Source: Solibacillus sp. FSL H8-0538 | Lineage (GTDB): Bacteria > Bacillota > Bacilli > Bacillales_A > Planococcaceae | DNA length: 64,000 nucleotides | Assembly: GCF_038003525.1 (NCBI RefSeq) | Contig: NZ_JBBOPI010000001.1 | Location: 2,037,001 to 2,101,000, forward strand | Direction of reading: 5' to 3' | Part shown: one piece after another, positions 1 to 64,000 of the stretch | How the letters are laid out: each line of letters starts with the position of its first letter | How positions within the stretch are numbered: position 1 is the first letter of the stretch | The notes under the pieces: model-generated | Told to the model about the DNA's origin: nothing | The model's input: only the letters and a program-made list of their open reading frames with translations | Databases searched by the model: none | Made by a program: the position numbers and the translations under genes

Positions 1-201
1 TGCTGATTCAATCGTCTTACAAACGTAACCCTCTCCGTCTAAAAAAGAGGATGTGATTTAAGCAATGAACGAAAATCTAGTTGCTTATTACATAGTTTGA
101 GTGAAGATTTATTTAATGCTGTCATTGCAAATAATAATCGCAAAGGACATATCCTAACATACAAGAAACTTCAACACATTTCTACATTATTTTCATTTTA
201 A
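1..201 (+). other. Possible 3' end of a gene cut by the window edge
   Basis: Two overlapping open stretches run off the left edge. One is open from base 2 to a TGA at about base 53; another, in a different frame, is open from about base 47 to a TAA at 199-201. They would join into one reading frame by a one-base change in the A-run near 42-47. I recognise no family in the translation, so this may be a decayed or chance open frame. No start codon can be assigned. Confidence 0.2.
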
Positions 202-208
202 ATCGATA

Positions 209-253
209 AAAAGCCCCTTTAAAAAGCAATTAGTTCATTACTTTTTAAAGGGG
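209..253 (-). terminator. Rho-independent terminator of the ars operon
   Basis: CCCCTTTAAAAAG (214-226) pairs perfectly with CTTTTTAAAGGGG (241-253). Read on the minus strand the stem is followed by CTTTTTATC. It lies just after the last gene of the arsenic operon. Confidence 0.85.
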
Positions 254-263
254 ACAAATAAAT

Positions 264-545
264 TTAGCAGCTTGTCGGTGCGTAGCCTAGTAGTACTAGA
301 CCGATGTTTCCGTTTTCTTCTTCTGCGTGAATTGTTACGTCTGTTAATTGGGCTTCGATTGTTGGGTCAACCGCTACTGCGATGCCTTCGATTATTTTTA
401 CTTTATCTGTTTCTTGGGCAGGATCAAGTGCCACACTTAAATTCATCCCGCAGCAACCTTGTATGCCAAAGAAACGTAATGATTTTACTTCTGACTCTGC
501 TAATACTTGCGTTAAATAAGTTTTACCTTCTGGACTAATTTTCAC
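264..545 (-). CDS. HesB/IscA-like (Fe-S biogenesis fold) protein
   Basis: A 93-residue protein with the HesB/IscA-like fold: it opens with an MKISPEGKTYL-type strand, has a GxxGCCGMNL segment at about 28-37 and ends in a single Cys (TSC). The canonical A-type carrier has one Cys in the middle and a C-terminal CxC; here the middle has a vicinal CC and the end only one Cys, so classical Fe-S carrier function is doubtful. It starts at a GTG that overlaps the arsA stop by four bases (GTGA), so it is translationally coupled to the arsenic operon. A thiol-based metalloid-binding role is inference from context only. Confidence 0.8.
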   Translation of the reverse strand: MKISPEGKTYLTQVLAESEVKSLRFFGIQGCCGMNLSVALDPAQETDKVKIIEGIAVAVDPTIEAQLTDVTIHAEEENGNIGLVLLGYAPTSC

Positions 546-2308
546 TTTACAGTCTCTCCTTTAAGTGCGTGTAAACCTGTAACGCCAACTGGGGCTTCTT
601 TCACCCAGGGAATTGCTACAAAACGGTCACCGCTCTTTTGTTTGATTTCTTCTAACCATTTAACCTCAGCAAGGCGCTTAAGTAAAAGTATCTTACTTTT
701 TGTATCAACCAGAGCGAACGATTGATTTACAACCCACCAATCTACATTTAAACCTGCGCGAAGTAGGTCTTGTTGTAAGCGTGTTGCCTCGTATACTGGC
801 GTTGCTTCTGGTAGCGTTACAATCGCGACACTTGTATAGTTTTTATCACGTAATCGCGGTAAAAGCTTGGCAACAGAAATAGGAATGTCGCCTTGTGAAC
901 GACTAATTTCACGGTGATAGCTTTCCGTTGCATCTAACAACAGCAGTGTATGACCGGTTGGCGCAGTATCAATAATAATCACTTTATCTTGATGTTCTTC
1001 AACAACATTGGCAAATGCACGGAATACCGCGATTTCCTCGGTACACGGAGAGGCTAAATCTTCTTTCACAAAGGCTAGCCCTTCCTCATTCATCGTTTCA
1101 CTCGCTTTTGCTAATACTTCAGCCTCATAATTGGCAATTTCGACTTTGGGATCAATACGACTTACTGTGACATTTTCAATTTGGTCTTCACCAAGTGTCC
1201 AGTTGATATGTGCTGCTGGATCCGTTGTGGTTAAATGCACACGCATCCCTTCTTCTGCCAAACGCAAAGCAATATAAGAAGCTACCGTTGTTTTCCCAAC
1301 GCCGCCTTTTCCCATTGAGAAAATAATTTTTGGTTTACGAGTTAAATAATCCGCAATCATTTCTTCCACATGTGGAATCAAAAGACTATTACTCCCTTGT
1401 TGTACATGTGCAACAGGTTCATCTGTCATCCAAGCTTGCATTCGGTCAATACTTGATAGAGAGTAAGGTACAAACGGTAAGCTATATTGTTTAAAACACT
1501 TTAAGTCTATTGACATAGTTTCAAGTGCAGCCGATTGACGACTAATAAACGCTTTTTCAACAGCATCTTCACTGCTAGATTGCATTAAACCATTAACAAT
1601 GAGTACTTGATTTTCTATGCCTATTTCAAATAACTCACTTGACGCACGAGCTGCTTCCTTTAACGGATTCGTTTCAGGGCGTGTCACAAGCATTAACGTT
1701 GTCTGGTCGCCATTCGTTAATTGCGCAACAGCATCTTTATACATTTCACGCTGAGGCTCCAGTCCTTTTAGTGGCCCTAAGCAAGACGTACCTGTTGTGT
1801 TTTCATCTAAAAATGTAGACCAAGCAGATGGCAACTGTAATAAGCGTAGTGTATGACCTGTTGGTGCGGTATCAAACACGATTGTATCAAATTCATCCAC
1901 GATTTTAGGATTCGTTAATAATGAGGAAAATTCATTAAATGCCGCTATTTCCACCGTACATGCGCCAGATAGTTGCTCCTCCATGTTTTGAAGTACAACT
2001 TCCGGAAGTTTGCCACGATAAGGGCCAACCATTTGCTCTTTATAGTTTGCTGCTGCTTGTTCAGGATCTAAATTTAAAGCATATAAATTATCCGTGCCTT
2101 TCACTTTCGTCGGTGAGTTCAAAAGCGTTTGACCGAAAATATCTTGTAAATTAGAAGCCGGGTCTGTACTAATAAGTAATACTTTTTTTCTTTCACTGGC
2201 CATTGAAATCGATAAGCTACACGCAACAGACGTTTTCCCTACCCCACCTTTACCTGTAAAGAACAAAAAAGGTGTATTCGGAAAACGATTTCTCGTGAAA
2301 CGTTCCAT
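542..2308 (-). CDS. arsA: ArsA arsenite-translocating ATPase subunit
   Basis: 588 residues, the usual length of the duplicated ArsA ATPase that powers the ArsB arsenite channel at the membrane. Each half has a deviant Walker A GKGGVGKT (residues 19-26 and 333-340) and a DTAPTGHT signature (146-153 and 447-454). Cysteines at 117, 176 and 422 correspond in context to the three metalloid-binding cysteines known for E. coli ArsA. It follows arsD by two bases and overlaps the next gene, so ArsD can hand arsenite to ArsA made from the same message. Confidence 0.97.
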   Translation of the reverse strand: MERFTRNRFPNTPFLFFTGKGGVGKTSVACSLSISMASERKKVLLISTDPASNLQDIFGQTLLNSPTKVKGTDNLYALNLDPEQAAANYKEQMVGPYRGKLPEVVLQNMEEQLSGACTVEIAAFNEFSSLLTNPKIVDEFDTIVFDTAPTGHTLRLLQLPSAWSTFLDENTTGTSCLGPLKGLEPQREMYKDAVAQLTNGDQTTLMLVTRPETNPLKEAARASSELFEIGIENQVLIVNGLMQSSSEDAVEKAFISRQSAALETMSIDLKCFKQYSLPFVPYSLSSIDRMQAWMTDEPVAHVQQGSNSLLIPHVEEMIADYLTRKPKIIFSMGKGGVGKTTVASYIALRLAEEGMRVHLTTTDPAAHINWTLGEDQIENVTVSRIDPKVEIANYEAEVLAKASETMNEEGLAFVKEDLASPCTEEIAVFRAFANVVEEHQDKVIIIDTAPTGHTLLLLDATESYHREISRSQGDIPISVAKLLPRLRDKNYTSVAIVTLPEATPVYEATRLQQDLLRAGLNVDWWVVNQSFALVDTKSKILLLKRLAEVKWLEEIKQKSGDRFVAIPWVKEAPVGVTGLHALKGETVK

Positions 2309-2310
2309 GT

Positions 2311-2670
2311 TTACGCATCCCCTTTAAACGACAGACGTACTTTCGGTTTTTTCACTAATTCCTCTTCTGAAAGTCCTGACCACTCGGCAAACTGCGCGTT
2401 CGTTGGGTAACCGCCTTTTGTCACAAGCTCCCCATCAACAAATGTAGCGGGTAAGCAGTCCATACCTTCTGCCATTAGTAACTCATTGATCGCTTGATGT
2501 TCTACAAAGACATTCGGTTCATTCGTTAAATTAAAACGAATCGCCTCGACGTCTGTATTTTTTAAGTTGTTCATAATAAAGGACATTCGCAGTAATTCTG
2601 GATCAATTGATGGACCACAAACACCAGTAGAACAGCACATCGCTGGCTCGTAAATATGGATTTTCCCCAA
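2311..2670 (-). CDS. arsD: ArsD arsenite metallochaperone
   Basis: 119 residues, typical for ArsD, which delivers As(III) to ArsA and acts as a weak repressor. The metalloid site CCSTGVC is at residues 12-18 (Cys 12, 13 and 18). The C-terminal vicinal Cys pairs of some ArsD proteins are absent, as in many Bacillales versions. It lies one base after arsC and two bases before arsA in the same operon. Confidence 0.96.
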   Translation of the reverse strand: MGKIHIYEPAMCCSTGVCGPSIDPELLRMSFIMNNLKNTDVEAIRFNLTNEPNVFVEHQAINELLMAEGMDCLPATFVDGELVTKGGYPTNAQFAEWSGLSEEELVKKPKVRLSFKGDA

Positions 2671-2671
2671 C

Positions 2672-3094
2672 TTATTTCAGCTCCTCAGCTACGAATTGTT
2701 CAATACGTTTTCCGATTCCATCACGTACTTGTTGGAATACAGCCCATTTCTCTTCTTCTGATCCAGTTACTTTTGCTGGATCTTCAAAACCCCAATGCTC
2801 ACGACGAACAGAGGCAGGTGTCATTGGACATTTATCCGCTGCGTCTTCACAAAGTGTCACGACAAGCGTTGCGTTATTTAACGTTTCAGAATCGATAATA
2901 TCTGATGTGTTATTTGAAATATCAATACCGACCTCATTCATCGCTTTTATGGCGTTTGGATTAACACCATGTGCTTCAATACCAGCACTTAAAACGCGCC
3001 AATCAACTGGCAGTAATTTCTTCGCCCATCCGTCCGCCATTTGACTACGGCATGAGTTCCCTGTACATAAGAAATAAAGTGTTTTTATTGTCAT
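2672..3094 (-). CDS. arsC: ArsC thioredoxin-coupled arsenate reductase
   Basis: 140 residues with the low-molecular-weight phosphatase fold. The P-loop CTGNSCR starts at Cys10, and the redox relay cysteines Cys82 and Cys89 lie in LCEDAADKC. This is the S. aureus pI258/B. subtilis type, which reduces arsenate to arsenite and is recycled by thioredoxin. The product is the substrate of the ArsB/ArsA pump encoded beside it. The ATG is preceded by AGGAGGATTATT. Confidence 0.97.
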
Positions 3095-3106
3095 AATAAT
3101 CCTCCT

Positions 3107-4402
3107 TTAGAAAAGTAGTAATGAGATATAAAGTCCAACTAATGTAATGATAAGAATTGGTATCGTAAGCACGATCCCTGTTTTAAAGTAAGTCCCCCAT
3201 GAAATTTTCACATCTTTTTGTGATAACACATGAAGCCATACCAATGTCGCTAGTGAGCCAATTGGTGTAATTTTCGGCCCTAAATCAGAACCAATCACAT
3301 TCGCATAAATTAACGCTTCACGAATGACACCTGTTGTATCCGTTTCAGCAATTGCTAATGCATCGATCATGACAGTCGGCATATTATTCATCACAGAAGA
3401 AAGAAATGCTGCAATAAAGCCCATTGAAATGGTTGCTGCAAATAAGCCTTTATCTGCTGTATATTCGATGACACTTGCTAAGCATTCCGTTAATCCCGCA
3501 TTCCCAAGCCCGTACACAACAACGTACATCCCAATCGAGAAGAAGACGATATTCCACGGTGCACCTTTGACAACTGCTGCTGTATTTACCGCTGCACTAC
3601 GACGCGCCATTATTAAGAAGAAAATCGCGACAAGCCCAGCAATTAGTGAAACAGGCACGCCAATAAACTCGCTTGCGAAATAGCCAAATACTAAAATGGC
3701 TAGCACACCCCATGAAAGCTTGAACATACGATGATCTCGAATCGCTTCATGTGGCTCTTTTAACATCGATAAATCATAGTTTTTTGGAATCGATTTTCTA
3801 AAGTAAAAAAGTAATACTGAAATTGTTGCGATAAGCGAGAATAAATTGGGAATAATCATACGAGATGCATATTCAACAAACCCAATACTAAAGAAGTCTG
3901 CAGATACAATGTTAACTAAGTTACTGACAACAAAAGGAAGTGATGTTGTATCGGCAATAAATCCACTCGCCATAATAAACGGAAAAATCATTTTTTCACT
4001 AAATTTTAAGTTTCGTACCATTGCGAGTACAATCGGCGTTAAAATAAGTGCTGCTCCATCATTCGCAAATAACGCAGCAACAATCGCTCCCAGTATACTT
4101 ACATAGACAAACATTTTAATACCGTTGCCTTTTGCTGCACGGGCCATATGTAATGCCGCCCATTCAAATAAACCAATCTCATCTAAAATCAATGAAATTA
4201 AAATAATCGCGATAAACGATAACGTTGCATTCCAAGTAATATCAACAACTGCTGCGACATCACTAAATCCAACAACGCCTACTATTAAGGCAAGTATTGC
4301 TCCGCCACATGCTGACCAGCCAATATTAAGTCCTTTAGGCTGCCAAATCACAAAAATCAGCGTTACAATAAAAATTAACGAGGCTAAAACTAACATATTC
4401 AC
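3107..4402 (-). CDS. arsB: ArsB arsenite efflux permease
   Basis: 431 residues, strongly hydrophobic throughout with about 11-12 membrane segments, as in ArsB of the ArsB/NhaD ion-transporter superfamily. It exports arsenite alone by proton coupling or together with Ars[15 protein letters not shown] segment at about residue 113 and a NMPTVM segment near 343 match conserved family sites. The GTG start has GGAG six bases upstream. It is the second gene of the operon, three bases after arsR. Confidence 0.95.
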
Positions 4403-4405
4403 TGG

Positions 4406-4720
4406 CTACTCCTCCACACATCCGCATTGTATTTTACAATCACATGTTGAAAGTGGCGCAATTTGTTGTAGAATTCCTACCATGAGTGCTGTTTGATCCT
4501 CGACAATACGATAATGCTTCCACGTGCCGACTTTGCGTTCTGTAATAATGCCAGCCTCTTTCAATTTACGTAAATGTTGACTGACTGCTGGCTGTGAGAT
4601 ACCTAGCACATCGACAAAATCGCAAACACATACTTCGCCTTTTTTCAAACAGGCAAGTAATTTTAATCGATTTGCGTCAGCAACTGCCTTTAACTGTTTT
4701 TCCATAAAATCCAGTTCCAT
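4406..4720 (-). CDS. arsR: ArsR arsenic-responsive repressor
   Basis: ArsR/SmtB winged-helix repressor. I start it at 4720, where AAGGAGGATTTT precedes the ATG, giving 104 residues. A longer open frame to 4777 begins inside the operator and has no ribosome site. The As(III) site GEVCVCDF (Cys31 and Cys33) lies in the metal-binding helix just before the recognition helix ISQPAVSQHLRKL. The C-terminus is unusually Cys-rich (CDCKIQCGC). It is the first gene of the operon and probably represses its own promoter until arsenite binds. Confidence 0.95.
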   Translation of the reverse strand: MELDFMEKQLKAVADANRLKLLACLKKGEVCVCDFVDVLGISQPAVSQHLRKLKEAGIITERKVGTWKHYRIVEDQTALMVGILQQIAPLSTCDCKIQCGCVEE

Positions 4721-4770
4721 AAAATCCTCCTTGATTGATCGTTGATGTGAAATAACTTGTTCGCATTCAA

Positions 4771-4790
4771 ACATCATTATATAATAATGT
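4771..4790. promoter_or_regulatory. Probable ArsR operator
   Basis: ACATCATTATATAATAATGT is a near-perfect 20-base palindrome (nine of ten pairs), placed between the predicted promoter and arsR. Its position and A/T-rich dyad fit ArsR/SmtB operators. Confidence 0.7.
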
Positions 4791-4796
4791 ACTTAT

Positions 4797-4823
4797 ATTA
4801 TAGCGAAACAGCGTCATTTTCAA
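4797..4823 (-). promoter_or_regulatory. Predicted sigma-A promoter of the ars operon
   Basis: On the minus strand TTGAAA (4818-4823) is followed 15 bases later by TATAAT (4797-4802), or 17 bases later by TAATAT. The operator at 4771-4790 lies directly downstream, consistent with repression by ArsR. Confidence 0.55.
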
Positions 4824-4934
4824 TACATTTTTGAAAGACTGAACTACGCTTTATTTCATCCGTTTGGAAAAAGACGTTGTACTGCTTCTTGCATTTGAGG
4901 TATTTCATTTCATTTTTCACCTTATTAGAATATT

Positions 4935-4967
4935 AAAAAGCCAAGGAATCTAATCATTCCCTGACTT
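4935..4967 (-). terminator. Terminator after the long Sir2 gene
   Basis: AAGTCAGGGAAT and ATTCCTTGGCTT form an imperfect hairpin, followed on the minus strand by TTTTTAATA, about 60 bases past the stop of the Sir2 gene. Confidence 0.7.
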
Positions 4968-5025
4968 CTGATCTAACGCATCTTTTAGTTTTCTACCTTC
5001 CCAAAAATCGTTAGCCCTGAATTTT

Positions 5026-6414
5026 TCATTCCATTAATAGTCCTTTTAATTCTCTGCAAATTTTTGCAATATCACCGTATGCCGTATGCTGAAATTCCAC
5101 TGATGTATTTATTTCTTCGCCATTGATGAGCACGGCATTTGCAGTCTCATTTTTTTCATAGACTAATTCATTAAAAGGTGCTACTTGTAAGGAAGTGCCG
5201 ACAACGATTAGTAAATCTGCCTTTTGCACAGCTAGAATGGCCTCATCATATTGGTGAACTGGATCTCCAAAAAATACAACATTCGGCCGTAAATTAGATC
5301 CGCACTCGCATTTTGGCACATGATGCTTTTTCAATACTTGCACTAATGGATAGGTCATCTGACACTTCAAGCAAATACACTGATGCATATTTCCATGCAT
5401 CTCAATGACTTTTTGGCTGCCTGCTATTTTATCCAAGCCATCCACGTTTTGCGCAATAATTGTTACATCCTTATGCAGATCGCTCTGTAGCCATTCAAAA
5501 AAGAAATGTCCAATATTTGGTTTTATCGCATTGATTGTTGCGAGCAATGCTTCTTGGGTAGGAAATGGTGAAATGGGAGAGAGTGTTTCTTCGCATAAGT
5601 GATAAAATGCATCCCAAAATGTTTCAGGTTCATGTTCAAAAGTTAATTGATTTAATTTCTCTAATACAGATGGATTATTTCTCCACATGCTCTCTGCTGA
5701 TGAACGATAATCTGGGATGCCGCTAATCGTACTCATACCTGCACCTGAAAGTATGACAATGTTGTTCGCGTTTTTAATCAAATAACTCACTTCTTTAACT
5801 TCTGAAAGCGTGTTTTCAGTAAGCTTTCTTCTATATTTAAAGGATTTCTCTCTCACACGATTTTCTACAGCAAATTTCATCCCCTTTTCTATGCTGAAAA
5901 GGGCATCTTCTGTAAAATCAGCATACGGAGCCCCTTCTTCGTTGTAAGCAGGAATTTTCCAATACGCACTATCTAATGAAGGAAGCCCATCAATTGTCTC
6001 GATAAGCCTTGTATGAAAATGATCATGCTGACTAAAGGAAGCTTCTGCATTTCTCGCCCCATCATGGAATACTAATTGCCACGTTTCTTCATACGTCATT
6101 CCCGTAATTTCACCGAACACATGATTTTTCACAAAAAATCCAATGCCCCCGAGCAAGTTCCGGTAATGTGGAATATGAATGCTGCCGAGTATTTCAAATG
6201 GATTCGTTGGACTAGCTAGAACACCCGAATTTTTTGTCCACATAGTATGACTTTCTCCTTCTCCAACAAATTCACATAAAATAAATGTCCCGAATTCGTT
6301 AGTGAAATTCATATTTATTACATGTAGGGACCCTTCAAATACTGGCACATGATCCCCTTCATGTATGTCCTTTTTATAAAAATCCTCCAGCACCTTCAAC
6401 ACCGGTTTGCCCAA
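5026..6414 (-). CDS. Sir2-family NAD-dependent deacylase with a long N-terminal extension
   Basis: 462 residues. Residues from about 205 onward form a complete sirtuin: NAD-binding SGAGMS (223-228), GIPDYRS (232-238), QNVD (322-325), catalytic His340 in EMHGN, zinc cysteines C348xxC351 and C369xC371, and the GTS motif near 406. Residues 1-205 are a separate domain rich in aromatic residues and histidines (QHDHFH at 129-134) that I do not recognise. The usual bacterial CobB is about 240 residues, so this is a fusion. Its substrate could be acyl-lysine or another NAD-linked reaction such as ADP-ribosylation. It is transcribed alone, with its own terminator. Confidence 0.9.
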   Translation of the reverse strand: MGKPVLKVLEDFYKKDIHEGDHVPVFEGSLHVINMNFTNEFGTFILCEFVGEGESHTMWTKNSGVLASPTNPFEILGSIHIPHYRNLLGGIGFFVKNHVFGEITGMTYEETWQLVFHDGARNAEASFSQHDHFHTRLIETIDGLPSLDSAYWKIPAYNEEGAPYADFTEDALFSIEKGMKFAVENRVREKSFKYRRKLTENTLSEVKEVSYLIKNANNIVILSGAGMSTISGIPDYRSSAESMWRNNPSVLEKLNQLTFEHEPETFWDAFYHLCEETLSPISPFPTQEALLATINAIKPNIGHFFFEWLQSDLHKDVTIIAQNVDGLDKIAGSQKVIEMHGNMHQCICLKCQMTYPLVQVLKKHHVPKCECGSNLRPNVVFFGDPVHQYDEAILAVQKADLLIVVGTSLQVAPFNELVYEKNETANAVLINGEEINTSVEFQHTAYGDIAKICRELKGLLME

Positions 6415-6606
6415 ATGTTGTCCCCCTTTGTCAAAAAGTTACTTTCTATAACCACTATAAAATAAACAGCGTAATAGCCTGTATTACTTTATCAAAAGCG
6501 CAGTTTTCAGGATTAGAAAGAGTATTGTGCTCCCAGACCCACCCGCTCGCTACTTGCTAACGAAATACTGGCATACGTTTTAAAGGTCCAATCTAGCTGT
6601 TACACT

Positions 6607-7848
6607 CTAACTTGAACTTTCACTAAAATTCGGTGAAATATGCTCCTTCGTTAGTTTTTCTAAACCAACTAAACCAATAGTATAGTGATTAAAAAAATCA
6701 CTTAATAAAACTGTAATTGTTCTATTTTCTAATTGAATACTTGCTTTAAATAATTCTACTTTCTCTTTCGTTAGTGAGTACTCTTCAAACTGCGCATTTG
6801 AAAAATATTGCTCAAAAAATCTTCTTTTTGAATCTTTATCGCCAATACCAACAATTAAATTGGCATGTGATTGTTCAATAGCCCGTTTTAAAATGCCTGC
6901 TCTCGTATCTCTAAGCTCTTTATAAAAAGGTTTTAGTTTAGATTTCAGATTAAATTTGAATGCATTTAAATATTGTAATTTATCTAAGTTTGAATAGGGC
7001 CATTGATCTTTTTCATTTCTGCGAGGAAATGGCCGGAAATCCATTAATGTTATATTAAATTGAGAGTTATTATTATATAAGTTCTTTTGATAGTAATTTT
7101 TTATAATGTTATAGTTATCTTTATTAATTCCTTTTTTTACAAACCACTCTTTATCAGGTTGTAGGAAGTGCAGCACTATTCTCGCCTGAAATTCAAGCAT
7201 TGGTGCAAATAAACTAGTGTCCTCCCGAAGCTCTCCTCTTAATTTTTTCATCACTTTTTTATACTGTTCCTCAATATTTTCTGGAATTTCATAATATCCA
7301 TCTTTCCAATAATTCGGATTTAAATAACAATCCGGATTATTTCCAAACACCTCACAGTTTGTTTGAATGACATTTTGGAGCTCATATCCACCTAAACCTT
7401 CTTCATTACCTAAAAAGATTATTTTACTCTTATTATTATCACCATAACCTACAAAAGCTAAAAGTTTCGCGGTCTCTTCCGTCGATAAATTGTATGTCCC
7501 TTTGGAATCGTTGTTGTTATTCGTCTTTTCTTCCTTTTTGTTGCTAAAGACGATATCTTCAACAATTTCATCGCCTTCAAGTAAAATGCCAATATATTTT
7601 TTGTCTTTCTTTCTATCCGTTTCTATTTCTCCGAAAGCTAAATTATTTAAATACTTCATATGTTGATAAAGCGCAGAATCCGTACGATTTTCCAAAATAC
7701 TATACTTATCTAACATAGAGTTAGCAAATTTCTTGCCATGCTTCCCCATCTTTCTATTTTTTGCATTGCTCATATGCTTTCTAAAATCTGGTAACTCTTG
7801 GATACATACCTGATTTTCTACTTCTTTCCACGGTCTCTTACTTCCCAT
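6607..7848 (-). CDS. Unrecognised 413-residue protein
   Basis: I do not recognise this family with confidence. The N-terminus is basic (GKHGKKF at about 37-43); an Asn/Lys-rich linker at about 105-118 separates it from a globular C-terminal region. That region has a glycine-rich strand-turn (IIFLGNEEGLGG), an LMDFRPFPR segment, an LIVGIGDKDSKR segment and a final strand ending in SDFFNHY. The alternation resembles a Rossmann-like or uracil-DNA-glycosylase-like alpha/beta layout, but this is a weak impression. The start follows GGAGGAGATTAA... with a good ribosome site. It is monocistronic between the Sir2 fusion and the helical-repeat protein, all on the minus strand. Confidence 0.75.
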   Translation of the reverse strand: MGSKRPWKEVENQVCIQELPDFRKHMSNAKNRKMGKHGKKFANSMLDKYSILENRTDSALYQHMKYLNNLAFGEIETDRKKDKKYIGILLEGDEIVEDIVFSNKKEEKTNNNNDSKGTYNLSTEETAKLLAFVGYGDNNKSKIIFLGNEEGLGGYELQNVIQTNCEVFGNNPDCYLNPNYWKDGYYEIPENIEEQYKKVMKKLRGELREDTSLFAPMLEFQARIVLHFLQPDKEWFVKKGINKDNYNIIKNYYQKNLYNNNSQFNITLMDFRPFPRRNEKDQWPYSNLDKLQYLNAFKFNLKSKLKPFYKELRDTRAGILKRAIEQSHANLIVGIGDKDSKRRFFEQYFSNAQFEEYSLTKEKVELFKASIQLENRTITVLLSDFFNHYTIGLVGLEKLTKEHISPNFSESSS

Positions 7849-8002
7849 TTAATCTCCTCCATTTTTTAGTCCAAAAATCCTTTTTCCCAAACACTATAGT
7901 CGGCTTACTAAAAGCATACCCTTTCCTGCGTAAAAGCCCCTATTACGGCCTTTTTATTATGATGTAGTTGTGCTTAAAAATAATGAAAAGGGAGTGGGGT
8001 TA

Positions 8003-8275
8003 ATGGTTAATTTATATACAGTCATTGATCAGTATCAACGAGGGTATACGAATGTATTAAACAGATTGATCGTTTTCAGGAAGGAACAAATTTCTTTTAA
8101 TAATAGCGACTTAAACCATCTTTATAGACAATTCACTTCGACAAATCCTTCTAATAATGCTTCTGATTTTTTACAATTTCTTCAATCGAACTTTTCCTCT
8201 CTTTCTCTTTCTCAATATCGAACACATCAACAAATCGTTTCATATTTAAAAGAAGAAATCGAAAAATCTGCTTAA
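8003..8275 (+). CDS. Small hypothetical protein (90 aa)
   Basis: 90 residues, soluble, helix-rich, rich in Ser/Asn/Gln. I start it at 8003, where GGGAGTGGGGTTA precedes the ATG; an in-frame start 33 bases earlier has no ribosome site. It is followed within a few bases by a strong terminator and is convergent with the helical-repeat gene. No family recognised. Confidence 0.65.
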   Translation: MVNLYTVIDQYQRGYTNVLNRLIVFRKEQISFNNSDLNHLYRQFTSTNPSNNASDFLQFLQSNFSSLSLSQYRTHQQIVSYLKEEIEKSA

Positions 8276-8280
8276 CACAA

Positions 8281-8318
8281 AAGTCTAAATCAGATTTTTT
8301 TCTGATTTGGACTTTATT
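8281..8318. terminator. Bidirectional terminator between convergent genes
   Basis: AAGTCTAAATCAGA (8281-8294) pairs with TCTGATTTGGACTT (8301-8314), with T-rich sequence on the plus-strand side. It serves the 90-residue gene and probably also the opposing gene. Confidence 0.8.
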
Positions 8319-8350
8319 TCTTTTTCTACTTCTTGCTTGTCCGAACAGTG

Positions 8351-10117
8351 TTAATCTGCCGGTTTGATCAAATAAGTTTCACCTTGAAATGCCCATTGGT
8401 ACTTATTATTCGAATCCGTTACTAATACTTCTTTCCGAATATTTTCCCGTTTGGTATGCAACACCTGTGCTAATTCTTGTCTCGTATTTAATAAAAAGTT
8501 CCTCATATTATCATCGCTTTTGCTTCCCGAAAAACAAGAATTATTAATTTGCTCTAGTGATTTAGATTCGTTGCTTTCAAGCAAATACTCTAAAATTTGC
8601 TTGCGATCTTCCGATTTAATCGAACTTGTCTTTTTAGGTCCAATAATTTTCAGATGATCCATATCGCGAAAATCAAAGAAAATTTTCAGTTGTTGAAGCG
8701 TACTACGCTTGTCCTCATAGTCACTTATTAGCTGGTCCACCGCTTCTGAATTTAATAACTTTGTTTCATATCCAATTTGATGTACATAGGAATACTTTAA
8801 ATTACTCCCAATATTCACGTGCACTCTTGCTGAAAAAATTTGTTCCTCAAATTTATTGTCTATATCTAGGGCAATCGCTTTTTTTAGCCACCGCTCTGCC
8901 GCTTCTGCTTCGTTGACGTATGCATTTGCTGCTGCATAAATTAAACAAAATTCAATTTTAGCGTCCCTACCACTTATCCTTTCTAATCTGTTCACTAAAC
9001 TGGATAATAATTGATGCGCTTCGGGCCATTGTGATTTGAGAATATGAATATTTGCCTTTCTTAATACAGCATCAAAATGTTCCGAATTTATTTTTAATAC
9101 ATCGTTAAAAACTCGAAAGGCTTCATCAAGTTGATACGCTGTTTTAAGCGTTCTTCCCCTTGCCATCTTTAATTTTGCTAAAGAATATTTATATCGCTCA
9201 TTTTGGGGACGGACCTTTACTAAATTCGAATACACATCGTTCAGTTGATCGGTCGCCTCTCTTTTCGTTATTAAACCATCATCCTGATTATCATAAATTA
9301 CTGCTTCATGCTCTAATAAAATATTTTCGATTTCAGACCTGATAGCGTTATTTGTAGGTTCATACTGAAGTATTTCAAACCCGATTTCGACTCTATTCAT
9401 CAGTACCTCTTCATGTTGTTGCTGACTTGATAATTCGTTTTCTAATGTTGCCAGTAAATGCAGCCACTCCGTCCGGTAAAGTTCCATTGTCGGGTCAAGT
9501 CGAATACATTCCTTATACGAATCTTTTACTCCTTCATATACTTGCAATAAAGGTATGCTCGTATCGTTTACTTCTTTTAGAATGTTAAAATGCTTTAGTT
9601 GTGCTAGTTTTCTATTGTAGATTTTTTGCGATGCGTCGGTTTTATTTAAAATTGTTAGATAGGTTTCTAAATCATCAAATTGCTCGCTAGATAAATTTTG
9701 TAAGTCAAGCAAATCTTCGGTAAATAAGCGGTATAACCATTCTGCTTTTTTAGGGTAAAGGGCTTTTGCGAGCAATTTCTGTAGCGCTTCAAAGGAATTA
9801 TTTGGAGCATGCTGCGTATAAATATTTTTCGCTAAGCCCTCCTTAAACCGCATCAGCGTACTTAAGTTGACGAGCTCCATATAAATCTCTGTTTCCTCTT
9901 CAAGTGATAATTGTTCACTTGCCAACCTTTTTTGCAGAACATCTGCGAGCGCTTGTTGACATCTTTCATGCGTTGGATTTGCTCTTAAAAATCCACGTAA
10001 TATTATTTCCTTCTTTACTAAATACTCTTGGTTTGTAATTACTTGCTCATTTAGTTGTTTATAAAAAAGCAATGAATGTTCTTGTATCGCCGCCCATTCC
10101 AAAATTTCATTTCCCAC
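8351..10117 (-). CDS. Helical-repeat (TPR-like) protein of unknown function
   Basis: 588 residues from a GTG at 10117 that has AAAGGGTGG six bases upstream; an in-frame extension to 10309 lies in a repeat-like segment without a ribosome site. The sequence is a long series of paired helices. Repeats such as LAKLKMARGRTL..AYQLDEAFRVFNDVLKIN (about 340-375), broken here for length, have TPR spacing. There is no signal peptide or membrane segment, so a cytoplasmic scaffold is likely. The C-terminal 150 residues look like a different domain. Its neighbours do not reveal a partner. Confidence 0.75.
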   Translation of the reverse strand: MGNEILEWAAIQEHSLLFYKQLNEQVITNQEYLVKKEIILRGFLRANPTHERCQQALADVLQKRLASEQLSLEEETEIYMELVNLSTLMRFKEGLAKNIYTQHAPNNSFEALQKLLAKALYPKKAEWLYRLFTEDLLDLQNLSSEQFDDLETYLTILNKTDASQKIYNRKLAQLKHFNILKEVNDTSIPLLQVYEGVKDSYKECIRLDPTMELYRTEWLHLLATLENELSSQQQHEEVLMNRVEIGFEILQYEPTNNAIRSEIENILLEHEAVIYDNQDDGLITKREATDQLNDVYSNLVKVRPQNERYKYSLAKLKMARGRTLKTAYQLDEAFRVFNDVLKINSEHFDAVLRKANIHILKSQWPEAHQLLSSLVNRLERISGRDAKIEFCLIYAAANAYVNEAEAAERWLKKAIALDIDNKFEEQIFSARVHVNIGSNLKYSYVHQIGYETKLLNSEAVDQLISDYEDKRSTLQQLKIFFDFRDMDHLKIIGPKKTSSIKSEDRKQILEYLLESNESKSLEQINNSCFSGSKSDDNMRNFLLNTRQELAQVLHTKRENIRKEVLVTDSNNKYQWAFQGETYLIKPAD

Positions 10118-10409
10118 TAAACCACCCTTTTTCAAAAATATAGTCCTCTCTTTTTGAAAAACAATTAAACTATGATATGTGCGAAAAAATTTATATATGT
10201 ATACCGAACAAAAGCGTTGGAGCGTCCGAAGTGAAGGCACGCTCTTTGCCTTCGCCAACAGAACAGACTGCGATCTTAAGAGGCTTGCACTTTTGCTTAG
10301 AGGTTGCATGTCCTTTTTTAAATGTTTTCCACATGGCGAGATTTTTTAATTTCTTTCACAACAAAAAAATCCACTCAATTACTGAGTGGATTTTCAATAT
10401 TACATACAA
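10118..10409. other. Intergenic region with a repeat-like segment
   Basis: Holds a GC-richer stretch at about 10200-10290 (GCGTCCGAAGTGAAGGCACG ... CAGACTGCGATCTT) that resembles the segment at 31050-31115, then the terminator of the cstA locus. No gene seen. Confidence 0.5.
10366..10397 (-). terminator. Terminator of the cstA locus
   Basis: AAAATCCACTCA and TGAGTGGATTTT form a perfect hairpin immediately after the stop at 10410, followed by T residues on the minus strand. Confidence 0.85.
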
Positions 10410-11723
10410 CTAAGGATTTGTGTTAAAGGCTGAGACGTCCTCATCCAATACAAAGCTCGTACCTCGTTTTTTGTGTGCAGCGATGAAGAAGATTGCTGTA
10501 ATAACTACTGCTACAATCGCTCCTCCAATATAAGAAGCAGTTAATGGCATACCGAAGCCCATTGTTGGTTCATAGAAAATATAAACAAAAACCATGCTAG
10601 TTACGAAAACGGCTGGTATTATAGCAATCCAGTGATTTTTATGTTTCAAGAATAAATACATAGCTTCAACCCATAACGCAATAGCCGCTGTCACGCCGTT
10701 TGCCCATGAGAAATAACGCCATAAAATATTGAAATCGATTTTTGTTAACCCATATGAAATGACGAATAATGGAATAGCAATCCATAAACGACTAAGAAGT
10801 TTCACTTGATTGAATTTGAAATAATCAGCAATAATCATACGCGCTGCACGGAACGCTGTATCGCCTGATGTAATTGGTAATACAATAACTCCTAAAATGG
10901 CGATTGTTCCACCGATAGAGCCCATCATTAATAATGATACTTCACTAACAACCGCTGCCGGTCCACCAGCTGCTAACATTTCACTTAAACCCCCGTAGCC
11001 ATTGAATAAACTCATTGCCGCAGCTGCCCAAATCATCGCTATAATTCCTTCTGCAATCATCATACATTAGAAAATTTTGCGTCCTTGATTTTCATTTTTC
11101 GTTGTACGCGAAATGATCGGCGTCTGTGTTGCATGGAAGCCTGATAACGCACCAAAGTATGGATACAGTCGACCAATAATTTTGTCCACTGGTAATAATG
11201 TTGCCAAAATGTAGTAAACAAATATTACTCCAACGATCAGTGCAAGCGCTACTTTACCATCTAGTAAATTATTTATTAGCATTGCTGATGATGAAACGAA
11301 TACCGTTCCAACTAAAATTAATAATAGAAGTGCAAAAATATTTACAATATGCTTCATGACATTGCCTAAAAATTTGGCCGCAAGCTCTGGTAAATGTGCA
11401 CCTTTGTTACGTATCGAAATCATGCCCGTCAAGTAATCGTGCACAGCACCTGCAAATATACAGCCAACAACGATCCAAATAAATGCTACAGGACCGTATA
11501 AAGCACCTGCAATCGGACCAAATACCGGCCCAGTTCCTGCAATATTAAGCAGCTGAATTAACGAGTTTTTCGGTGTAGACATCGGTACATAATCTACTCC
11601 ATCCGCATTTACATATGCAGGCGTCGGACGCTTATCTTCTTTACCGAAAACTTTCTCTACATACTTTCCATATGTAAAATAACCAACAATAAGTAACACA
11701 ATACTAACTAAAAATGTAATCAT
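10410..11723 (-). pseudogene. cstA: cstA-type carbon-starvation peptide/pyruvate transporter with an internal stop
   Basis: Two open frames (11067-11723 and 10410-11063) are one gene of 437 codons broken by an in-frame TAA at codon 219. The junction reads RKIF-stop-C-MMIAEGI, where the CstA family has a continuous RKIFYGMMIAEGI-type segment. Before the stop are the family features SLIQLLNIAGTGPVFGPI and HDYLTGMIS; after it are PITSGDTAFRAARM and further membrane helices. No frame change occurs, so the lesion is a two-base substitution at most. The protein would be a polytopic membrane transporter of nutrients during starvation. A GTG-free ATG start with AGAGGTGTTCAA supports 11723. Loss of function is likely unless the stop is a sequencing error. 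Confidence 0.85.
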
Positions 11724-11831
11724 TTGAACACCTCTCTATTAATTTATTGTTTATTCACTATATTAATGATGTTAACACCCTTGTTATAATACAGAAATAC
11801 TTTTTTATATTTTTGTATAACAGTTTGCGAA

Positions 11832-11870
11832 AAAATCCTCTAGCTTCGATTAGCTAGAGGATTTTTTATT
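11832..11870. terminator. Terminator hairpin
   Basis: AATCCTCTAGCT pairs with AGCTAGAGGATT, followed by TTTTTTATT on the plus strand and A/T-rich sequence on the other side. It lies downstream of the small frame at 11875-12066 and upstream of cstA. Confidence 0.75.
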
Positions 11871-11874
11871 GTTC

Positions 11875-12066
11875 TTATCTACTTTTGCAATGAACCGATG
11901 TACCTTTACAAGGCAAGGCTACGCTTTTTGTATTGAAACTCACAACATGTTTTTTACAGAATACTCTTGATTGATTTACCGCAATGACAATTGTAGCTAC
12001 CTCTTGCGGAAAAGTTCTGCAGCAGCAATCTAATTCCCTTACTTTCCCTACTAATAACCCTGTCAA
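11875..12066 (-). CDS. Possible small Cys-rich protein
   Basis: 63 codons from a TTG with no convincing ribosome site. The translation has six cysteines, including a CCC run near residue 14-16 and CKSR at the end. A terminator follows the stop directly, which supports a transcript here. No family recognised; it may be a chance frame. Confidence 0.3.
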   Translation of the reverse strand: MTGLLVGKVRELDCCCRTFPQEVATIVIAVNQSRVFCKKHVVSFNTKSVALPCKGTSVHCKSR

Positions 12067-12645
12067 AACAATCCACTATCTTACCCCATTACTGCTACTA
12101 TTTGGTTGTTAGATCGCATTATCTAGGGGTAAATAGCTAGCAAAAACAAGATGCAACTTTGGGTCTTTATCAAAACATGTCCTTTGCTTTAAAAGAAAGT
12201 GTACTATTTTATAGGCACATGGAACGGAAGGCGGCGAGTGTAGCTGACGGCATTCGCCTTTCGCTACAGAGCAAAGCTTCCTGCGGGAAAAGCGTGAGCC
12301 TTGAGACCCCGCACGAAGCGTTTAGGAACGAAGGCTAAGAACGCCACGTCCTGTGGCAACGCCTTCGTGACCAACATCGTGTTGGCCCGAGGAGGGTCAA
12401 GCCACGCCCGCGGAAAGCGACCACCTGGAGTGGAATGTGCTGTCAAGTTCAGATTTTGGTGTAGTGCCTTAACTTTTACTAAATAAATAATTCGAAATTG
12501 AATAGAAGCACCCAACTTAGTATTTCTCAAATAAAGAGGAAAAATACAACACTGAAAATTCTTATTTAGTGCTATGTAATTTCAGTAATAAAAAAACGTT
12601 TTGAAGCCATATTAAGAAGGATCCAAAATGAAGGGAGAGATCAAT
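12067..12645. other. Intergenic region dominated by a repeat element
   Basis: Contains the GC-rich palindromic element at about 12222-12440. The rest is A/T rich with no gene that I can support; open frames across the element are by-products of its composition. Confidence 0.6.
12222..12442. repeat. Palindromic intergenic element, copy 1 (long form)
   Basis: Shares the core CTTCCTGCGGGAAAAGCG ... GAGACCCCGCA ... GCCACGCCCGCGGAAAGCGA with the element at 49637-49754, but carries about 80 extra bases with added small hairpins (CACGTCCTGTGG, CAACATCGTGTTGG). It is much richer in G+C than the surroundings. Confidence 0.75.
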
Positions 12646-12804
12646 ATGGGCAGAGACAATAAACAAGGTAAAAGCAAGAACAAAGGTTCATTACCTCAAA
12701 CACCTAAAAATCAAAAAATTGCTCCAAATAAGGTGAACGAAGAGTTTTCTCAAGAATTAACTGCGCTTGAAAAACTGGTTGCTAATAATATACCCAAAAA
12801 ATAG
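12646..12804 (+). CDS. YfhD-like small basic protein
   Basis: 52 residues, too short for usual gene finders, with GGGAGAGATCAAT ahead of the ATG. It begins MGRDNKQGKSKNKGSLPQTP and continues into EEFSQELTALEKL, resembling the short YfhD-type proteins of Bacillus (basic N-terminus, LPQTPK, acidic tail). It is followed 12 bases later by sspH, so the two are probably one spore-expressed unit. The function of this family is unknown. Confidence 0.65.
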   Translation: MGRDNKQGKSKNKGSLPQTPKNQKIAPNKVNEEFSQELTALEKLVANNIPKK

Positions 12805-12816
12805 GGGGTCATTATT

Positions 12817-13008
12817 TTGGAATATCAACGTGCACAAGAAATTGTCGCCTCACGATCAGAATTTGAAGTGACCTACAACGACGTTTCTGTATGGATCGAT
12901 AAGCTACACGATGATGGCAAAACAGCAACCGTTCATTTAAGACGTTCATTAGAAGAAAGGTCTGAAGTGGATATTTCAGAATTAAAAGAAGAATACATGG
13001 CGCATTAA
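12817..13008 (+). CDS. sspH: H-type small acid-soluble spore protein
   Basis: 63 residues from a TTG with GGGGGTC upstream. QRAQEIVASRSEFEVTYNDV and the ending DISELKEEYM match the SspH family, minor spore-core proteins made in the forespore. It lies behind the YfhD-like gene and is closed by its own terminator. Confidence 0.9.
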   Translation: MEYQRAQEIVASRSEFEVTYNDVSVWIDKLHDDGKTATVHLRRSLEERSEVDISELKEEYMAH

Positions 13009-13013
13009 ACAGA

Positions 13014-13046
13014 CCATCCCACTGGATTAGTATCCCGTGGGATTTT
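13014..13046 (+). terminator. Terminator after sspH
   Basis: CATCCCAC pairs with GTGGGATTTTGTC, a short hairpin with T-rich end directly after the sspH stop. Confidence 0.7.
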
Positions 13047-13179
13047 GTCATTGATACGTTAAAAAGAAAAAACAGCTGAACAAATTATGCTAGACTGATT
13101 CATTTCGCAACACTTGCTACTGTTATAGCTAAGTTTATATGCGGGATAACTTTTTAATGTTCATTTCACGAAAGAATTT

Positions 13180-13770
13180 TCACTTCTCTACTTTTCTAAA
13201 ATAACTATAAATTTTATCTAACTTTTTCGCTTGTAGTCCCTTTGGATTTTCCATATTACCAAATTCAAAAAATTTCACTTTTTTAATACCCACAAAATTA
13301 AATACGGCTCTTTTCATCAATACTTTATGTGCATTATTCAATAGAAATAGCGGATACCTCGCAGGCCCCTTCATAGTAGAGATACACACTACTGACTTTC
13401 CCTTCAAAAGTCCCTCTGATAAGTATTTCCCTTTATCCTTGTAAGCGAAATTAGAAGCAAACATTTGGTCTATATATCCCAGCAACATTGCTGGCGGTCT
13501 CCCCCACCAAATTGGATAGACAAATACAATCTTATCTGCCCACATTAATTGTTTTCGATACTTTTCCAAGTTCGGATCACAATGCATATCACGTCTTCTT
13601 TTTTTCTCATTAAATTCAAGGCTTGGATTAAACCCCTCTTCATATAAATCCAATACCTGTAATTCATTTATAAGTGGATTTTCATTACATCCTTTAATAA
13701 CTTTTTGCATAAATGCATAACTCAAACTATTATGATTAGGATGCGTGTAAATAACTAGCATTTTCATCAT
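13180..13770 (-). CDS. Flavodoxin-fold NAD(P)H quinone reductase
   Basis: 196 residues from the ATG at 13770, which has AAGGGGTG at the right distance. MLVIYTHPNHNSLS, the FVYPIWWGRPPAML segment and FNFVG are typical of the NQO1/MdaB/KefF flavodoxin-like family: FMN- or FAD-dependent two-electron reduction of quinones, with NAD(P)H as donor. It is divergent from a MarR gene, with a perfect palindrome between, so it is probably controlled by that regulator. Confidence 0.88.
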   Translation of the reverse strand: MMKMLVIYTHPNHNSLSYAFMQKVIKGCNENPLINELQVLDLYEEGFNPSLEFNEKKRRRDMHCDPNLEKYRKQLMWADKIVFVYPIWWGRPPAMLLGYIDQMFASNFAYKDKGKYLSEGLLKGKSVVCISTMKGPARYPLFLLNNAHKVLMKRAVFNFVGIKKVKFFEFGNMENPKGLQAKKLDKIYSYFRKVEK

Positions 13771-13780
13771 ATTCACCCCT

Positions 13781-13800
13781 TACTTATCATTTGATAAGTA
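13781..13800. promoter_or_regulatory. Probable MarR operator
   Basis: TACTTATCA-TT-TGATAAGTA is a perfect 9-2-9 inverted repeat ten bases upstream of the reductase ATG. A weaker GATAACA/TGTTATC repeat at 13847-13864 sits before the regulator gene. Confidence 0.7.
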
Positions 13801-13887
13801 AATAATAACCACATATATTTTAGTTGTCAATTGATAATTGTTTTTTGATAACATTTTTGTTATCTTGTAAATAGGGAGGTGGAAATT

Positions 13888-14316
13888 GTGAATAAGAAAG
13901 AGCTTTTTCTTAAATTTGTATCATTTACAACTTCTGTGCATCATGTTACACATGAACTAACAAAAAACGCAAAATCAGATACAATCACGTCTGTTCAGTA
14001 TAGTATCCTTGAATATATATTTATAAGTCAGCCCGTTACCCCTAGTCAAATTAGTGATTGTCAGAATATGTCTATGCCAAATACAAGTCGAGAGCTAAAA
14101 AAATTATTCGACAAAAATTTAATAGAAAAATCCGTTGATGAAGAAGATCGAAGAAAACAATACATTCATCTATCTAAGGATGGTGAAATAATGATGAACG
14201 CCGCCTTTACTTTAATAGAGACTAATTTTCTAACTCGAATACAAGGTGCTTCTAAAGAAGATTTAGTAGCCATTGAACAAGCACTAGATACTCTTCAGAA
14301 AAAAATTTTTTATTAA
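13888..14316 (+). CDS. MarR-family transcriptional regulator
   Basis: 142 residues from the GTG at 13888 with GGGAGGTG seven bases upstream; the GTG at 13879 is part of that ribosome site. It has the winged-helix layout with a recognition helix around NMSMPNTSRELKKL and the wing DEEDRRKQYIHLS. MarR proteins are usually local repressors relieved by phenolic or redox ligands; here the divergent quinone reductase is the obvious target. Confidence 0.9.
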   Translation: MNKKELFLKFVSFTTSVHHVTHELTKNAKSDTITSVQYSILEYIFISQPVTPSQISDCQNMSMPNTSRELKKLFDKNLIEKSVDEEDRRKQYIHLSKDGEIMMNAAFTLIETNFLTRIQGASKEDLVAIEQALDTLQKKIFY

Positions 14317-14389
14317 ATTACCATAAACTTTTGTCAATTCTAGAGGAAATTCTTACTGTACCTGGATTTAGTTATGAAACCTATAAATC

Positions 14390-14433
14390 AAAAAGATGAC
14401 ACGTAAGAAATTACTTCTTAATGTCATCTTTTT
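14390..14433 (+). terminator. Terminator after the MarR gene
   Basis: AAAAAGATGACA (14390-14401) pairs with TGTCATCTTTTT (14422-14433). Confidence 0.75.
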
Positions 14434-14511
14434 AGTTTTATGTGAATGGGAAGAGGATACTTTCTTATCCACATAAAAGGAAGTGCTCTATTTAATTTTT
14501 AGCAAAATAAA

Positions 14512-14537
14512 ACTACACCGAGATCAGTCAGTGTAGT
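14512..14537 (-). terminator. Terminator after the GNAT gene
   Basis: ACTACAC pairs with GTGTAGT, followed on the minus strand by TTTTATTTT; it lies seven bases from the stop. Confidence 0.7.
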
Positions 14538-14543
14538 ATAAAA

Positions 14544-15032
14544 CTATAATTGCATGCGGTAAAACAATTTATCCACCGCCACTAAAGGAAATGCTCCCGG
14601 TAATTCATTTTCTGCGATTTGCTCAAAGCCATTTTTCTCATAAAAACGGTGAGCTGCTTTGAACTGCGGCGTCGTACCTAGAAAAATTGTCGCCGTCCCG
14701 TGTTGCTTTGCCCACTCAAGCGCCGTATTTAATAAATGTTGGCCTGTTCGATGCGGAGCTCCTCGAAATTCAGAGTCAACGAACATTTTCTTTAGTGCGA
14801 CTTCATCATTCCTAATATTTACAAGGCTAATCGTACCAACGACTTTACCCTCATGTACAGCGACCCAAAAGTTGCCGCTTCCTTGCTGATACACTTCTTC
14901 TATTTTTGCTAAATCCGGCTGATCCTCTTTTGTAATTGCTACACCGAACTCCTGCTGCTGAATCGATAAAATAAGATCCAACACTTGTTCTTGATATAAT
15001 ACCTCATATTGCTGTATTGTTATTTCGCTCAT
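14544..15032 (-). CDS. GNAT-family N-acetyltransferase
   Basis: 162 residues with a GNAT fold: the strand GKVVGTISLVNI, the acetyl-CoA loop around FRGAPHRTGQHLL (where R/Q-x-x-G-x-G/A is usual) and the C-terminal FYEKNGFEQI. It transfers an acyl group from acetyl-CoA to an unknown amine. GGGAGTGATGAC precedes the ATG, and a terminator follows, so it stands alone. Confidence 0.88.
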   Translation of the reverse strand: MSEITIQQYEVLYQEQVLDLILSIQQQEFGVAITKEDQPDLAKIEEVYQQGSGNFWVAVHEGKVVGTISLVNIRNDEVALKKMFVDSEFRGAPHRTGQHLLNTALEWAKQHGTATIFLGTTPQFKAAHRFYEKNGFEQIAENELPGAFPLVAVDKLFYRMQL

Positions 15033-15089
15033 GTCATCACTCCCTTAAAATTAGTATGAAGGGATTTTTTGTAATGAACAAGCATTAAA

Positions 15090-15467
15090 TTATTTTAATA
15101 GACGCTTCAAATCAGTTGTCAATGATTTCGACAACGCTCCGTTATTCCCGGTTTCCTCATTAATAATTGTCGCCTTGCCGCCATTTTCATACAACACACG
15201 ATAGCTTTGCACCGCACCCTGTTCTTCCATATATAAGCGAAGCTCTACATTTGCCAAACTAAGTATTTCCTTCGCATCTTCATTCCACTTAATTCCTTCT
15301 AAAATATCGCGTAGTTTTTCTAACTCTTTCTCCTGAAGTAGTGTTTTCACTTCATCGCTATCTTCATATACATACTCTACTCGTGTTAGCCCTTCATAAC
15401 TTGAAGCATTTGACGAGCATGCGACTAATAAAAGTGTCATAAAAATGAGTAGTAAAATTTTTTTCAT
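15090..15467 (-). CDS. Small secreted lipoprotein
   Basis: 125 residues with a lipoprotein signal: MKK, a hydrophobic stretch and the lipobox LVAC at about 14-17, so Cys17 should be lipidated and the protein anchored to the outer face of the membrane. The mature part is acidic with no known family. GGAGAACAAT precedes the ATG. It is monocistronic. Confidence 0.85.
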   Translation of the reverse strand: MKKILLLIFMTLLLVACSSNASSYEGLTRVEYVYEDSDEVKTLLQEKELEKLRDILEGIKWNEDAKEILSLANVELRLYMEEQGAVQSYRVLYENGGKATIINEETGNNGALSKSLTTDLKRLLK

Positions 15468-15620
15468 ATTGTTCTCCTTTGCAGTTAGACTACGAGTAGT
15501 ATCACCCTTTCCATTGTCCTTCCCCTTTTTAGCCTTTTTTAGACGTGCAGGTTACAATATAATTTAGAAGAATCCTTTTTTTGGATATTTCGTTTAGTAT
15601 AAAAAATGGGGGTGCTGAAT

Positions 15621-16196
15621 GTGAAAAAATGGAGCCTTTATGTAGTTGTCGGTGTTGTCATTGGTGCGCTCGGCGTGTATAGTTGGCTCGGTTCTGAAAT
15701 TCAACAGGGGCAAAAACCCGTGGCGGACGGTACAAATGATTACCTGATCATTCTCGGCGCCAAGGTAAAGCCTGGTGGAGTTCCTTCCTTGTCACTGAAA
15801 AACCGCCTGGATGTGGCGATTGACTATTTAACTGACCATCCGCATGTTCAAGTCATTGTGTCTGGTGGGCAAGGTATGGATGAGGAGCAAACCGAAGCGT
15901 CACTTATGTATGATTATTTAGTGGACAGAGGCATTGTGGCTGAACGCATTTTAATCGAAGACCGCTCGACGTCCACGTATGAAAACTTAGCATTTTCAAA
16001 AGTGCTATTACCAGACAACGTTTCGGCGATTACAATTGTATCAAATAATTTTCACCTGCACCGTGCAAGTTATTTAGCACACACACTTGGTTTAGAATCG
16101 GATGTTGTTGCCGCGCCAACGCCGAAATCGGTACGTTTGAAATCAGGGATTCGTGAACGACTCGCCCTACTAAAAACTTATCTTCTAGGCTCATAA
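15621..16196 (+). CDS. YdcF/SanA-type DUF218 membrane protein
   Basis: 191 residues from the GTG at 15621, with TGGGGGTG upstream. One N-terminal membrane segment (about 5-24) is followed by the DUF218 domain: LIILGAKVKPGG, VIVSGGQGMDEEQTEA and SNNFHLHRA. DUF218 proteins are linked to envelope processes, but the reaction is not established. The soluble domain probably lies outside the cell. Confidence 0.88.
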   Translation: MKKWSLYVVVGVVIGALGVYSWLGSEIQQGQKPVADGTNDYLIILGAKVKPGGVPSLSLKNRLDVAIDYLTDHPHVQVIVSGGQGMDEEQTEASLMYDYLVDRGIVAERILIEDRSTSTYENLAFSKVLLPDNVSAITIVSNNFHLHRASYLAHTLGLESDVVAAPTPKSVRLKSGIRERLALLKTYLLGS

Positions 16197-16257
16197 TTTT
16201 ACAATTGAGTAAAACTTCGATACGCTAAATAAAATGGTGTTTTGGGAGGGATTTTAG

Positions 16258-17250
16258 TTGAAATTAAGTATTTTAGATCAAGTACCTGTCGCAAAAGGTG
16301 TTACGTCCACTGAAGCCTTACATAGAAGCGTAAAACTTGCACAACTTGGAGACGAGCTCGGCTTTGAGCGCATGTGGCTTGCCGAGCATCACAACACAAC
16401 GTCACTTGCAAGCTCGGCACCAGAAGTAACAGCTGCCTATTTAGCTGCAAAAACAGAACGCATTCGTGTAGGCACGGGTGGCATTATGATGATGCACTAT
16501 TCCCCTTTTAAAATTGCCGAAGTGTTTAAAACACTTGCAGGACTCGCACCCGGGCGAATTGATTTTGGTGCGGGCCGTGCTCCTGGTGGGGACGGAGCTG
16601 CGATGAGCGCACTTGCTAGTGGTCGCCGTCCCGAAATGACAGAGCAATACGATAAACTAGAAATTATTTTGCGCCTCATGAACGAACAACCCACGGGCGA
16701 GTCGGTATATGATGCAGTCGTTGCGTCCCCTGCGAAAGTCCAGTTGCCTGAAGCATGGCTACTAGGCTCGAGTGGACAAAGCGCGGTTCAAGCAGGACGT
16801 GCGGGTATTGGCTATTCGTTTGCACAATTTTTCAACGGTCAAGCGTCTCGAGCAATTTTCGACGCGTATAAAACTGCCTTCCAGCCCTCATATTATATGG
16901 AAAAGCCGCAAATTATCGTCACTTATGCAGCGAGCATTGCGGAAACACGTGAGGAAGCAGAGTATTTAGCGCGCCCTATCGAAATTTCACGCCTGAACTT
17001 AATGCGAGGCCGTATTGTGCAGGGCATTTCCCCTAAAGAAGCGAAGGATTACCCGTTAACGGAAATGGATAAAATGATTATAGAAAATAACCGTCATCTC
17101 ATGTTAGTTGGGACTGCTAAGGATGTCGCAGAACAGCTTTACCGCGAGCAGGAACAATTTGGCTTTGATGAAGCCATGCTTAATTGTAACCAGTTCGCAC
17201 TGGAAGATCGATTGAACTGTTATAAACTGATTGCTAAAGAGATGCTTTAG
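16258..17250 (+). CDS. LLM-class flavin-dependent oxidoreductase (MsnO8-like)
   Basis: 330 residues from a TTG with GGGAGG eight bases upstream. LDQVPVAKG at the start, WLAEHHNTTSLASSAPEV and GAGRAPGGDG are typical of the luciferase-like monooxygenase group without an electron-transfer partner, such as MsnO8. They use reduced FMN and oxygen on unknown substrates. It follows the DUF218 gene by 61 bases and could be cotranscribed. Confidence 0.9.
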   Translation: MKLSILDQVPVAKGVTSTEALHRSVKLAQLGDELGFERMWLAEHHNTTSLASSAPEVTAAYLAAKTERIRVGTGGIMMMHYSPFKIAEVFKTLAGLAPGRIDFGAGRAPGGDGAAMSALASGRRPEMTEQYDKLEIILRLMNEQPTGESVYDAVVASPAKVQLPEAWLLGSSGQSAVQAGRAGIGYSFAQFFNGQASRAIFDAYKTAFQPSYYMEKPQIIVTYAASIAETREEAEYLARPIEISRLNLMRGRIVQGISPKEAKDYPLTEMDKMIIENNRHLMLVGTAKDVAEQLYREQEQFGFDEAMLNCNQFALEDRLNCYKLIAKEML

Positions 17251-17363
17251 AGAAGAGGCGGTTCGAGTCCTTTGTTTGGAGGTTACACCAAATGAACGTG
17301 AACTCTAGGTACTTTATCTGCAATCATTGTTTTTATCTTTTATAATTGATGATTTTAACAATC

Positions 17364-17397
17364 AAAGAAGGCAGAGAGCAAGCTCCCTACCTTCTTT
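17364..17397. terminator. Bidirectional terminator
   Basis: AAAGAAGGCAGAGAGC pairs, with two mismatches, with GCTCCCTACCTTCTTT. It separates the LLM gene from the convergent SASP gene. Confidence 0.75.
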
Positions 17398-17421
17398 AAT
17401 TATTATTTGTTATTTGATTTT

Positions 17422-17628
17422 TTATTGTCCGGAGTTGCTTTTTGATTGCATCGCCATTTGAACCAATCGTTTAGTAATCTCTCCCCCAACTGATCCGTTT
17501 GAGCGAGCAGATGAATCTGGACCAAGATTTACACCAAACTCTTGTGCAATCTCATATTTCATTTGATCAACTGCTTGTTGTACACCTGGTACTGCAAGCT
17601 TATTTGAACTACGGTTATTTGAAGTCAT
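17422..17628 (-). CDS. Alpha/beta-type small acid-soluble spore protein
   Basis: 68 residues from the ATG at 17628, preceded by AAGGAGGTGAGAGAA. It has the family's two conserved blocks: [16 protein letters not shown], with the GPR protease site in EIAQEFG (about 26-32), and [16 protein letters not shown]. It binds spore DNA and changes it to an A-like form resistant to UV, and is degraded during germination. Confidence 0.95.
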
Positions 17629-17769
17629 TTCTCTCACCTCCTTATGACATTAGAATGCGCTAGGTTTTTTTATTAATACATTTCGCTATAAGGTAATTAT
17701 TCAATCTACATACTGTATTATGGAGTTTTGGAACCATAAACCTATCTATGAATCGACTTCCAAAAAAAC

Positions 17770-17804
17770 AAAAGCGGTTCAGAAATTACTTCTGAACCGC
17801 TTTT
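17770..17804 (-). terminator. Terminator after leuA
   Basis: AAAAGCGGTTCAGAA pairs perfectly with TTCTGAACCGCTTTT, followed on the minus strand by GTTTTTTTGG. Confidence 0.9.
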
Positions 17805-17809
17805 CCATT

Positions 17810-19399
17810 TTATACTGTTGCCTTTTCACCAATAACTACTGGATTAATCTTCGCGACGACAATGCTATTAATCGCATTAATGTATGCCATTGCAGAAGCT
17901 TTTAAAATATCCGTATCCGCTGCTTTTGCGATATACTTTTCGCCTTCATGTTCAACGATGATTTTTACTTTACCTAGTGCTTCTTGGCCGCGTGAAACAG
18001 AGCTAATATTATATTCCACAAGCTTCACGGGAATTTGCGTTACTTCAGCAATAGCTGAATACAACGCATCAATTGGGCCTGAGCCAACCGCACTTGTTCT
18101 AAACACTTCTGTTCCTTTGCTTACTTTCACACTTGCTGATGGGAACGAAGAGTTTGACACGATTTGCAGGTCATTAATTTCATAAAACTGGTCAGAATAA
18201 CATTGTGAATTGGGGTTATTTTTTTCTGTTTTTTCATAATAGTTTTCTACAATTACGTATAAATCGTGATTATACACTTCTTTTTTCGAATCCGCTAATT
18301 TTAAGAAGCCTTCGAAAATGCCTTCAAATTCTTCTTCAGAAAAATCTTTAAAGCCAAGTTTCGATAATGCATTTTTTACCGCATGACGACCAGAGCGTGC
18401 TGTTAATACTAGTTCCATATCATCTAGACCCACATCTTCTGGATGTACAATTTCATATGCATCACGAGATTTCAACAGGCCATCTTGGTGAATCCCTGAT
18501 GAGTGTGCAAAGGCATTATCCCCTGTGATTGCTTTATTTACCTGTACGTCTAGACCCATGAAGCTTGATACTAGGCGAGATGTGTTCATAATTTCCTTCG
18601 TATTAATGCCTGTATAGATGTCATAAATATCACCGCGTGTTTTCATGGCCATGACCACTTCTTCAAGTGCCGCATTCCCCGCACGCTCGCCGATTCCGTT
18701 AATTGTACATTCTACTTTATCTGCGCCGTTTTTGATTGCTGCTAGTGAGTTTGCTGTCGCCATACCAAGGTCATTATGGCAGTGAACCGATAGTAGCACA
18801 GAATCATCTAGGTTTTTCATACGGTAGTTCAGTTTCGCGATCATTTCACCCCACTGCTCTGGCTCCGCGTAACCTACTGTATCTGGTACGTTGATCATTG
18901 TTGCGCCAGCTCTCATAACTGCTTCGATTGTTTTCCAAAGGTATTCAAAATCAGAACGAGATGCATCTTCTGTTGAATATTGTACTTGTGGTAATAAGGA
19001 TTTTGCATATTTCACGGCATCTACACCGATTTGTAAAATTTGGTCTTTTGATTTACTGAATTTTTTTTCTACGTGGATATCAGATGTTCCAAGCACCATA
19101 TGGATCATTGGGTTTTCTGCATATTTTACTGCATTGTACACAGAATCAATATCCGATTGCACTGCACGCGCTAACGCTGTAATCATAATATCACCTGTGT
19201 TACCTACCTTTTCAGCGACCGCTTTGACGGCTTCAAAATCGCCTTGAGAGGAAGCAGGGAAACCAGCTTCGATAATGTCAACGCCAAGCTTTTTGAGTTG
19301 CTGTGCGATCTCTACTTTTTCGTATAAATTTAATTTTGCTCCTGGCACCTGTTCGCCATCACGTAACGTTGTATCAAACACCCAAATTTTTCTACTCAT
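17810..19399 (-). CDS. leuA: 2-isopropylmalate synthase
   Basis: 529 residues from the ATG at 19399, with AAGGAGTTTTGG upstream. [10 protein letters not shown] at the start, [19 protein letters not shown] with the metal-binding HxH, and [18 protein letters not shown] define the IPMS/homocitrate synthase catalytic barrel. The C-terminal 130 residues form the leucine-regulatory domain. It condenses acetyl-CoA with 2-oxoisovalerate, the first committed step to leucine. The rest of a leu operon is not adjacent. A T-box in the leader points to control by uncharged tRNA-Leu in addition to feedback inhibition. Confidence 0.93.
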
Positions 19400-19508
19400 T
19401 TCCAAAACTCCTTTTCAATTTAGATTTGAACCCTCGTGAGCCCGCTTTTGACAATTAGAAAGATACCTTTAGCCCCTAAATAGAGTAAGATGATGTACTT
19501 TCTTAACC

Positions 19509-19760
19509 AAAAAAAACTCGCCCCTACGGAAAAAAAATTTCCATAGAGACGAGATTCACTCGCGGTACCACTCTAGTTTGAACGCACATTACTGATACGT
19601 TCCCCTTATCAACAGCTATCACTGTCTAGCCCGTTAACGGAGGCAACCGACATCCCCTACTATTATTTCAAGGAGTAGCTCATGGACGAGTTCGAAATAC
19701 GTGTCTACCGGTTCACACCATCCACCGGCTCTCTTGAAGTACACGGGCATTCTACTATTT
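19509..19760 (-). promoter_or_regulatory. T-box leader of leuA, probable tRNA-Leu specifier
   Basis: The minus strand holds the T-box sequence AGAGTGGTACCGCG (19561-19574) followed by a terminator stem CTCGTCTCTATGGAAA/TTCCGTAGGGGCGAG and eight T residues. Stem I closes with AGTAG (about 19752-19756) against CTACT (19674-19680 region). GAACTC at 19688-19693 puts a CTC leucine codon in the specifier position, which fits the downstream leuA gene. Confidence 0.9.
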
Positions 19761-19888
19761 CCAATCGAGGCTTCACTGTTCTCTTGTTTGAAAGTTTAAA
19801 ACAGTTTACCCCGAATTGTCAACATTTTTCAGAAAATAAATACTTTTCTTTATTAACTAATTTCTTTAGTTAAACAAGAATCTCGTTA

Positions 19889-20869
19889 TTAAATACGATC
19901 GCCGTTAAAGATCGAGTTTTTCACTACAACATAATCTACATTGCGAATCGCATCTAGTTTTTTACCGCCAGAATACGAAATAGCTGATTGTAAATCTTGC
20001 TCCATCTCGATTAATGTATCTTTTAAGGCACCTTTATGCTCAACGAACATTTTTTTACCTTCGACGTTTTTCTTCTCGCCTTTTTGGAATTCAGATGCTG
20101 AACCGAAGTATTCTTTTACTAATTTGCCGTCTACTTCGATTGTTTGGCCTGGTGATTCTTCGTGACCAGCAAATAGTGAACCAATCATAACCATAGACGC
20201 ACCAAAGCGAACAGATTTTGCGATATCGCCGTTTGTACGGATCCCACCGTCAGCAATAATCGGTTTAGATGCAGCTTTTGCACACCAGCGAAGAGCCGCT
20301 AGCTGCCAGCCGCCTGTACCGAAGCCTGTTTTAATTTTTGTAATACAAACTTTACCTGGCCCAATACCGACTTTAGTTGCGTCCGCGCCAGCGTTTTCTA
20401 ATTCACGAACTGCTTCAGGTGTACCAACATTACCAGCGATTACAAAGCTCATTGGTACATGCTTTTTAATATGCTGAATCATATCGATTACTTGATTCGA
20501 ATGACCGTGCGCGATATCGATTGTAATGAATTCTGGTACAAGACCTTCTTTTGCAAGCTCTTCGATAAATTCGTATTCTTCATCTTTTACGCCAACACTA
20601 ATTGACGCAATAAGATTTTTTGCTTGCATTGTACGAATAAACTCGGCACGCGTTTTAGGATTGAAGCGGTGCATAATATAGAAATAACCATTTGCTGCTA
20701 GTTTTTCAGCAATTGTTTCATCAATAATTGTTTGCATATTAGCCGGTACGACCGGAAGTTTAAATGTGTGCCCACCTAGCGTTACCGAAGTATCGCATTC
20801 TGTGCGACTCTTCACGATGCATTTTGCGGGAATCAACTGAATATCTTCATAATCAAATACTGTATCCAT
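19889..20869 (-). CDS. guaC: GMP reductase
   Basis: 326 residues, the normal length for Bacillus GuaC, from the ATG at 20869 preceded by TAGGAGTGTTATTT; an in-frame extension to 20926 has no ribosome site. It is an IMPDH-like TIM barrel with the catalytic Cys175 in [11 protein letters not shown] and ends without CBS domains. It reduces GMP to IMP with NADPH and releases ammonia, returning guanine nucleotides to the purine pool. It stands alone. Confidence 0.93.
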
Positions 20870-21053
20870 AAATAACACTCCTAAAAGACGAATAATATTA
20901 TATTTTTTTAAAAAAACGTTCGCCATCTGGTAATTTACCGTATATTTATATAATTGTCAACGGGTTTTCATGAATTCGCTTACATTTTCAATAGATATTA
21001 TTTTCAAAAAGTAATTTTTCCACAAAATGTTAACAATCCCTTATTGAATGCGC

Positions 21054-22220
21054 TTAAGCATACGAATGTAAACCAGCAATAACAAGGTTTACGAATACTT
21101 GATTGAAAATAATGATGCCAAACCCGATGATCACCATCCAAGCTGTCCGTTCCCCTTCCCAGCCCTTGGATAAACGGAGATGTAAAACCACTGCATAAAA
21201 TAAAAACGTAATAAGCGCCCACACCTCTTTAGGATCCCAGCCCCAGTAACGGCCCCATGCAATTTGTGCCCAAATCATTGCAAACATTAGTCCCCCAAGC
21301 GCAAACAGTGGATAACCAATTACTACAGCGCGGTACGATATTTCGTCCATTAATGCGGGATTGACCTTATTCGTGAGCGGCTTCAATAATATGGCCAAGC
21401 TTTTGCGGGTGATTAGTCGAATAAGTGCATACAACGCTGTTCCAAAAATAAATGCCCATACAATAGTATTGAGTTTACGTGCCTCAATTGAATTTGGTAT
21501 TTCAACAAGTCCGATTGCATCGCCTTCCGCTGTCAACGCTCCGTCGTTTACAATCAGTGGAAACATGGAATAAATCGTTTTCTCCTGACCTTGAACCCCT
21601 TCAAAAAATAGCGTTCGATCATCCATAGTGACGCTAAAAATTGTAGCCGCGCCAATGAATCCAATTGTCACAACTAGTCCATACAGCACTAACTCTAATG
21701 CCCGTGTGCTTGTCGTTTTTTTGTGTACATCTAAAACGCGTAGTAAATAGATAATTCCAGTTGCAAACGCGACGGACAAAATCGCACTTGAAAAAGCAAC
21801 CGTAATCACATGGATGGCCAACCAATTACTCTGAAGAGACGGAACAAGTGGCGACACTTCCTTTGCAAATACGCCACCATAGCCAATAATAATGAGTGAC
21901 ACTGGTAGCGAAAACAACGCCACAATTGTTTGCTTATACAAATGATACAAAATTAACGTACTGCCAGTGAGCATAATTCCAAAGAACGTCATAAATTCAT
22001 ACATATTACTGACTGGAGCATGTCCAACCGCCATCCATCTAACGAGAAAATACGTAAGCTGCAGTAAAAATGCTGCGTAAGTAAGCGCCAGTCCCACCCG
22101 TTCAAAAAGCTTACGAGAAGACTTCACCGCTAGTCCAAACGGAAAAATCGCTATTAATAATAAAATAAAGGCGATAAATAGCACGTTACTACTTAAATTT
22201 AATAATTGATCTGCATTCAC
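21054..22220 (-). CDS. ResC/CcsA-type cytochrome c biogenesis (haem export) protein
   Basis: 388 residues with about eight membrane segments. WGRYWGWDPKEVWALITFL near residue 320 is the tryptophan-rich WWD haem-binding motif of the CcsA/CcmF family, and conserved histidines (HAPVSNMYEF, HVITVAF) flank it. It is a haem-handling subunit for attaching haem to apocytochrome c outside the membrane. The usual partner ResB is not next to it, so it is an orphan copy here. GTG start with a GGGGG ribosome site. Confidence 0.88.
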   Translation of the reverse strand: MNADQLLNLSSNVLFIAFILLLIAIFPFGLAVKSSRKLFERVGLALTYAAFLLQLTYFLVRWMAVGHAPVSNMYEFMTFFGIMLTGSTLILYHLYKQTIVALFSLPVSLIIIGYGGVFAKEVSPLVPSLQSNWLAIHVITVAFSSAILSVAFATGIIYLLRVLDVHKKTTSTRALELVLYGLVVTIGFIGAATIFSVTMDDRTLFFEGVQGQEKTIYSMFPLIVNDGALTAEGDAIGLVEIPNSIEARKLNTIVWAFIFGTALYALIRLITRKSLAILLKPLTNKVNPALMDEISYRAVVIGYPLFALGGLMFAMIWAQIAWGRYWGWDPKEVWALITFLFYAVVLHLRLSKGWEGERTAWMVIIGFGIIIFNQVFVNLVIAGLHSYA

Positions 22221-22396
22221 TTTTATAACCCCCTAAATTGATTGAAGTTTTCACCTCAAGCATTAGAACGTTATCAAATTAAAAAGTATCCTTATATCCC
22301 TATAAATTACATTCCAAACAATTATATTGTGAAATTTTTGTTAACTATTAAAGGAACATATTTACTTCCACTCCGAGATAAGTCTATTGTTTTTTC

Positions 22397-22423
22397 GTTA
22401 ACTACATAAAATTCATAGTTGAC
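22397..22423. promoter_or_regulatory. BirA-like operator, upstream copy
   Basis: GTTAACT and AGTTGAC are near-perfect inverted arms separated by 13 bases, matching the arm type and spacing of the Bacillus biotin repressor site. Confidence 0.4.
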
Positions 22424-22451
22424 ACAAATATATTTATTACTTATTATTTGT

Positions 22452-22479
22452 GTTAACCTTATTTGAATATAAAGTTTAC
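22452..22479. promoter_or_regulatory. BirA-like operator before bioY
   Basis: GTTAACC and GTTTAC flank TTATTTGAATATAAA. The layout TTAAC-N16-GTTTA and even the central TTGAATATAA resemble the known B. subtilis BirA operator. It lies 54 bases before the bioY start. Confidence 0.6.
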
Positions 22480-22532
22480 TTAATTCAATTTTACTATTCA
22501 TAAGGTAAAAATATTTTTTTCGAGGTGTTATT

Positions 22533-23126
22533 GTGGAAACAGTATCAAAAGCTAATTCAACATGGCGAACAATCGACTTAGCACATTGCGGACTATTTGC
22601 AACGCTAATGATGATTGGTGCCAATATTACTTCGTTTGCACCATTCCTTGTTGTAGGTGGCGTACCGATTACCTTACAAACATTTTTTGCAGTTCTTGCA
22701 GGGTTGGTACTTGGCAGTAGAAAAGGTGCCATCGCATGTACGGTTTATATGCTAATTGGTATAGCTGGAGCCCCTGTATTTGCAAAATTTAGCGGCGGCT
22801 TTTCTTCAGTCCTATTGCCGACTTTCGGATTTATTGTTTCATTTATTTTTAGTGCATTTGTAGCAGGTTGGATCGTTGAGCGTTATAAAACTCTCCCTTC
22901 TTACATAATTGCAGCGCTTGTCGGAACGGCTATTAACTATGTTTTCGGTACTAACTGGATGTATTTTGCGTATACATTATGGGCGGGTGCCCCAGAAGGC
23001 TTCACTTACAAAATGGTTTGGCTTTGGATGGTTGCACCAATTCCAAAAGATATCATCTTAGCAATTTTTGCGGGCTTCTTTGCTTATCGTTTACAAAAAG
23101 TGTTAAAAATAATCCCTATAAAATAA
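22533..23126 (+). CDS. bioY: BioY biotin transporter S component
   Basis: 197 residues from a GTG with GAGGTG upstream. About six membrane segments; LVLGSRKGAIACTVYMLIGIAG and PVFAKFSGG are typical of BioY. It binds biotin in the membrane and works alone at low rate or with the EcfAT energising module. bioB follows, and BirA-like sites lie upstream, so uptake and synthesis are probably controlled together by biotin. Confidence 0.93.
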   Translation: METVSKANSTWRTIDLAHCGLFATLMMIGANITSFAPFLVVGGVPITLQTFFAVLAGLVLGSRKGAIACTVYMLIGIAGAPVFAKFSGGFSSVLLPTFGFIVSFIFSAFVAGWIVERYKTLPSYIIAALVGTAINYVFGTNWMYFAYTLWAGAPEGFTYKMVWLWMVAPIPKDIILAIFAGFFAYRLQKVLKIIPIK

Positions 23127-23129
23127 TGG

Positions 23130-23215
23130 TTAAAATATTTTAGAAAGACACAACTCGCCCAAAATAGGGGGAGTTGATGTCCTTACTTATGTGGATGAGA
23201 AAGTTATTCTTTCTT
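23130..23215. repeat. Intergenic repeat (inverted relative to 57092-57160)
   Basis: CACAACTCGCCCAAAATAGG and GAGTTGATGTCCTTAC, read on the minus strand, match the segment at about 57110-57160 over some 70 bases. The part GATGAGAAAGTTATTCTTTC-TTATCC is itself an inverted repeat. It lies between bioY and bioB. Confidence 0.65.
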
Positions 23216-23242
23216 ATCCATCAATGAAAAGAGGCAAACATT

Positions 23243-24241
23243 ATGAACTGGCAAACACTAGCCGAAGAAGTTATTACTGGTAAAGAATTAACAAATGAAG
23301 AGGCTCTGGCCATTTTAACAACAGAAGATGATGAACTGCTTCCCCTACTGCAAGGTGCTTTTACGATTCGTAAGCATTACTACGGGAAAAAAGTGAAATT
23401 AAATATGATTATGAATGCGAAAAGCGGCTACTGCCCAGAAAACTGTGGTTATTGTTCGCAATCTTCAGATTCAACGGCGCCAATTGAAAAATACCCATTC
23501 ATTTCAAAAGAAGAAATTTTGGCAGGAGCGAAACGTGCATTTGAAAACCAAATCGGCACGTACTGTATCGTCGCAAGTGGACGTGGACCTACACGTAAAG
23601 ACGTTAATGTTGTCAGTGAGGCTGTAGAAGAAATTAAAGAAAAATATGGCTTAAAAGTATGTGCTTGCTTAGGTCTTTTAAAAGAAGAACAAGCCGAACA
23701 ACTTAAAAATGCGGGTGTCGATCGTTATAATCACAACTTAAATACATCTGAACGCCATCACGATTATATTACGACTTCACATACATACGAGGATCGAGTG
23801 AATACAGTGGAAATTGCCAAAAAACATGGTATTTCTCCATGCTCAGGTGCAATTGTTGGGATGAAGGAAACGAAGGAAGATGTAGTAGATATCGCGCGTG
23901 CACTTCGCCGTTTGAATGCAGATTCTATTCCCGTTAACTTCTTACACGCCATTGATGGTACAAAACTAGAAGGTACGAAAGAACTGAACCCGCGCTATTG
24001 CTTAAAAGTACTGGCACTGTTCCGTTTTATGAATCCAACAAAAGAAATTCGTATTTCAGGTGGCCGTGAAGTGAATTTAGGCTCGCTACAACCATTGGGA
24101 CTCTATGCTGCCAACAGTATTTTCGTCGGGGACTATTTAACAACTGAAGGACAAGAAGTAAATAAGGATTATTTAATGCTACAGGATTTAGGTTTCGAAA
24201 TCGAGCTTGCTGAAAAACAGGCTAAACTGATTAACGTCTAA
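23243..24241 (+). CDS. bioB: Biotin synthase
   Basis: 332 residues, normal for BioB. The radical-SAM cluster motif [14 protein letters not shown] places the 4Fe-4S ligands at Cys64, Cys68 and Cys71; [12 protein letters not shown] and SGGREVN follow in the usual order. It inserts sulfur into dethiobiotin. GAGGCAAACATT precedes the ATG. Genes for the earlier steps (bioA, bioD, bioF) are not in the window. Confidence 0.96.
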
Positions 24242-24415
24242 ACTTTGAAACACAACTCGAAATTATTACAGCGCGTATGATGTGGCCCCTTTACTTAAAT
24301 TCATGTTCGCCATCATTCCAATCCGCCAATATTGAATTAAAGCAGTACATCTTTACGCAAGGCACAAACGATGCCCTTCCCGTGACACGTAAATATATGT
24401 ATCAATACTAAAACT

Positions 24416-24455
24416 AAACCTGACTTTTGGCGTATGATGCTGAAGTCAGGTTTTT
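24416..24455 (+). terminator. Terminator after bioB
   Basis: AAACCTGACTT (24416-24426) pairs with AAGTCAGGTTT, followed by TTTTT at 24451-24455. It is 175 bases past the bioB stop. Confidence 0.75.
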
Positions 24456-24570
24456 ACAAATGTATGGCTACATTAAAGCTGTTTCGAAATAGAATTAAGC
24501 ATATTGAGTCACCTTTTAATTTCTGCTGGTAGTTGTATAAAGATTTATATCTTTGAGAGGACCCAGAGAT

Positions 24571-24695
24571 TTAGTGCGTTCGAGACCTGGGTTAGTGCGT
24601 TCACACTAAGTTAGTGCGTTCGGGACCTCGGTTAGTGCGTTCACCCTGGCCTTTAGTGCGTTCAGAACCTAAGTTAGTGCGTTCACCCTAATCTC
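24571..24695. repeat. Six tandem TTAGTGCGTTC units
   Basis: Exact 11-base copies begin at 24571, 24592, 24611, 24632, 24653 and 24674, so spacing is 21, 19, 21, 21, 21. The spacers alternate: purine-rich GAGACCTGGG, GGGACCTCGG, AGAACCTAAG in odd units and ACACTAAG, ACCCTGGCCT, ACCCTAATC in even ones. Confidence 0.9.
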
Positions 24696-24831
24696 GTTAG
24701 CCGGATACCCCAAATTCAATTCATCCACGAACTTATTTAGAGCGCTACCCTAAAAAATTTCACTTTCTTCTCCACCAAAAAACCGCCCCCACTACCAAAA
24801 TCGGCAATGAAAACGGTCTTTCTAAAACAGA

Positions 24832-25218
24832 TTATTTCTCTGAAACGTGTATAGTCGCGCCTTCTGTAATGGTATTCCCGATTGTACAAGCACGCTCCAC
24901 AATGACTAATAATTTTTTCTTATACTTTTCTTCCATATTTGCTGGCATTTCAACCGTTGTCTCAAAATGTGTGAAACGATTTGTTACGCCCTCTGCTTTA
25001 GAAGCCTTCACTTCGATTTTTAAATCATTTAAATCCACGTTCATTTCATCGCGTTCTAAAATCTTTTCCATTGAAATCGATACACATAAAGCTAATGCTG
25101 CTTCTAATAATTCCTTCGGTGATAGCCCTGCTTGATCAGGTGCTTTACTACCGATTATTTGCATGCCTGCACCATTTGAAATTTCATTTTGTCCTTGCTT
25201 CCATTGTAATGTTGTCAT
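24832..25218 (-). CDS. OsmC-family protein
   Basis: 128 residues with the OsmC/Ohr/YhfA layout: AGLSPKELLEAALALCVSIS carrying the first Cys and VERACTIGNTITEGA the second. Canonical members reduce organic hydroperoxides by these two cysteines. The sequence is closer to the YhfA-like branch, whose substrate is not settled. It stands alone after the Opp operon. Confidence 0.85.
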   Translation of the reverse strand: MTTLQWKQGQNEISNGAGMQIIGSKAPDQAGLSPKELLEAALALCVSISMEKILERDEMNVDLNDLKIEVKASKAEGVTNRFTHFETTVEMPANMEEKYKKKLLVIVERACTIGNTITEGATIHVSEK

Positions 25219-25273
25219 AACTTCGTCTCCTAATAATCAATTCGAACTTGGCAGAATTTTATTTGCTACTCTA

Positions 25274-26245
25274 TTAAACTAAATGACAGGCTACTTTTTG
25301 TTGCGGCTTAATTTCGCGCAATTCCGGTATGTCTGTTTTACACTGTTCTGTTGCAAATGGACAGCGGGTATGGAATACACAGCCTGTTGGTGGATTCAGT
25401 GGTGACGGAATCTCCCCCTTTAACACAATGCGTTCGCCAAGCCCAGCATTTGGCACGGCTGAAAATAGAGCCTTTGTATATGGATGCAATGGCTCAGCAA
25501 ATAAATCATCCGTCAATGCCTCTTCCACAATTGTGCCCAAATACATAATGCCAATACGGTGTGAAATATAACGAACTACGCTAATATCATGCGTGATGAA
25601 GAGCATCGTTAAGTTCATATTCTTTTGTAGTGCCTTTAAAATATTTAAAATTTGCGATTGAATCGATACGTCAAGTGCTGAAACAGGCTCATCACAAATC
25701 ATCACTTTCGGGTTCAAGATGAGTGCTCGCGCGATTCCTAAACGCTGGCGCTGACCACCTGAAAACTCATGCGGATAGCGGAAATAATGCTCCGCCTGCA
25801 AGCCGACTGTTTCTAAGATGTGAAACACCTTCGCTTGGCGCTCCGCTGAGTCCCCGATTCCGTGAATGATAAGTGGTTCTTCTAAAATAGAACCGACTTT
25901 TTTACGAGGATTCAGTGAAGAAAACGGATCCTGGAACACCATCTGCAGGTCTTTGCGGAACTTACGCATTTCACTTTTAGAAAGCTTCGTTAAATCCTCC
26001 CCCTTATAAAGCACCTGTCCCCCACTTGCCTCCGTTAAACCGAGTAGCGCACGTCCAGTCGTACTTTTACCAGAGCCGGATTCGCCTACTAGTCCGTATG
26101 TTTCACCTTCATATAGCGTGAGCGACACATCTTTCACGGCACGCACATTTTGCTTCACGCCGCCAAGCTTGCCGAATGCACCGTAAACGGGGAAGTTTTT
26201 TTGCAATGAAACGACTTCAACGAGTGCCTTTTGTTCTGTCGTCAT
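25274..26245 (-). CDS. Oligopeptide/dipeptide ABC transporter ATPase, OppF/DppF type
   Basis: 323 residues: Walker A GESGSGKST, Q-loop FQDPFSSLNPR, signature FSGGQRQRLGIARAL and Walker B VMICDEPVSALD, plus the C-terminal oligopeptide extension with CVFHTRCPFA cysteines. It powers peptide import as the second nucleotide-binding subunit. Its ATG overlaps the stop of the preceding ATPase gene (ATGA), so the two are translationally coupled. Confidence 0.93.
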   Translation of the reverse strand: MTTEQKALVEVVSLQKNFPVYGAFGKLGGVKQNVRAVKDVSLTLYEGETYGLVGESGSGKSTTGRALLGLTEASGGQVLYKGEDLTKLSKSEMRKFRKDLQMVFQDPFSSLNPRKKVGSILEEPLIIHGIGDSAERQAKVFHILETVGLQAEHYFRYPHEFSGGQRQRLGIARALILNPKVMICDEPVSALDVSIQSQILNILKALQKNMNLTMLFITHDISVVRYISHRIGIMYLGTIVEEALTDDLFAEPLHPYTKALFSAVPNAGLGERIVLKGEIPSPLNPPTGCVFHTRCPFATEQCKTDIPELREIKPQQKVACHLV

Positions 26246-27240
26246 GCGCCAAAACCTCCTTTTTCTACATCATATAGCCAGCACTGTACGCGACGCCCTG
26301 GCTCCACTTCAACAACTGGAGGCTTTTCCGCACGGCATAACTCCGTCGCAAACGGACAACGCGTCGAGAAATTACAGCCCTTTGGAATATTTGTTAATGA
26401 AGGAACGGTCCCCTCAATAACATGTAGTGGTGCATGACGATCTAGATCTAACTGCGGAATTGACTGAATCAACCCTTGTGTATACGGATGCAGTGGCTTG
26501 TCAAATAACGCTGTAGTTGGCGATTCTTCGATAATTTGCCCTAAGTACATGACCTTCACACTCGTACAAATATCCGCAACAACGCCTAAATCATGTGTAA
26601 TAAATAGCACACCCATGCCGAGCTGCTTATTTAACTCCACCATTAAATCTAAAATTTGCGCCTGAATCGTTACGTCAAGCGCCGTCGTTGGCTCATCCGC
26701 AATGAGCAATTTCGGACGACAAGCAAGCGCCATCGCTATCATTGCGCGCTGCTGCATCCCGCCTGATAATTCATGCGGGTAATCATCGACACGGCTTTCC
26801 GGCGAAGGAATTCCTGTTAACCGAAGCATGTCAATTGTCCGTGCACGAGCCTCTTTTTTCGATAATTTTTGGTGATAACGCAAAACTTCACTAATTTGGT
26901 TGCCAATTGTGTAAACCGGATTCAATGAAGTAAGCGGATCTTGGAAAATGATTGAAATGTCATTGCCGCGGATTTTTTGAAGCTTCTTTAATGGTAATGC
27001 CAGTAAATCTTCCCCCTCAAACAGCACTTCCCCGTCATATTCAACGGGGTCCGTATGTTCAAGCAGGCGTACAATGGACTGAGACATAACACTTTTACCG
27101 CAGCCCGATTCACCAACAATCCCGATGATTTCACCCTTTTCCACTGTAAAACTTAAGCCATTTACAGCAGTTACACGTCCTCGCTCTGTATGAAAATGTG
27201 TTTTTAAATTTTTCACTTGTAGTAGAGGCGTCGTTGTCAT
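26242..27240 (-). CDS. Oligopeptide/dipeptide ABC transporter ATPase, OppD/DppD type
   Basis: 332 residues: Walker [10 protein letters not shown]-loop [11 protein letters not shown], signature [15 protein letters not shown] and Walker [13 protein letters not shown], with the C-terminal FSTRCPFA cysteine region. It pairs with OppF as the ATPase dimer at the inner face of the membrane. It lies 12 bases after the OppC-type gene. Confidence 0.93.
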
Positions 27241-27252
27241 AAAAGTGCCCCC

Positions 27253-28176
27253 TTAGCCTTTTAGTTTTTTTCTTTTCCTAGATGGAATGTTTTTCGTACG
27301 CGGGTCTAAATAATCTCGCAGTCCGTCCCCTAAAAGATTTAGGCTCAGCACGGCTAATACAATAAATACCCCCGGCACAACAACCATCCACCATGCTTTA
27401 TAAATCACAAGCTTCCCGGCCTGTAAAATATTGCCCCAACTTGGCTCTGGTGCTGGAATTCCTGCACCTAAAAAGCTTAACGCCGCCTCTGAAATAATCG
27501 CTTCGGCAAAGACAAATGTTGCCTGCACAAGTAGCGGTGATAATGTATTTGGCATAATGTGCAACCAAATAATGCGTGAATTACTCGCCCCTTGCGCATG
27601 CATCGCTTCAATATACGTTTGCTCTTTAATCACAAGCGCTGAAGCCCTTACGACACGAGCGATATTGGGAGTAAAGACAATCGTTAACGCAATAATTACG
27701 TTCAGCGATGACGCACCCAATGCTGCCATTAATGAAATCGCTAATAAAATCCCCGGAATTGCGATTAACCCATCACAAACCCGCATTAAAATATGATCAA
27801 GCGGTTTATAATAACTCGCATAAAGTCCGATAATTAATCCGAACAACGATGACAATAATGCCACTGTTACTCCGACAAATAGCGATACGCGAGCTCCGAA
27901 AATAATGCGCGTCAATACATCACGGCCAAACTCATCTGTTCCAAAAAGATGTGCTCCACTTGGTGCTAGTAAACGGTCCACAATCGACATTTCATACTGA
28001 TCATAGCTCGTTACATACGGTCCGATTACGGCCATCAACACAAGCACAAGGAAAATGAAACCGCCGATGAGTAAATTGTAATTTTTTCTGAAACGTTGCC
28101 AATTTAACTTACGCTGCTCCGCTTTAAACGTTTTACGTAGCTGGGCAACTGTTTCTTTATCTCGTACTGAAACCAT
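27253..28176 (-). CDS. Oligopeptide/dipeptide ABC permease, OppC/DppC type
   Basis: 307 residues with an N-terminal cytoplasmic stretch, six membrane segments and the permease EAA loop EAMHAQGASNSRIIWLHIMP that contacts the ATPase. HLFGTDEFGRDVLTRIIFGAR is a family signature. It lies 12 bases after the OppB-type gene. Confidence 0.92.
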   Translation of the reverse strand: MVSVRDKETVAQLRKTFKAEQRKLNWQRFRKNYNLLIGGFIFLVLVLMAVIGPYVTSYDQYEMSIVDRLLAPSGAHLFGTDEFGRDVLTRIIFGARVSLFVGVTVALLSSLFGLIIGLYASYYKPLDHILMRVCDGLIAIPGILLAISLMAALGASSLNVIIALTIVFTPNIARVVRASALVIKEQTYIEAMHAQGASNSRIIWLHIMPNTLSPLLVQATFVFAEAIISEAALSFLGAGIPAPEPSWGNILQAGKLVIYKAWWMVVVPGVFIVLAVLSLNLLGDGLRDYLDPRTKNIPSRKRKKLKG

Positions 28177-28188
28177 CTGTTACCCCTC

Positions 28189-29139
28189 CTACTTGCGATC
28201 CAGTCGTACGCGCGGATCAACAACGCCGTACAGTAAATCGATTAGTAAATTAATCATGACATACATAAATGTTACCGCGAGAACGACCCCTTGAATAACC
28301 ACAAAATCACGGCGCACAATCGAGTTCATAATGAGCTGGCCAAGTCCTGGTATATTAAAAATCGTTTCTACGACAACCGCCCCTGTCACCAATGTCCCAA
28401 ATGTTTGACCAATGACTGTCAAAATCGGTAAAAAAGCATTTCGGAACGCATGCTTCATTAGCACATTCCATTCCTTCATGCCTTTTGCACGTGCTGTTTT
28501 AATATAGTTTAAATTGAGCACATCCAACATTGAAGAACGGGTCATCCGTGTAATAAGTGCGGCTTGAATGGTGCCAAGTGAAATCGCCGGTAAAATTAAA
28601 TATTTGACATGCTCCCATAAACCGTCCTCTAGCGGTGCATATCCGGCAACGGGTAACCATTGCAGCTTCACCCCGACGACAAGCATTAACAATAAACCAA
28701 GTAAGAAGCTGGGTACGGCCATCCCAAATAATGACATGCCCATTAATGTAGCGTCTGTCGCGGAGCCGCGTTTATAGGAGGCAATAATCCCGAACGGAAT
28801 TGCTAACACTAAGGCAATTACTTGTGCGATCACCGCTAGTGAAAAAGTTGGTCCAACATGCTCGGCAATCGCCTCTGTGACCGGCATTTTCATAAAGAGT
28901 GAGTTGCCAAGGTCGCCTTGCAGTAACCCTGCTACCCAACTAATATATTGTTCGTGAATTGGTCGATTAAACCCTAGCTCTTCATTGAGCGCCTCAATTT
29001 GCTCCTGTGTCGCCTCCATCCCTAATATCGTAGCAGCAGGATCCCCTGGTGTAATATGAATAATGAGGAAAATAACGATCGACACAACGAAAAGAACGGG
29101 AATAATCGATAAAAGTCGTTTAAAAATATAAGCAAACAT
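28189..29139 (-). CDS. Oligopeptide/dipeptide ABC permease, OppB/DppB type
   Basis: 316 residues from the ATG at 29139, with AAGGGGAATTGTCA; the TTG two codons earlier is too close to that site. Six membrane segments, ITPGDPA near the start and the EAA loop YIKTARAKGMKEWNVLMKHA. With OppC it forms the peptide channel. Confidence 0.92.
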   Translation of the reverse strand: MFAYIFKRLLSIIPVLFVVSIVIFLIIHITPGDPAATILGMEATQEQIEALNEELGFNRPIHEQYISWVAGLLQGDLGNSLFMKMPVTEAIAEHVGPTFSLAVIAQVIALVLAIPFGIIASYKRGSATDATLMGMSLFGMAVPSFLLGLLLMLVVGVKLQWLPVAGYAPLEDGLWEHVKYLILPAISLGTIQAALITRMTRSSMLDVLNLNYIKTARAKGMKEWNVLMKHAFRNAFLPILTVIGQTFGTLVTGAVVVETIFNIPGLGQLIMNSIVRRDFVVIQGVVLAVTFMYVMINLLIDLLYGVVDPRVRLDRK

Positions 29140-29207
29140 TGACAATTCCCCTTAAATAAATAGTGGTAAAAATAGTATAACTTGCTAGAAAGTAATTGGA
29201 AATGGAT

Positions 29208-29238
29208 AAAGAGGTTGTCTTCAAGAGACAACCTCTTT
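29208..29238. terminator. Hairpin between the binding protein and permease genes
   Basis: AAAGAGGTTGTCT pairs perfectly with AGACAACCTCTTT. On the minus strand only TTTATCC follows, so it should be a leaky terminator or a 3' RNA stabiliser. Either would give more binding protein than permease, as is common in Opp operons. Confidence 0.7.
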
Positions 29239-29275
29239 TTGCGGCAAAGGCCTAGTTAAAAGAACAGGACCGCTA

Positions 29276-30859
29276 TTATTTAGCTAATTTTGCATTCCAT
29301 ACAACTGGTGCTTCAAATAGCTCAAAGCCTTCTAAATCTTTATTAATTGCAACAACACCGTTATAGTGGCCGATGACTGTTGATGATGCATACTCATACA
29401 TATACGTTTGTACTTTTTCCCACTCTGCTTTTGCTTCTTCAGGAGTTGAAGCTGCACGCGCTGCCGCTAAACCAGCCTTAATTGTTTCGTTATCAAGTCC
29501 AGCCCAGTCAGGTGTTACTGCTAATAATTGTGCAGGTGTAATTTGGTAACCTGTGCTCGCTACGAAAATATCCCAAGTAGATCGGTCATTTTTCGTTTCT
29601 AACCACGTTGGGAAGTCGAAAGTTTCAACTTTAACATTCATGCCGATTTGGCGTAATTGTTCTTGGATTACTAATGTAGCTGTGTACATCTCGTTATAAT
29701 CTTTTGTTGTTAATAATGTAATTTCTTCACCGTTATAACCCGCTTCAGCAAGTAATTTTTTTGCTTTTTCTGCATCTGCTTGGTTATAGTACTCAGCGCC
29801 CGCTTCTGTTGACCACTGTGTTTGGTTTTGGTTTAAATAACCTGGTGCTAATGCATAAAGCTCTGGTTTTGCAAAGCTTGCTAACATAATTTCTTCGTTG
29901 TTAAACGCTGCTAGTACGGCTTGACGAATTTCTTCATTTGCTAACACACCTTCATTTGTATTGAAGAAAGCTGTTAACGTACCACCTGGGAATGTTTGAA
30001 GTTCGACATTTGGATCCGACGCTAATTGGTCATAGTTTTCGATTGGAATACTATCCGCGATATCATACTCACCAGTTTGAACACCCGCAATACGCGTAGA
30101 GTGATCTGTTACGAAATGATAGTAAAGATTTTCTGTTGGTGCTGTAATTTCACCCGTAAAGCCGCTTGCATCGCCTTCAAGTGATACGTAATCAGCGTTA
30201 CGTACTAAATGGATATACTGATCTTGCTTCCACTCTTGGAATTTATAAGCACCTGTTCCGATATACTCAGAGAACCCTTCTGCAGTAGCTGATTCAACAA
30301 TTTCTTTAGGCATAATTGCTGGGAATTGTGCTTGAGAAGCCATCAAAATTAATACATCTGAAGTAGCTGTTTTCGTTGTTAATTCAACTGTATATGGATC
30401 AACTTCTGTAAAGTTTGCGCCTTCTAAAAGTGCTTTTGCACGAGACGAAGTGACTAACCAACGATTCATTGATGCAACAACGTCCGCTGCAGTCATTTCG
30501 TTGCCGTTATGGAATTTAACGCCTTCACGTAATTTGATTGTGTAGGTTTTGCCATCTTCGCTCACTTCATAAGACTCAGCTAATACTGGCTGTGGTTCAT
30601 AGTTTTTATCCAGTTGGAATAATTGTTGATAAATATTCCCAGCGATATCAAGAGCAACAGCTGATACAGTTTGCGCTGAATCCAGTGTTGGTGGTTGTGC
30701 AGTTAATGCAATGTTTAGTGTGTCACGGTATTCTACTGCTTGATCTGCTTGCGATGTTTCATTTGTGCTAGTAGAAGATGAATCTTTGTCGCCACATGCA
30801 ACTAATGCCGTTGATAATAGTAATGCTGCAAGTGGTAATTGCCATTTTCTTAACTTCAT
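29276..30859 (-). CDS. Peptide ABC transporter substrate-binding lipoprotein
   Basis: 527 residues of the family 5 solute-binding type (OppA/DppE/AppA). A lipoprotein signal ends in LVAC (Cys22), followed by a Ser/Thr linker. YEPQPVLAESYEVSEDGKTY and KLREGVKFHNGNEMTAADVV are the family signatures. It captures peptides outside the membrane for the permease encoded downstream. It is the first gene of the five-gene operon. Confidence 0.93.
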   Translation of the reverse strand: MKLRKWQLPLAALLLSTALVACGDKDSSSTSTNETSQADQAVEYRDTLNIALTAQPPTLDSAQTVSAVALDIAGNIYQQLFQLDKNYEPQPVLAESYEVSEDGKTYTIKLREGVKFHNGNEMTAADVVASMNRWLVTSSRAKALLEGANFTEVDPYTVELTTKTATSDVLILMASQAQFPAIMPKEIVESATAEGFSEYIGTGAYKFQEWKQDQYIHLVRNADYVSLEGDASGFTGEITAPTENLYYHFVTDHSTRIAGVQTGEYDIADSIPIENYDQLASDPNVELQTFPGGTLTAFFNTNEGVLANEEIRQAVLAAFNNEEIMLASFAKPELYALAPGYLNQNQTQWSTEAGAEYYNQADAEKAKKLLAEAGYNGEEITLLTTKDYNEMYTATLVIQEQLRQIGMNVKVETFDFPTWLETKNDRSTWDIFVASTGYQITPAQLLAVTPDWAGLDNETIKAGLAAARAASTPEEAKAEWEKVQTYMYEYASSTVIGHYNGVVAINKDLEGFELFEAPVVWNAKLAK

Positions 30860-31157
30860 AATCGAACTCCCTTTTCTTGTAATTATTAGCTTATCTTAAA
30901 AACATATCAGTTTACTATGTTTTAATATGAATTAATAATATGTTAAATTCATAATGATTGTCAACAAAATCTTAATAATCTTTTTGTAATTTTTGTAAAA
31001 CGTATTCGAAATGCCTATTCGTGCCCGTTTACACGCGGGCACGCTGCTTGAGAGCCCGAAGTGAACGTAAACGCTCCACCACTTGAGGGCAGATTGCGAC
31101 TTCGAGCGTGCGGTACGAATGACTAGACATTACTAAAAAGTTATACTTTCATATCCA
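30860..31157. other. Promoter region of the Opp operon with a repeat segment
   Basis: A/T-rich promoter region, then a GC-rich segment at 31021-31115: hairpin GTGCCCG/CGGGCAC followed by GCCCGAAGTGAACGTAAACG and GGGCAGATTGCGACTTCGAG, related to 10200-10290. No gene seen. Confidence 0.55.
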
Positions 31158-31200
31158 CTAAAAAAGAGCTCTACCGCATGCAGTCGGTACAACCCTCTTC
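31158..31200 (-). terminator. Terminator after ppnP
   Basis: AAGAGGG-GTACCG pairs with CGGTAGAGCTCTT with small bulges, followed by TTTTTTAG on the minus strand, just after the stop at 31206. Confidence 0.7.
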
Positions 31201-31205
31201 CTAAA

Positions 31206-31520
31206 TTATTCTTCTAGATATGAGCAGCAGTAATCCGTTACCGCATGCACTTTTAGTTGGAACTTATCATTCGCCGGCACGTAAAAAATGCCGCTGCCTT
31301 CGATTGTTTGCCACTCGCCATCTGTTAGTTTATATGAGAGATGCCCTGCTGTAATTGCCATTTCTTCCTTAAGTGCTGTTGAAAATTCATATTCCCCTGG
31401 CAACATAATGCCTAATGTTTTTTTCGTGCCATCCGGTAAAATGGCAGTTCGGCTCGTCACTTTCCCGTCGAAGTAAATATTTGCTTGCTTGTCTAATGTT
31501 ACGTTTACTAATTGTGTCAT
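31206..31520 (-). CDS. ppnP: Pyrimidine/purine nucleoside phosphorylase (DUF1255)
   Basis: 104 residues from the ATG at 31520, with AAGGATGGGAATT upstream. It is a small cupin: NIYFDGKVTSRT, GIMLPGEYEFSTA, EEMAITAGHLSYKL and FYVPANDKFQL match the YaiE/PpnP family. These enzymes split several nucleosides with phosphate to the free base and ribose-1-phosphate. It stands alone. The nearby sirtuin gene makes a nucleotide-salvage link possible but unproven. Confidence 0.9.
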   Translation of the reverse strand: MTQLVNVTLDKQANIYFDGKVTSRTAILPDGTKKTLGIMLPGEYEFSTALKEEMAITAGHLSYKLTDGEWQTIEGSGIFYVPANDKFQLKVHAVTDYCCSYLEE

Positions 31521-31616
31521 AATTCCCATCCTTTTTGCTTAATTAATTCACTATAGCATATTTACGAAATGAAAATTCAGACTATTTTTAGATGAGATTA
31601 ATGCTAAATAGGGATG

Positions 31617-32324
31617 TTATAACAATCCATCCACCTCAGCCAATACATCCCCTACTTTCCCTTGGATGACGAGGTCAAAATCATGTGCATGCTGTGCAAC
31701 GTCTAAGTTAATATACACTAGCTTGCCGCGCGTCATGGCTGGTAGCTGGTTGACCGGATATACTTCTAAGCTCGTACCGATGACAATAACTAAATCAGCC
31801 TGCTGAATTGCCCGCAGTGAATTTGTCCACGCCCTTTCAGGCAACGTCTCGCCAAATAGCACAACATTTGGACGAAGTGGACCACTACAATACGTACAAC
31901 ACGCATCCGCTAAAAATCCACCTAGCTGACCCGGCTTGCCGCATTCACGACAACGTACTGTTTGAATATTGCCATGTAGCTCTTCCACCTGTTCACTACC
32001 TGCTAGTTGATGGAAGCGGTCCACATTTTGCGTAGCTACAAGCGCTACAAGCCCACGAAGCTCCCAGTTAGCAAGAATATCATGCCCTGCATGTGGCTTG
32101 CAATTAGCCAGTGCCTTTATCCGCATTTGATAAAACTCACGGAATAACGGGTAATTATGCTCCAGTGCGTCAACACACGCTACTGTGCGCGGATCAATAT
32201 TACGCCACCAGCCCGACTCAGAACGAAAATCCGGCACCCCGCTTTCAGTTGACATCCCGGCCCCCGTTAGTACAACGGTATTAGTTGATGCTAAAAGCCA
32301 GTCCTTTAATGTAGATATTGACAT
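31617..32324 (-). CDS. Compact Sir2-family protein deacylase
   Basis: 235 residues from the ATG at 32324, with GGAGTGAGACCG; longer in-frame starts have no ribosome site. LTGAGMSTESGVPDFRS (19-35), QNVD (99-102), catalytic His117 in ELHGN, zinc cysteines 125, 128, 143 and 146, and VVIGTSLEVYPV. This is the normal bacterial CobB/SrtN size and should remove acyl groups from lysine using NAD. It is a distant paralogue of the sirtuin half at 5026-6414. Confidence 0.93.
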   Translation of the reverse strand: MSISTLKDWLLASTNTVVLTGAGMSTESGVPDFRSESGWWRNIDPRTVACVDALEHNYPLFREFYQMRIKALANCKPHAGHDILANWELRGLVALVATQNVDRFHQLAGSEQVEELHGNIQTVRCRECGKPGQLGGFLADACCTYCSGPLRPNVVLFGETLPERAWTNSLRAIQQADLVIVIGTSLEVYPVNQLPAMTRGKLVYINLDVAQHAHDFDLVIQGKVGDVLAEVDGLL

Positions 32325-32443
32325 CGGTCTCACTCCTTCACGTAAATGGGTGACTATTTCATACCTAATATTTTCCACCATCTAACACGCTAACACAATT
32401 AAAAAGATATATCTCACCTAAAGTAGTAATTGTTTAAACAAAA

Positions 32444-32482
32444 AAAGACCTGAGTCCGGTATTAAACCGGATTCAGGTCTTT
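32444..32482 (-). terminator. Terminator after the cold-shock gene
   Basis: AAAGACCTGAGTCCGGT pairs, one mismatch, with ACCGGATTCAGGTCTTT, followed by T residues on the minus strand. Confidence 0.9.
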
Positions 32483-32499
32483 AAACAAATTCCGAAGAA

Positions 32500-32700
32500 T
32501 TAAAGTTTTACGATGTTTGTTGCTTGTGGTCCACGGTTGCCTTCTTCTACTGAGAATTCAACTTTTTGACCTTCGTCAAGTGATTTGAAACCGTCACCTT
32601 GGATAGCTGAGAAGTGAGCGAATACGTCGTTTCCGCCTTCTACTTCGATGAAACCGAAACCTTTTTCTGCGTTAAACCATTTTACTGTACCTTGTGTCAT
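32500..32700 (-). CDS. Cold-shock protein (CspA family)
   Basis: 66 residues from the ATG at 32700, preceded by GGAGGTCATTCAA. It has the nucleic-acid-binding motifs KGFGF (13-17) and VFAHF (26-30) of the five-strand barrel. It acts as an RNA chaperone in the cytoplasm. The A/T-rich stretch of roughly 150 bases upstream fits the long leader usual for csp genes, which controls translation in the cold. Confidence 0.96.
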
Positions 32701-33020
32701 TTGAATGACCTCCAATAATAAATTTAAAAATACTCGTTTTTTCAAGGGATCAAAAAAATTCACTTATTACAAAAAGTACCGAACAAACACGATTACTCTT
32801 TGTAATAGGTGAATTCAATTTTTCCTATTGAAGGAATATAATTATTACCCTTATAGTATAACAGCTTAACCAATTTGTCAAACATAATTTCGGGATTTTT
32901 TTTGAGTACCTTGTGAACATCGGCTTTTCTTTCTAATTGGGGTGAGCGGATTGTGGATGAGCATGGCGAGATAATATGTACTTCAACGTAAATTACTTGT
33001 AATGCTACCTAACCGACTTT

Positions 33021-33257
33021 TTAGGAAGGACTGCGATGATCTGCCTTTGGAATATATACATTATATAGCCCACGCTGATCATCTGGTAAAGAACGAAGCG
33101 CCAAAAACGAAAAGTACTCACCACAGACGCCCTTATTCGTAAAAATTTTACCAAGCGAATTCCCCGACTGTTCGCGGTATGTTGTATGCGCCTTTACTAA
33201 ATTATTTTCTTTTATTGTCTTAGCAATCTTTTTTTTAAGCTTTTTAAAGAAACTCAT
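33021..33257 (-). pseudogene. N-terminal remnant of a NERD-domain protein
   Basis: 78 residues with a ribosome site but ending early. NKGVCGEYFSFLALRSLP and LYNVYIPKA correspond to NKGKYGEYLTSRII and LVNVYVPK in the intact NERD protein at 50945-51634. The strands carrying the catalytic Asp and ExK are missing, so it cannot be an active nuclease. Downstream sequence does not continue the domain in any frame I could follow. Confidence 0.6.
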
Positions 33258-33818
33258 GATCTCGCTCCTTACTATATTTTTTTCGGGTTCTCTGTCTCGT
33301 ATGGAGGGCCGAAATAATTACGTTTAATTAATTTTTATTAAATTTATTATGGCCATTTGTTCAAATAGCCATAATTGATATACGACTTATTTGAAATTAA
33401 GCGCCCATGACACATATTTACGGATAAGTTGTATCTAGAATTGGTCAATCCGCACATTTTGTTAAAAAAATTCCGTCAATAATATAACTTTACTTAAAAA
33501 AAGATTGAGCAATTTGAATTTTAGAGATGACCGTTTTTTATGCGATTATCCTTTTAGATGCTAAAACACTCATTCTTCTTCAAAATTATGGGTATGTAAG
33601 GGAGTGAATCCTGCTTTAGATAGTGAGCAAATGTAAATTTTGTCCTTCCATTTGTTTTATGGATCGCCTTTGATTTCTTGAGTGGTTAAGGGTGTGCCTC
33701 TGCATCTTATTAATTTAGTTTCGTATATTTTAAACTTAAAAAGCTAACAATGGAATTAATATGGAGTTTTACCGTTCTTCCAAAAATGCTTTTTTACATA
33801 TAGAGGTGAGGGATGTAC
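33258..33818. other. Upstream region of the germination operon
   Basis: 561 bases, A/T rich, no gene seen. A forespore (sigma-G) promoter is expected near its right end but I could not pick one with confidence. Confidence 0.4.
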
Positions 33819-35294
33819 ATGTTTTGGAAAAAACAATCAAATGAAAATAAGCATGATTCTCAATCAAACGCAGAATCAGAATTATCAATAGAAGCTCTAA
33901 AAAAAGCCCTCGTTCAAATGGATGATGCGGAATTTGTGGAAATCAACATTTCTGAAAATCGAAATGTTGATCTTATCTACGTAAGAACCCTTATTGACCA
34001 AGAAAGATTAAATGAAAGCATTGTAAAACCTTTATCTAACTGTTCCAAACAATCCATTCAGGAATGCAATGTTCACTCAACAATAAACTCTATTTCCACT
34101 TTTAAAGAAGCAAAAAAGCAGCTGTTTAAAGGAGCAGTCTTGTTATTTGACTCTTCGTCAAACCTTTGGTTCGCTATCCCTTTAGAAAATCCACTTGGAC
34201 GTGCAATTGAACCATCCGATACTGAAACCATCCTTTTAGGAACAAAAGACAGCTTCAGTGAACAGCTAGAACAAAATATTACGCTCATTCGTAGACGTCT
34301 TCCAACACATGATCTGAAAACAGAGAAGTTCACCGTTGGTTCTTTAAGTGAGACAAATGTGGTCTTATTATACATAGAAGGGCTGACCAATCCAGAATTT
34401 GTTTCAACCGCCAAAAAGAAGATTTCGGAAATTAATTATGATCTCTTCTTTGATTCTTCTCAAGTAGCGGCATTCATGGAGGAACATCATGACAGTATTT
34501 TTCCTCAGTTTCAGCAAACTGACCGACCTGATGTTGTTGCTTATTCTTTGGGATTAGGAAAAATTACGATTTTGGTAGATAATACGCCTTTTGCTCTCGT
34601 TGCCCCAATTACTATTTTTCATTTGTTCCAATCACCAGAGGATAATATTAATCGATGGGTAGTTGCCAGTTTTTTGCGCATCATCCGATATGTAAGTTTT
34701 ATTCTGTCTATCACATTGATACCATTCTACGTGGCATTAACAACTCATCACTATCAAATGATTCCTTTACAAACACTTTTCGTCCTGGTGGAGTCAAGGA
34801 GCAAGCTTCCGTTCACTCCTTTTTGGGAAGCATTTATCATGTTGATTTTTATTGAAATTATAAAAGAAGCAAGTTTAAGGATGCCAACAAAGACCGGTCA
34901 AACACTTGGGGTTATTGGGGGCATTGTAATTGGTCAAGCAGCAGTTGAGGCTGGTTTGGCAAGTAAGGTGTTAATTGTCATGATAGGGATTTCAACTATC
35001 GGATCCTTTCTTGTTCCTAATTACCTTGTGACAAAGGCGAATTCATTGATTCAATTCATTCTTCTTGTATTTTCTTCGTTTCTTGGGATAGTAGGGATTA
35101 TTCTGGCAATGATTATCATTTTAGCCCACCTTAATAGCTTGTCTTCACTCAAGCAGCCATATTTATCCCCTGTTGCCCCTTTCTACGGAAAAGATTGGCT
35201 TGACCTATTCATTCGAGGGCCTTTAGTCAAAATGAAGGAGCGTCCAGAACATCTTAAACCGCTGAAGATGAAGAGATATCAAACTAGGAGATGA
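33819..35294 (+). CDS. Spore germinant receptor subunit A (GerAA/GerKA family)
   Basis: 491 residues from the ATG at 33819, nine bases after the GAGGTGAGGG site; the ATG at 33813 is only three bases away from it. The N-terminal 270 residues are hydrophilic with YIEGLTNPEFV and FPQFQQTDRPDVVA; about five membrane segments follow, with RLPTKTGQTLG-like RMPTKTGQTLGVIGG near 375. It sits in the inner spore membrane as part of a nutrient receptor with the next two products. Confidence 0.93.
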   Translation: MFWKKQSNENKHDSQSNAESELSIEALKKALVQMDDAEFVEINISENRNVDLIYVRTLIDQERLNESIVKPLSNCSKQSIQECNVHSTINSISTFKEAKKQLFKGAVLLFDSSSNLWFAIPLENPLGRAIEPSDTETILLGTKDSFSEQLEQNITLIRRRLPTHDLKTEKFTVGSLSETNVVLLYIEGLTNPEFVSTAKKKISEINYDLFFDSSQVAAFMEEHHDSIFPQFQQTDRPDVVAYSLGLGKITILVDNTPFALVAPITIFHLFQSPEDNINRWVVASFLRIIRYVSFILSITLIPFYVALTTHHYQMIPLQTLFVLVESRSKLPFTPFWEAFIMLIFIEIIKEASLRMPTKTGQTLGVIGGIVIGQAAVEAGLASKVLIVMIGISTIGSFLVPNYLVTKANSLIQFILLVFSSFLGIVGIILAMIIILAHLNSLSSLKQPYLSPVAPFYGKDWLDLFIRGPLVKMKERPEHLKPLKMKRYQTRR

Positions 35295-35298
35295 ACTG

Positions 35299-36441
35299 AT
35301 GGAAGCCCTTCAATTATTTAATAAGAATGAAACCTATAATGGGTTCTATGTCATGTTGATGGTAAATCGCCTCCAAATGCTTTACTTTTTTTTGATTATG
35401 CCAAGATTTTTGATCCATTCATATATGATTTGGGTGATTATAGCGGTCGGCATATTGTCTCAACTAAACATTCTTCTTTTATCCAAATGGTTTTTAACCC
35501 GGTTTTCTAGCGAAGGATACAACGGATTTGTCCAATTATTCGGAAAAAAACTTGTACGTCTCCTCTCATTCATCGGGTTGTTCTTTATCCTGCTTAAACT
35601 TTTCGTGATTGTGTTAGGATTCTCAGAAATGGTTCAAATATTTATGTTTCCAGCTACAGATTCAAATTGGCTTATCTTTTTTATTCTGTTGTCTTGTTTG
35701 TATGTAGCATGGAAGGGCGTTGAAAAAACTATACGTTTTGTCGTGATTTCATTTTTGTGTACATTTTGGATGTTCTTATTCTTTGCTTTTTTCTTCTTTC
35801 CTCCAATAGCGCAACTCAGTGATTTGTATCCGATTATTCCAATGGAATTAAGCTGGAATTCCTGGAAAGGAATATTTTTAATTTTATCTTCATTTTCAGG
35901 GCCTGAATTTCTGGTATTTTTGGGACCGTGGTTTAAAACAAATAATAAGACATTTCGCTATTTGTCTTATGGCAATGCTCTAACCGTTATAGAGTATGTA
36001 TCCTTATATATGGCGTCCTTATTCTATTTCGGTTCCAATTATTTAAGTAAAAGTCAATTCCCAATTGTCACTATGGCCCGTTATTTTCAAAATCCAGTAA
36101 TTGAACGTATTGATATGGTCATGCTTTCTTTGGAATTATTTAACATCGTCTTTGCGGTTTCAATTTTTCTACTGCTGTTTTATGGAGCATCTAAAATAGC
36201 TACTGGGAAAATGGAGAGACCACCGAGTCGAGTAGGCTTTTTATTCAGTGTATTCATTATTTTAATTGGAATGATTCTTGTGAATGAATGGATTTGGAAG
36301 TCAGATGAAAAGCAGGTTATTTTACTTAATCTTCAAATTTTAGCAGGAAGCTTAAGTTACTTAGTGGTTCCAATTATTATTATCGTAGTGATGAAGATAA
36401 AGGGGTTTAATAAACATGAGACTACGAAAGAAGATGGCTAA
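35299..36441 (+). CDS. Spore germinant receptor subunit B (GerAB permease)
   Basis: 380 residues with about ten membrane segments, of the amino-acid permease-like GerB family. This subunit is thought to form the germinant-binding site. It starts five bases after subunit A and its 3' end overlaps subunit C by 26 bases. Confidence 0.92.
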   Translation: MEALQLFNKNETYNGFYVMLMVNRLQMLYFFLIMPRFLIHSYMIWVIIAVGILSQLNILLLSKWFLTRFSSEGYNGFVQLFGKKLVRLLSFIGLFFILLKLFVIVLGFSEMVQIFMFPATDSNWLIFFILLSCLYVAWKGVEKTIRFVVISFLCTFWMFLFFAFFFFPPIAQLSDLYPIIPMELSWNSWKGIFLILSSFSGPEFLVFLGPWFKTNNKTFRYLSYGNALTVIEYVSLYMASLFYFGSNYLSKSQFPIVTMARYFQNPVIERIDMVMLSLELFNIVFAVSIFLLLFYGASKIATGKMERPPSRVGFLFSVFIILIGMILVNEWIWKSDEKQVILLNLQILAGSLSYLVVPIIIIVVMKIKGFNKHETTKEDG

Positions 36442-37510
36442 AAAATTGTCAATCATATTTATGGCATTATGGTTAACTGGATGTGCCCCTTTTACTGAAA
36501 ATAACATTATTGAAGAGCTTACTCCAGTCACATTTTTATCACTTAGTAAAGGGGATGAAGGTAAAATAAAAATCAGTACTATTTTGCCTTCCCTAAGCAA
36601 AGAAAAAAAGAGTGTAATGACGCAAGAAGTAAGCTTAATAAAGGAGGGATTAAGGAATTTTAATTTAAACTTCTACCAGGAAATGAAATCTGGGCAAATG
36701 CGAATGCTGATAATTAATGAAGACCTCGGAAAAGAGGGGATTATGTCCATTATTAATGTGTTCTTGACTGATCCGGATATTTCTTTGAGGATGTATTTAG
36801 TTATCGTAAAAGGAAATTTTGAAGAATACTTGGAAAATCAATTGGACAAACAAGAAAATCTTGATTACTCTTTTTACCGAATGCTGAAGCACTATGAGGA
36901 AAAAAATCAGGGAGAATTAAGTGTCGTTAATCTACATGAATTTAAAAATTGGTTATATACTCCTTATTCAGATCCTTTCTTACCTGTATTCAATATAGAA
37001 AATGACGCAATCAGCTATGAAGGTACAGCCCTGTTTCAAAATGATAAACTAGTTGAAATAATAACAACTTTTGATGATCGTATCTTCCAGCTGTTAAACA
37101 ACGATCACTACTTAGCAGTTTTACCGATCCCAGAACTAAAAGTTGTTTTAGGTCATGTTAGGTCTAAAACGAAAGTGGATATCAATAAAAGCTTGTCTAC
37201 AATGACCTATACAGTGAATATAGACTCAAGAATTGAAGAATACCGGGGAGAAAAGCAATTATTTGACCCAAAGGATTTAGAAGATTTGAAAAAAAATATC
37301 CAATCCAATCTTGAAAAACAAACTCAAGAACTAGTAAAAAAGATGCAAGAATTGAATGTGGATCCATTACAGCTAGGCATCCATACATTAAAACCATTCT
37401 CAAAACCAATGGATGAAAAAAAATGGATTGGACTTTTCGAGAAGATGGACATTAAGATTGATTATCAGTTTAATATTGAGCCTTTGACGGATTCAAACGC
37501 AAAAAGTTAA
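36416..37510 (+). CDS. Spore germinant receptor subunit C (GerAC lipoprotein)
   Basis: 364 residues. The N-terminal signal ends in LTGC (Cys near 20), giving a lipid anchor, and the C-terminal third has the Ger(x)C domain pattern, ending FEKMDIKIDYQFNIE. It faces the outer side of the inner spore membrane. Its start lies inside the end of subunit B, so the three genes are coupled. No terminator is obvious after it. Confidence 0.92.
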   Translation: MRLRKKMAKKLSIIFMALWLTGCAPFTENNIIEELTPVTFLSLSKGDEGKIKISTILPSLSKEKKSVMTQEVSLIKEGLRNFNLNFYQEMKSGQMRMLIINEDLGKEGIMSIINVFLTDPDISLRMYLVIVKGNFEEYLENQLDKQENLDYSFYRMLKHYEEKNQGELSVVNLHEFKNWLYTPYSDPFLPVFNIENDAISYEGTALFQNDKLVEIITTFDDRIFQLLNNDHYLAVLPIPELKVVLGHVRSKTKVDINKSLSTMTYTVNIDSRIEEYRGEKQLFDPKDLEDLKKNIQSNLEKQTQELVKKMQELNVDPLQLGIHTLKPFSKPMDEKKWIGLFEKMDIKIDYQFNIEPLTDSNAKS

Positions 37511-37838
37511 TTACAATAAAAGCAAAAAACGCACTCACGTGTATGGTAAAGTCTTTTTATAAAACTAAAGATTGCTTATTAGAGAATAAAAAAAGCGATT
37601 TAAATCCCACCGTAAAACCCAATAGAAAATATAATAAATGAAAAATCATTTTCGGTAAAGATTTGAGAAGGACCTTCAACTATAAGATTCTCTTTTACTG
37701 CAAGTATTTTAAATTCGGCAGAGTTGAAAGAAATGACGATTAAATAAGTCACGTCAAATACCTATATGTATACATCATAGCTACTAGTTGTCCTGTAGAG
37801 GAGAGAAAGCGAAGCGCGGTAGGAAAGATGAACAATAT
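37511..37838. other. Region with possible MFS gene debris
   Basis: No intact gene. On the minus strand a short open stretch around 37600-37660 reads like a membrane helix (FIIFSIGFYGGI) and could be further 3' debris of the MFS gene next to it. Confidence 0.3.
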
Positions 37839-38190
37839 CTACTCTAGGAAAAGAGCAATATGCGTCAACAAATCATTTTTTATCATATCCCAAGTAAATC
37901 TTTGCCCCTCTGTCTCTTTGAGTTTTGAATCAACATTAGGTAGCATCATTATAATAAGTGCCGAAAATAATAAAGCCACTACATTCACATGGATGGCAGT
38001 ATAAGGAGTACCCAACCAAAATAAAATCCCAGCAATGGCGGGACCTATTAGTGAACCACACGAGTTGATAAAACTTCGCAGTGCATTAAAGCGTTGCCGA
38101 TCTTTTTCAGGTATTAGTTTAGTCATATAAACCATAGATGTAGGTTGAAAAAGGCATTTGCGTCTTCGGTTGTTTTGGATATTTTATATT
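37839..38190 (-). pseudogene. Fragment of an MFS transporter
   Basis: The 98-residue open frame contains FNALRSFINSCGSLIGPAIA and two or three membrane helices of a major facilitator. The reading frame upstream of it gives EDANAFF, then a one-base deletion, then QPTSMVYMTKLIP, which is the expected MFS context. Both ends of the gene are missing. It abuts the 3' end of the nuclease/helicase gene. Confidence 0.7.
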
Positions 38191-38202
38191 GCGAGGAGTT
38201 CT

Positions 38203-40128
38203 TTAGTACCCCTCCCGCTCCTCCGCTACTTGTGTCAGCCAAGGTTGCACTTCTCCGTACTTCATTGCTTTTTGCAGTCTCATTTTAATATACTGTTGCA
38301 GCTCAGGATCTGTACAGAAGATAAAGCAACCTTTTTGCCCACGTGTCATGAGGGTCCGGTATGTGTTACGAATGATCGGATCAGCTTGGCGCATCGCTTC
38401 TTTAGGATTTTCCTTCATCATCTTCTTGATACCTTTGAGGGATTGGTCGGTTTTAGCTCGTTTTGTGTGGTCTGTGATGACTTGTCCATTTTCATAGCGT
38501 AAATCGTCACCGATAATCACGCCAACATAGTCAAACTCAAGTCCTTGAGCCGTGTGAATACAGCCCGCCTCTCGAACCGAATTATTTTCGATCGCCCATG
38601 TGTTGTGAATGTTCCAGCTGATACTGAAATCTTGTTCAGGGATCGAGATATCAAAATGATTTGCATCAGTGCGCCCTTCTTTTGGCCATTCCCAGCAATA
38701 GCCTGCCATAATGCGCGATTTATTGTTACTATTATTGAGCTGTTCAATTTCTTTTAGCAACTCATTCGGATTATCAAATACACGCACATCATATTCCATT
38801 CCATAATCATGTGTATTAGCTGTTTCACGAATTTCAAGAACATCGTCAAGCCATGCAATATAGGCATCTGAGCCGTCGCATCTGAACTGAGAAGTCAATT
38901 GCCCTGAAATGACCTCTGCTTGAAATTCTTTCGCATACTGTTTGATCACATCAACGCTACCAATATCACTTAGCGTCACCTTTTGATTTTCATCAATGAA
39001 GAACAGGCTAAACTTCGCCGCCTTAATAAGCTCCTTCACCTGATTTTCGCCTTTATTTTTGAACATACCGGACTTTTCATTTAGACGGTGCGCTTCATCT
39101 ATAATAATGACATCTATTTCGTTCAGCTCGGCTTCAGTAAAGCTTCCTGACCCCTTGAACAAATTATCGATATGCGTTTTGCGGAATGTGCCCTTTAGTT
39201 TTGTCGCATACACATCACGAGGTGCAGAATTTTTAGACACATAGAGAGTCATTAGCCCTTGATTAATAAGATTCACAAGCAAATTTATCGCCATCACGGA
39301 CTTACCTGTACCCGGTCCACCTTCAATAACCATCACTTGCTTCTTATGATTCTGCACACAATCCAAAGCCAAATAGAGTGCATCCTCGTAAAACACCTTT
39401 TGCTCATCAATCATGATGAATTCCTCATTACCCTGTAGCATATTGCTTAAGTAATCTTGAAGTGATTTCGACGGTCTAATGCGCCCATTTTCAATTTGAA
39501 AAATAAGCTGATTTTGATCGCCCTTACGAATATATTTTTTAATAAAATCACGTAATCGCTGAATTTCACCTTTTGTAAATACAGGTGCCTTCTCTAAATG
39601 CTCAGCATATATTGCATCCGTTAACGGATCTTCCTCCGTCTTACGGTAATTATGTAAATAGGCGCAGGGATTTAATCTAATATGTTTATCTTGTACGTTT
39701 TCATTGAAATCCTCTATTAGCGCTGCATATGACCAAGCCTGATACGATGGATGCGTGACCTCACGCAAACCACGTCCTAGCGCAGTCCGCACCAGCGCAT
39801 CTTTGCCGCTAACTTTTTCTACTTCCGTCCACTGCTTTAGCTCCACAATAACAACATGATCCTGCGTTCCATCATTGCCCGCCACAATAAAATCTACTCG
39901 CTTTGACGTATTCGGAATCTTAAACTCAATCGCCACTGCCGCATCACTCGGAATATCCTGATCCTGCATCACATTCGACATACGCTGCAACGAATTTTCC
40001 CACGACAAAATCTCCTGCTTCGACGTCCGGCCAATCTTCTCCTGATACGAGGAATACAAACGCTCTACTAACAATTCATTGGTTACGTCAGATATAAACT
40101 CGGTTTTTGTTGATTCGTAAATGATCAC
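38203..40128 (-). CDS. DUF2075-type protein: PD-(D/E)xK nuclease-like domain fused to a superfamily 1 helicase-like ATPase
   Basis: 641 residues from the GTG at 40128. The N-terminal region has RVDFIVAG ... VVIVELKQW, the D-ExK pattern of a restriction-type nuclease (Asp79, Glu96, Lys98). The ATPase follows: Walker A GGPGTGKS (270-277), DEAH (344-347), LTSQFRCDGS, AGCIHTAQGLEFDYVGV and TYRTLMTRGQKG. DUF2075 proteins are found in accessory DNA and are suspected defence or repair factors; the role is not established. AAAGGA precedes the start. It has no cotranscribed partner here. Confidence 0.88.
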   Translation of the reverse strand: MIIYESTKTEFISDVTNELLVERLYSSYQEKIGRTSKQEILSWENSLQRMSNVMQDQDIPSDAAVAIEFKIPNTSKRVDFIVAGNDGTQDHVVIVELKQWTEVEKVSGKDALVRTALGRGLREVTHPSYQAWSYAALIEDFNENVQDKHIRLNPCAYLHNYRKTEEDPLTDAIYAEHLEKAPVFTKGEIQRLRDFIKKYIRKGDQNQLIFQIENGRIRPSKSLQDYLSNMLQGNEEFIMIDEQKVFYEDALYLALDCVQNHKKQVMVIEGGPGTGKSVMAINLLVNLINQGLMTLYVSKNSAPRDVYATKLKGTFRKTHIDNLFKGSGSFTEAELNEIDVIIIDEAHRLNEKSGMFKNKGENQVKELIKAAKFSLFFIDENQKVTLSDIGSVDVIKQYAKEFQAEVISGQLTSQFRCDGSDAYIAWLDDVLEIRETANTHDYGMEYDVRVFDNPNELLKEIEQLNNSNNKSRIMAGYCWEWPKEGRTDANHFDISIPEQDFSISWNIHNTWAIENNSVREAGCIHTAQGLEFDYVGVIIGDDLRYENGQVITDHTKRAKTDQSLKGIKKMMKENPKEAMRQADPIIRNTYRTLMTRGQKGCFIFCTDPELQQYIKMRLQKAMKYGEVQPWLTQVAEEREGY

Positions 40129-40957
40129 AAGTATCACATCCTTTCATTAATATTCCTACGTTAAATGCTCATTTATCTAATCATAACAGAATTAAAATGG
40201 AAAATACCCACAAATGCCGTTATATCAACATTTGCGAGTATTTCAATTTGTATTAAAATGATTTTGATTTGTTCTAAGAATACCAGTATTCAGGACATAA
40301 AAACCCTTGTAAATACTGAATTTACAAGGGTTTTAGTGGCGTGTGTAAAATTTTTTTAAATGATTTGGCAATGTAAATCTCGAAAGTACATATTTCTCTT
40401 TCTTTAATAGTGTCTTGCCTCAAGCATAAATTTTTTCGCTAATTACATCATACTGCTCATAAAGCGAAAGTGTACAATATCTTTAACGATGTGTTCCAAA
40501 AGTGCGAGATATCAAGGTTTGTAAAAATCAGAGGTATAAAATTTTTAATAAGGTATTATCGTTTCCCACTGAATTGCGTTAGCAAAATGTTAACAACTAG
40601 TTACACACACCACCTGTGTGGAGTGTATGTGGCAACACATGAGATGTCGATGAGTTTAAGTAATTGGCTAGCTACAGTTTTTTTAATTTCTTTATTGTAT
40701 CGTTTTTGGCTCATAAAACAGACACGTCCTATCTCGGTTTTTATAATACCCGTTAACCAAAATGTGTCTATGAATTTAATCTACATTCACCTGAATTCCC
40801 CTTGGTTATTAACGCGTCCGCATCGAATTAGTATTAAAGCATTTTCAAAAAAGAACATATTCATTCATCTTAGGTGTATTCCCATCAACAAACGTTTTTT
40901 AGAATACTACATAATAAAAGAACACATCCATAGTCATGAATCCGTTCATAAATGATT
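40129..40957. other. Intergenic region with one hairpin
   Basis: 829 bases. A perfect hairpin at 40300-40334 is the only clear structure. A 161-codon open frame at 40470-40955 lacks a ribosome site and protein-like composition and is rejected. Confidence 0.5.
40300..40334. terminator. Orphan terminator-like hairpin
   Basis: AAAACCCTTGTAAAT pairs perfectly with ATTTACAAGGGTTTT. No gene that I can support ends here on either strand. Confidence 0.6.
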
Positions 40958-41086
40958 TTACTTGTTCAACCAAATGTCGTCCTGCATCTTTCTATCTCTC
41001 TCCATTATTGACTCAATATAATTTGCCAATCGCATGACTACTTTGCAATGTGTAAATCCATTTTGCTTAAAAAGGGCTCTATGCAC
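40958..41086 (-). CDS. Possible small protein downstream of a SASP gene
   Basis: 42 codons from a GTG 15 bases after the SASP stop, ending ERDRKMQDDIWLNK. The composition is protein-like, with ALFKQNGFTHCKVVMRLANY, but the only Shine-Dalgarno-like AGGA touches the start codon. It could be a short gene or the tail of a lost one. No family recognised. Confidence 0.3.
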   Translation of the reverse strand: MHRALFKQNGFTHCKVVMRLANYIESIMERDRKMQDDIWLNK

Positions 41087-41100
41087 TCCTAAATCTATGA

Positions 41101-41361
41101 TTACTGACCGTTCTTCATGTTTTCTTGTGCTATTTTTACTAGCTCCTTAACCATACTCCCCCCGATTTTCCCACCTATTTTGCCTGCATGAAATGAAGTA
41201 AGTTGTCCGTTATATCCATCTTCCAGAGGAATACCTAATCCTTTTGCTACTTCAAATTTTGCATCTTCAGGTTTATTTGTACCGATGATTTCCACTTTTA
41301 ATGCATTAAGCGCCTGTCTTGCTTCAGGTACAAGAATTTTATTTCGACTTTTCCTTCCCAT
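41101..41361 (-). CDS. Divergent alpha/beta-type small acid-soluble spore protein
   Basis: 86 residues, preceded by AAGGGAGGGATTCG. It has the SASP skeleton EARQALNALKVEI ... AKFEVAKGLGIPL ... GKIGGKIGGSMVKELVKIAQ. The EIA-x-E-FG protease site is changed to FEVAKGLG, and a 12-residue insert widens the N-terminal half. It may be a minor SASP with altered degradation. Confidence 0.85.
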   Translation of the reverse strand: MGRKSRNKILVPEARQALNALKVEIIGTNKPEDAKFEVAKGLGIPLEDGYNGQLTSFHAGKIGGKIGGSMVKELVKIAQENMKNGQ

Positions 41362-41596
41362 CGAATCCCTCCCTTACTTTTTAGCGTAACCAGTAAAAGC
41401 ATAAAAATGTTAAGTAGATAATGTAAGTCATTCATCATTTATGTAATTAGTGTTCAAACTGATTTCAAAAGTAAACCAGTTTTTAAAATCAGAATATTTT
41501 TAAAGTTTAGGTAAAAACAGCAGCTTTATTCATCTATCTGTTATATAATAGAAAAAAATAAATTAATTGTTATATATCAAAAGGGAGGGATTTTAA

Positions 41597-41749
41597 ATGA
41601 TTTCAGAACAAGAGCGTCAAAATATGGTTCATTTTTTAGTTATGTATTTTGGATCAGATCTAAATCAGTTGAAAAATTTGAGTGATTCTATGTTAGAAAG
41701 CACATACGAATTCGCCTATACTAGAACATTAATGGAATGTGATTTCTAG
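41597..41749 (+). CDS. Small protein resembling the BH0509 family
   Basis: 50 residues with a strong AAGGGAGGGATTTTAA site. MISEQERQNMVHFLVMYFGS and the following LKNLSDSMLESTYE resemble the very short BH0509-type proteins of Bacillales (ERxNM near the start, then a helix). Function unknown. It is too short for standard gene calls. Confidence 0.55.
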   Translation: MISEQERQNMVHFLVMYFGSDLNQLKNLSDSMLESTYEFAYTRTLMECDF

Positions 41750-41873
41750 AAAAGAACCCAAATAGCAAAAAATAAACGCTGAATTCACAAAAAAAAATGC
41801 GTATGGAAAAATAAAAATATTTAATACTATTAAGGATTTCACTTCAAATTCAATGACTAGGAGGGTTAACCCG

Positions 41874-41900
41874 ATGAGTGCGAATGATCGTTATCTCTGA
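41874..41900 (+). other. Possible leader minicistron
   Basis: TAGGAGGGTTAACCCG is followed by ATG and an eight-residue peptide (MSANDRYL) ending in TGA. The ribosome site is near ideal. About 115 bases later comes a strong terminator, and no larger frame follows. Confidence 0.3.
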
Positions 41901-42013
41901 AGGACCATCAAAACTGAATAAAGCTAATGTACAGTTTTCTTAAGTAAATCTTAAGATTCCATGCAGTAGTGAGGCAGTTTGTCATGAAGGAATATAAGTA
42001 AGTGGTAATCAAA

Positions 42014-42042
42014 CCCGGAATTTAATTCCGGGTATTTTTTGT
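42014..42042 (+). terminator. Terminator of the possible short transcript
   Basis: CCCGGAA pairs with TTCCGGG, followed by TATTTTTTG. Confidence 0.8.
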
Positions 42043-42411
42043 TTTGGTACTACTATACAAAGGAAAAAAGAACAAACCCCAACAAAGAAATCTGTTCTAA
42101 ATTACTCACTATTCTAATTGCAATCACACCACCGCTTCACATGTGGTACCTAGACAGATAAACTATTATTTAAAAAGCACATCCCCTTCTAACCATTCAG
42201 CGATAAGAATGCCACAGTCCTTATACTAGTTTTTTATTCAACTAGCACCCGTAAGCCCTCCACGCAGCAAAAAGAATGGAGTTGTTTTTTCGATATATCT
42301 ATCAACTCAATATAATCACACAGAAGGCTCAGCCATTTTGGTTTTAGCTAATTAATAAATACCTTTAAGAAGCTCTTGATATTCTATACGAAACTTTATT
42401 ATAACGACTTC

Positions 42412-44796
42412 TTAATGGTCTCGGTTTATAATATAATTCAAAAAATGCTTTAGGAAAGTAGTATTACGTGGCATCTCTTGCAATGCTTCCATTGCAGTAC
42501 AGTAATTTTCCCACATCTCCTTTTTGGCACCTTCCTGACCCAATATTGATACGAAGGTTGAGTTATTGTTTTCCGCATCCTTGCCTATGGGTTTTCCAAG
42601 TAAGGTTGTATCTCCCTCAACATCAAGCAAGTCATCCTTAATCTGAAACGCAATGCCTGCATGACGGGCAAATTTTTTCAAAACTTCCATTTCTACTTCA
42701 TTTGCTTGGGCGAGAATTGCTGGCATTATAAGTGAAGCTTCGAAGCCTATGCCTGTTTTATAAAAGCACATCATATTTAATTGTTCCAGTGTCAGTTGTC
42801 TCCCTTTAGAATCCAAGTCCATCGCTTGCCCTATACACATATTTGCTGTTGTTTGGGCCGAGTATTTTATTAGCTTAAGAACAGTCTTCGAATCGAACTG
42901 ATCAAGAGATGTTTGTTCTTCAATAGCCTTTTGAGTTAGAAAAAGACCAGTTATCTCAGATATGGCAATGTTGTACACCTCATGGAGAGTTGGACGTCCC
43001 CTACGAGTGGATGAATTATCCTGGGACGGTAGATCATCAAAAATTAGAGATGCTGTATGCATATATTCCAATGATCTCAAAAGTGGCTCGATTGCCGATT
43101 CATTTAATCCATACGCTTTTACGCCAATGAACCAAGTGACTATCGGCCTCAATCGCTTTCCATCACCTTCTAGACTGTAATTTGCAGCATCAATTATCGG
43201 CACTTCCATCAAAGTCATATTCTCCATTTTAGGGTTATTTAATATGTTGTTGATCTGAAGGCGTAATGTTTTAATTGTATTTATAAAGTCTTCCTGTTCT
43301 TTCCGTTCAATTTTCAAAATGGTAATCATATGGTCACGAAGCAGTTTATCAAAGAAATCTACATCATCTGCATTTCGAACCATGTCTTGGATAAGTCTAT
43401 TAAATTTACGATTTCCTGAAGCAAATATGCCCATAACTTCGTTGTATTTTTCATTACCCACTCGTTCTTTAAATCGTTTCAGTCCGTTTATAGCCCGATC
43501 CAAAATTACCTCACGAGTCTTAATGTCTGAGTTATACACGTTATGAATCAAATTGGAGATAACCGTCCAGTACAATTCAAAGGGGTTTATTAGATCCAAA
43601 CGTTTATCGTGATATTTTAAATAATAGGTATAGGGTGTTACCGCACCATCCCTCATGTCATCAAACATATCTGCAAAATCATCAGCCAGTTGATTGTAAA
43701 TGCCATAAAAGAAAGTTCGGTTGTTCAATTCCTTATCCTCTGGAGCACCAATTACTGAACGGACAATTAATCTTGAAGAAGAGGATTTTAAAATGACAGG
43801 AATATAAAGCTCTTCATTGGTGTAATTTGCATTAGATAAATCCTTTACACGGTCCACTTCCTGGGAATTAAAAAACACATAGGATTGCTCTAAAAAATTA
43901 TTTTTTGTCTCTCGTCGCTGATGTTCCTTAATATACACAAAGGCATCGCGGAGTTCCGAATGAATATATCTGATCAAGCCCACGTTAATTCCAGTCCACT
44001 CTCCCAATTCGGGAACAGATCCTGTGATAAGTGTTGTACGTATTAAATCGGTGTATTGTTTCTCCTCTCTATCGGATAAAATTTTCGCATCTAGAAGATC
44101 ATCAATAAATGGATAGGTTAGACCATAGGAATAGCCAAGCCTAATAGCTTTATCAAGTCTCCGAGTACGTTCTTCAGGAGATGTTTCATCCTCCATTTCT
44201 TCAACCTCTTGCATGATAATTCCAGCAATTATTTTAATGAGTTTTCTCTGGGCTTGCTCAACATCCATCTCCTTTGGAATGTTGGAGGATACAGTCTTTA
44301 GTTTGTTTATCACCCAGATTAGGCTCGATTCCACACCTTCCTTCTGGGCAATCCGGTACAACTCGACCATGCTAAACGTCTCGTCTTTGTCTCCTTGATT
44401 TGTTGCGGTAGAATGTATTAGGTGATTTTTCAAACTATCAACTACACGGCAAATCCTTTTCAATGTTTCGGGTGAGTCAAGGGCTTTGCCAAAATCTCGC
44501 ATAAATATATAGGAAATGCTTCGATCTAGGTAATTATCTAGTTTGCCTGTGTAATTTAGCCATTGGATATAATTGTGATATCCCTGAGAATCAGGTTTGC
44601 CCTTTCCACGCGAAAACAAGGATAATAATGAAGGATAATGAATATGTTTGTGTTTCCACAATCGTATATCTTCAGTTAGGGTTGAGACATAAGTCTTTTC
44701 CATGACTTGCGCATAAAGTGAATTAAAATAGTGAGCAGCCTTCTGCTCAGCTTGCCGATAGCATTCATCGGCATTTATTATTAACTCCTCATTCAT
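42412..44796 (-). CDS. Large polyprenyl-diphosphate synthase with two isoprenyl synthase-like halves
   Basis: 794 residues from the ATG at 44796 (GAAGGTG upstream); a TTG 17 codons earlier has no ribosome site. The C-terminal 270 residues are a complete trans-isoprenyl-diphosphate synthase: KRLRP (547-551), first Asp-rich motif DDLPSQD (587-593), RRGRPT, and second motif QIKDDLLD (718-725). Typical enzymes are about 300 residues. The N-terminal 520 residues are all-helical and carry IDDLLD (about 231-236) and QLADDFAD (369-376), the same DDxxD and QxxDDxxD pattern, so I read this as a second, diverged domain. The product could be a polyprenyl diphosphate or a terpene; a divergent amine-oxidase-like gene lies 650 bases away. 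Confidence 0.85.
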   Translation of the reverse strand: MNEELIINADECYRQAEQKAAHYFNSLYAQVMEKTYVSTLTEDIRLWKHKHIHYPSLLSLFSRGKGKPDSQGYHNYIQWLNYTGKLDNYLDRSISYIFMRDFGKALDSPETLKRICRVVDSLKNHLIHSTATNQGDKDETFSMVELYRIAQKEGVESSLIWVINKLKTVSSNIPKEMDVEQAQRKLIKIIAGIIMQEVEEMEDETSPEERTRRLDKAIRLGYSYGLTYPFIDDLLDAKILSDREEKQYTDLIRTTLITGSVPELGEWTGINVGLIRYIHSELRDAFVYIKEHQRRETKNNFLEQSYVFFNSQEVDRVKDLSNANYTNEELYIPVILKSSSSRLIVRSVIGAPEDKELNNRTFFYGIYNQLADDFADMFDDMRDGAVTPYTYYLKYHDKRLDLINPFELYWTVISNLIHNVYNSDIKTREVILDRAINGLKRFKERVGNEKYNEVMGIFASGNRKFNRLIQDMVRNADDVDFFDKLLRDHMITILKIERKEQEDFINTIKTLRLQINNILNNPKMENMTLMEVPIIDAANYSLEGDGKRLRPIVTWFIGVKAYGLNESAIEPLLRSLEYMHTASLIFDDLPSQDNSSTRRGRPTLHEVYNIAISEITGLFLTQKAIEEQTSLDQFDSKTVLKLIKYSAQTTANMCIGQAMDLDSKGRQLTLEQLNMMCFYKTGIGFEASLIMPAILAQANEVEMEVLKKFARHAGIAFQIKDDLLDVEGDTTLLGKPIGKDAENNNSTFVSILGQEGAKKEMWENYCTAMEALQEMPRNTTFLKHFLNYIINRDH

Positions 44797-45105
44797 TCGA
44801 TAACACACCTTCACTTTAAGTTCTCTTTTATCCTTTTTGAAAAACAATCTGAACCAATATTAGAATCCTATCTAAAAGATATAATATTTTCCAATTATAA
44901 CATCTGACATTTTCTCTAACTTGTTTTCTACTTCTCGACTTATGGTCATTATCCTCATACCAATTAATTATCTGATTAACAATCTATTCTTCTTTAAATC
45001 CCTAAATTCCTATTTTGCACCCGAAAGCACTTTATATGGAGCTTTTATTCATTGAAAAATAAATATGCATGTCGATTTATGTACAATAGGTTCAACTTAA
45101 GACTC
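44797..45105. other. Intergenic, upstream of the large isoprenyl synthase
   Basis: A/T-rich promoter-type region; nothing else recognised. Confidence 0.4.
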
Positions 45106-45390
45106 TCATTCCCTTTCAGTTTCCCATTGAGCTATCATTTTTACCTCATTCATTAAGTACTCTACAAACTGATCATCCTTTATCAACCATGCTTCATAAT
45201 TTCGTTTTAAAAACCGTTCGCCTTCTTCAAAACTTGTAACGGCTTGTTCCATTACGGTTTTATTTTTTTAATCCTCCAGTCCTGATCATTTTGGATAAAA
45301 AACCTCCGTTTCATAGTGATTAACACAAATTTGATAGGATTTAAAAAATTGGTAAACAATCGGTTTCATTTGACTATTCATTAACATAAG
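45106..45390 (-). pseudogene. Small gene interrupted by two in-frame stops
   Basis: One frame on the minus strand reads MKPIVYQFFKSYQ ... ETEVFYPK, then TGA, SGLED, then TAA, then 48 more codons ending MIAQWETERE. Both halves are protein-like (helical, charged), suggesting one small gene of about 90 codons that acquired two stops. The last 48 codons also have their own ATG at 45252, but its GGAGG is 20 bases away. No family recognised. Confidence 0.4.
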
Positions 45391-45445
45391 ATGTTAGGGT
45401 GAGTGGTTGTTATCTACTCAATATATATTATTGGAGAGTGATTCA

Positions 45446-47092
45446 ATGGCGGAAAGATCAAAACTTATTGTGGAAGTAGTTCCATTTGGACCAGACCAAG
45501 AAACAATGAATCAATTAAGAAGTATCTGTGACAATCATCCTATTATCCAACCGTTTTTACGTGGAACCAGGCATCTGTTGCTATCGTTTGAATTGCTTGA
45601 TCTTGAGGATATTCCAGGAAACAAATCCATAAACCACCCCAAAAGTTCTAAACCTACACCACCAAGTAATTTTTTAGCCACATACTATGACTACACCAAC
45701 AATCGTACAGTAATAGCCACTGGACCCATTCATGATCCTGGATGTATCAGTGCCTCCCAGTTAGATATGCAGCCGTTGCCAAGTACTGAGGAGTTTGAGT
45801 TAGCTCTAAATATTGTTCGAGATCACCCTGAGCTCGGCTGCTTAATTCGAGAAAATCTTGTGCGTCCTTACAGAGCAATGCCGGCACTCATCGATACAGA
45901 GCTTCCAGACGGCCGTATTGAAAGGACCCTTGCGGTTGGACTTCTTCCTGTTGAGGAAGATTCAGAGGATAGAACACAGAATACCGGAGAACCTTTACAT
46001 CAGATTGTCGGAGTTAATATGATTAGACGTGAAGTAATCTTATATGAAACTGGTGCACCGCCATTTTCAACAGCAAGTGTTCAAATCTGTGAGCCCCCGC
46101 CCGATGCCAATCAACCTACGGCAAGAAGAGGAACTTTGGGCCAATACCAAGTAAGAGTGTTGCAAGGCGATACTGAGGTATGGAGTTTCCTTGCAGTGAG
46201 ACCGGCTGCTTCTTCAGGTATAGTTGGTTCAGGTATCGAACTTCGAGATGTGCTGTATCGTGGAAAAAAAGTATTATCCCGTGCTCATGTACCAATCCTT
46301 AATGTTCGCTACGATAATGATGTTTGCGGCCCTTACCGTGATTGGCAGTGGCAGGAAGGGAGGTTTGAAGCTATTGGAACAGATATTGCGCCCGGATTCC
46401 GTATGTGTTCCACCCCTGCAAGAACCATACTAGATACTGGCTTCGATACTGGTAACTTTTTCGGTGTAGCTATCTATGTTGATGGGGATGAAATAGTATT
46501 AGTTAGTGAATTGGAAGCTGGCTGGTATCGATATATTAGTGAATGGCGCCTCCACAACGATGGTACGATTCGCCCACGATTTGGATTTGGGGCAATAGCC
46601 AATTCGTGTACATGCAACCCTCATACTCACCACGTATATTGGAGATTTGATTTTGATATTCGGACTGAGGGTAACAACTTTGTACAAGAGATCAACGAAA
46701 AGCCAAGTACCGGAACTTCGATTTTTCGAACTTTGAATTACGAAATTAGAAGGTCCCGTGATACTTTTCATAATAGACAATGGCTAATTTCTAACAAATC
46801 AACGGGTGAAGGATATACTTTGATCCCAGGTAAGAACGATGGTTCAGCAGATAGTTTTGGCGTTGGGGATGTATGGTTTCTTCGCTACCGTAGTTCTGAA
46901 TTAGATGATGGACAGGGTTTCACAACAAATTTAAATAAAGCAAGAGCTAATTTAGACAAATTCCTTAATAAGGAGAATATTAACGGTCAGGATATAGTGG
47001 TTTGGTATGCAGCACATTTCAGACATGATGAAACAAGTGAAGAGAACGTTTCGCACATTCTTGGTCCAGAGTTAAAACCTCGAAACTGGTAG
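45446..47092 (+). CDS. Copper amine oxidase-like protein
   Basis: 548 residues from the ATG at 45446 (TTGGAGAGTGATTCA). The C-terminal 300 residues follow the catalytic domain of copper amine oxidases: IELRDVLYRGKKVLSRAHV (264-282), the strand after it, GWYRYISEW (359-367) where the family has NY[D/E]Y with the topaquinone Tyr (here Tyr361 after Trp instead of Asn), HNDGTIRPRFGFG, a histidine pair HTHH (393-396) followed by WRFDFDI, and VVWYAAHFRHD (518-528) with the third-ligand region. Such enzymes oxidise primary amines to aldehydes. No signal peptide is seen, so it may be cytoplasmic. The altered TPQ motif makes activity uncertain. Confidence 0.75.
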   Translation: MAERSKLIVEVVPFGPDQETMNQLRSICDNHPIIQPFLRGTRHLLLSFELLDLEDIPGNKSINHPKSSKPTPPSNFLATYYDYTNNRTVIATGPIHDPGCISASQLDMQPLPSTEEFELALNIVRDHPELGCLIRENLVRPYRAMPALIDTELPDGRIERTLAVGLLPVEEDSEDRTQNTGEPLHQIVGVNMIRREVILYETGAPPFSTASVQICEPPPDANQPTARRGTLGQYQVRVLQGDTEVWSFLAVRPAASSGIVGSGIELRDVLYRGKKVLSRAHVPILNVRYDNDVCGPYRDWQWQEGRFEAIGTDIAPGFRMCSTPARTILDTGFDTGNFFGVAIYVDGDEIVLVSELEAGWYRYISEWRLHNDGTIRPRFGFGAIANSCTCNPHTHHVYWRFDFDIRTEGNNFVQEINEKPSTGTSIFRTLNYEIRRSRDTFHNRQWLISNKSTGEGYTLIPGKNDGSADSFGVGDVWFLRYRSSELDDGQGFTTNLNKARANLDKFLNKENINGQDIVVWYAAHFRHDETSEENVSHILGPELKPRNW

Positions 47093-47142
47093 TGATCGAT
47101 AAAAATCTATTAGTATATAGCTAAATTTAAACTAGAAAAAAT

Positions 47143-47170
47143 AGGCAGTTCAGCGATGACTGCCTCTTTC
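47143..47170 (+). terminator. Terminator after the amine oxidase-like gene
   Basis: AGGCAGT pairs with ACTGCCT, followed by CTTTC; about 50 bases past the stop. Confidence 0.65.
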
Positions 47171-47183
47171 AGTGGGATGCTCT

Positions 47184-47242
47184 TGCACCTATACTCCTAT
47201 ACTACGAATATGCGATAAGCTATTGTATAGGAGTTAGGTGCA
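47184..47242. repeat. Long inverted repeat
   Basis: TGCACCT-ATA-CTCCTATA (47184-47201) pairs with TATAGGAG-TT-AGGTGCA (47226-47242) around a 24-base loop, followed by GATTTTTG. It could be a second terminator or a mobile-element trace. Confidence 0.6.
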
Positions 47243-47740
47243 GATTTTTGATAGAACCTTCTTATTTAAACATTTTTGCCATTTAGGAAGCCCTAATGAC
47301 CATTCCCAGATATGATTATTAAATTCCATATATTAACTCCCCTGACCATAACTTAAACCATTCAACAAAAGAGAACAATATATTTTTGAAAACCGTAGAA
47401 AAATCACACAATTATATACCTTTATAAAGAATGATAAGTTGAATATAAGAATCGAGCTATATACGGGTTTTATTATGGTTAATTTAAATGTGATTGACCT
47501 TCTCCCTTACAATTTAGAGCTATACTTCCCCAATCTGGAATATATACTCAACATATAAGATTGTGAAGAAATATAATTATAGTAACAGGTGCTTCGTATT
47601 ATTAGGTTAACCAGTTTTTAGGTTTGTGGGTGTTTCTATATTTTGGGTAATTCGATTGAAAACGAGGTAGTCGGGATCGAACTGATACACCAAAAGGAAA
47701 AAGATTTTTAAATGTACGAGGCTTAGATAAACTCTTCCAC

Positions 47741-48738
47741 TTATTTGTAAACCTCACCCGGCTCCCACAACACCGTATACCCATTGATAATCGAATAATC
47801 ATACAAATCCACTAGCTTCTTATCTTCATATGTATAAAAATCACTAGTCTCCCCTACCACTGAAACGAGGCTTTCATTTCGTTCCAACATTGACTCTAAA
47901 AATAGGCGGGTTGTGATTTTATCGCTTTTCTTTGTGTTACAGTCGCTGCACGCTAGGACGAGATTCCATAGGTTGTCGGTTTGGACGAAACTCCATGGAA
48001 TGGAATGAAATGGTCAACATGTGTTTTACGGCGGCTTTGAGATAAGTCCCTATTGCAGTAGAAGCAGCGGTTTTGATCGAATTGCGTGAGCACCTTGTAA
48101 AAGGATTCTAAGGAACTGCGCTTGGAAATGACTTCAATTTTGGATAGTAGGATCATGGTGTTTGTAGCTTCATTTACTTTTTCAAGATATTTGACTAAGT
48201 GATAGTTTGTTAGGTTGATAAGAATTCGTTGATATTTTTTCAAAAATTGATAGACTGCTGGGTTGAAACGAAAATACGCTCGTTTAATATCAAATTCATA
48301 AAATACCCCTACTGTATCGCCGTAGAATGCGCCAATGACATTTTGCTTGCAATCACGTTTTACTTCGTTAGCGATCTTTAGCTGCAACGAGTCAGCTAGT
48401 TGGTCAAATTGCCAATCTGATGGAATGCCTTGTTCGTTTGCGTATTTCTGCAAAATCGTTTGTGCGCGAGCTGGCTTATTTTTGTTTGGCGATTGTTCCA
48501 AGTCATGGTGGATGACCAAATTCCAATATATCGTCGTGAAGGAATAGAAAATCTGGTCATAGCTGAGCGACAAATCATCACCCACATTGTACAAATTCTC
48601 CAACAGCGACTTGAAAAACACGTACTTATAAGAAGTAGAGACCGCCGAGCGATAATAAAAATTATTTAAGTGCTGCCAAATGACATCCTCTGTCACATAC
48701 AGTTCGCGTATTTCACCAATCTTCAAATCATGTGACAT
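47741..48738 (-). pseudogene. HNH endonuclease gene broken by a 5-bp tandem duplication
   Basis: The frame from 48738 ends early at 47953, reading ...VDHFIPFHGVSS. Removing one copy of the tandem GGAAT-GGAAT at 47997-48006 restores VDHFIPWSFVQTDNLWNLV and LACSDCNTKKSDKI and runs on to a TAA at 47741, giving exactly 330 codons. The restored protein has the HNH zinc pattern: CxxC at CFYC, DH in VDHF, then CSDC. The 210 residues before it are helical and of unknown function. It starts two bases after a MazG-like gene, so the two form an operon. Confidence 0.85.
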
Positions 48739-48740
48739 GC

Positions 48741-49064
48741 TCAGTCCTCCACTTCTAATAAATATACCCCTTCAGCAAACCCGCCGCGCTTGTCCTTTTT
48801 ATGCTGGCGAACAGTTTCCAGTTCCTCGTAAGAAACGCCGTACACCTGAAGTGCCGCGTGAACAAGTTCTAAAATGTCCGCGAGTTCCTCTATTGCATCC
48901 TTTTCTGTTGCTGCTTCCTGAAACTCAAGTGCCTCTTCTTGCATCTTTGCCTGTATCTCCTCTAAAAGTTCATTTGATGCTAAAATCTTTGTTGTGCATG
49001 TTTTCCCACTTGCTTCGATAACTTGTGGGATGCGGTGTCGGACTAGTTTGTTGTAGGTAGGCAT
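48741..49064 (-). CDS. MazG-like nucleotide pyrophosphohydrolase
   Basis: 107 residues. YNKLVRHRIPQVIEASGK at the start and the helix EEALEFQEAATEKDAIEELADILEL match the phosphoribosyl-ATP pyrophosphatase-like branch of the all-alpha MazG superfamily, with the EExxE...ExxD metal ligands. Such enzymes split NTPs to NMP and pyrophosphate, often as house-cleaning or as partners of phage-related systems. It is the first gene of a two-gene operon with the broken HNH endonuclease. Confidence 0.88.
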   Translation of the reverse strand: MPTYNKLVRHRIPQVIEASGKTCTTKILASNELLEEIQAKMQEEALEFQEAATEKDAIEELADILELVHAALQVYGVSYEELETVRQHKKDKRGGFAEGVYLLEVED

Positions 49065-49077
49065 GTGTTTTGGCTCC

Positions 49078-49161
49078 TTTATTTGTATAAATCAACAACC
49101 CTTTTTACCAAATTTATTCCATCATAACAAAAATCCCGTTGTCGTGGCGATAGCGGGATTT
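49078..49161. repeat. Hairpin-bearing intergenic repeat, copy A
   Basis: CAAATTTATTCCATCATAAC-AAAAATCCCG ... TGGCGATAGCGGGATTT. AAATCCCG (49131-49138) pairs with CGGGATTT (49154-49161). It matches 56415-56495 along about 80 bases and 57342-57376 in its right part; the stem sequences differ but stay complementary. Confidence 0.7.
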
Positions 49162-49236
49162 GTGTAGAAGAATTTAATTAACCTTTGAATAGTACTTTAT
49201 ACAAATAAATATAGACAAAGGGGTTGATAAAGGACC

Positions 49237-49311
49237 ATGACATTATTTATATTATTCGCTGTTTTTATGGTATCCGTTTATTGGGTAGTAAAACACATTA
49301 TAAATAAATAG
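49237..49311 (+). CDS. Possible 24-residue membrane peptide
   Basis: MTLFILFAVFMVSVYWVVKH followed by IINK forms one membrane helix with a positive tail. AAAGGA lies very close before the ATG. Too short to judge by coding statistics. Confidence 0.35.
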   Translation: MTLFILFAVFMVSVYWVVKHIINK

Positions 49312-49339
49312 GATTTTAAGGTGGACATCTCTGGCCTGA

Positions 49340-49495
49340 GAAAAATGGCTAAGAGAGTATAAAATATTTTGTATAAATGAATTAAAAGACAAAAAAGAAG
49401 ATTTTTTCTTGCTAGAATTACGTCACCACAACCAATCCTATTTATCTCAATGGAGAATTCAAAGTCATCGAGTAAAACTCCGAATGAACAAATAG
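49340..49495 (+). pseudogene. Possible gene remnant
   Basis: 52 codons without a start codon: after an in-frame TGA at 49337, EKWLREYKIFCINELKD runs on to LSQWRIQSHRVKLRMNK. The composition is protein-like. It could be the 3' tail of a lost gene. No family recognised. Confidence 0.3.
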
Positions 49496-49636
49496 AATAC
49501 TTATCCATCTAAGCATGATTGGTTTTAGATGTTATAATCCCCATATATACCATACTAATAACAAGGGCACTGAAAAACCCCGAAGCAGTATTTTTTCATA
49601 GTATTTTTATGCTTCTGTTTTATTTTATTCAGAAAG

Positions 49637-49754
49637 CATTGGTGCGGCGGCGCTAGACTCCTGCGGGAAAAGCGGTACAGGTGAGACCCCGCAGGAGCGT
49701 AGCGACGAGGAGGCTCGCCACCGCCCGCGGAAAGCGAGTGCCAGAGCACCAATG
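49637..49754. repeat. Palindromic intergenic element, copy 2 (short form)
   Basis: 118 bases bounded by perfect inverted ends CATTGGTGC and GCACCAATG. Inside, CTGCGGG pairs with CCCGCGG, and GACTCCTGCGGG pairs with the central CCCCGCAGGAGC. GC-rich in an A/T-rich setting. It shares its core with 12222-12442. Confidence 0.85.
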
Positions 49755-49843
49755 ACCTATCGCTATTAAGCACATACTTATTAGAATTTTCAGTAGAGAT
49801 TAACTTTTTCAGTGCGCTCCTAATAACAAAGGATTGATTTGAG

Positions 49844-50284
49844 ATGAAATCACTGAAAGCGAAAGTAAATGATTGGATTGTTTCAATATACGAAGACTAT
49901 TTAACGAACAATCATGAAAATATAATGATCCGAAATCCTATCTATTTTAAGTTAGATGGATTTGCTGATGAACCAGAAGTATACATACTCGCTACGGATG
50001 AGGGATTGGAATTTGGGTATGAAGCAACTTTCTGGGATGGATATATGCCAGCACCATTACCTGGTATTTTTAAAAAGCATTCATCGTCTTGGCAAGAACT
50101 GCAGTCATTAAGTACCGCAGAACAGCAAGAAATAATACTCAAACGAGTCATGAAGACGATTAACTCAAGAAAAAGACAGTATCGAAAGTGCCTATTTTGT
50201 GGAGAACATGTAGCAGCCGAACATCGATTTAATAATGATACATGCCATGGATGTGCATCAGCGTATTTAGGGGTTGTATATTAA
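49844..50284 (+). CDS. Hypothetical protein with a C-terminal zinc knuckle
   Basis: 146 residues with AAAGGATTGATTTGAG ahead of the ATG. The N-terminal 110 residues are unrecognised, with many aromatic and acidic residues. The C-terminus has CLFCGEHV ... CHGC, a CxxC-CxxC zinc ribbon at about 118-137. It stands alone and is closed by a terminator. A decayed copy of its last third lies at 54412-54485. Confidence 0.7.
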   Translation: MKSLKAKVNDWIVSIYEDYLTNNHENIMIRNPIYFKLDGFADEPEVYILATDEGLEFGYEATFWDGYMPAPLPGIFKKHSSSWQELQSLSTAEQQEIILKRVMKTINSRKRQYRKCLFCGEHVAAEHRFNNDTCHGCASAYLGVVY

Positions 50285-50308
50285 ACTTTGCATTAAACAT
50301 AAGTTACG

Positions 50309-50345
50309 AAGATCTTGCAGACAATTTATGCAAGATCTTTTTTAA
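50309..50345 (+). terminator. Terminator after the zinc-knuckle gene
   Basis: AAGATCTTGC (50309-50318) pairs with GCAAGATCTT (50330-50339), followed by TTTT. Confidence 0.85.
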
Positions 50346-50364
50346 TTGAAGCACATCATTTTCA

Positions 50365-50592
50365 CTAAGTAGAGATTACGTCCCGTAGAAATTTTAATAC
50401 TGCAATTAAATCTTTTTCTTCTGAAGGGTTTCCACAATCGTCTCGATCAGTTGGTGTTATTCTACGTATCATTTCGCCATCCCATTTAATATCTCTTAAT
50501 CGGTCAACAGCCCAATCAAATTCGTGAAGAGAAAAATTGCCCCCTCTTACATCATAGTTTGCACTAGATGCTAATTGTTTTTTCAGAATGAC
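50365..50592 (-). pseudogene. 3' remnant of an unknown gene
   Basis: 75 codons open on the minus strand without any usable start, from after a TAA at 50593 to a TAG at 50365. It reads FSLHEFDWAVDRLRDIKWDG and then PSEEKDLIAVLKFLRDV, which looks like a real soluble protein. No family recognised. Confidence 0.4.
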
Positions 50593-50944
50593 TTACATTT
50601 TTTAAAATGAATGATTTCGATATACAACATATTTTTAAATAAGCGCCATTTTAGATCTTTACTCCCTATTTGGCACATAGTTCTATTTAAGTTGTATATC
50701 AATTTTGGCAACTGGGCTTTTCGACATTTCAAAGAATTTTTTTTTTTTGCGAATTCGCTTTTAAAAATGAAAGGACCTCACGATTTTGACGTACTTAGAA
50801 TTGCTTTAAATATTTTGCAAAGATAGATTTTGATATAATGGCCATTTTTTCAGTATTAAACTTTCTTCCTTTCCTCCCATTTCCCTGCAATGTTTCTTCT
50901 ATCTAAACAGTATTTAAACACTCATCAAGGAATTTGCGATTCGT
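50593..50944. other. A/T-rich intergenic region
   Basis: Nothing recognisable apart from a run of T residues at about 50740-50748. Confidence 0.4.
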
Positions 50945-51634
50945 TCACTTCCCGTACTTCTGCTGAATCGTTTGGATATGCTGCTTTTTCACTTCGTCTG
51001 AGACTTGCATTTGAGGGAGTAGTTGATTATATATTTTTTCAATATCGCCTTGTGTGAAAATTTGCTTTGCCGATTGATTTTGTGCTTTGATAAAACGCTT
51101 TAATTTTTCACGCTTTAATACATGCACATTTGGTGAAGTCACCTCAATAGCTTTTAACTGGCAACGTTCGCTAAAGACGATGACCGAATGAATCGCTTCG
51201 TTTGGTAGCCCAAGGAAATGTTGAATGGCCCGGATATGTGTGGCATTTTGGCGTATGGGATTATAGAATTTGAATTTTTTCTTATTGGGCATCGTTTGGG
51301 TCCAGTTTTGCTGGGCTTCATTGCCATAAATCCAGCCGCTATAGTTTTTCGATTCGATGACATATATACCTGTTCGATCGATGTATAGTAAATCGAGCTC
51401 TGTCATTTCTTCTGAATTTCTTTTGGGCACATAGACATTGACTAATTGCTTATGACTTTTCAGTGCATGCTTTTCTATAATACGCGATGTTAAATACTCG
51501 CCGTACTTACCTTTATTGAACTTAACTGCAAGCATGTTGCTGTTCGTTAGCTTATAATACGCACTATTCTTGAAATCCTGCTGCTTCACATAAAGGATAA
51601 TTATCCCCATAAGTAGACAGAGTACTAAAAACAT
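50945..51634 (-). CDS. NERD-domain (nuclease-related) membrane-anchored protein
   Basis: 229 residues with AGAGGTGGGTAA upstream. One N-terminal membrane segment (2-16) is followed by the NERD domain: KGKYGEYLTSRII (41-53), Asp81 in TELDLLYID, and IESK (93-96) giving the D-ExK nuclease pattern. NERD proteins are related to restriction-type nucleases and are common beside mobile DNA; their role is not settled. It is convergent with nothing and stands alone. The fragment at 33021-33257 is a truncated relative. Confidence 0.88.
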   Translation of the reverse strand: MFLVLCLLMGIIILYVKQQDFKNSAYYKLTNSNMLAVKFNKGKYGEYLTSRIIEKHALKSHKQLVNVYVPKRNSEEMTELDLLYIDRTGIYVIESKNYSGWIYGNEAQQNWTQTMPNKKKFKFYNPIRQNATHIRAIQHFLGLPNEAIHSVIVFSERCQLKAIEVTSPNVHVLKREKLKRFIKAQNQSAKQIFTQGDIEKIYNQLLPQMQVSDEVKKQHIQTIQQKYGK

Positions 51635-51837
51635 TTACCCACCTCTTTTCCAATATATTGTAACACCTTAATCCCTCCGTATCATTATTGATTTTGATTG
51701 CCACTAAGTTTTCCCTTTCTGCAGCTAGTCGTGAAGGAACTGTGTCTTTTCCCTAGTACCTTTCGCCGACTACCTACTCGAAATTTTGGACGCTATTTAC
51801 TAGATTCCTTATAATGGTAGCAAGGGGGTGCTTTGAG

Positions 51838-53454
51838 ATGAAACAATTAGCTTTTTACCGGATAGTCCGAATTGTGTGGATGTCGGTGAAATTTTTTACG
51901 CAAGTGATGCTTTTTCAAAAGCGCCACAAGGGCTATTTCACGCCGGCTGTGCAGGATAAGTGGGAGCGTCTTGTGACCAAGCAGGCGCGGGAGTTTAATA
52001 AGACAGCACTAAAACTTGAAGGTTTGCTCATTAAGGTGGGGCAATTTCTTTCGACGCGGGCTGATATTATGCCCCCTTCTTTTATCGCTGAACTTGAAGG
52101 GCTAACCGATCGAGTGCCAGCCGTCGCAAAAAAACACGCCGTTTCCATATTAGAGGAAGAATGGAATACAGCGACTAGCGCTCATCTTCTTTCACTATCT
52201 GAGACACCGATTGCTTCTGCTTCCATTGGTGAGGTGTATAAAGGGGTGCTGCATAATGGCACAGCGGTTGCCATTAAAATTCAACGACCTCATATTGAGC
52301 GCATTATTCGTGTGGATTTTAAAGCGATGAGAATCGTCATTTGGCTTGCAAAAAAATTCACTTCCTTTAGTAAGCAAATTGATTTTGACTTGCTTTACAA
52401 GGATATGGTGCAAATTATTGGAGATGAGCTAAATTTTTTGCAGGAGCTTCGAAATGGCCGTAGTTTTGCGGAGCGTTTTGCGACAATGCCTGGTGTAGGC
52501 TTCCCTGTTTATGATGAAGAGCTGTCCACACGACGGGTCCTCGTGATGGAATGGATTGAAGGGTCACGTATTACGGATTTAGCATTTTTGGAGAAGCATC
52601 ATTTAGATCGAAAAGTATTATCGGAACGCGTTTTTCGTTTGTTTTTGGAGCAGGTGCTTGAGGGCGGGCAGTTCCACGCGGATCCACATGGGGGCAATAT
52701 TCTAGTTCAACCGGATGGAACGGTGGTGCTAATTGACTTTGGGATGGTAGGCAGTATTACGCCGCAGCAGGCAAATGATGTGCTGCAAGTTGTGAAGGGC
52801 ATCGTTTTAAGACAGTATGACGAGGTGCTGGATGGCCTGGAATCTTTACATTTTTTACTACCAAACGCCAATCGCCAATTACTCGCGGATGCCATTGCAC
52901 GAATGGTGCGTGCATATGAAACTGACGAGCTCAAGCAGATGAATAGCTTAGTCATTGACCGCTTGCTTGCAGATATTAAAGAAATAGTACGGAAAGAACC
53001 TGTCCAGTTACCAGCGGAGTTTGCCTTTTTTGGAAGGGCTATCTCTACATTCGTCGGTGTGCTACATGGCCTTGATCCAAAAGTAGATTTACTGGCCATT
53101 GCAAAGCCTCGTATTTTGGAATGGGCACGTTCACGGAACGACAAGGAAGAAGGATTTTTCTCTAAGGAAGAAGCCCTACGATTTGCAGGAAATATCCTGT
53201 TGCCATTAAAAGATCTGCCCACTAAGCTTTCCACCTATTTAGAAGAGCCTACCCGCATGCGCCAATACATAGAGCAACGGGATGTCGCGCAACAAAAAGA
53301 ACATCGACTTTTACAAACACGACTTTTCGCTGGCATGACGTCCATGTTGTCGCTTGGGGTTTTATTTTTTGCCGTATGGTCAGGGCATCAGCCACTAACC
53401 CTCGTATCGGGGGCCAGCTTACTTGGCACACTTTGGTTTTACTGGCGTACGTAA
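51838..53454 (+). CDS. ABC1/UbiB-family atypical kinase
   Basis: 538 residues from the ATG at 51838 with CAAGGGGGTGC; an upstream in-frame start has no ribosome site. It has the family's KxGQ motif (KVGQFLSTRADIMP, from about 66), PIASASIGEVYKG, AIKIQRP, FHADPHGGN and DFGMVG in order, with one or two C-terminal membrane helices. UbiB-type proteins bind ATP and support isoprenoid-quinone synthesis; in menaquinone-only Bacillales the exact role is unknown. GC-rich compared with neighbours. Confidence 0.92.
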   Translation: MKQLAFYRIVRIVWMSVKFFTQVMLFQKRHKGYFTPAVQDKWERLVTKQAREFNKTALKLEGLLIKVGQFLSTRADIMPPSFIAELEGLTDRVPAVAKKHAVSILEEEWNTATSAHLLSLSETPIASASIGEVYKGVLHNGTAVAIKIQRPHIERIIRVDFKAMRIVIWLAKKFTSFSKQIDFDLLYKDMVQIIGDELNFLQELRNGRSFAERFATMPGVGFPVYDEELSTRRVLVMEWIEGSRITDLAFLEKHHLDRKVLSERVFRLFLEQVLEGGQFHADPHGGNILVQPDGTVVLIDFGMVGSITPQQANDVLQVVKGIVLRQYDEVLDGLESLHFLLPNANRQLLADAIARMVRAYETDELKQMNSLVIDRLLADIKEIVRKEPVQLPAEFAFFGRAISTFVGVLHGLDPKVDLLAIAKPRILEWARSRNDKEEGFFSKEEALRFAGNILLPLKDLPTKLSTYLEEPTRMRQYIEQRDVAQQKEHRLLQTRLFAGMTSMLSLGVLFFAVWSGHQPLTLVSGASLLGTLWFYWRT

Positions 53455-53790
53455 CTGGACTAATTTAACCTACAGATCGACGTCTAATTTTAAAATGTAG
53501 TAGTGGTACATCACTGATTTAGGCAAAAAAACTAGGAACATTAGCGAAAGTCTGCGTCTATTCACATGGTGACAATGCCTTTTTAGAACTCATCAGGCAT
53601 TGCTGGCGGGTTTTAGTTCGTACTTATATATTTTGAATATAAGGCATATCTTATAGTGGCATGCTCGACTCTTCTCTCTAATAAATAACATAAAATACAC
53701 ATGTATCCAATATTGATATGCTAGTATTTTAGAAATAACTTTCTAGTATCGTTATAATTTTTATGTGTGTCCTAAAAAGGAGGGTTTTTA
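53455..53790. other. Intergenic region
   Basis: 336 bases with only a weak hairpin, AATGCCT/AGGCATT at about 53574-53603, which may terminate the kinase gene. Confidence 0.4.
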
Positions 53791-54291
53791 ATGAACTATG
53801 ATTCTTATAATGGTGAGCTTGATTCAATCTTGAATGATCCAATTGCTGCAGGTTTCTTTGTGATGATTATTTTAATAGGTCTTGTATTCGGTTTTATCGC
53901 TTACCTGATTTCGGCACTAATTTATTTCAAAACATCTAAAACAAATGGCTTTGGCGATGTTGCTTATATCGGTTGGATTCCACTACTGAATGCCTACAGT
54001 TTATTCCTATTGACAGCCAATAGTGATGATGACACAACAAATCGTGCCATTGCGAAGAAGAACACGCTGATTTATTTCGGGTTATTTATAGCTTCCTTTA
54101 TTCCAGTAATCGGTTTTATCGCTTCACTCGGATTGGCTGGTTTTATTCTTTATTACATGTATCGATTATTGTATCGTTGGTCAGGCGATACAGGCAAAGC
54201 AGTCTTTTACATCATTTTGACGTTTTTCACTAGTGGATTATTCTTTGCGATTTACGGCTTAATGCGCATGAGTAGACCGTTCAAAGCGTAG
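53791..54291 (+). CDS. Small polytopic membrane protein
   Basis: 166 residues with AAAGGAGGGTTTTTA before the ATG. Three or four membrane segments (about 18-40, 90-125 and 135-155), with an acidic N-terminus and a basic tail. YIGWIPLLNAY suggests a relative of the small membrane proteins with unknown function common in Bacillales. Closed by its own terminator. Confidence 0.75.
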   Translation: MNYDSYNGELDSILNDPIAAGFFVMIILIGLVFGFIAYLISALIYFKTSKTNGFGDVAYIGWIPLLNAYSLFLLTANSDDDTTNRAIAKKNTLIYFGLFIASFIPVIGFIASLGLAGFILYYMYRLLYRWSGDTGKAVFYIILTFFTSGLFFAIYGLMRMSRPFKA

Positions 54292-54316
54292 TTACTTGCT
54301 CCAATTTGACTGCATA

Positions 54317-54359
54317 AAAAAATCCTCTTTTCGTCATCGAAAACGAAAAGGGGATTTTT
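54317..54359 (+). terminator. Terminator after the membrane protein gene
   Basis: AAATCCTCTTTTCG pairs, one G-T, with CGAAAAGGGGATTT, followed by TTTC. Confidence 0.85.
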
Positions 54360-54411
54360 CGAGTTTTTAAAATGATTAGCAAAATGTCGTTGCTTGTCTT
54401 AATGTAGCATG

Positions 54412-54485
54412 ACATAATCCTAGTTCAAGTCACGAAGAGAATCAACACAAGCAAAAGGCAATATCGAAAGCGACAATTTTGTGTT
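54412..54485 (+). pseudogene. Decayed fragment of a second copy of the zinc-knuckle gene
   Basis: CATAATCCTAGTTCAAGTCA-CGAAGAGAATCAAC and GCAATATCGAAAGCG-ACAATTTTGTG match 50130-50200 of the 146-residue gene at roughly 70 percent of bases. Translated, INTSKRQYRKRQFC stands for INSRKRQYRKCLFC. The first zinc Cys is lost and a stop follows at once. Confidence 0.55.
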
Positions 54486-54619
54486 TAGCGACATTAGTAA
54501 AAGAACCGGACCCCTCCGATTCTTTTACGTGTGGTTCACAAATATTCTCTGCTATTCATTAAGAAAATAATATCTTACTTTAGCTCTATTTAAGTTTTCA
54601 CGCTGTAACTAGCGGGAAT

Positions 54620-54784
54620 CTATTCCCACGCATACTGATCCGGTGATTTCCCTTTACTTTGTCGAATACAAGCGTGTGTACCCTCTCTTCCCTCTGTAAT
54701 TTTTACAACCGTAACAGAAAATTCCCATTCATCACCAAAGTCGAATAAATATAGAAATTTTTGCTCTTCATTTGAACTACTCAC
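54620..54784 (-). pseudogene. Fragment of a plasmid pRiA4b ORF-3-like protein
   Basis: 54 codons from a possible GTG. FLYLFDFGDEWEFSVTVVKI is the core of the pRiA4b ORF-3 domain (PF07929-type), which normally spans about 150-180 residues. Only its C-terminal third is present. It sits directly outside the right end of the TnpB element. Confidence 0.55.
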
Positions 54785-54794
54785 TACTTAAAAC

Positions 54795-56180
54795 CCTTAC
54801 TGGTTGCTTGAAGTGGGAGATTCCTAAGAACACCGGCGTAACCGCCAGTTATGGATTAGGCGATCCCCGCAGTCCCTGCGGTTAGAAGCCTTATCGTTTC
54901 CTTTTTAAGATTGATTCCTGCGTTAATATCACGATCGTGCTGAGTATGGCAGTCTGGACATTCCCATTCACGCAATCCAAGTTCTTTAACGTCTTTGTTT
55001 TTATAGCCACAACAAGAACATAGTTGACTAGAAGCAAAGTTTTTTGCAACGGTCACCATTTGTTTGCCGTACCATTTCGCCTTGTATGCAATCATGGTTT
55101 TGAATTGTGACCAAGATACTTCGCTAATGGCTTTGGCAAGATGCCCATTTTTAAGCATGTTACTTACCGACAAATCTTCCATCCCGATGATGTCGTGGTT
55201 TTTGACAATTTCTATTGAAATTTTGTCTAAGTAGTCTTTTCGTGCGTTTGCCATTTTTTTATGGATACGAGCCACTTTGATTTTAGCTTTGTACCAATTC
55301 GATCCGCCTATTGTTCGTCTACTCATGATTCGTTGTGCTTTGGCTAATTTTCCTTCTAAAGTGCGGAAAAACACTTTGGATTAGAGTAGATTTTTCCATC
55401 TGAGAGGATTGCAAAGTGTTTTAAGCCAACATCAACACCAACAGCAGCGTTTGTTTTTGGTAATTCTGCTACTTCGGTTTCAGTTGCTAACGAAACAAAA
55501 TACTTTCCTGATGGATTACGTCTAATGGTAGCACTCATGATTCGACCTTCAACTTTGCGGCTTTTCGCAAAACGAACTTTCCCTAGTTTTGGTAACTTAA
55601 TATGACGATCCACCACAGCGATATTTCCGTTCGTATGTTTAGTTGTGTACGATTGAACAGGATTCTTTTTAGACTTAAATCGAGGTTTCTTGTTTTGCCT
55701 TTTGTAGTAGCGATCATAAGAATCGGCTAAGTTTTCTACCGATTTTTGCAACGCAATGCTATCAACTTCCTTTAAGAACTCATAATGTTTCTTTAGTTTA
55801 GGAAGGGATTTAACGGTTTCGTTTTTATTGAAGAATTCACCTTTCCAATTATTTGTTGGAAGATGTCCATTCTGTTTCATTTCTTCGCAGATATACCAGT
55901 TAGCATCTTTGTCTTTTTGCTTGCCAAGAAAGAAGTTAAACACGAATCTTGAGCAGCCAATAGTTTTATTGATAAGTTCAATCTGTTTTTTGTTTAGATA
56001 GATACGGAACTTATAGGCTTTATTGACTAGCATGACTTTCACCTCAATTTAATAGGAACGTTTGTTCTTATTGAACCATAGCGAGGAAAGTTTTGGCTAA
56101 CGCCAACCGCCATTCATCTCCTACCTACTCACTGGGCTTCTCCCTTCTCATTCCTTGAGGTGGGAGTCTTCTTTCGGAAA
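54795..56180 (-). mobile_element. IS200/IS605-family element (TnpB only)
   Basis: Single-gene element carrying a TnpB-type gene and no TnpA. Its ends are marked by GAATCTCCCACTTCAAGC near 54805-54825 (minus strand) and TTGAGGTGGGAGTCTTC near 56155-56175, which are complementary as in IS605 subterminal ends. Exact tips and target motif could not be fixed. The 3' region beyond the stop would encode the guide RNA scaffold if active. Confidence 0.8.
54856..56033 (-). pseudogene. tnpB: TnpB RNA-guided nuclease gene with a one-base frameshift
   Basis: Two overlapping frames (55356-56033 and 54856-55374) become one 392-codon gene if one A is added near 55375, where SNPK-CFSAL should read [11 protein letters not shown]. 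All RuvC residues are visible: Asp in GVDVGLKHFAI, Glu in [10 protein letters not shown], Asp in [11 protein letters not shown]. The zinc finger CSCCG ... CPDC is intact too. The start at 56033 has GAGGTGAAAGTC. TnpB cuts DNA guided by an RNA from the element's end. The lesion is recent because nothing else is damaged. Confidence 0.88.
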
Positions 56181-56414
56181 TGATAAATGCAAGTCACTAA
56201 TTTTTGTTTTATTGGCATATGGTCCATGAAGATTTATCGGGGAATAATAGCAATGTTTATTGAATTTTTTCCATCTCAAACAAATGATTATCATCAAACT
56301 CAACCGATTTTGTAATTAAAGGAATTAATCAACTTAACCTACGCTGACCGGGAATGAAAAAATACGCGATTTCGGTTTAGTTAGTTGTAGGTTGGCGATG
56401 CGTTTTGTGTCCTT

Positions 56415-56495
56415 TATGTAAATAAATAAACAATCTAATTCTCCAAATTTATTCTACCGCCACAAAAATACCACTACCATGGCGATAGTGGTTTA
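56415..56495. repeat. Hairpin-bearing intergenic repeat, copy B
   Basis: CCAAATTTATTCTACCGCCA-CAAAAATACCACTACC-ATGGCGATAGTGGT, with ACCACTA pairing with TAGTGGT. It matches 49078-49161; the stem differs by compensating changes (CCCG/CGGG there, CCACTA/TAGTGG here). Confidence 0.7.
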
Positions 56496-56513
56496 CGATC
56501 AATATTTAATATC

Positions 56514-56686
56514 TCAAAACTTTCTTTTTGCAGATAAGAAGGCCAGTGCAGATTCATTGAATCCTTTAACAAGGAGCCATACTGCTAAAATCATTTCATT
56601 CGCTGCTATTGGCAGTGCCATAATACCCCACACAGAGATTTGTTCCACTACACCGAACAGTACTAATAAGGCATTTATAAGTTAGA
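56514..56686 (-). pseudogene. C-terminal remnant of a DUF4386-type membrane protein
   Basis: 56 codons on the minus strand, open from after a TAA and ending in TGA at 56514. LLVLFGVVEQISVWGIMALP and ILAVWLLVKGFNESA are the last membrane helices of the DUF4386 family. The first 150 or so residues of the family are absent. Confidence 0.6.
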
Positions 56687-56859
56687 AAAGGGATGGCCTC
56701 AAGTATTTAGGAGACAGTCCTTTATTTGTAGTGAAAGCAATTCTCAGCTATAGTTACAATTTCGCTGACGTAAATAAATTATTTATTATAACGATACATG
56801 ATTCTACATTTTTTGAACCATGTTATAAAGGTAGTAAATTGTAGCGAGGAGTAGATTAA

Positions 56860-57036
56860 ATGCCAGATACACATCGACAAGGTGCTAGTAATAAAAAAGG
56901 GTCTTTAGCTAAAAAAACAAAGAACGATAAGGAAGAAATTTCTTTAGAGTTAGCCGAACTAGGTAATTTGCTACCTAAACAAGAACCAATGACTCCAAAT
57001 CAAAGAGAGAAAAGTGAACGAGAAAAATTTTACTAA
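56860..57036 (+). CDS. Small basic/acidic protein (58 aa)
   Basis: 58 residues with GCGAGGAGTAGATTAA before the ATG and a strong terminator just after the stop. MPDTHRQGASNKKGSLAKKT is followed by an acidic stretch and ends REKFY. Its layout recalls the YfhD-like protein at 12646 (GxSxKKGSL near residue 9-16), but the rest differs. It is very likely expressed; function unknown. Confidence 0.65.
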   Translation: MPDTHRQGASNKKGSLAKKTKNDKEEISLELAELGNLLPKQEPMTPNQREKSEREKFY

Positions 57037-57044
57037 CGAAAATG

Positions 57045-57086
57045 GCCGCCCTTTGGAATTCGTCTATTCCAGAGGGCGGTTTTATT
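57045..57086 (+). terminator. Terminator after the 58-residue gene
   Basis: GCCGCCCTTTGGAAT pairs, with one mismatch and one G-T, with ATTCCAGAGGGCGGT, followed by TTTATTTG. Confidence 0.85.
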
Positions 57087-57091
57087 TGTGG

Positions 57092-57162
57092 ATCAGAAAG
57101 GATACCTTCCCATCCACATCAGTAAGGACATCAACTTGCCCTATTTTGGATGAAGTTGTGCC
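57092..57162. repeat. Intergenic repeat (inverted relative to 23130-23215)
   Basis: GGATACCTTCCCATCCACAT and CAGTAAGGACATCAACTTG-CCCTATTTTGGAT-GAAGTTGTG match the reverse complement of 23145-23215 with few differences. Confidence 0.65.
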
Positions 57163-57570
57163 TTCTAATTTAACGCTGTTATACCTGGCTGTTGAATTTC
57201 CTTACTATTATGCATTCGCACAGGTTTCATACTTATCTTCTTGTGGTACGTGAGGCACGAATGCAATAATAGCTTTTCATTATTAATGCAGCCTCATAAT
57301 TTAACAGCGCCTAATTATTAAAATTCACTAGTTATACTTGTCATAACAAAAATACGACTACCTTGACGATAGTGGAACTAGCTTTATATTTCTAGGTATT
57401 GTTATTGTGGCTTTGAGATAAAGGTCGATAATTTATAAAAAAGTTTGAACAAAAGTCCTGTATGATATGCAGGATTTTTTCTTGTTCCACAAACGGGCCA
57501 GATTATTGAGAAGGTAGTTTAGCATTAAATGTGGGGAACCGTATCAGAAGTAAATGAGGTTTTTTTAGAA

Positions 57571-57624
57571 AAATAAAAAGCCAAAAATGAACAAGTTATG
57601 AATAGAAACTTGATTATTTTTGGC
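57571..57624 (-). terminator. Terminator after the membrane protein gene
   Basis: GCCAAAAAT pairs with ATTTTTGGC, enclosing a smaller AAGTT/ACTTG stem, and is followed by TTTTTATTTTT on the minus strand. Confidence 0.8.
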
Positions 57625-57667
57625 ATTAATAAGGAAGGTCAGCATCCGTTACATTAATAAAGCCTTT

Positions 57668-58915
57668 CTAATTAAAAATGAAAGGAAAAGTAAATGTAAC
57701 GAAAGCCGCCCAAAGTCCGTAGACTGGCAAATACTTAGTAACCGCATCTTGAATGAGTAAAGGTCCGGTCTTGTTTTGTAGAAAACGCATATAGGAGACC
57801 ATAATCCAAATAAGATTTCCCCAGATAAGTATGTTTACACCTAAAACAGCAAGTCTGTTTGGTGTAATCCCATAAGAAGAAAGTCTGAATACTATGGCTG
57901 ACAAAGCCACACTGTCAATGATAAGAGCAAGAACAATTAGGGCAAAATTTATATAATCAGAAATGTTCTTTTTCTCATCTGTGCCGCTTTCGGTAATTGA
58001 AAATATGGTAACGGCCAAGACACCAAGGAGTATTCCGTTAAATGCTATCAGGAAATTTCTGTCCAAGAATGGATTTTTTCCGACCCAAATTACCGTTATA
58101 AGATAGACCAACAAAGTGGCCAGGACAAGAGGACTAAAAATTTTAGCGATATATGGTGTAATATTCTTAGCAAGTTTAAGATTCATTGACACCAGGTAGG
58201 TAGCCACAATAGCGAGAGCGGCAGCACCAAATAACACAACATTTCTAAAATAGAAGTCTTTTATATCCAAATCGACAAAGCTAAATAACTGCATAGTTAA
58301 TGCTGCTAACAGTATTCCGCAAATGGCCATGCTGGCGTAGAGTATGCAAAGTTCCAAATTGAATTTAAGATAGGCTAATCTTGTGCTGCCTTTTGAATAT
58401 TCATTTCCTGTAAATGCAAGCCCTATCAATCCCCATAAGAATATGGGCAGGTGTAAATAAGCAAGGATCGTACTGTCCTTATCATTTAATGGCAGCATAT
58501 TAAGATACAAACCGGAGATTAGGAACAACAATGCAAGTGTGTAAAGAACCTTTTTTCGGGGTTTATTTTTGTATACAAAATAGACTCCAATGAAGGGAAG
58601 AATCCCAAAAGCAAGGTTAATTGGGGCGATTGCTTGCTGTTCGACAAAATGGAAAATGATCCTGGTGCTTACCCCGGCCAAAATGGCTAAAATGCCCATG
58701 AATAAGAAACCTTGCTGAAGCAAGGAAGCTTTTTCTGTATGTGCCGTTTCCTTGAAATTCAATCTTTCATACCATACAGCAAGAACCTGCGAATCAGGAT
58801 TTTGTTCCCATGCGTAAGAGAATGACTTTTTAAAGGCTTTGGGGTCATTACTAAACATTCTCTCCAGCTCATGGGGGTTAGAAATATTTTCAATAATCCA
58901 ATTGTTACTGTCCAC
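57668..58915 (-). CDS. Polytopic membrane protein of unknown function
   Basis: 415 residues from the GTG at 58915, with TTAGGGGAGGTATAAAC; an earlier ATG in frame lacks a site. A soluble N-terminus of about 70 residues is followed by some eleven to twelve membrane segments. The YGITPNRLAVLGVNILIWGN stretch near 360-380 recalls the DUF4153-type membrane family, but this is tentative. It is the last gene of a minus-strand cluster whose two upstream genes (DUF2975 and HTH) are broken. Confidence 0.75.
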   Translation of the reverse strand: MDSNNWIIENISNPHELERMFSNDPKAFKKSFSYAWEQNPDSQVLAVWYERLNFKETAHTEKASLLQQGFLFMGILAILAGVSTRIIFHFVEQQAIAPINLAFGILPFIGVYFVYKNKPRKKVLYTLALLFLISGLYLNMLPLNDKDSTILAYLHLPIFLWGLIGLAFTGNEYSKGSTRLAYLKFNLELCILYASMAICGILLAALTMQLFSFVDLDIKDFYFRNVVLFGAAALAIVATYLVSMNLKLAKNITPYIAKIFSPLVLATLLVYLITVIWVGKNPFLDRNFLIAFNGILLGVLAVTIFSITESGTDEKKNISDYINFALIVLALIIDSVALSAIVFRLSSYGITPNRLAVLGVNILIWGNLIWIMVSYMRFLQNKTGPLLIQDAVTKYLPVYGLWAAFVTFTFPFIFN

Positions 58916-58949
58916 GTTTATACCTCCCCTAATAATTGTTAAATTATCT

Positions 58950-59164
58950 TTAAATGTATTCATCACTTTTGTATTCTATAATATCCCCAGGCTGACATTC
59001 TAAAGCCTTACAAATCGCATCTAGAGTTGATAATCGAATCGCTTTTCCTTTCCATTTTTCAATATAGAAAAATTCGCCATCGTGATTCCAAACTTTTCAG
59101 AAAGTTCTGTTACGCTCATTTTCCTTTTCGCCAACATCACATCAATATTGATAATAATTGCCAT
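58950..59164 (-). pseudogene. YozG-like HTH (XRE) regulator with a one-base deletion
   Basis: MAIIINIDVMLAKRKMSVTE and LSEKFGITMANFSILKNGK are followed by a frameshift. Restoring one base after LKNGK gives KAIRLSTLDAICKAL and ECQPGDIIEYKSDEYI with a TAA at 58950, a clean 71-residue member of the small XRE group that includes B. subtilis YozG. The broken version stops after YQL. It sits between a DUF2975 gene and the membrane protein gene. Confidence 0.85.
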
Positions 59165-59174
59165 TGGTTTCACC

Positions 59175-59656
59175 TCATATCGTTAAATCAATTTCTGATT
59201 TTATATCGATGGCATTTTTTAATAGCTTTTGAAGAACAGCAGCAAAGACTACAATCACTATTGAAGTAAAAAGAACGACCAATCCAACAAAGATGACACC
59301 TGGGGCATCGTCTTTCTCCGCAAAGAAATAAAAGAGCGGCAAGAGTAGCACATGCAAACTACTGATTGTGATGGCACAGAATTTGATATTTCTCAAAGCA
59401 TTTACAGATAATTGTGAGAAAGCTTTATTTTTGTCAATTTAGCTTAAAAGTTTAAACGCCTGATACAAAGCAAAGTAAAAAGGAATTGCCGATGCATCAA
59501 AAACCATAGAAACGAGGTATCTAATCAAATCAAACTCTGGAAGCAATTTTGCTACAATATTACCTAACTCAGGTACCAAAAAGATGCATAAAGCAAGAAC
59601 TGGAAAGCCCATAAGAGCAACAGCTAACTTAAAAAAAATAGTGTTTTTGGTTTCAT
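59175..59656 (-). pseudogene. DUF2975 (YoaS-like) membrane protein, two lesions
   Basis: Starting at the ATG at 59656 (AGAGGTGCTTTTC), the frame breaks at once; adding one A in the codon-2 A-run gives MKTKNTIFFKLAVALMGF and a 160-codon frame to 59175. A second lesion is a TAA at 59439-59441 where the family has Tyr (ALYQAFKLLS-stop-IDKNKAFSQL). The end, VLQKLLKNAIDIKSEIDLTI, is the DUF2975 signature. DUF2975 proteins are four-helix membrane proteins paired with a small YozG-like regulator, as here. Confidence 0.85.
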
Positions 59657-59701
59657 GAAAAGCACCTCTCTTAAGTATTGTTTATTAGATATTAACATGT
59701 C

Positions 59702-59715
59702 GTTTATCGATAAAC
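59702..59715. promoter_or_regulatory. Probable operator of the YoaS/YozG-like module
   Basis: GTTTATCGATAAAC is a perfect 14-base palindrome 46 bases upstream of the DUF2975 start. Its place suits autoregulation by the small XRE protein. Confidence 0.55.
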
Positions 59716-59787
59716 AATAAATTTTTATTGATTATTATAAGATTATTGTTGTTAATAAGTTAATTTGGGCAAAAATAAAAAGCATTC

Positions 59788-59815
59788 CTCTTTACAAAGA
59801 AATGCTCTATATGGT
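59788..59815. terminator. Terminator-like hairpin
   Basis: AGCATT pairs with AATGCT around CCTCTTTACAAAG; A residues flank it on the plus strand, giving a T-tract when read on the minus strand. Confidence 0.45.
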
Positions 59816-60112
59816 GTATCTCATGAGCCGCAAATGAGCCAAATATAAATGGAAGCACCTCATTTAGTTGTGTCACGGTGAACCGTATCATAAGGAAAAC
59901 CTTAAGTGTGGGAAAGAACACCTTAAAAAGAAGGAAGAATATTACTCAGAATAAGAAAATGCTGTTGAAAATATACTTAAGAACAGAAACCAATCTTCCA
60001 CAATCGGGCGCTTTACTTCAATATGGTTCACTATTTTTCACCCATCCCTAAATCTATTGTAGAAACGAAGCAAGATGTAAAATCAAAAAACTGCATCCAT
60101 TTGGATACAATC

Positions 60113-60220
60113 TTATTTTTTTCTAATCAGTGTATCCCCAAGAGGGATTCCAACCACAACAACCAAAACCGTTAGAATTACCAGGGCTTTAAAAATAAAA
60201 TACGCAACTTGATCGAACAT
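60113..60220 (-). CDS. Small membrane protein (35 aa)
   Basis: 35 residues with the strong site AAGGAGAGATACG before the ATG. One long membrane helix (about 8-27) is followed by GDTLIRKK. It is too short for usual gene calls but has every sign of translation. Function unknown. Confidence 0.6.
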   Translation of the reverse strand: MFDQVAYFIFKALVILTVLVVVVGIPLGDTLIRKK

Positions 60221-60291
60221 CGTATCTCTCCTTCTTTTCTTAATAATTCTTACCTTATATTCAGTAATTATCCAACTCCTATTGAAGAGTC

Positions 60292-60341
60292 AAACTAAAC
60301 TAATAAAGCACAAAGTCAATTGTTCTTTATTAGTTTAGTTT
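60292..60341. repeat. Perfect 17-bp inverted repeat
   Basis: AAACTAAACTAATAAAG (60292-60308) and CTTTATTAGTTTAGTTT (60325-60341) are exact reverse complements around a 16-base loop. It lies 70 bases upstream of the 35-residue gene. Confidence 0.85.
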
Positions 60342-60560
60342 ATTTCATTAAAACGTATGTATGCAGTCGTCACTTTTTATATTTTGTGATTTTCAACAAT
60401 CGGGCCATTTAATTGAGTAATAGGTCGCAAAAAACACACTTTTTTATATAATTTTCTTCTTACTACACAAATGTCATTAATACCAATGCTCCACGTAATG
60501 CCGTTCATGTGATAGACGGATTGGCAGTACCACCATTAGAGCTTTTTATTCTAAAAAAGG

Positions 60561-60592
60561 AAAACGCTATCCAAAATACATCGGATAGCGTC
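60561..60592 (-). terminator. Terminator after the SDR gene
   Basis: AACGCTATCC pairs with GGATAGCGT, followed by TTTTCC on the minus strand. Confidence 0.8.
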
Positions 60593-60613
60593 TTGATATT
60601 TCGAATAGTTCTA

Positions 60614-61330
60614 TTAAGGGTTCGTCGACCAAAGTCCTGCATGTTTTAATACAACACGTGGATGAAGTTTTAGCTGTGCAACCATTAATTCTGCCAAATC
60701 TTCTGCTTGCATCACTTTTTCTGGATTACCGTCTGTTAAACTTAGCTCAACAGCCATATCAGTCGCAACCGTACTTGGCGTTAACGTTGTAACGCGAATA
60801 TTTTTCTTACGCACTTCAAGCATTAATGACTCACTTAGTCCAATAACTGCAGCTTTTGAAGCCGAGTATGCACTTGTAATTGGTGCACCTTTTTGACCAG
60901 CTGTTGATGAGATGTTAATGATATCGCCTGTGTTGCGCTCTATCATTTCTGGTAATACTGCACGTGTTGTGTGGTACACACCTTTTACGTTGACATCGAT
61001 AATATTTGTCCATTCTTCAGGCGTTAAGTCCATGAAGCTACCGAATTTTGAAATGCCGGCATTATTTACTAAAATATCGATTGCACCAAGCTCGCCACGA
61101 ATCGATTCAACTGCTGCTGTGATAGAATCTAAATCCGCTACATTGGCTGCAGCGATTGCTACCTTCACGTCATATTGTTTAAGTTCCTCTGCAACTTGTT
61201 GTAAATTTTCAAGCGTACGTCCAACAAGACCTACGTGAATACCTTCCTGCGCAAAAGCTATTGCTGTTGCACGTCCAATTCCACGCCCTGCTCCTGTAAT
61301 TAATGCCACTTTCCCTGTGATTGTTTGCAT
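60614..61330 (-). CDS. SDR-family oxidoreductase (3-oxoacyl-ACP reductase-like)
   Basis: 238 residues from the ATG at 61330 with TAAAGGAGC; the frame further upstream enters the insertion element. Classical short-chain dehydrogenase: TGAGRGIG (about 11-18) for NAD(P), NNAG, the catalytic Ser in NISSTAGQ and YSASK. It reduces or oxidises a carbonyl/alcohol; FabG-like proteins with HxlR regulators are often detoxification enzymes. Only 50 bases separate its start from the IS30 insertion, so its promoter has been displaced. Confidence 0.9.
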
Positions 61331-61377
61331 GTTTTTTGCTCCTTTAGATAAGATAGATTTATTATTAAGACCGTTTG

Positions 61378-62313
61378 TCAAATTAAGTGCAACAGTTCTT
61401 CTTGAAACGCCTCGTATGCAGTTTTCCAGTTAAGGCATTTCCTTGGTCGATTGTTAATAAGATCGAGTGCTTGCTTCATCTCATGGGGTGCGACGTTATC
61501 GAAATTCGTTTTCTTGGGGAAGAACTGCCGCAGTAGGCCATTCCCGTTTTCATTACTTCCACGTTGCCAAGAAGAATAGGCATCCGCAAAATAGACCTGG
61601 ATGTTTAGTTCTTTCTCTAGCACGTTGTAACAGCTAAATTCTTTCCCGCGATCCGTTGTAGCGGTTTGGATCGCACCTTTGGGTAATTGCTGATGTAAAA
61701 ATTTGACGGCTGCTTCCATTGATTTCGCCGAACGGTCTGGTATCAAAATCCCCTTGTACCAGCGTGTTTTACGTTCAATGAAAGTAGCGACGCAGCCCTT
61801 TGCTTGCCCACGTCCGGAAACGACCGTATCGAGCTCCCAATGACCAAATGTTTCGCGTTTACGAACTTCTTTGGGGCGTTTTGAGATAGGTGTACCAATG
61901 TTAAAACGACCTCTTGTTTCTCGCGGTTTCTGGCGTTTTCCTTTTTGACGAAGGACCGTCAATGGCACTTCTAATAAGCCCTGATAAATCCAACGATAGA
62001 TGTTCTTAAAACTCAGCTTTCCTTGATACAAGCGGCCGACAATCTGTTCCGGTGACCAAGTTTTACCCAACTTTTCTTGAACAGCTTCTTTTAACTTGAC
62101 TGTCAATTTTGACTTCGCACCACAGTTCAATTTATTGGCGTGATAGCGTACCTGTGCTTCTTCAGCTGTACAATTGGCATGTCTTCTTAATTCACGTGAA
62201 ATGGTAGAAGGCTGTCGATTTAATTGTTTCGCAATTCCTCGGATCGAATAGCCTAGTTCAAGTAACGTCTCTATTTTCGTACGTTCCGATATGGTAAGAT
62301 GTTTATAGCTCAT
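61378..62313 (-). CDS. IS30-family transposase
   Basis: 311 residues with GGAGGAAATCGTT upstream. The N-terminal HTH ([14 protein letters not shown] ... STISRELRR) is followed by the DDE core: Asp in [10 protein letters not shown], Asp in TTDRGKEF and Glu in SNENGNG. Its TGA stop (61378-61380) lies just outside the terminal repeat, so the flanking DNA supplies it. The frame is intact and may be active. Confidence 0.95.
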
Positions 62314-62408
62314 AACGATTTCCTCCGTTCAAATGTTGGCGTGGTAACTACATTTTACACGAGGTCGTTATGGGCTTCTTTTATTTACTCTTGGGTGTTG
62401 CACTTAAT
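61381..62408 (-). mobile_element. IS30-family insertion sequence
   Basis: About 1.03 kb with terminal inverted repeats ATTAAGTGCAAC (61382-61393) and GTTGCACTTAAT (62397-62408) and one transposase gene. No clear target duplication is visible. It sits between the divergent SDR and HxlR genes. Confidence 0.9.
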
Positions 62409-62436
62409 ATTACAATTCGTCTTAACGAAATAAAGT

Positions 62437-62460
62437 GTATTAAACTAAAAAAATTAATAC
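62437..62460. promoter_or_regulatory. Possible HxlR operator
   Basis: GTATTAA and TTAATAC form a 7-10-7 inverted repeat around ACTAAAAAAA, in the original SDR/HxlR intergenic region. HxlR-type sites have comparable A/T-rich dyads. Confidence 0.4.
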
Positions 62461-62642
62461 TTGAGTAAGGTGTGTTTGATAAAACCGTTCTGATGGTATA
62501 ATTAATTACGCTGTTTTACTCGGAAATGATTTGTCTTAAGACTAACTTCATTCTACCTACAGTTTTCTCTATTGTGAAGAACGCACTTTTTTGTGCGGAG
62601 GTTACCAAACGGTTACTACTATAAGTAAAGGAGTAAATGTCC

Positions 62643-63023
62643 ATGTCAGATACATTAAGAAAAGAGATCCAAGAAAGAATATTAAATCAAGATTATCATT
62701 GTGAAAAAGAACTTACCTTATCGATTATTAGCGGGAAATGGAAAGTTGTTATTTTGTGGCATTTAGGTGTAGAAGGGACACATCGATTCAGCGAACTTCA
62801 AAAACTTTTCCCGAAAATATCCCATAAAATATTATCAAATCAATTACGAGACCTGATAGAAGATGGAATTGTTCATAGAGAAGTGATTCCAGAAGTTCCT
62901 CCGAAAGTCGAATATTCAATGACTGAACTTGGGATGACGTTATTACCAATCGTTGAGATGATGTATGAATGGGGGAAAAAACGAATAGATCAAATTAAAC
63001 AAGAAGAAAATTATCTCAAATAA
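62643..63023 (+). CDS. HxlR-family transcriptional regulator
   Basis: 126 residues from the ATG at 62643, nine bases after AAAGGAG; the ATG six bases earlier is too close to that site. [17 protein letters not shown] and the winged helix around [20 protein letters not shown] are typical. Such regulators respond to aldehydes, quinones or thiol stress through a Cys near the N-terminus; here Cys22 in DYHCEKEL is in that position. The SDR gene, once directly divergent, is the likely target. Confidence 0.92.
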
Positions 63024-63599
63024 TGGAAAAACCAAATCATTTACGATGATATAAATCGCCTGTTCTGGCGGAAAAAGTAATATTGAATATAAAAAAAGAT
63101 GTTTTGTTGTATAAAAAATCTCGGACATATTCTTTACTTATGTTAAAAGGGCAGAAAGAAAATTAAGGTTTATCTTGTTCCATAATCGGGCGCTTTAATG
63201 GAGCAAGGGGCACAAAAATAATCAAACTTTTTTATAAAACCGATACTTAAATCTGCCGGATATGAATCCATTTTGATCAATCTTTTTTCAAAATAGATTC
63301 TTTTTATTTATCGTAAAATACTGGTTTGTCAGGTATCTTTGATCAAACTTTATTACAAATCAACAGTTGTATCCACTCAAACAAAGAAAGACAATAACTC
63401 TTTTGACACTATTACTTTTCGTTTTAAACCCTGATTTAATATTACTATTAATAAATTATCTTAAACCTTTTTGTTAAAAAATCTACCATTTTTAGACTTT
63501 ATTCTTTCGTGCCAAAAGCAAGCCTGAGCGATTCAAATAAAATTCCGCTCGCTCTCTTTCACTTATGCTACACTAACTTTGAAAGAGGAGGTTTTCACT
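63024..63599. other. Intergenic region
   Basis: A/T rich; one CGGGC repeat at about 63174-63206. No gene seen. Confidence 0.5.
63174..63206. repeat. CGGGC short interspersed repeat, best-formed copy
   Basis: TTGTTCCATAATCGGGCGCT-TTAATGGAGCAA has near-inverted ends (TTGTTCCAT against ATGGAGCAA). Related copies: 57482-57510, 59994-60022 and 60391-60420. Confidence 0.65.
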
Positions 63600-63977
63600 A
63601 TGCAACAGCTACAATTTGAAGCGTCTTGGAATAAAGCATTGGCTACTCAGGACCGACATACTATTGAAAAAATCTTTACTGAAACAAAGCAGCCCAACAG
63701 TTCCTGCATTCTTTGCTCCCCTATACGACAAGCAATCAACCATAAACAAGAGCTATTAGTTACCGTATTAGTCCATAACTTTACGGATCAACCCCTTACT
63801 TTTAATAAAACGCGAATAGTCTACCGCATGCAAGATGAGGTCATTGCAGACGAGAAATTCACTCTTCCCACATTAATAATCCCACCCCAAGTTAGCTTGC
63901 CTTGGACGTTTATATTTCCTAGTCTCAGCTATAGTCCGCTTGCTTCTTTTGAGAATGGGCGGTTAGAAATACTTTAA
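63600..63977 (+). CDS. SLAP-domain protein
   Basis: 125 residues from the ATG at 63600, with GAGGAGGTTTTCACT. LQFEASWNKALATQDRHTIE at the start and LLVTVLVHNFTDQPLTFNKT with SLPWTFIFP later match the bacterial SLAP domain (a domain also found in surface-layer-like proteins). There is no signal peptide, so this copy is probably cytoplasmic. Function unknown. The stop lies near the window edge. Confidence 0.85.
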   Translation: MQQLQFEASWNKALATQDRHTIEKIFTETKQPNSSCILCSPIRQAINHKQELLVTVLVHNFTDQPLTFNKTRIVYRMQDEVIADEKFTLPTLIIPPQVSLPWTFIFPSLSYSPLASFENGRLEIL

Positions 63978-64000
63978 ACTCGAACCCAAAGAAAAAAAGC

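Follow-up and report, generated by a model that had tools for sequence, protein, structure and literature searches.

A protein of Bacilli that joins a trans-isoprenyl diphosphate synthase to a second, predicted class I isoprenoid-synthase domain

One gene in the window analysed here, a stretch of 64,000 nucleotides from Solibacillus sp. FSL H8-0538, encodes a prenyltransferase preceded by a large N-terminal part with Asp-rich motifs of its own, which raises the question whether this part is a second enzyme and which reaction it could catalyze. The gene starts with an ATG at 44796 on the minus strand and runs down to 42412, encoding 794 amino acids plus stop. The mechanical open reading frame is 17 codons longer and begins with a TTG, but we consider the ATG at 44796 the supported start because the homologues start there and because it is preceded by the Shine-Dalgarno-like AAGGTG. 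Very probably, the protein combines a prenyltransferase and a second class I isoprenoid-synthase domain in one chain, with the following parts:

42412..44796, minus strand: coding sequence of the 794-residue fused protein including the stop codon (open reading frame and full-length homologues)
44805..44813, minus strand: Shine-Dalgarno-like GAAGGTG region before the ATG (from the sequence; similar GAGG or AAGG in most homologues)
44347..44796, minus strand: N-terminal helical extension, residues 1–150, less conserved than the rest, carrying the invariant YLxRS...RD (89–101)
43357..44346, minus strand: predicted class I isoprenoid-synthase-like core, residues 151–480 (AlphaFold2, Foldseek, dN/dS 0.09–0.13)
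42415..43353, minus strand: C-terminal trans-isoprenyl diphosphate synthase, residues 482–794 (PF00348, E = 2.9e-51; PDB matches to FPP and GGPP synthases)

The domain junction is formed by one long predicted helix (residues 482–518), within which K484, R487 and D488 are invariant, and in the model it appears unlike a flexible or evident linker. Ahead of the synthase core, the N-terminal extension contains the invariant pattern LxxYLxRSxxYxxxRD (residues 86–101; 44494–44541, minus strand).

The original prediction had placed a complete trans-isoprenyl synthase at the C-terminus, and this was confirmed. PF00348 matches with 174.5 bits against a cut-off of 27, although the match spans residues 536–766 only, and all catalytic motifs are invariant. 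Three of them were located by the family alignment:

43144..43161, minus strand: GKRLRP, the IPP-binding motif, residues 546–551
43018..43038, minus strand: first Asp-rich motif DDLPSQD, residues 587–593
42622..42645, minus strand: second Asp-rich motif QIKDDLLD, residues 718–725

The invariant residues comprise K547, R548, R550, D587, D588, D593, R598 and R599 as well as K680, T681, Q718, D721, D722, D725 and K735. By its sequence, the C-terminal domain is a full member of the trans-isoprenyl diphosphate synthase family, and homology together with the complete motifs indicates that it would condense IPP with DMAPP or other allylic diphosphates. The residues at positions −5 and −4 before the first Asp-rich motif influence chain length, and Ala-Ser at these positions, as opposed to Tyr-Ser, points to GGPP or longer products rather than FPP. 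The fusion protein carries an almost invariant Ala and Ser here, while the organism's own IspA carries Tyr-Ser. These two residues suggest a product longer than FPP, most likely GGPP. The same genome encodes two further PF00348 proteins, hence housekeeping FPP and menaquinone side chains probably do not depend on the fusion gene.

For the N-terminal part, the original prediction had named two Asp motifs at a believable spacing, and both are present, DDLLD at residues 232–236 and QLADDFAD at residues 369–376. The former had been called DDxxD-like, but it is a canonical DDxxD. The two clusters start 140 residues apart, compared to 134 in the C-terminal domain (587–593 to 721–725). In composition-preserving shuffles of residues 1–520, DDxxD occurred in 18% and QxxDDxxD in 0.7%, while the combination of both at a spacing of 110–170 residues occurred in 0.008% (8e-5). 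Four elements of this half are considered below:

44089..44115, minus strand: first Asp motif YPFIDDLLD, residues 228–236 (Y228, P229, D232, D233 and D236 invariant)
43852..43863, minus strand: QxxD, residues 312–315, invariant across the fusion family and resembling GQxxD of trans-prenyltransferase helix F
43774..43788, minus strand: KSSSS, residues 337–341, aligned with KTG of prenyltransferases
43657..43692, minus strand: second Asp motif QLADDFADMFDD, residues 369–380, the best-conserved run of the N-terminal half

The QxxD is similar to the helix F motif by order and spacing only. The Asp residues of the N-terminal motifs are invariant in 81 Bacilli sequences and in a 47-row alignment, which adds 12 diverged members of 47–61% identity; among the Asp residues between 372 and 380, D379 alone varies in the latter. 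Across these 47 rows, whose identity goes down to 47%, both N-terminal Asp motifs and all catalytic motifs of the C-terminal domain are invariant.

Sequence searches placed the N-terminal half in no known family. Residues 1–520 gave no significant match in Pfam, NCBIfam or the PDB sequences, a search of the latter with an N-terminal profile returned chance hits only, and no terpene synthase family of Pfam or NCBIfam matched even at E ≤ 10. The score against PF00348 was 13.2 bits, below the cut-off of 27. In profile comparisons with hhalign, 3 of 150 column shuffles scored at least as high as the comparison with prenyltransferases, and the scores against DUF2600 and the squalene/phytoene synthase (SQS/PSY) profiles were indistinguishable from column shuffles. 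We thus discarded hhalign as proof of homology to any of the three, as the register of the motifs agrees but nothing is significant. An origin by tandem duplication of the C-terminal domain was likewise rejected, since apart from the second Asp motif no similarity between the sequences could be detected.

The original prediction had called for a structure prediction of the N-terminal part, and the model of residues 1–489 indeed yielded class I isoprenoid-synthase matches, albeit distant ones. AlphaFold2 with family alignments gave a pLDDT of 88.2 and a pTM of 0.88 for these residues, and 86.9 and 0.82 for the full-length protein, whose model matches FPP and GGPP synthases over the C-terminal domain. 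When the N-terminal model alone was submitted to Foldseek, all 50 of the 50 PDB matches listed were class I isoprenoid synthases (probability 0.97–1.00), among them octaprenyl, polyprenyl, FPP and GGPP synthases, hydropyrene synthase (8b4l), linalool/nerolidol synthase (5nx4/5nx5) and 2-methylisoborneol synthase (3v1v). Since the E-values are modest (0.005–0.05, best 5e-3) and the TM-scores amount to about 0.3–0.5, the relation is a distant one. The N-terminal domain is accordingly modelled with the alpha-helical class I isoprenoid-synthase fold, and from fold and motif order its two Asp clusters would face each other. In the viral library of Foldseek, two uncharacterised giant-virus proteins of about 300 amino acids, A0A6G8MX44 of Cedratvirus kamchatka (E = 7e-5) and A0A481ZCB8 of Pithovirus LCPAC403 (E = 4e-4), with a TM-score of 0.60, match the N-terminal domain better than any solved structure. 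Judged by these fold matches, they are possible viral isoprenoid synthases.

The distribution of the protein and the selection acting on it were analyzed next to its structure. A scan of 84,980 species genomes revealed 80 loci encoding the protein with 62–87% identity, nearly all end-to-end, in Psychrobacillus, Neobacillus, Metabacillus, Sporosarcina, Lysinibacillus, Virgibacillus, Oceanobacillus, Ureibacillus, Paenibacillus (including P. polymyxa) and other genera. Among 399 sampled Bacilli genomes, 46 matched at E ≤ 0.01 and 44 strongly (E ≤ 1e-134). Since each of the 44 strong matches sits in a frame of about 780–840 amino acids, the fusion appears to be fixed. Plasmid records contained no full-length copy. 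Two loci, in a genome called a Clostridia MAG (L007) and one called Arthrobacter (L021), encode proteins 79% and 74% identical to that of the window, and these more likely represent mis-binned or contaminated Bacilli sequence than wide transfer. Against close relatives, dN/dS was 0.09–0.13 for residues 151–480 and 0.07–0.14 for residues 520–794, indicating that both halves are maintained under similar purifying selection; residues 1–150 are looser (0.09–0.26).

A homologue of the N-terminal domain also occurs as a stand-alone protein of 419 amino acids (L201:8302-9561) in a single genus that belongs to a different class of Bacillota. It carries the motifs YPYSDNYLDD and QLIDDLQDVKED and retains the equivalent of Q312 but not that of D315. 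The stand-alone relatives matched an N-terminal profile built free of them at E = 1.9e-9, and a genome HMM search matched a close relative of the stand-alone protein at 3.3e-10. As this remote relative exists without a prenyltransferase, the synthase domain appears to be modular. The interpretation of the N-terminal half in the original prediction is partly supported: a second isoprenoid-synthase domain is backed by its predicted fold, its invariant paired Asp motifs, purifying selection and a stand-alone relative. Some heteromeric prenyltransferases contain an inactive small subunit, and the domain could by this precedent be a non-catalytic regulatory subunit that tunes the chain length of the fused prenyltransferase. 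We regard this as highly improbable, because the N-terminal Asp motifs are all invariant, unlike those of degenerate subunits, and the domain occurs alone in another Bacillota class.

The residues that are missing bear on the type of reaction. In an unsupervised MAFFT alignment that combined the N-terminal domain with the C-terminal one, the stand-alone relative and the organism's own IspA and HepT-like proteins, the N-terminal DDLLD, K337 (KSSS) and QLADDFAD fell on the first Asp motif, the KTG and the second Asp motif of the three prenyltransferases, whereas GGKR(I/L)RP, RRGxP and LGK of the latter have no N-terminal counterpart. Also missing are the GK[PT] Lys and the His that precedes the first Asp motif. 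Compared to PF00348 enzymes, the N-terminal domain thus shares the fold class, DDxxD, the Lys, QxxDDxxD and their spacing and is devoid of the IPP-binding residues; by this alignment, it keeps the diphosphate/Mg site but not the IPP site. It could still be thought of as a second chain-elongating prenyl diphosphate synthase, with the whole protein building a longer chain in two steps, given the correctly spaced canonical motifs and the long-chain synthases among its best fold matches. Yet the absence of GKRxRP, the His, RRG and the Lys leaves no evident IPP site and renders chain elongation very unlikely.

Since the IPP-binding signatures are absent while the Asp motifs are kept, we prefer a terpene cyclase or other class I synthase over chain elongation, and the cyclase suggested by the original prediction is favoured as the putative activity. 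The N-terminal domain would bind a prenyl diphosphate via Mg2+ on D232/D233/D236 and D372/D373/D376, ionise it and then cyclise or otherwise convert it without adding IPP. Terpene-synthase activity of this half appears reasonably likely, while the case for GGPP as its substrate is evenly balanced. Ionisation motifs of the class I type that lack an accompanying IPP site would also fit any electrophilic reaction with an acceptor, and Bacilli use peptide-prenylating enzymes such as ComQ; prenyl transfer to a peptide or small-molecule acceptor, or hydrolysis releasing a linear prenol, would therefore be alternatives. The 81 loci, however, have no conserved adjoining small peptide or acceptor-pathway gene, and we consider such reactions quite unlikely. 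A biosynthetic cluster or a ComX-like peptide was searched for at the loci and not found; among the neighbours, which vary by species, neither a P450 nor an acceptor peptide nor any other tailoring gene occurs repeatedly. As the gene stands alone, the product of the favoured terpene-forming reaction may need no tailoring.

We compared the fusion to characterized systems. Fungal PTTS, chimeras of a prenyltransferase and a terpene synthase, turn IPP and DMAPP into a di- or sesterterpene. They are described as unique to fungi, and their synthase domain is defined by DDxxD/E and NSE/DTE (PMC8307374). The Solibacillus protein resembles them in its domain order with an N-terminal synthase and a C-terminal prenyltransferase in one chain (from the predicted folds), its length in the range of about 700–800 amino acids, its complete prenyltransferase, its two sets of Asp-rich motifs and the expectation that it works from IPP and DMAPP. 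It differs in being bacterial, in a synthase domain whose sequence is not recognisably related to any class I family and in domains joined by one predicted helix. Of the motifs of PTTS and canonical class I terpene synthases, DDxxD is present as the invariant DDLLD, while NSE/DTE is absent, the second motif being QLADDFADMFDD. By analogy, the N-terminal synthase would convert what the C-terminal prenyltransferase provides. Most likely, the fusion functions in the manner of a PTTS, although present evidence does not place it in that family, and it is rather likely a self-sufficient, PTTS-like two-step terpene-forming enzyme with a non-canonical, unclassified synthase domain.

The class IB large terpene synthases (DUF2600, PF10776; BalTS, YtpB) carry the motifs DYLDNLxD and DY(F,L,W)IDxxED (PMC11234867). 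Both they and the fusion are of the class I type with two Asp-rich motifs, and the second motif DDFADMFDDMRDG...YY aligns by eye with DYLIDQEEDREGG...YY, a stretch that hhalign picks as well. The fusion, by contrast, has PFIDDLLD with a Pro for the leading Asp and DDFADMFDD, so that the Asp spacing is similar but the motifs are not. PF10776 has no match in the N-terminal domain nor elsewhere in its genome, and the profile score equals that of shuffles, leaving the DUF2600 membership considered in the original prediction without support at the sequence level. Most DUF2600 frames span about 350–420 amino acids, and we know of no DUF2600 protein with a fused prenyltransferase.

The similarity to squalene/phytoene synthases (PF00494) lies in the second motif, where the Q(x6)D(x3)D pattern in QLADDFADMFDD matches QLTNILRDxxED; both motif pairs are in register by hhalign and the stand-alone relative carries QLIDDLQDVKED. 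This would be in line with a head-to-head synthase joining two C15 or C20 diphosphates from the C-terminal domain. There is, however, no PF00494 match, the profile comparison is not significant, and the fold matches listed are prenyltransferases and terpene synthases, so that we deem this reaction unlikely.

Non-canonical class I terpene synthases (ID/IE/IF) are missed by sequence mining, and one representative of class ID is encoded away from terpene gene clusters (PMC11234867). The N-terminal domain shares with them a class I-like fold unseen by sequence families, while the class ID motifs D(N/D), ND and RXXKD (PMC11234867) differ from those of the fusion. By motifs and family matches, it qualifies as none of the types compared, which were canonical class I, IB, ID and SQS/PSY. 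In the open-access literature, we found no description of the bacterial fusion; subscription papers and preprints were outside the scope, leaving priority uncertain. Only tentatively, and with some doubt, do we regard it as the so far undescribed equivalent of the fungal chimeras in bacteria, a widespread one, which would provide spore-forming Bacilli with a self-sufficient terpene pathway in a single gene; its synthase domain would found a new class among the class I terpene synthases and would have been joined independently to a prenyltransferase of the GGPP type. If so, well-studied soil Bacilli, e.g. Paenibacillus, Psychrobacillus, Neobacillus and Sporosarcina, would make a terpene product that sequence-based mining passes over because the prenyltransferase half alone is recognised. 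The terpene synthases would also gain a class that is readily tested with one gene and the substrates IPP and DMAPP, and an example of a fusion that arose independently, the PTTS-like arrangement being reported so far only in fungi (PMC8307374).

The surroundings of the gene yielded further observations. The host is a spore-former, and the next same-strand gene downstream encodes an 86-residue alpha/beta-type small acid-soluble spore protein (about 41100–41360, minus strand; PF00269, E = 1e-19); upstream of the fusion gene, sporulation sigma-factor promoters were not enriched. A 48-residue open reading frame upstream (45110–45253, minus strand) is 60–83% identical to the C-terminal end of a gene of about 395 amino acids with the DHH-like start MYKLLTHNDLDGVGCG, which is found near the fusion gene in relatives, and hence looks like a gene remnant. 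The 561-residue protein at 45407–47092 (plus strand) matches the latter part only of the copper amine oxidase enzyme domain (PF01179, profile positions 200–382). A protein with a Schlafen group 3 type helicase domain (38203–40137, minus strand; PF09848, E = 1.6e-100) is possibly defence-related, and two overlapping open frames at 54856–56042 (minus strand) resemble, by eye, a split IS605-type OrfB transposase.
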